Shown: piece after piece, positions 1 to 11,441 of the stretch
Numbering within the stretch: the first letter of the stretch is position 1
Layout of the letters: every line of letters begins with the position of its first letter
Assembly (NCBI GenBank): GCA_030549955.1
Contig: JAUQQI010000276.1
Coordinates: 1-11,441, forward strand
DNA: 11,441 bases
Reading direction: 5' to 3'
Origin: Chloroflexota bacterium
GTDB lineage: Bacteria > Chloroflexota > Dehalococcoidia > JAUQQI01
The notes under the pieces: model-generated
What the model was told of the DNA's origin: nothing
Database searches by the model: none
The model's input: the letters and a program-made list of their open reading frames with translations, nothing else
Position numbers and translations under genes: made by a program

Positions 1-1308
1 GAAATTGACAAAGTAGGTCAGGCACCACCCGATGAGCGGGTCCACCTCCTCCCCATTTATCCGGCTCGGCCCCACAGTATTGCCGTCGCCGGCATTATCG
101 ACGGGCAAACAGGCCAGGGTTGGGGTTACGAGCAGGTCGTGGGTTTCAAAGACCTTCTGGATGGCATCGTAGATTTCGGTTCTGACGGCCTGGTCGTTGT
201 AAAAGTCAAGGGCTGTGAGCCTGTACCCCCGCTCGACCCACTCCAGGTACTGGGGCGGAAAGTCATCCCGGTGGTCTCGCAGCAGGTCCATGCCCTGGCG
301 CTTGAAGTTTTCCAGGGTCAGGATGTTCACCGGCATGATGAGCCGGCACCAGAGGTCGCTGAGCTCCCGCTGGTGCCGCTTGATTCCCAGCCGCACCTCC
401 TCCACCCGGGCGCCGGCCTCCTCGAAGGCCCGCACCGCCCGGCCCACCACGTCGGCGACCTCCTTCTCCACCGGGAAGACGTCAAAATTCGGGCTGTAAG
501 CGATGCGCCAGCCCCGAATCGACCGGCGGGTCGCAGCCAGCAGGTCCGGCTGCTCGTCGAGGCTGAACGGGTCGCGCGGGTCGTAGCCGGCGACAGCGGT
601 GACAACCAGGGCGCCGTCCTCGACGGTCCGGGTAATCGGCCCTTCGAAGAGGAATGGGGTGTCACCCGCAAACCCGTTGGGCCGGGAAACAAACGGCACT
701 CGCCCAAATGACGGCTTGTAGCCGTAAACGCCACACCACGACGCCGGGATGCGAATGGAGCCGCCCCCGTCCGTGCCTTCGGCAAAGGGTACCAGGCCGT
801 CGGCCACGGCCGCCGCGCTCCCGCCCGAGGAGCCGCCGGTATTTTTGGCCGGATTGAACGGATTCCGGGATGGCCCGAACAGGTAGTTATCACACGTGCC
901 CCGGAAGCCCATTGTCGGACTGTTGGTCTTACCCAGAATGATGGCGCCGGCCTTTTCCACCCGCTCGGCGAAGGCGCAGTAGGCGTCGACCATGAAGTTT
1001 CTGAGGGCCCGGATGCCCCCGAACGTGCTCGGCCAGCCCGGCTTGAAGTCGAACAGGTCCTTGATAGCCGTCGGGACTCCGTGCAGGGGCCCGAGGGTCT
1101 CGCCGGCCATCAGCGCCCGCTCGGCCTCCCGGGCGCGCGCCCTGGCCTCGTCAAAACCGGAGAAAACGAAGGCGTTAATGCTGCGGTTGCGTCGTTCAAT
1201 CCGTTCGATGAAGGCATCTACCACCTCCACCGGCGAAAGCTCCCGCCGGCGAATCCGGTAGGCCAGCTCAACCGCGCCCATATACGCCAGCTCATCTGAA
1301 AGGGCCAT
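1..1308 (-). CDS. Amidase-signature family amidase (C-terminus beyond window)
   Basis: This gene encodes a Ser-cisSer-Lys amide hydrolase. The frame is open from the ATG at 1308 to the left edge, giving 436 residues; the family is usually 450-500, so roughly 30-60 C-terminal residues are missing. GVPTAIKD carries the catalytic Lys (about K83). TGGSSGGSAAAVA (157-169) carries the cis-Ser (about S160). GTDGGGSIRIPAS carries the nucleophile (about S184). The 24-residue spacing between the two serines fits the family. DLLVTPTLACLP lies near the edge, as expected. The start is supported by GGAGGT 7 nt upstream; that site overlaps the stop of lipBA, and the gap between the genes is 5 nt, so it is the last visible gene of the aco operon. 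The substrate cannot be read from the sequence. No gatB or gatC is nearby, so a GatA role in Gln-tRNA synthesis is unlikely. Because known bacterial lipoamidase is also an amidase-signature enzyme, lipoyl-lysine or a lipoamide is one candidate substrate; a small amide is the other. Confidence 0.9.
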   Translation of the reverse strand, partial: MALSDELAYMGAVELAYRIRRRELSPVEVVDAFIERIERRNRSINAFVFSGFDEARARAREAERALMAGETLGPLHGVPTAIKDLFDFKPGWPSTFGGIRALRNFMVDAYCAFAERVEKAGAIILGKTNSPTMGFRGTCDNYLFGPSRNPFNPAKNTGGSSGGSAAAVADGLVPFAEGTDGGGSIRIPASWCGVYGYKPSFGRVPFVSRPNGFAGDTPFLFEGPITRTVEDGALVVTAVAGYDPRDPFSLDEQPDLLAATRRSIRGWRIAYSPNFDVFPVEKEVADVVGRAVRAFEEAGARVEEVRLGIKRHQRELSDLWCRLIMPVNILTLENFKRQGMDLLRDHRDDFPPQYLEWVERGYRLTALDFYNDQAVRTEIYDAIQKVFETHDLLVTPTLACLPVDNAGDGNTVGPSRINGEEVDPLIGWCLTYFVNF

Positions 1309-1313
1309 CACTT

Positions 1314-2801
1314 TCACCTCCCTGTTCCGGTCCTGAGCAGCTCACCGGCCCGGTAGGAGCTCCGTACAAGCGGGCCGGCCGCCGCCTCTTCAAAGCCCAG
1401 GGCCCGGGCAACTTCCCGATACCATTCGAACTCGACCGGGTGAATAAATTCGGCAACCTCGAGATGATGGTCGGTGGGCTGGAGGTACTGGCCCAGGGTC
1501 ACAATGTCGCACCCGGCCCGGCGCAGGTCCTCCAGCACCCCGACGACCTCCCCCCGGGTCTCCCCCATGCCCAGAATGATGCCCGACTTGGTTTTGAGGC
1601 CGGCCCGCCGGGCATAAGCCAGTACCCCCAGGGCCCGCCGGTAGTCTTTCCGGGGCTGGATGACCGGATAAAGCCGGGGAACGGTCTCGACGTTGTGGTT
1701 AAGTACGTCCGGCCGGGCCGCAAGGACCACGTCAAGGGCCCTGGTAGAACCCCCAAAGTCGGGGATAAGCACCTCGACGGTCGCGTCGGGCAGGCGCTGA
1801 CGGAGCGCCCGGATAGTGGCCGCAAACTGGCCGGCCCCGCCGTCGGGAAGGTCGTCCCGGGCCACCGACGTCACGACGACGTGGCGCAGGCCGAGACGGG
1901 CCGCGGCCCGGGCGACGCGGTACGGCTCCAGGGGGTCCGGGGCCCCCGGCCGGCCGCTGGCAACGGCGCAGAACCGGCAGTGGCGGGTGCAGGTCTCCCC
2001 GAGGAGCATGAAGGTCGCCGTGCCGCCGCCCCAGCACTCGCCGATGTTCGGGCAGAGGGCCTCCTCACAGACGGTGTGGAGACGCTCCTTCCGGAAAAGG
2101 CTTTCAAGCCAGGCGACTCTCTCGCCGGTCGGGGCAGGAGCCACCAGCCAGGGGGCCTCCTGAAAGCCGACCTGCCAGTTCAGCCCGAGAACCCCGGCCA
2201 GCTCCTGGCAGAAGGCCCGCTCGACCCCCAGCAGGCCGGGGGCCCGGCCGAGAATCCGGGCCATGGATGTCACCCCCCGGTCGGCCAAGCCGCAGGGGAC
2301 GATGAGGCCGAAATGGTCGAGGTTCGGGTCCACGTTGAGGGCAAGGCCGTGGAAGGTCACCTCCCGGCTCACCGCAAGACCAACGGCCGCAATCTTTTCC
2401 CGGCCGACCCACACGCCGGGATGCTCCGGGTCCCGGTGGGCGGCAATCCCGTAGCGGGCCAGGGTCCGGATGGCCGCTTCCTCCAGGGCCCACAGGAGGT
2501 CGTAAAGCCGGCCGGGGCGGAGCCTGAAAATCGGGTAGAAAAGGAGCTGGCCCGGACCGTGGTAGGTGGCCCGGCCACCCCGCTCCGTAAATTCGAGGCC
2601 GACCCCAAGGGCGGCCAGCCGCCCCCGGCTGACCCGCAGGTCTTCCATCCCGCCACCCCGGCCCAGGGTTATGACCGGCGGGTGCTCAACAACCAGCAGG
2701 ATATCTCCGACCCGGTCTACCTGGCGGGCCGCAACGAGCCGCCTCTGAAAAAGGTGTGCCCACCGGTAAGCAAGCCGCCCGAGTCTCAGAACCGTAATCA
2801 T
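1314..2801 (-). CDS. Fused octanoyltransferase-lipoyl synthase (LipB-LipA)
   Basis: One uninterrupted 495-residue frame carries two enzymes that are normally separate. Residues 1 to about 210 are LipB, which moves octanoate from octanoyl-ACP to a lipoyl-domain lysine. Its motifs are ERGGRATYHGPGQL (73-86), WVGREKIAAVG with catalytic Lys136, and IVPCGL with catalytic Cys170. Residues from about 216 are LipA, the radical-SAM enzyme that inserts two sulfurs into the octanoyl chain. TVCEEALCPNIGEC (243-256) has the CX4CX5C auxiliary-cluster cysteines 245/250/256. CTRHCRFC has the CX3CX2C radical-SAM cysteines 271/275/278. RSSY (480-483) is the C-terminal motif whose Ser ligates the auxiliary cluster. 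Every key residue I looked for is present in both halves, so both are probably active. The junction, around residues 211-225, contains the usual LipA N-terminal 'PWL' element and no long linker. The ATG overlaps the acoL stop as ATGA, so translation is probably coupled; its own Shine-Dalgarno is weak. Confidence 0.95.
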   Translation of the reverse strand: MITVLRLGRLAYRWAHLFQRRLVAARQVDRVGDILLVVEHPPVITLGRGGGMEDLRVSRGRLAALGVGLEFTERGGRATYHGPGQLLFYPIFRLRPGRLYDLLWALEEAAIRTLARYGIAAHRDPEHPGVWVGREKIAAVGLAVSREVTFHGLALNVDPNLDHFGLIVPCGLADRGVTSMARILGRAPGLLGVERAFCQELAGVLGLNWQVGFQEAPWLVAPAPTGERVAWLESLFRKERLHTVCEEALCPNIGECWGGGTATFMLLGETCTRHCRFCAVASGRPGAPDPLEPYRVARAAARLGLRHVVVTSVARDDLPDGGAGQFAATIRALRQRLPDATVEVLIPDFGGSTRALDVVLAARPDVLNHNVETVPRLYPVIQPRKDYRRALGVLAYARRAGLKTKSGIILGMGETRGEVVGVLEDLRRAGCDIVTLGQYLQPTDHHLEVAEFIHPVEFEWYREVARALGFEEAAAGPLVRSSYRAGELLRTGTGR

Positions 2802-4141
2802 CGGAGCTGTCCAAGGGCATCCCGGGCGGCCTCCACCAGCGCCTCGGCCACCGTCGGGTGGCCAGGGTCGAGGTTGGCCAGGTCCTCGACCAGGGCCTCG
2901 AGTTTGAGGGCCACCGCCGCCGTCGAAATCACCTCCGTTGCCAGGGGGCCGACCAGATGGACGCCCAGGAGCCGGCCGTGGGGCCTGGAGGCAACGACCT
3001 TCGCAAAGCCGAGGCTCTGGCCTAGGGTTAGTGCCCGGGCATTGAACCCCAGGTCGGCCCGCCCGGCCGCCCGGGCCTCCGGCTCCGTGAGACCGACTGC
3101 CCCGACTTCGGGCCGGGTGTGGTAGTTTCGGGAAACCGGTCTGGGGTCAAACTCGCGGTCGAACCCCAGGGCATTTTCGGCGGCGACCGTTGCCTGGGCC
3201 CTTGCAAAATTCGAGAGCATCCGGCCGCCCGTTACATCCCCGGCGGCGAAGACCCCGGGCAGGGTCGTGGCCTGCCGGCGGTCGGTCAGGACCGCCCCAT
3301 TTTCCGGGTCAAGGCCCGGCCCGACAACTTCGCCGGTCCGGGGCCGGCGGCAGTCCGAGACCAGAAACCGGTCGGCAAGAACGGTCCCGTCCCGGCCGAC
3401 GGCCGCGAGCCCGTTATCGGCCGCCTCCAGCCGGACCAGCTTCCAGCCGGTCCGGACCTCGATACCGGTCTCGGTCAGCACGAACTGGAGGGCCTCGGCG
3501 ACTTCCGGGTCCTCCGCCGGCAGGAGTTGCGCTCCCGGCTCAAGAATTGTCACCCGACTGCCGAAGGCCTGATAAAACTGGGCCCATTCGACCCCGATGA
3601 ACCCCCCGCCGTAAACCGCCAGCTGGCGGGGCACTTCGGAAAGGGCCAGGCAGTGGTCGGTCGTCCAGACGCCCGGCAGGTCGATGCCGGGAACTTCCGG
3701 CAAGATAAAGGCGGCCCCGGTCGCCAGGATGACCCCCCGTCCGGTGAACCGCTCCGGCCGGGCCCCGCCGGCGACAACCTCCACGGCGCAGCCGGGCAGG
3801 GGCCGGGCCTGCCCTTTTACCAGGTGGACCCCGAGCTGGTTCAGGTAAAAGGCGGTTCCCGAATGAACCCGGTCGATGACCTCATCGAGCCGGCGGCGGG
3901 CCAGGGAGAGGTCAGGGGTACCGGTAGCGGCCGGGCCCCAGCCGGGACCTTCGGCGGCGGCCCGCCAGCGGTTTGCCACCTCCAGGCCGGCGACGGTTGG
4001 CACGCAGCCCCGGTGCAGGCACGCGCCCCCGAGGCGCTCCTGCTCGAATAGAACGACCCGGGCCCCGAGCTCCCGGGCCCGGAGGGCTGCGGCAACCCCG
4101 GCCGGGCCGCCCCCGACCACGAGGATATCGGCGTCGGCCAT
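2798..4141 (-). CDS. acoL: Dihydrolipoamide dehydrogenase (E3)
   Basis: This 447-residue flavoprotein reoxidises the E2 dihydrolipoyl group and passes electrons through FAD to NAD+. VVGGGPAGVAAAL (8-20) is the FAD-binding dinucleotide fold. GGACLHRGC has the redox disulfide C41/C46. YGGGFIGVE (177-185) is the NAD-binding fold. GVFAAGDVTGG (296-306) is the second FAD contact. The interface domain ends with GHPTVAE, which supplies the His428-Glu433 active-site dyad. One oddity is that the residues after the second Cys are CVPTV rather than the usual C(I/V)PSK, so the conserved Lys beside the flavin is absent; the first His of the common HxHPT motif is Gly. Length is slightly under the family norm (about 460-480). 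The start has GGAGGT 7 nt upstream, inside the last codons of acoC; the intergenic gap is 3 nt. The symbol acoL is given from operon context, and lpd would be the generic name. Confidence 0.93.
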   Translation of the reverse strand: MADADILVVGGGPAGVAAALRARELGARVVLFEQERLGGACLHRGCVPTVAGLEVANRWRAAAEGPGWGPAATGTPDLSLARRRLDEVIDRVHSGTAFYLNQLGVHLVKGQARPLPGCAVEVVAGGARPERFTGRGVILATGAAFILPEVPGIDLPGVWTTDHCLALSEVPRQLAVYGGGFIGVEWAQFYQAFGSRVTILEPGAQLLPAEDPEVAEALQFVLTETGIEVRTGWKLVRLEAADNGLAAVGRDGTVLADRFLVSDCRRPRTGEVVGPGLDPENGAVLTDRRQATTLPGVFAAGDVTGGRMLSNFARAQATVAAENALGFDREFDPRPVSRNYHTRPEVGAVGLTEPEARAAGRADLGFNARALTLGQSLGFAKVVASRPHGRLLGVHLVGPLATEVISTAAVALKLEALVEDLANLDPGHPTVAEALVEAARDALGQLR

Positions 4142-4144
4142 CGG

Positions 4145-5302
4145 TCAGACCTCCCCAAAAATCAGGGCCGGCTGGGCCAGCATGCCGGCCAGGGTCTGCA
4201 AAAAGGCGGCCGCCGGAGCGCCGTCGACGATGCGGTGGTCGAACGTGAGGCTCAGGGTCATTAGACTTCGAACGGCGAGCTGGCCCCGATAAACGGCGGG
4301 CTTTTCGATAATCCGGCCGACGCCCAAAATTGCCGCCTCGGGCGGGTTGATAATCGGGGTGAAGGCGTCGATTCCGTACATCCCGAGGTTGCTGATGGTA
4401 AACGTACTGCCGGTGACCTCGTCAACCGTGAGCGTCCCGGCCCGGGCCGCGGCCGCAAGCCGCCTGAGCTCCCGGTCAATCTCACCCAGCGTGAGCCGGT
4501 CGGCATTACGGATGACCGGGACGATCAGCCCGTCCTCCAGGGCGACCCCAACCCCGATGTTTATCTCGTCCAAAAGCCGGATTTCGTCCCCGACCAGGGT
4601 CGCGTTTAAGACCGGGTGCCGCCTGAGGGCGGCCGCCACCGCCTTCACAAGTACCGCTGTGTAACTTATGTCCACTTGCGCCTTCAGCCGGTCGACGAAC
4701 TCGACCAGGCCTGTGACGTCGGCTTCGGTGGTGATGGTGACCTGGGCCATCGCCTGCAGGCTCTCGGTCATTCGCTCGGCGATCGCCCGCCGCATGCCGG
4801 CAAAGGGGACCGTCCGGGCGGCCGGCGGGGCCTCCGGGGCGGCCGGGGCCATCCGGCGCTGTTCCAGGTAGGCCAGCACGTCCGACTCCTGGACCCGCCC
4901 GCCCGGACCCGTCCCCCGGACCTCCCCCAGGTCGATACCGTGCTCCCGGGCCAGGCGCTTGGCCATCGGGGTGGCCAGCACCTCACCGGCCGGGGTCGGG
5001 GGCCGTTCGGCGGGTGCCGGTCCCGGCGCGGCCGCCGGGGCGGCGGGGATGACAGGCAGCTCCTCGCCGGGGGCGAGGATGTAGCCGATGACCGCCCCGA
5101 CGGCCAGCTTCGCCTTCGGTGGGGCGGCGTGGCGAAGGATGCCTTCCTGGGGTGCCTTGACCTCGTAGGTGATCTTTTTACTCATCACCTGAACAATCGG
5201 CTCATCCCGGGCTACCCGGGCCCCATCCTCCCTGAGCCACCTGACGACCTCTCCTTCGGTCATGGCCATCCCGAGTTTCGGCATGACGACCTGCACTGCC
5301 AT
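4145..5302 (-). CDS. acoC: Dihydrolipoyl acyltransferase (E2) of acetoin/2-oxoacid dehydrogenase
   Basis: This is the core E2 of the complex: it takes the acyl group made by E1 on a swinging lipoyl arm and transfers it to CoA. It has 385 residues. A single lipoyl domain (2 to about 78) has the attachment lysine in [10 protein letters not shown], probably K43. A Pro/Ala-rich linker (about 81-105) follows, then a peripheral E3/E1-binding domain (about 107-147; [24 protein letters not shown]). A second linker leads to the catalytic domain (about 163-385), ending with DHRIVDG (His356, Asp360). An upstream in-frame ATG at 5338 would add 12 residues, but the start at 5302 has AGGAGG 6 nt upstream and begins directly with the lipoyl domain. 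That ATG overlaps the acoX stop by 1 nt (TGATG). In most E2s the lipoyl lysine follows Asp or Glu, whereas here it follows Lys. The symbol is given from context; motifs alone do not distinguish AcoC from a small pyruvate dehydrogenase E2. Confidence 0.92.
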
Positions 5303-6318
5303 CAGCAACCTCCTGAAGGACCGTCGGGTGCTTCCCAAGCCAGGTCGAAGGCCCCCCGCCGGGTTGCCTCGGCCAGGGCCGCCTCGATATCCACCACCCG
5401 GGGACCGGCCGTCGTGAGCCGAACGGCCACCGTCTGCTGCAGGCCGACCTCGACCTCTCGCTCGCCGTCAAGGGCAACGGTACAGTTGCCGGGGTCAAGG
5501 TGGACCTCCTCCCCGGCCTCCAGCAGCCGGTGTTCCAGGATCCCGACCGGGACGACCAGGCCGGGGGCGATGGGGGCGAGCACCTGGCGCCCGCCAGCCC
5601 CCAGCCGCAGGTAAAGGCCGTGGGTGTTTCGGGGGCTCAAAGTTGTCAGACAGCCCCCGACGGCCGCCAGGCCGACGGTCCCCGGCCGGGCCTGGGCCAG
5701 GACCGCCTCCCGGAGCCGGCCCGGGTCCCACAGGGCCCGGCTGCCGACAAAGAGGTCCCGGCTCGTCGCAATGTCGACCAGGGCCACATCGATGAGCTCC
5801 CCGTCGACGTAAAGTTCAAGTCGCTTGGTCCGGTACGTGACGGCGTCCGCCGGGACAAGGCCCGCGGCGATGACCCCGGCAGCCAGCCCGGCCACCGTCC
5901 CCTCCACCATGACCGGGAAGACGTTATTGGTGCCCGTCGAGACGGGGATGAGGGGGACATCCCCGGCGCCCCGGGCCGCCGCCCGGTTGGTGCCGTCCCC
6001 GCCGACGGTGACGATGCAGGCCACCCCGGCCTCGGCCATGATTCTGGCCGCCCGCGTCGAGTCCCGGGCGTCGCCGTATACCGGCATCTCGATAATGCGG
6101 GCATCGAGGCTGAGGCGCAGGCCGTCCAGGGCCCGCAGGCCGAGGCCGGCCGTGTCGGGCATAATGAGCACCCGGCGCACGCCCAGGGCGTCCAGGGCCC
6201 TGAGCGTGCGCCGGATGATATTCACTTTTTCGTTGTTGTCAAACACCGAGGCCTGGGCCACGAGGCGGCGGATATCCTTGCCCGAGGCCGGGTTTGCGAT
6301 GATGCCGACGGCCGACAT
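5302..6318 (-). CDS. acoX: AcoX-type ATP-NAD kinase-like protein
   Basis: This 338-residue protein belongs to the NAD-kinase/diacylglycerol-kinase-like superfamily. It opens with GIIANPASGKDIRRLVA (5-21) and carries the nucleotide motif VTVGGDGTN (103-111), followed by PVSTGTNNVFP (125-135). This combination is typical of AcoX proteins found with acetoin dehydrogenase genes. The family's biochemical role is not established, and NAD-kinase activity should not be assumed. The frame continues upstream to 6504, but that extension is Gly/Pro/Arg-rich shadow sequence lying over acoB. The ATG at 6318 fits the conserved N-terminus and overlaps the acoB stop as TAATG. I see no good Shine-Dalgarno, so translation probably depends on coupling. 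Its position between E1 and E2 matches the acoABXCL order and is the main reason to favour acetoin as the substrate of the complex. Confidence 0.88.
   Translation of the reverse strand: MSAVGIIANPASGKDIRRLVAQASVFDNNEKVNIIRRTLRALDALGVRRVLIMPDTAGLGLRALDGLRLSLDARIIEMPVYGDARDSTRAARIMAEAGVACIVTVGGDGTNRAAARGAGDVPLIPVSTGTNNVFPVMVEGTVAGLAAGVIAAGLVPADAVTYRTKRLELYVDGELIDVALVDIATSRDLFVGSRALWDPGRLREAVLAQARPGTVGLAAVGGCLTTLSPRNTHGLYLRLGAGGRQVLAPIAPGLVVPVGILEHRLLEAGEEVHLDPGNCTVALDGEREVEVGLQQTVAVRLTTAGPRVVDIEAALAEATRRGAFDLAWEAPDGPSGGC
5309..5314 (-). promoter_or_regulatory. Ribosome binding site that fixes the acoC start
   Basis: AGGAGG lies 6 nt before the ATG at 5302. The alternative ATG at 5338 has no comparable site and would add 12 residues not expected before a lipoyl domain. 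Confidence 0.85.
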
Positions 6319-7349
6319 TACACGCGGCCCAGGGCCGTATTGACCGCCTGGATTATCTTCTCCGGCGACGGGATGTAGTAGTCCTCGAGGACCGGGCTGA
6401 ACGGGACCACCGTATGGGGCGCGGTCACCATCTGGGGCGGCCCATCGAGGTATTCGATGGCCCGGGTCGTGACCAGGGCGACGATGTCCGTGGCCATACT
6501 GCACCGGGGATTGTCCTCATCGACCACGACCAGGCGGTGGGTCTTTTTCACCGAGCTGATGATGGTTTCCTCATCCAGGGGCGAAAGGGTCCGGGGGTCC
6601 ACGACCTCGACACTCACCCCGTCGCCGGCGGCCAGCCGCTCGGCGGCTTCGAGGGCGAAATGAACCATCCGGCCGATGGCGACAACGGTGACGTCCCGGC
6701 CTTCCCGTTTGATGTCGGCCTGGCCCAGCGGGATAGCATACTCGCCTTCCGGGACCTCCCCCTCCATGTCGTAGAGGACCTTGTGCTCGAAGAAGATAAC
6801 CGGGTCATCGTCCCGGATGGCCGAGATGAGCAGACCCTTGGCGTCGTAAGGGGTCGAAGGCACCACCGTTTTGAGGCCGGGCATATGGGTGAAAACCGAG
6901 TAATGGCAGCCGGAGTGCTGGCCGGCGGCCCGAAATCCGGCCCCGACCATGGTACGGATGACCATCGGGACCTTCGCCTTGCCGCCGAACATGTACCGGA
7001 GCTTTGCGCCCTGGTTGAAGATCTGGTCCATGCAGACGCCGAAGAAATCGACAAACATCAGCTCGGCGATGGGCCGGAGGCCGGTAGCCGCGGCCGCAAC
7101 GGCCGCCCCGATGAAGGCCGACTCGCTGATGGGCGTGTCAAGGACGCGGGTCCGGCCGAACTCTTTGGCGAGCCCTTTGGTTACTCCCAGGACGCCGCCC
7201 CAGGCCTCCTCACCCCGGCCCTCCACGTGGGGGAGGCGGGCCCCGCCGGCCACATCCTCCCCCATGATAATGACGGTCGGGTCCCGCCGCATCTCCAGCC
7301 GGATCGCCTCATTTATGGCCTCCCGGAAGGTCATCGAACGGCCTGCCAT
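6318..7349 (-). CDS. acoB: Thiamine-diphosphate dehydrogenase E1 component, beta subunit
   Basis: This 343-residue beta subunit pairs with AcoA to form the alpha2beta2 E1 that cleaves acetoin (or decarboxylates a 2-oxoacid) using thiamine diphosphate and reductively acylates the E2 lipoyl arm. The N-terminal pyrimidine-binding half contains VIIMGEDVAGG (26-36) and DTPISESAFIGAAV (71-84). Glu76 in the ISE motif is the expected cofactor-activating residue. Further family blocks are FVDFFGVCMDQIFNQ and GAGFRAAGQHSG. The C-terminal transketolase-like half has VEVVDPRTLSPLDEETI and VVVDEDNPRCSMATDI. Length is normal for the family. The start is supported by AGGAGG 7 nt upstream, overlapping the acoA stop codon (TAAGGAGG); the gap to acoA is 12 nt. 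Sequence motifs alone do not separate acetoin from pyruvate or branched-chain E1 beta. Confidence 0.92.
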   Translation of the reverse strand: MAGRSMTFREAINEAIRLEMRRDPTVIIMGEDVAGGARLPHVEGRGEEAWGGVLGVTKGLAKEFGRTRVLDTPISESAFIGAAVAAAATGLRPIAELMFVDFFGVCMDQIFNQGAKLRYMFGGKAKVPMVIRTMVGAGFRAAGQHSGCHYSVFTHMPGLKTVVPSTPYDAKGLLISAIRDDDPVIFFEHKVLYDMEGEVPEGEYAIPLGQADIKREGRDVTVVAIGRMVHFALEAAERLAAGDGVSVEVVDPRTLSPLDEETIISSVKKTHRLVVVDEDNPRCSMATDIVALVTTRAIEYLDGPPQMVTAPHTVVPFSPVLEDYYIPSPEKIIQAVNTALGRV

Positions 7350-7361
7350 GGCGCTTCCTCC

Positions 7362-8333
7362 TTACGGATATTTAACATAAACATCCGTCAGGCACTCCTC
7401 CGGGGCCGGGTAAGGGCTCGCCTGGGCGAACCGGACCGCGGCTTCGACGGCCTCCCGGGCCCGGGCATCGATGGCGTCCAGCTCGTCGGCGGTGAGCAGG
7501 TTGCGCTCAAGGACCCGGCGCCGGAACTGGTCGAGGGGGTCCCGCCGCCGGTACTCTTCTTCCTCCTCCGGCGTCCGGTAGGTCAGGGGGTCGCCCTGGA
7601 AGTGCCCGTAGTACCGGAAGGCCCGGGCCTCAATCAGGGTCGGGCCCTCCCCCCGCCGGGCCCGGGCGATAGCCTCCCCCGCCGCCTCATAGACGGCAAA
7701 GACATCGGTGCCGTCCACCAGGATGCCGGGCATATTGTAGGCCACGCCCCGGTCGGCAATGTCCCTGGCCGCGCAGTGGTAGAACCACGGGGTCGACTCG
7801 GCGTAGAGGTTGTTTTCACAGACAAAGATAACCGGCAGTTTCCAGATGGCCGCCAGGTTCATCGCCTCGTGCATCGTGCCCTGCTCAGCAGCCCCATCCC
7901 CGAAGAAGCAGGCCGTAACCGAATCGGACCCCGTCACCTTGGCCGTCAGGCCCGAGCCACAGGCCAGGGGACCGCCCCCGCCGACGATGCCATTGGCCCC
8001 AAGCATTCCCTTACTCACGTCGGCGATATGCATGGAGCCGCCCTTGCCCTTGCAGGCGCCCGTGGCCTTCCCGAAGAGCTCCGCCATCATCGCATTGATG
8101 TCGACCCCTTTAGCGATGCAGTGGCCGTGGCCCCGGTGGGTTGAAGTGATGTAGTCCCGGTCGGTCAGGTGGGCGCAGACCCCGACGGCGATGGCCTCTT
8201 CGCCGGCGTAGAGGTGGACAAACCCGGGCAGGAGACCCTGGGCGAACAGCTCGGCCACCTTGTCTTCAAAGCACCGGATGAGGCGCATGCGCTCGTAGAT
8301 CCAGAGAAGCGTATCCCGCGAGATTTCGGCCAT
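7362..8333 (-). CDS. acoA: Thiamine-diphosphate dehydrogenase E1 component, alpha subunit
   Basis: This 323-residue alpha subunit provides the thiamine-diphosphate site of E1. FVHLYAGEEAIAVGVCAHL (38-56) is the N-terminal family block. STHRGHGH (64-71) and CKGKGGSMHIAD (94-105) are cofactor-pocket blocks. The diphosphate/Mg motif runs from GDGAAEQG (145-152) to CENN (172-175). The block GANGIVGGGGPLACG (112-126) is also typical. The frame continues one codon upstream to TTG at 8336, but ATG at 8333 has AGGAGG 5 nt upstream, whereas TTG would leave only 2 nt; I choose the ATG. It is the first gene of the operon, about 108 nt downstream of the inferred transcription start. The AcoA assignment rests on overall resemblance plus the neighbouring acoX; an automated annotation might call it pyruvate dehydrogenase E1 alpha. 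Confidence 0.92.
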   Translation of the reverse strand: MAEISRDTLLWIYERMRLIRCFEDKVAELFAQGLLPGFVHLYAGEEAIAVGVCAHLTDRDYITSTHRGHGHCIAKGVDINAMMAELFGKATGACKGKGGSMHIADVSKGMLGANGIVGGGGPLACGSGLTAKVTGSDSVTACFFGDGAAEQGTMHEAMNLAAIWKLPVIFVCENNLYAESTPWFYHCAARDIADRGVAYNMPGILVDGTDVFAVYEAAGEAIARARRGEGPTLIEARAFRYYGHFQGDPLTYRTPEEEEEYRRRDPLDQFRRRVLERNLLTADELDAIDARAREAVEAAVRFAQASPYPAPEECLTDVYVKYP

Positions 8334-8338
8334 CAAAC

Positions 8339-8344
8339 CCTCCT
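8339..8344 (-). promoter_or_regulatory. Ribosome binding site that fixes the acoA start
   Basis: AGGAGG lies 5 nt before the ATG at 8333, favouring that codon over the in-frame TTG at 8336. The site directly abuts a small possible hairpin (TTCAG/CTGAA), so its access could depend on leader folding. Confidence 0.85.
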
Positions 8345-8364
8345 TCAGCTCAGACTGAAACCGA

Positions 8365-8420
8365 CTGAGAAGGGGAAGAGTTTTGGTGGGCTTCCTTCGA
8401 GGCTAACCACCCCCTTTCAG
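8365..8420 (-). promoter_or_regulatory. Possible stem-loop in the acoA leader RNA
   Basis: In the minus-strand RNA, CTGAAAGGGG (8420-8411) can pair with CCCCTTCTCAG (8375-8365): six plus four base pairs with one bulged C. GTGG and CCAC can pair inside it. Downstream, CTCAG (8369-8365) could instead pair with CTGAG, and TTCAG/CTGAA (8359-8344) can form a small hairpin ending at the ribosome binding site. No U-tract follows, so it is not a standard terminator, and I match it to no known riboswitch class. Confidence 0.35.
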
Positions 8421-8448
8421 CCCGTGGGTCCGCTGCCGCTTGCGGCCG

Positions 8449-8478
8449 ATTATATTTCTCCCCGGCTGCCCCTGTCAA
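8449..8478 (-). promoter_or_regulatory. Consensus sigma-70 promoter of the aco operon
   Basis: On the minus strand, TTGACA (8473-8478) and TATAAT (8449-8454) are separated by 18 nt. Both hexamers match the housekeeping consensus exactly. A transcription start near 8442 is expected, giving a 5' leader of about 108 nt before acoA. I find no -24/-12 sigma-54 element (TGGCAC-N5-TTGC) in the region and no AcoR-type activator gene in the window. Confidence 0.8.
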
Positions 8479-8519
8479 GGCCGGGGGCGCGCCGCCGGGC
8501 CTTCTTGAGCCGGCTTCCC

Positions 8520-8550
8520 AGTATAGTGGCGGCCGTCGGGCCGCGGTCAG
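8520..8550 (-). promoter_or_regulatory. Weak second aco-facing promoter with palindrome in its spacer
   Basis: On the minus strand, CTGACC (8545-8550) and TATACT (8520-8525) are separated by 19 nt. The spacer contains the perfect inverted repeat GCGGCC-GTCG-GGCCGC (8529-8544), centred close to the spacer midpoint. A long spacer with a centred dyad is the layout of MerR-family promoters, but such GC palindromes also arise by chance here and no MerR gene is visible. Confidence 0.25.
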
Positions 8551-8598
8551 GCCGCGCATCAGCCGCATGCTTCCGGACGGGAAGTGGGCGAACTTGTT

Positions 8599-8604
8599 TA
8601 TACT
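8599..8604 (+). promoter_or_regulatory. Possible -10 element for the rodZ-like gene
   Basis: TATACT sits about 60 nt upstream of the start codon in one of the few AT-rich patches. No good -35 hexamer is found at 16-19 nt; the closest is a GAC core around 8576-8578. A start near 8611 would give a leader of about 53 nt. Confidence 0.35.
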
Positions 8605-8648
8605 TTAGGGGCGGCGATTTCCCTGCCGGACCATCAGGTTCGGTTCCG

Positions 8649-8654
8649 GGAGGT
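8649..8654 (+). promoter_or_regulatory. Ribosome binding site that fixes the rodZ-like start
   Basis: GGAGGT ends 9 nt before the ATG at 8664. It supports this start over a much longer open frame reaching back to 8169, whose extra 165 residues lie over acoA and its promoter. Confidence 0.8.
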
Positions 8655-8663
8655 ACTGAGTGT

Positions 8664-9422
8664 ATGAAAACTAAGGCCCGACCGGCGGCCGAAGACCAGA
8701 ACCGCCCCCGACCGGGCCAGATTCTCCGGGCGGCGCGGCAGGAGCGGGGGCTGAGCCTCGACGATGCGGAGCGGGCTACCCGCATCCGGCGCGAGTTTCT
8801 CGAGGCCCTCGAAGCCGACGATTACGAACGGCTCCCGCCTCCGGTTTACACCCGGGGTTTCATCCGGTCGTACGCCCGCTGGCTCGGCCTTGACCCCGAC
8901 CAGGTTGTCAGCTTCTTTCCTTGGCGACCGGCCCAGCCCGACTTCAGACCCCTCCCGGTAATTCGAAATCCTGAGTCCGCCTGGCCGGCGAGGATTCTTG
9001 TTGCCATGGTGGTGCTTCTCCTGCTGGGGACCGCCTATGCCGTCGTCAGGCTGGTGGGGGCCGCCGGCCCCGGGCCCGGTCCGGGCCCCGCCACCCTGCC
9101 GGGTCCCACGCCCCCCCCGGCCCCGACCCAGGCTCCGCCCCCGCCCACCCCGACGTCGGTCGTCGACCAGGTGCAGGTCCAGCTCCGGGTCATCGAGCGG
9201 GCCTGGGTGGCCGTTACGGTCGACAACCAGCAGGTCTTCCAGGGCATCCTCGAGATCGGCGACACCCGAACCTGGACCGGCCGCCAGCGGGGGGCAATCC
9301 GGTGCGGAAACGCCGGGGGCGTCGAGGTCTACCTGAACGGGCGCCGGCTCGGCCTTCTCGGCAGGCCCGGCCAGGTTGTCGACGTCGAGTGGACCCTGCA
9401 GGACGTGCGCAACCTGCCCTGA
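8664..9422 (+). CDS. RodZ-like HTH membrane protein (DUF4115)
   Basis: This 252-residue protein has the RodZ domain order. A cytoplasmic helix-turn-helix (about 16-85; GQILRAARQERGLSLDDAER, then YTRGFIRSYARWLGLD) is followed by one transmembrane segment (about 109-131; ILVAMVVLLLLGTAYAVV). An extracytoplasmic Pro/Gly-rich linker (about 134-164) leads to a C-terminal DUF4115 domain (about 169-246; IERAWVAVTVDN, GNAGGVEVYLNG, LGRPGQVVDVEW). RodZ links the MreB cytoskeleton to the cell-wall machinery in rods. Many bacteria outside the model species have such proteins with no proven cytoskeletal role, and no mreB is visible here, so I do not assign the symbol firmly. It is transcribed away from the aco operon and heads the rodZ-hyuB-recF group; the gap to hyuB is 57 nt. 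The linker codons include an 8+1+8 GC palindrome at 9072-9088. Confidence 0.85.
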   Translation: MKTKARPAAEDQNRPRPGQILRAARQERGLSLDDAERATRIRREFLEALEADDYERLPPPVYTRGFIRSYARWLGLDPDQVVSFFPWRPAQPDFRPLPVIRNPESAWPARILVAMVVLLLLGTAYAVVRLVGAAGPGPGPGPATLPGPTPPPAPTQAPPPPTPTSVVDQVQVQLRVIERAWVAVTVDNQQVFQGILEIGDTRTWTGRQRGAIRCGNAGGVEVYLNGRRLGLLGRPGQVVDVEWTLQDVRNLP

Positions 9423-9479
9423 CCGGGGTATAAATAAATCCGGCGTATTTAAACACCGAACCTGCAGGAGCCGGAGTTT

Positions 9480-11060
9480 ATGAGTGACCCGATAACCCTC
9501 GAAATTTTTAAAAACCTCTTCGCCTCGGTCGCCGAAGAGATGGGCGTAACCCTGGGCCGGACCGGCTATTCACCCAATATCAAGGAGCGGCGGGACTACA
9601 GCTGTGCCGTTTTCGACGAGCACGGCCGGCTCATCGCCCAGGCCGCCCACATTCCCGTCCACCTGGGCGCCATGCCGATGTCTGTCAAGACTGCGATTCG
9701 CCTTTTTACCTTCGCCCCCGGCGACCTGGTGATTTTAAACGACCCGTACCTTGGCGGCACCCACCTGCCAGATATAACCCTGGTGTCGCCGATCTTCGTT
9801 GCCGGCGAACTGGTTGGGTTTGCGGCGAGCCGGGCCCACCACGCCGACGTCGGGGGCATGTCGCCGGGCTCCATGCCCCTCGCCACCGAAATTTACCAGG
9901 AGGGGGTAATCATCCCGCCCCTGAAGCTGGTGGAGGCGGGCCGCCTTAACAAGTCCCCGCTGGTCCGGTCTCTCCCCGGTGTGCAGACGCCGGAGGAGCG
10001 CCTTGGGGACCTCAATGCCCAGATGGCCGCCCACGAGGTTGGGGCCCGGCGGCTGGCGGAGCTGATCGGCCGCTACGGTCTCGACGAAGTCCGGGCCCAG
10101 ATGGTCGCCCTTCTCCAGTACTCCGAGCGGCTTACACGCCATGCCATTGCCCGGATCCCGGACGGCGAATACTACTTCGAAGATTACATGGACGACGACG
10201 GCCTCAATGACCGGCCCATCAAGGTCGCGGTCACCGTTCGGGTTACCGGTGATGAGCTTACGGCCGACTTCACCGGGTCCGACCCCGAGTGCCTCGGACC
10301 GGTAAACGCCGTTGAGGCCGTGACCCAGTCGGCTGTGTATTACGTGGTCCGGTGCCTGGCGGGCGAGGAGGTTCCGGCCAATGCTGGCTGTTTCCGGCCG
10401 GTAAAAGTTATCGCACCGGAGGGGACCATCGTCAATGCCCGCCCACCCCGGGCGGTCTCCGGGGGCAACGTGGAGACGTCCCAGCGGATCGTCGACGTCG
10501 TTCTCGGGGCGGTGGCCCAGGCCGTGCCGGACCGGGTTCCGGCCGCAAGCCAGGGCACCATGAATAATGTCGTCATCGGCGGCTGGGACCCGTTCCGCAA
10601 CCGGTACTTCGCCTACTACGAGACCATCGGCGGCGGCGCCGGGGCCGGCCGGGGCAAGCCCGGCCTTTCGGCCACCCACGTCCACATGACGAACACCCAG
10701 AATACCCCGGTCGAGGCCCTGGAGTTCACCTATCCCCTCCGGGTCCGCCGTTACGCCGTGCGCCGCGGCTCGGGCGGGGCGGGGCAGTACCCGGGCGGGG
10801 ACGGCATCATCCGGGAATACGAGATTCTCGTCCCGGCCACCGTCACGGTGATGACCGAGCGCCGCCGGTTCGCCCCATATGGCCTCGCCGGCGGCAAGCC
10901 CGGAAAGCCGGGCGAAAACCTGCTGGTCATCCCCCGAAACGGGGAGCCGCAAACTCGTAGCCTCCCTCCAAAGGTAACCGTTCGGGTTGAGGCCGGGACG
11001 CGGCTGGTCATCCTGACGCCCGGCGGGGGCGGCTGGGGCGAGCCGCCCGATGCTCGTTGA
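9480..11060 (+). CDS. Hydantoinase B / oxoprolinase-family protein
   Basis: This 526-residue protein is a full-length member of the HyuB family (N-methylhydantoinase subunit B, 5-oxoprolinase C-terminal part, acetone carboxylase alpha). It starts with the family signature DPITLEIFKN (3-12), then YSPNIKERRDYSCAVFDEHG (30-49), LNDPYLGGTHLPDITL (86-101) and SRAHHADVGGMSPGSM (117-132). It ends with the usual glycine-rich TPGGGGWGEP (513-522). AGGAG lies 9 nt before the ATG. Family members normally work with an ATP-binding HyuA partner encoded next door, but here the neighbours are rodZ-like and recF, so the partner must be elsewhere or this protein acts differently. The substrate cannot be deduced. 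The last codons overlap recF by 11 nt, suggesting one transcript and coupled translation. Confidence 0.9.
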   Translation: MSDPITLEIFKNLFASVAEEMGVTLGRTGYSPNIKERRDYSCAVFDEHGRLIAQAAHIPVHLGAMPMSVKTAIRLFTFAPGDLVILNDPYLGGTHLPDITLVSPIFVAGELVGFAASRAHHADVGGMSPGSMPLATEIYQEGVIIPPLKLVEAGRLNKSPLVRSLPGVQTPEERLGDLNAQMAAHEVGARRLAELIGRYGLDEVRAQMVALLQYSERLTRHAIARIPDGEYYFEDYMDDDGLNDRPIKVAVTVRVTGDELTADFTGSDPECLGPVNAVEAVTQSAVYYVVRCLAGEEVPANAGCFRPVKVIAPEGTIVNARPPRAVSGGNVETSQRIVDVVLGAVAQAVPDRVPAASQGTMNNVVIGGWDPFRNRYFAYYETIGGGAGAGRGKPGLSATHVHMTNTQNTPVEALEFTYPLRVRRYAVRRGSGGAGQYPGGDGIIREYEILVPATVTVMTERRRFAPYGLAGGKPGKPGENLLVIPRNGEPQTRSLPPKVTVRVEAGTRLVILTPGGGGWGEPPDAR

Positions 11061-11441
11061 GCGACTTCGGCTCATCAACTTCCGGAACTACGCCCGGCTC
11101 GACATCGGCCTGCCCGCCGGAATCGTCATCCTTTACGGCCAGAATGCCCAGGGCAAAACGAACTTCCTTGAGGCCGTCTACCTGCTGGCGACGACGAAGT
11201 CCTTCCGGGCAACGACCGACCGGGAGCTGATTCACTGGCTGGCCTTCAGTCAGGATTTCCCGGTCGCCCGGGTCATGGCCCAGGTCAGCCGCAAAACGGC
11301 CGGTCCCCTGAACATCGAGGTCATCATCGCCCCGCAGTCCGGCTACGAAACGAGCGGGGCCACCGTTAAGCGCATCAGGATTAATGGCGTTGTAAAGCGG
11401 GCCGTCGACCTGGTCGGCCAGCTCAGGGTGGTGCTCTTCAC
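11050..11441 (+). CDS. recF: DNA replication/repair protein RecF (N-terminal part, cut by window)
   Basis: The first 130 residues are visible; the complete family is about 350-400. The protein is an SMC-like ATPase that helps load RecA at single-strand gaps. LRLINFRNYARLDIGL (6-21) is the standard RecF opening. GQNAQGKTN (30-38) is the Walker A motif, with LEAVYLLATTKSFR directly after it. INGVVKRAVDLVGQLRVVLF near the edge matches the block before the family's 'PEDL' motif. The ATG lies inside the end of hyuB in another frame (11-nt overlap). The local GGGGCGAG is a poor ribosome binding site, so coupling is likely. recF is often found between dnaN and gyrB, but upstream here it has hyuB and rodZ-like genes instead. 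Confidence 0.93.
   Translation, partial: MLVERLRLINFRNYARLDIGLPAGIVILYGQNAQGKTNFLEAVYLLATTKSFRATTDRELIHWLAFSQDFPVARVMAQVSRKTAGPLNIEVIIAPQSGYETSGATVKRIRINGVVKRAVDLVGQLRVVLF

Follow-up and report, generated by a model that had tools for sequence, protein, structure and literature searches.

The open reading frame at positions 1314..2801 of the minus strand joins an octanoyltransferase (LipB) and a lipoyl synthase (LipA) in one polypeptide of 495 residues. It is the last gene of a row encoding a complex of the acetoin dehydrogenase type within the window, by which we mean the whole stretch of 11,441 nucleotides that was analysed. Fusions of this architecture are already widespread in another bacterial class, and the version in the window is not a new kind of enzyme. 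Rather, it is probably a rare, separately evolved variant of a LipB-LipA architecture known from genomes. We consider it fairly probable that the protein is a working bifunctional enzyme that performs tethered two-step lipoylation, mainly of the complex to which the neighbouring E2 belongs.

The frame opens with an ATG at 2801 and closes with a TGA that ends at 1314. Its LipB half (about residues 1-200, to about 205; 2202..2801, minus strand) matches the NCBIfam model TIGR00214 over residues 29-184 with 134.1 bits against a cut-off of 83.55, and its LipA half (about residues 216-495; 1317..2156, minus strand) matches TIGR00510 over residues 216-491 with 356.8 bits against 310.25. Pfam concurs, placing LplA-B_cat at residues 14-201 and Radical_SAM at residues 267-426. 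The LipB half falls below the cut-offs of four other LipB equivalog models, the nearest being PRK14345 (145.2 versus 155). Alignments with LipB structures (2qht, 2qhs and 1w66) end at residues 204-210 and those with LipA structures (5exi, 4u0o and 8tsk) start at residues 213-217, so that 2 to 12 residues lie between two complete enzymes.

Catalysis by LipB depends on a Cys/Lys dyad, and both of its residues, Lys136 (2394..2396) and Cys170 (2292..2294), are invariant in an alignment of 25 fused LipB-LipA proteins, a subset of those collected. In the LipA half, the same 25/25 conservation is found for the auxiliary-cluster cysteines C245, C250 and C256 (CX4CX5C; 2034..2069), for the radical-SAM cysteines C271, C275 and C278 (CX3CX2C; 1968..1991) and for the RSS of the RSSY motif at residues 480-483 (1353..1364). 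All of these codons lie on the minus strand and were checked. The roles of the two cysteine motifs and of RSSY, which supplies a serine ligand, are described in PMC12246082. At the junction, both other frames contain stops, and third-position GC content is uniform across the six genes of the row (82-86%). The first-pass annotation had described a single 495-residue frame with intact motifs of both enzymes, and these data bear it out. Judged from its sequence, this is a functional-looking LipB-LipA protein.

A model computed with AlphaFold2 from the alignment of 25 fused proteins has a mean pLDDT of 87.9 and a pTM of 0.59, with both domains well folded. Between them, residues 210-225 (about 16 residues; 2127..2174, minus strand) are predicted to form a disordered tether, with pLDDT values below 50 and a gapped, variable stretch in the alignment. 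The model therefore suggests tethering of the two domains and not a fixed channel. The idea that the octanoylated domain is passed directly from transfer to sulphur insertion, as had been proposed earlier, is not favoured by a disordered tether and a pTM of only 0.59.

The row is encoded on the minus strand in the order E1α-E1β-AcoX-E2-E3-LipBA. The E1α gene (7362..8336, with a TTG start at 8336 or an ATG at 8333) and the E1β gene (6318..7349) were identified by profiles. They are followed by an AcoX-like gene of the NAD-kinase family (5302..6318, 1017 nt; PF01513, with homologues in aco clusters), a gene for an E2 acyltransferase of 385 residues in which Pfam recognises lipoyl, E3-binding and catalytic domains (4145..5302), and a gene for a dihydrolipoyl dehydrogenase-like E3 (2798..4141), which scores 310.7 with TIGR01350 and is below the cut-off of 408.8. 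The genes are closely packed, with overlaps of 4 nt between E3 and LipBA and of 1 nt each at AcoX/E2 and E1β/AcoX, and gaps of 3 nt between E2 and E3 and of 12 nt between E1α and E1β. Upstream of E1α, a perfect consensus match to TTGACA-18-TATAAT (8449..8478, minus strand; 12/12, with a mean of 0.1 for shuffles) marks a candidate sigma-70 promoter. The earlier placement of the fusion beside lipoyl-enzyme genes is supported by this row, in which E1, E2 and E3 lie upstream.

The models that the E1 components match are those of pyruvate dehydrogenase (PDH): E1α scores 371.4 against a cut-off of 393.85, and E1β (344.5 versus 321) passes one subfamily cut-off and is below that of the equivalog. The gene content of an aco cluster, acoX together with E1α, E1β and E2, is present in the window. 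The AcoX-like protein is about 42% identical to plasmid proteins annotated as NAD(+)/NADH kinase in the two records examined, and in both records the kinase gene is directly followed by E1α and E1β genes and by an E2 gene annotated as acetoin dehydrogenase. After that E2 comes lipA in Mycetohabitans, but not in Chelatococcus. According to PMC3543383, acoX is typical of acetoin clusters; the one of Pelobacter carbinolicus comprises acoABCSL and acoX, where acoS encodes lipoyl synthase, and a nearby locus number belongs to lipB. The precedent that had been named for an acetoin cluster with a linked lipoyl synthase gene is thereby confirmed, with Mycetohabitans as a further case. The P. carbinolicus cluster and the AcoX-E1-E1-E2-lipA row of Mycetohabitans resemble the window in linking lipoyl synthase to AcoX, E1 and E2, whereas their lipB and lipA are distinct genes or the stretch contains no lipB. 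AcoX and gene order are the features that point to acetoin as a putative substrate.

The same fusion occurs in two other assemblies from the phylum (L084/G034 and L004/G412), where it is full length, 55-56% identical and located downstream of E3. Each of the three genomes has an AcoX gene, an E2 with an unusual SKKI loop (discussed below) and an E3 upstream of LipBA. In G412, two other genes spanning about 2 kb separate E3 from LipBA. In G034, AcoX and E2 are on a different contig from LipBA: L231 (G034 contig C126) carries AcoX, two E1 pairs (one of them cut) and the SKKI E2, and L126 (C182) carries a partial E1β, an SDR-like gene, E3 and LipBA. The two parts may belong to one cluster.

The fusion is rare in the phylum of the window. 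Among the matches listed for 400 genomes of the phylum, uninterrupted full-length fusions are those of the window's own genome (G000) and G034, and the match in G154 has one internal TAG. Among the matches listed for 393 genomes of the class, G000 has the only uninterrupted fusion. In both surveys up to three candidates per genome were scored and the counts were made by eye; full-length fused matches rank first, and further uninterrupted fusions are unlikely. No uninterrupted fusion was found in 61 genomes of the order of G154, and in a separate set of 21 genomes G000 again had the only one. Across the 80 loci kept from 589 matching stretches, at least five encode both enzymes in a single frame (L004, L009, L010, L011 and L026).

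The statement of the first-pass annotation that the two enzymes are usually separate proteins overlooks the class of G414, an apparently Acidimicrobiia-like group in which the fusion is widespread. Here, with up to three candidates scored per genome, 357 of 395 genomes match at 1e-60. Of the 150 matches listed, 148 span both halves (the exceptions are G752 and G843), seven of them with one in-frame stop, and at least 141 of the 395 genomes were counted by eye to have an uninterrupted fusion; this total is a lower bound, and further fusions are expected beyond the matches listed. The best 30 (L171-L200) are all single frames. The matches listed include one at 1e-60 for each matching genome, and two for G519, which suggests that a fused LipB-LipA can probably meet the needs of a cell. 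One record titled Acidobacteria bacterium ATN3 (L026/G416) is placed in this class, and its title may be wrong. The fusions of the class of G414 (Acidimicrobiaceae and actinobacterium records) share with the window protein the two domains, their order and the catalytic residues, as well as an E3 gene in stretches L163-L166 and an E2 gene in L163. They differ in being widespread in their own class, in standing apart as a clade of their own in the LipA and joint trees, and in the length of the junction between the aligned halves, which is 175-319 nt in 30 loci versus 76 nt in the window. In the plasmid collection, seven of the best 15 of 214 matching records are covered to at least 80%, each by two separate pieces, and the annotated records among these seven (H10 and H13) have separate lipA and lipB genes. 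Among the open-licence PMC papers listed, judged by titles, opening lines of abstracts and selected passages, we found no description of a LipB-LipA fusion, nor of its spread in the class of G414.

Phylogenetic trees were built from 43 loci with both genes, which remained after 14 near-copies had been dropped from 57. Rows with a LipA match of fewer than 230 or a LipB match of fewer than 150 query residues (including L007) were left out, and so were L011, L013 and duplicate entries for a locus. The three fusions of the phylum form one clade (99/98 in the joint tree and 100/99 in the LipB tree) adjoining 11 separate lipB-lipA pairs from the window's class. In the LipA tree alone they are paraphyletic in the best tree, but the test does not reject their monophyly (p-AU 0.428). 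A second clade unites the other three fusions in the joint (100/99) and LipA (100/95) trees, which the LipB tree does not resolve (51/5). Uniting all six fused rows in one clade is weakly rejected, with p-AU values of 0.0495 (joint), 0.038 (LipA) and 0.015 (LipB). The trees thus favour two separate fusions, one per group.

Twelve longer stretches were taken from relatives in the class (L125, L127-L129 and L155-L162). Five of them have an E3 gene just upstream of separate lipB and lipA genes (L125 and L156-L159); four of these also have E2, and two have E1 as well (L157 and L158). The other seven (L127-L129, L155 and L160-L162) have no E3 just upstream of lipB, and some of them are cut by contig ends or by the choice of stretch. 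Most likely, the fusion arose from such an E3-lipB-lipA row once in the phylum and once in the other class. It would then have formed in place, where lipB, followed by lipA, already lay behind E2 and E3. G154 has a natural near-fusion behind its E2 and E3 genes (L125, 2041-2046, minus strand): no nucleotide separates the TAG of lipB from the ATG of lipA, and both genes share one frame. This locus is nested among separate, out-of-frame pairs, and its interpretation as a direct ancestor or a split fusion is unsupported.

The genome of the window (2.47 Mb in 334 contigs, 82% complete) holds further lipoylation genes. Contig C232 has a separate pair, in the order lipA-lipB, beside E1α, E1β and E2 genes. 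Contig C126 of the same genome (L139, 484-2490) has a third lipoylation set, an LplA-like gene behind two GcvH-like genes that lie side by side, although the LplA-like and second GcvH-like proteins score below curated cut-offs. Six biotin/lipoyl domains are above the cut-off, two of which have the biotin motif MKM (C307 and C316), and the remaining four are in E2-like proteins (C232, C279, C244 and C281). That each lipoylation set adjoins an acceptor protein suggests a division of labour, and the sets on C232 and C126 fit this idea. The fusion is not a fresh duplicate of the C232 pair, whose genes are in the order lipA-lipB, out of frame and elsewhere in the trees, with identities of 49% (LipB) and 54% (LipA) to the fusion halves. 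No LipA or LipB apart from the fusion was detected in the draft genomes G034 and G412, where the fusion must serve every client that needs these enzymes. The first-pass annotation had proposed an enzyme dedicated to this complex, to be abandoned if a second complete lipA/lipB pair were found together with loss of activity in the fusion. The second pair exists, on C232; loss of activity is not seen, since the motifs are kept, and dedication is plausible.

The E2 of the window has an altered lipoyl-lysine loop of ten residues (5159..5188, minus strand) in which Lys42 replaces the Asp or Glu that precedes the target Lys43. This SKKI loop was located at 5159-5188 (minus strand) in the window, at 4529-4558 (plus strand) in L131 and at 2849-2878 (minus strand) in L231, and a stretch of 12 residues around it was read from the E2 of the window, of G412 and of G034. 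In the G412 E2, a run of ten Ns just upstream of the loop breaks the frame, and the loop is in frame with the remaining E2. Among 65 distinct loops, the residue before the lipoyl lysine is Asp in 45, Glu in 16, Ser in one and Lys in three; the underlying set of 107 distinct E2-like frames, 20 of them lacking an alignable lipoyl domain, is not a random sample of E2s. The three Lys loops are those of the three fusion genomes of the phylum and are absent from the other 62. Because these genomes form one clade, they amount to one evolutionary observation and not three. In the class of G414, the E2 loops read beside fusions are of the ordinary TDK type, which shows that a fusion as such does not need SKKI. 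Nor is SKKI a general feature of AcoX clusters, since other loops occur in L156, L237, L240, L243 and L246, all without the fusion, and in two plasmid aco clusters (L169 and L170). In quick trees, the E2s of the three fusion genomes group together (SH-aLRT 85, not starred), and the E1β of the window is nested in a group whose E2 loops are TEK or TDK; G034 is represented there by one row, its second partial copy being too short to place. The loop thus tracks the fusion more closely than it tracks E1.

In the explanation we favour, the LipB half would transfer octanoyl from acyl-carrier protein onto the E2 lipoyl domain, and the tethered LipA half would then insert two sulphurs by radical SAM chemistry. 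The fusion may be made together with the complex of the same row and mainly serve it. Fusion would ensure equal amounts of both activities and keep both near the same E2 core, with no rigid channel. Several observations count against this explanation, namely the LipB cut-offs that are missed, the seven of 12 related stretches without E3 just upstream of lipB, the role of the fusion for all clients in G034 and G412, the PDH models matched by the E1 components, and the mosaicism of the row, in which the E1β groups with AcoX clusters (L237 and L240) whose retrieved stretches contain neither lipB nor lipA. The protein might instead be a general-purpose enzyme for any lipoyl domain, linked to E2 and E3 merely for convenience of expression. 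We judge this unlikely: it would be redundant in G000, given the C232 pair beside another E2 and the LplA-like gene, and the E2 beside it has an unusual loop, even though the situation in G034 and G412, the ordinary TDK-type E2s in the class of G414 and the description of LipB as an all-purpose transferase in PMC10332631 are in its favour. The fusion might also have come about neutrally from neighbouring in-frame genes, without functional consequence and with halves that work as they do when separate; this has a real chance but is also rather unlikely. The abutting genes of G154 demonstrate that lipB and lipA can come that close, and a disordered tether agrees with this reading; on the other hand, G154 itself lies among separate pairs, and the fusion has been held across the deep divergence of the three-genome clade and in the same order in many genomes of the class of G414. 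Finally, an assembly or sequencing artefact is extremely improbable. The genome is a draft, but the junction frame is undisturbed and two related assemblies have the same architecture, and chance or assembly error is therefore not a serious option.

The meaning of the loop is more evenly balanced. Whether SKKI reflects recognition by E1 or E3 and is unrelated to lipoylation and to the fusion is nearly an even question, which we lean slightly against. As reported in PMC6270654 (section 12), the D41K variant of a Bacillus stearothermophilus lipoyl domain is lipoylated on the correct lysine only, and D41 substitutions slowed reductive acylation, which speaks for such a role and contradicts the notion that Lys at -1 alone blocks lipoylation. 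The nesting of the window E1β among those of clusters with TEK or TDK loops speaks against it. So does the Met at -3 of the SKKI loops, at the position where, according to PMC2753649, a change from Glu to Gln prevents lipoylation of human PDH, although Met at -3 is not special to them, being found in seven of the 65 loops, four of which are not SKKI (including the C232 E2). We regard a co-adapted loop as the most interesting lead. It is quite unlikely, in our estimate, that fusion and E2 form a co-adapted, partly orthogonal lipoylation module in which the SKKI domain is poorly modified by the C232 LipB and LipA and by LplA. Just as speculative is the corollary that the complex would be switched on only by the co-encoded enzyme, with loop and fusion staying together despite exchange of E1.

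Lipoylation is an old pathway in which two enzymes must meet the same protein-bound substrate in turn. The fusion probably occurred twice in the same order, once as a rare form with one complex and once in a form now widespread in its class, which suggests that tethering is workable and possibly useful. The fusions offer naturally occurring enzymes with which substrate hand-over can be tested. Should the E2 loop indeed be matched to the fusion, one 2-oxoacid-type complex would have a private lipoylation system of its own, comparable to the lipoate-protein ligases specific for LbpA in sulfur oxidisers (PMC6067878). In both cases a lipoylation enzyme is encoded with its acceptor; the LbpA ligases act on theirs, while the case of the window is known from sequence, and they belong to a ligase pathway and to sulphur oxidation, not to LipB and LipA. 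An LplA-LipA fusion (NF053790, LplA_LipA_fuse) likewise has an acyl-attaching enzyme in front of LipA, but its first half is LplA and not LipB. The window protein reaches 356.5 bits with this model, whose cut-off is 800, and the match spans residues 232-486 and thus the LipA part only.

A few further features of the window were recorded. No tRNA genes or known RNA families were found within it. The usual motif CVPTK/CIPSK of E3 proteins ends in Lys, but the E3 of the row has CVPTV in its place, with the CX4C pair kept. Downstream on the same strand (1-1317, minus strand), an amidase gene with a GTG at 1317 overlaps the 3' end of the fusion and continues past the window edge. At 8664-11441 (plus strand), divergent from the row, are a RodZ-like gene, a hydantoinase B gene and the start of a RecF/SMC-like gene.
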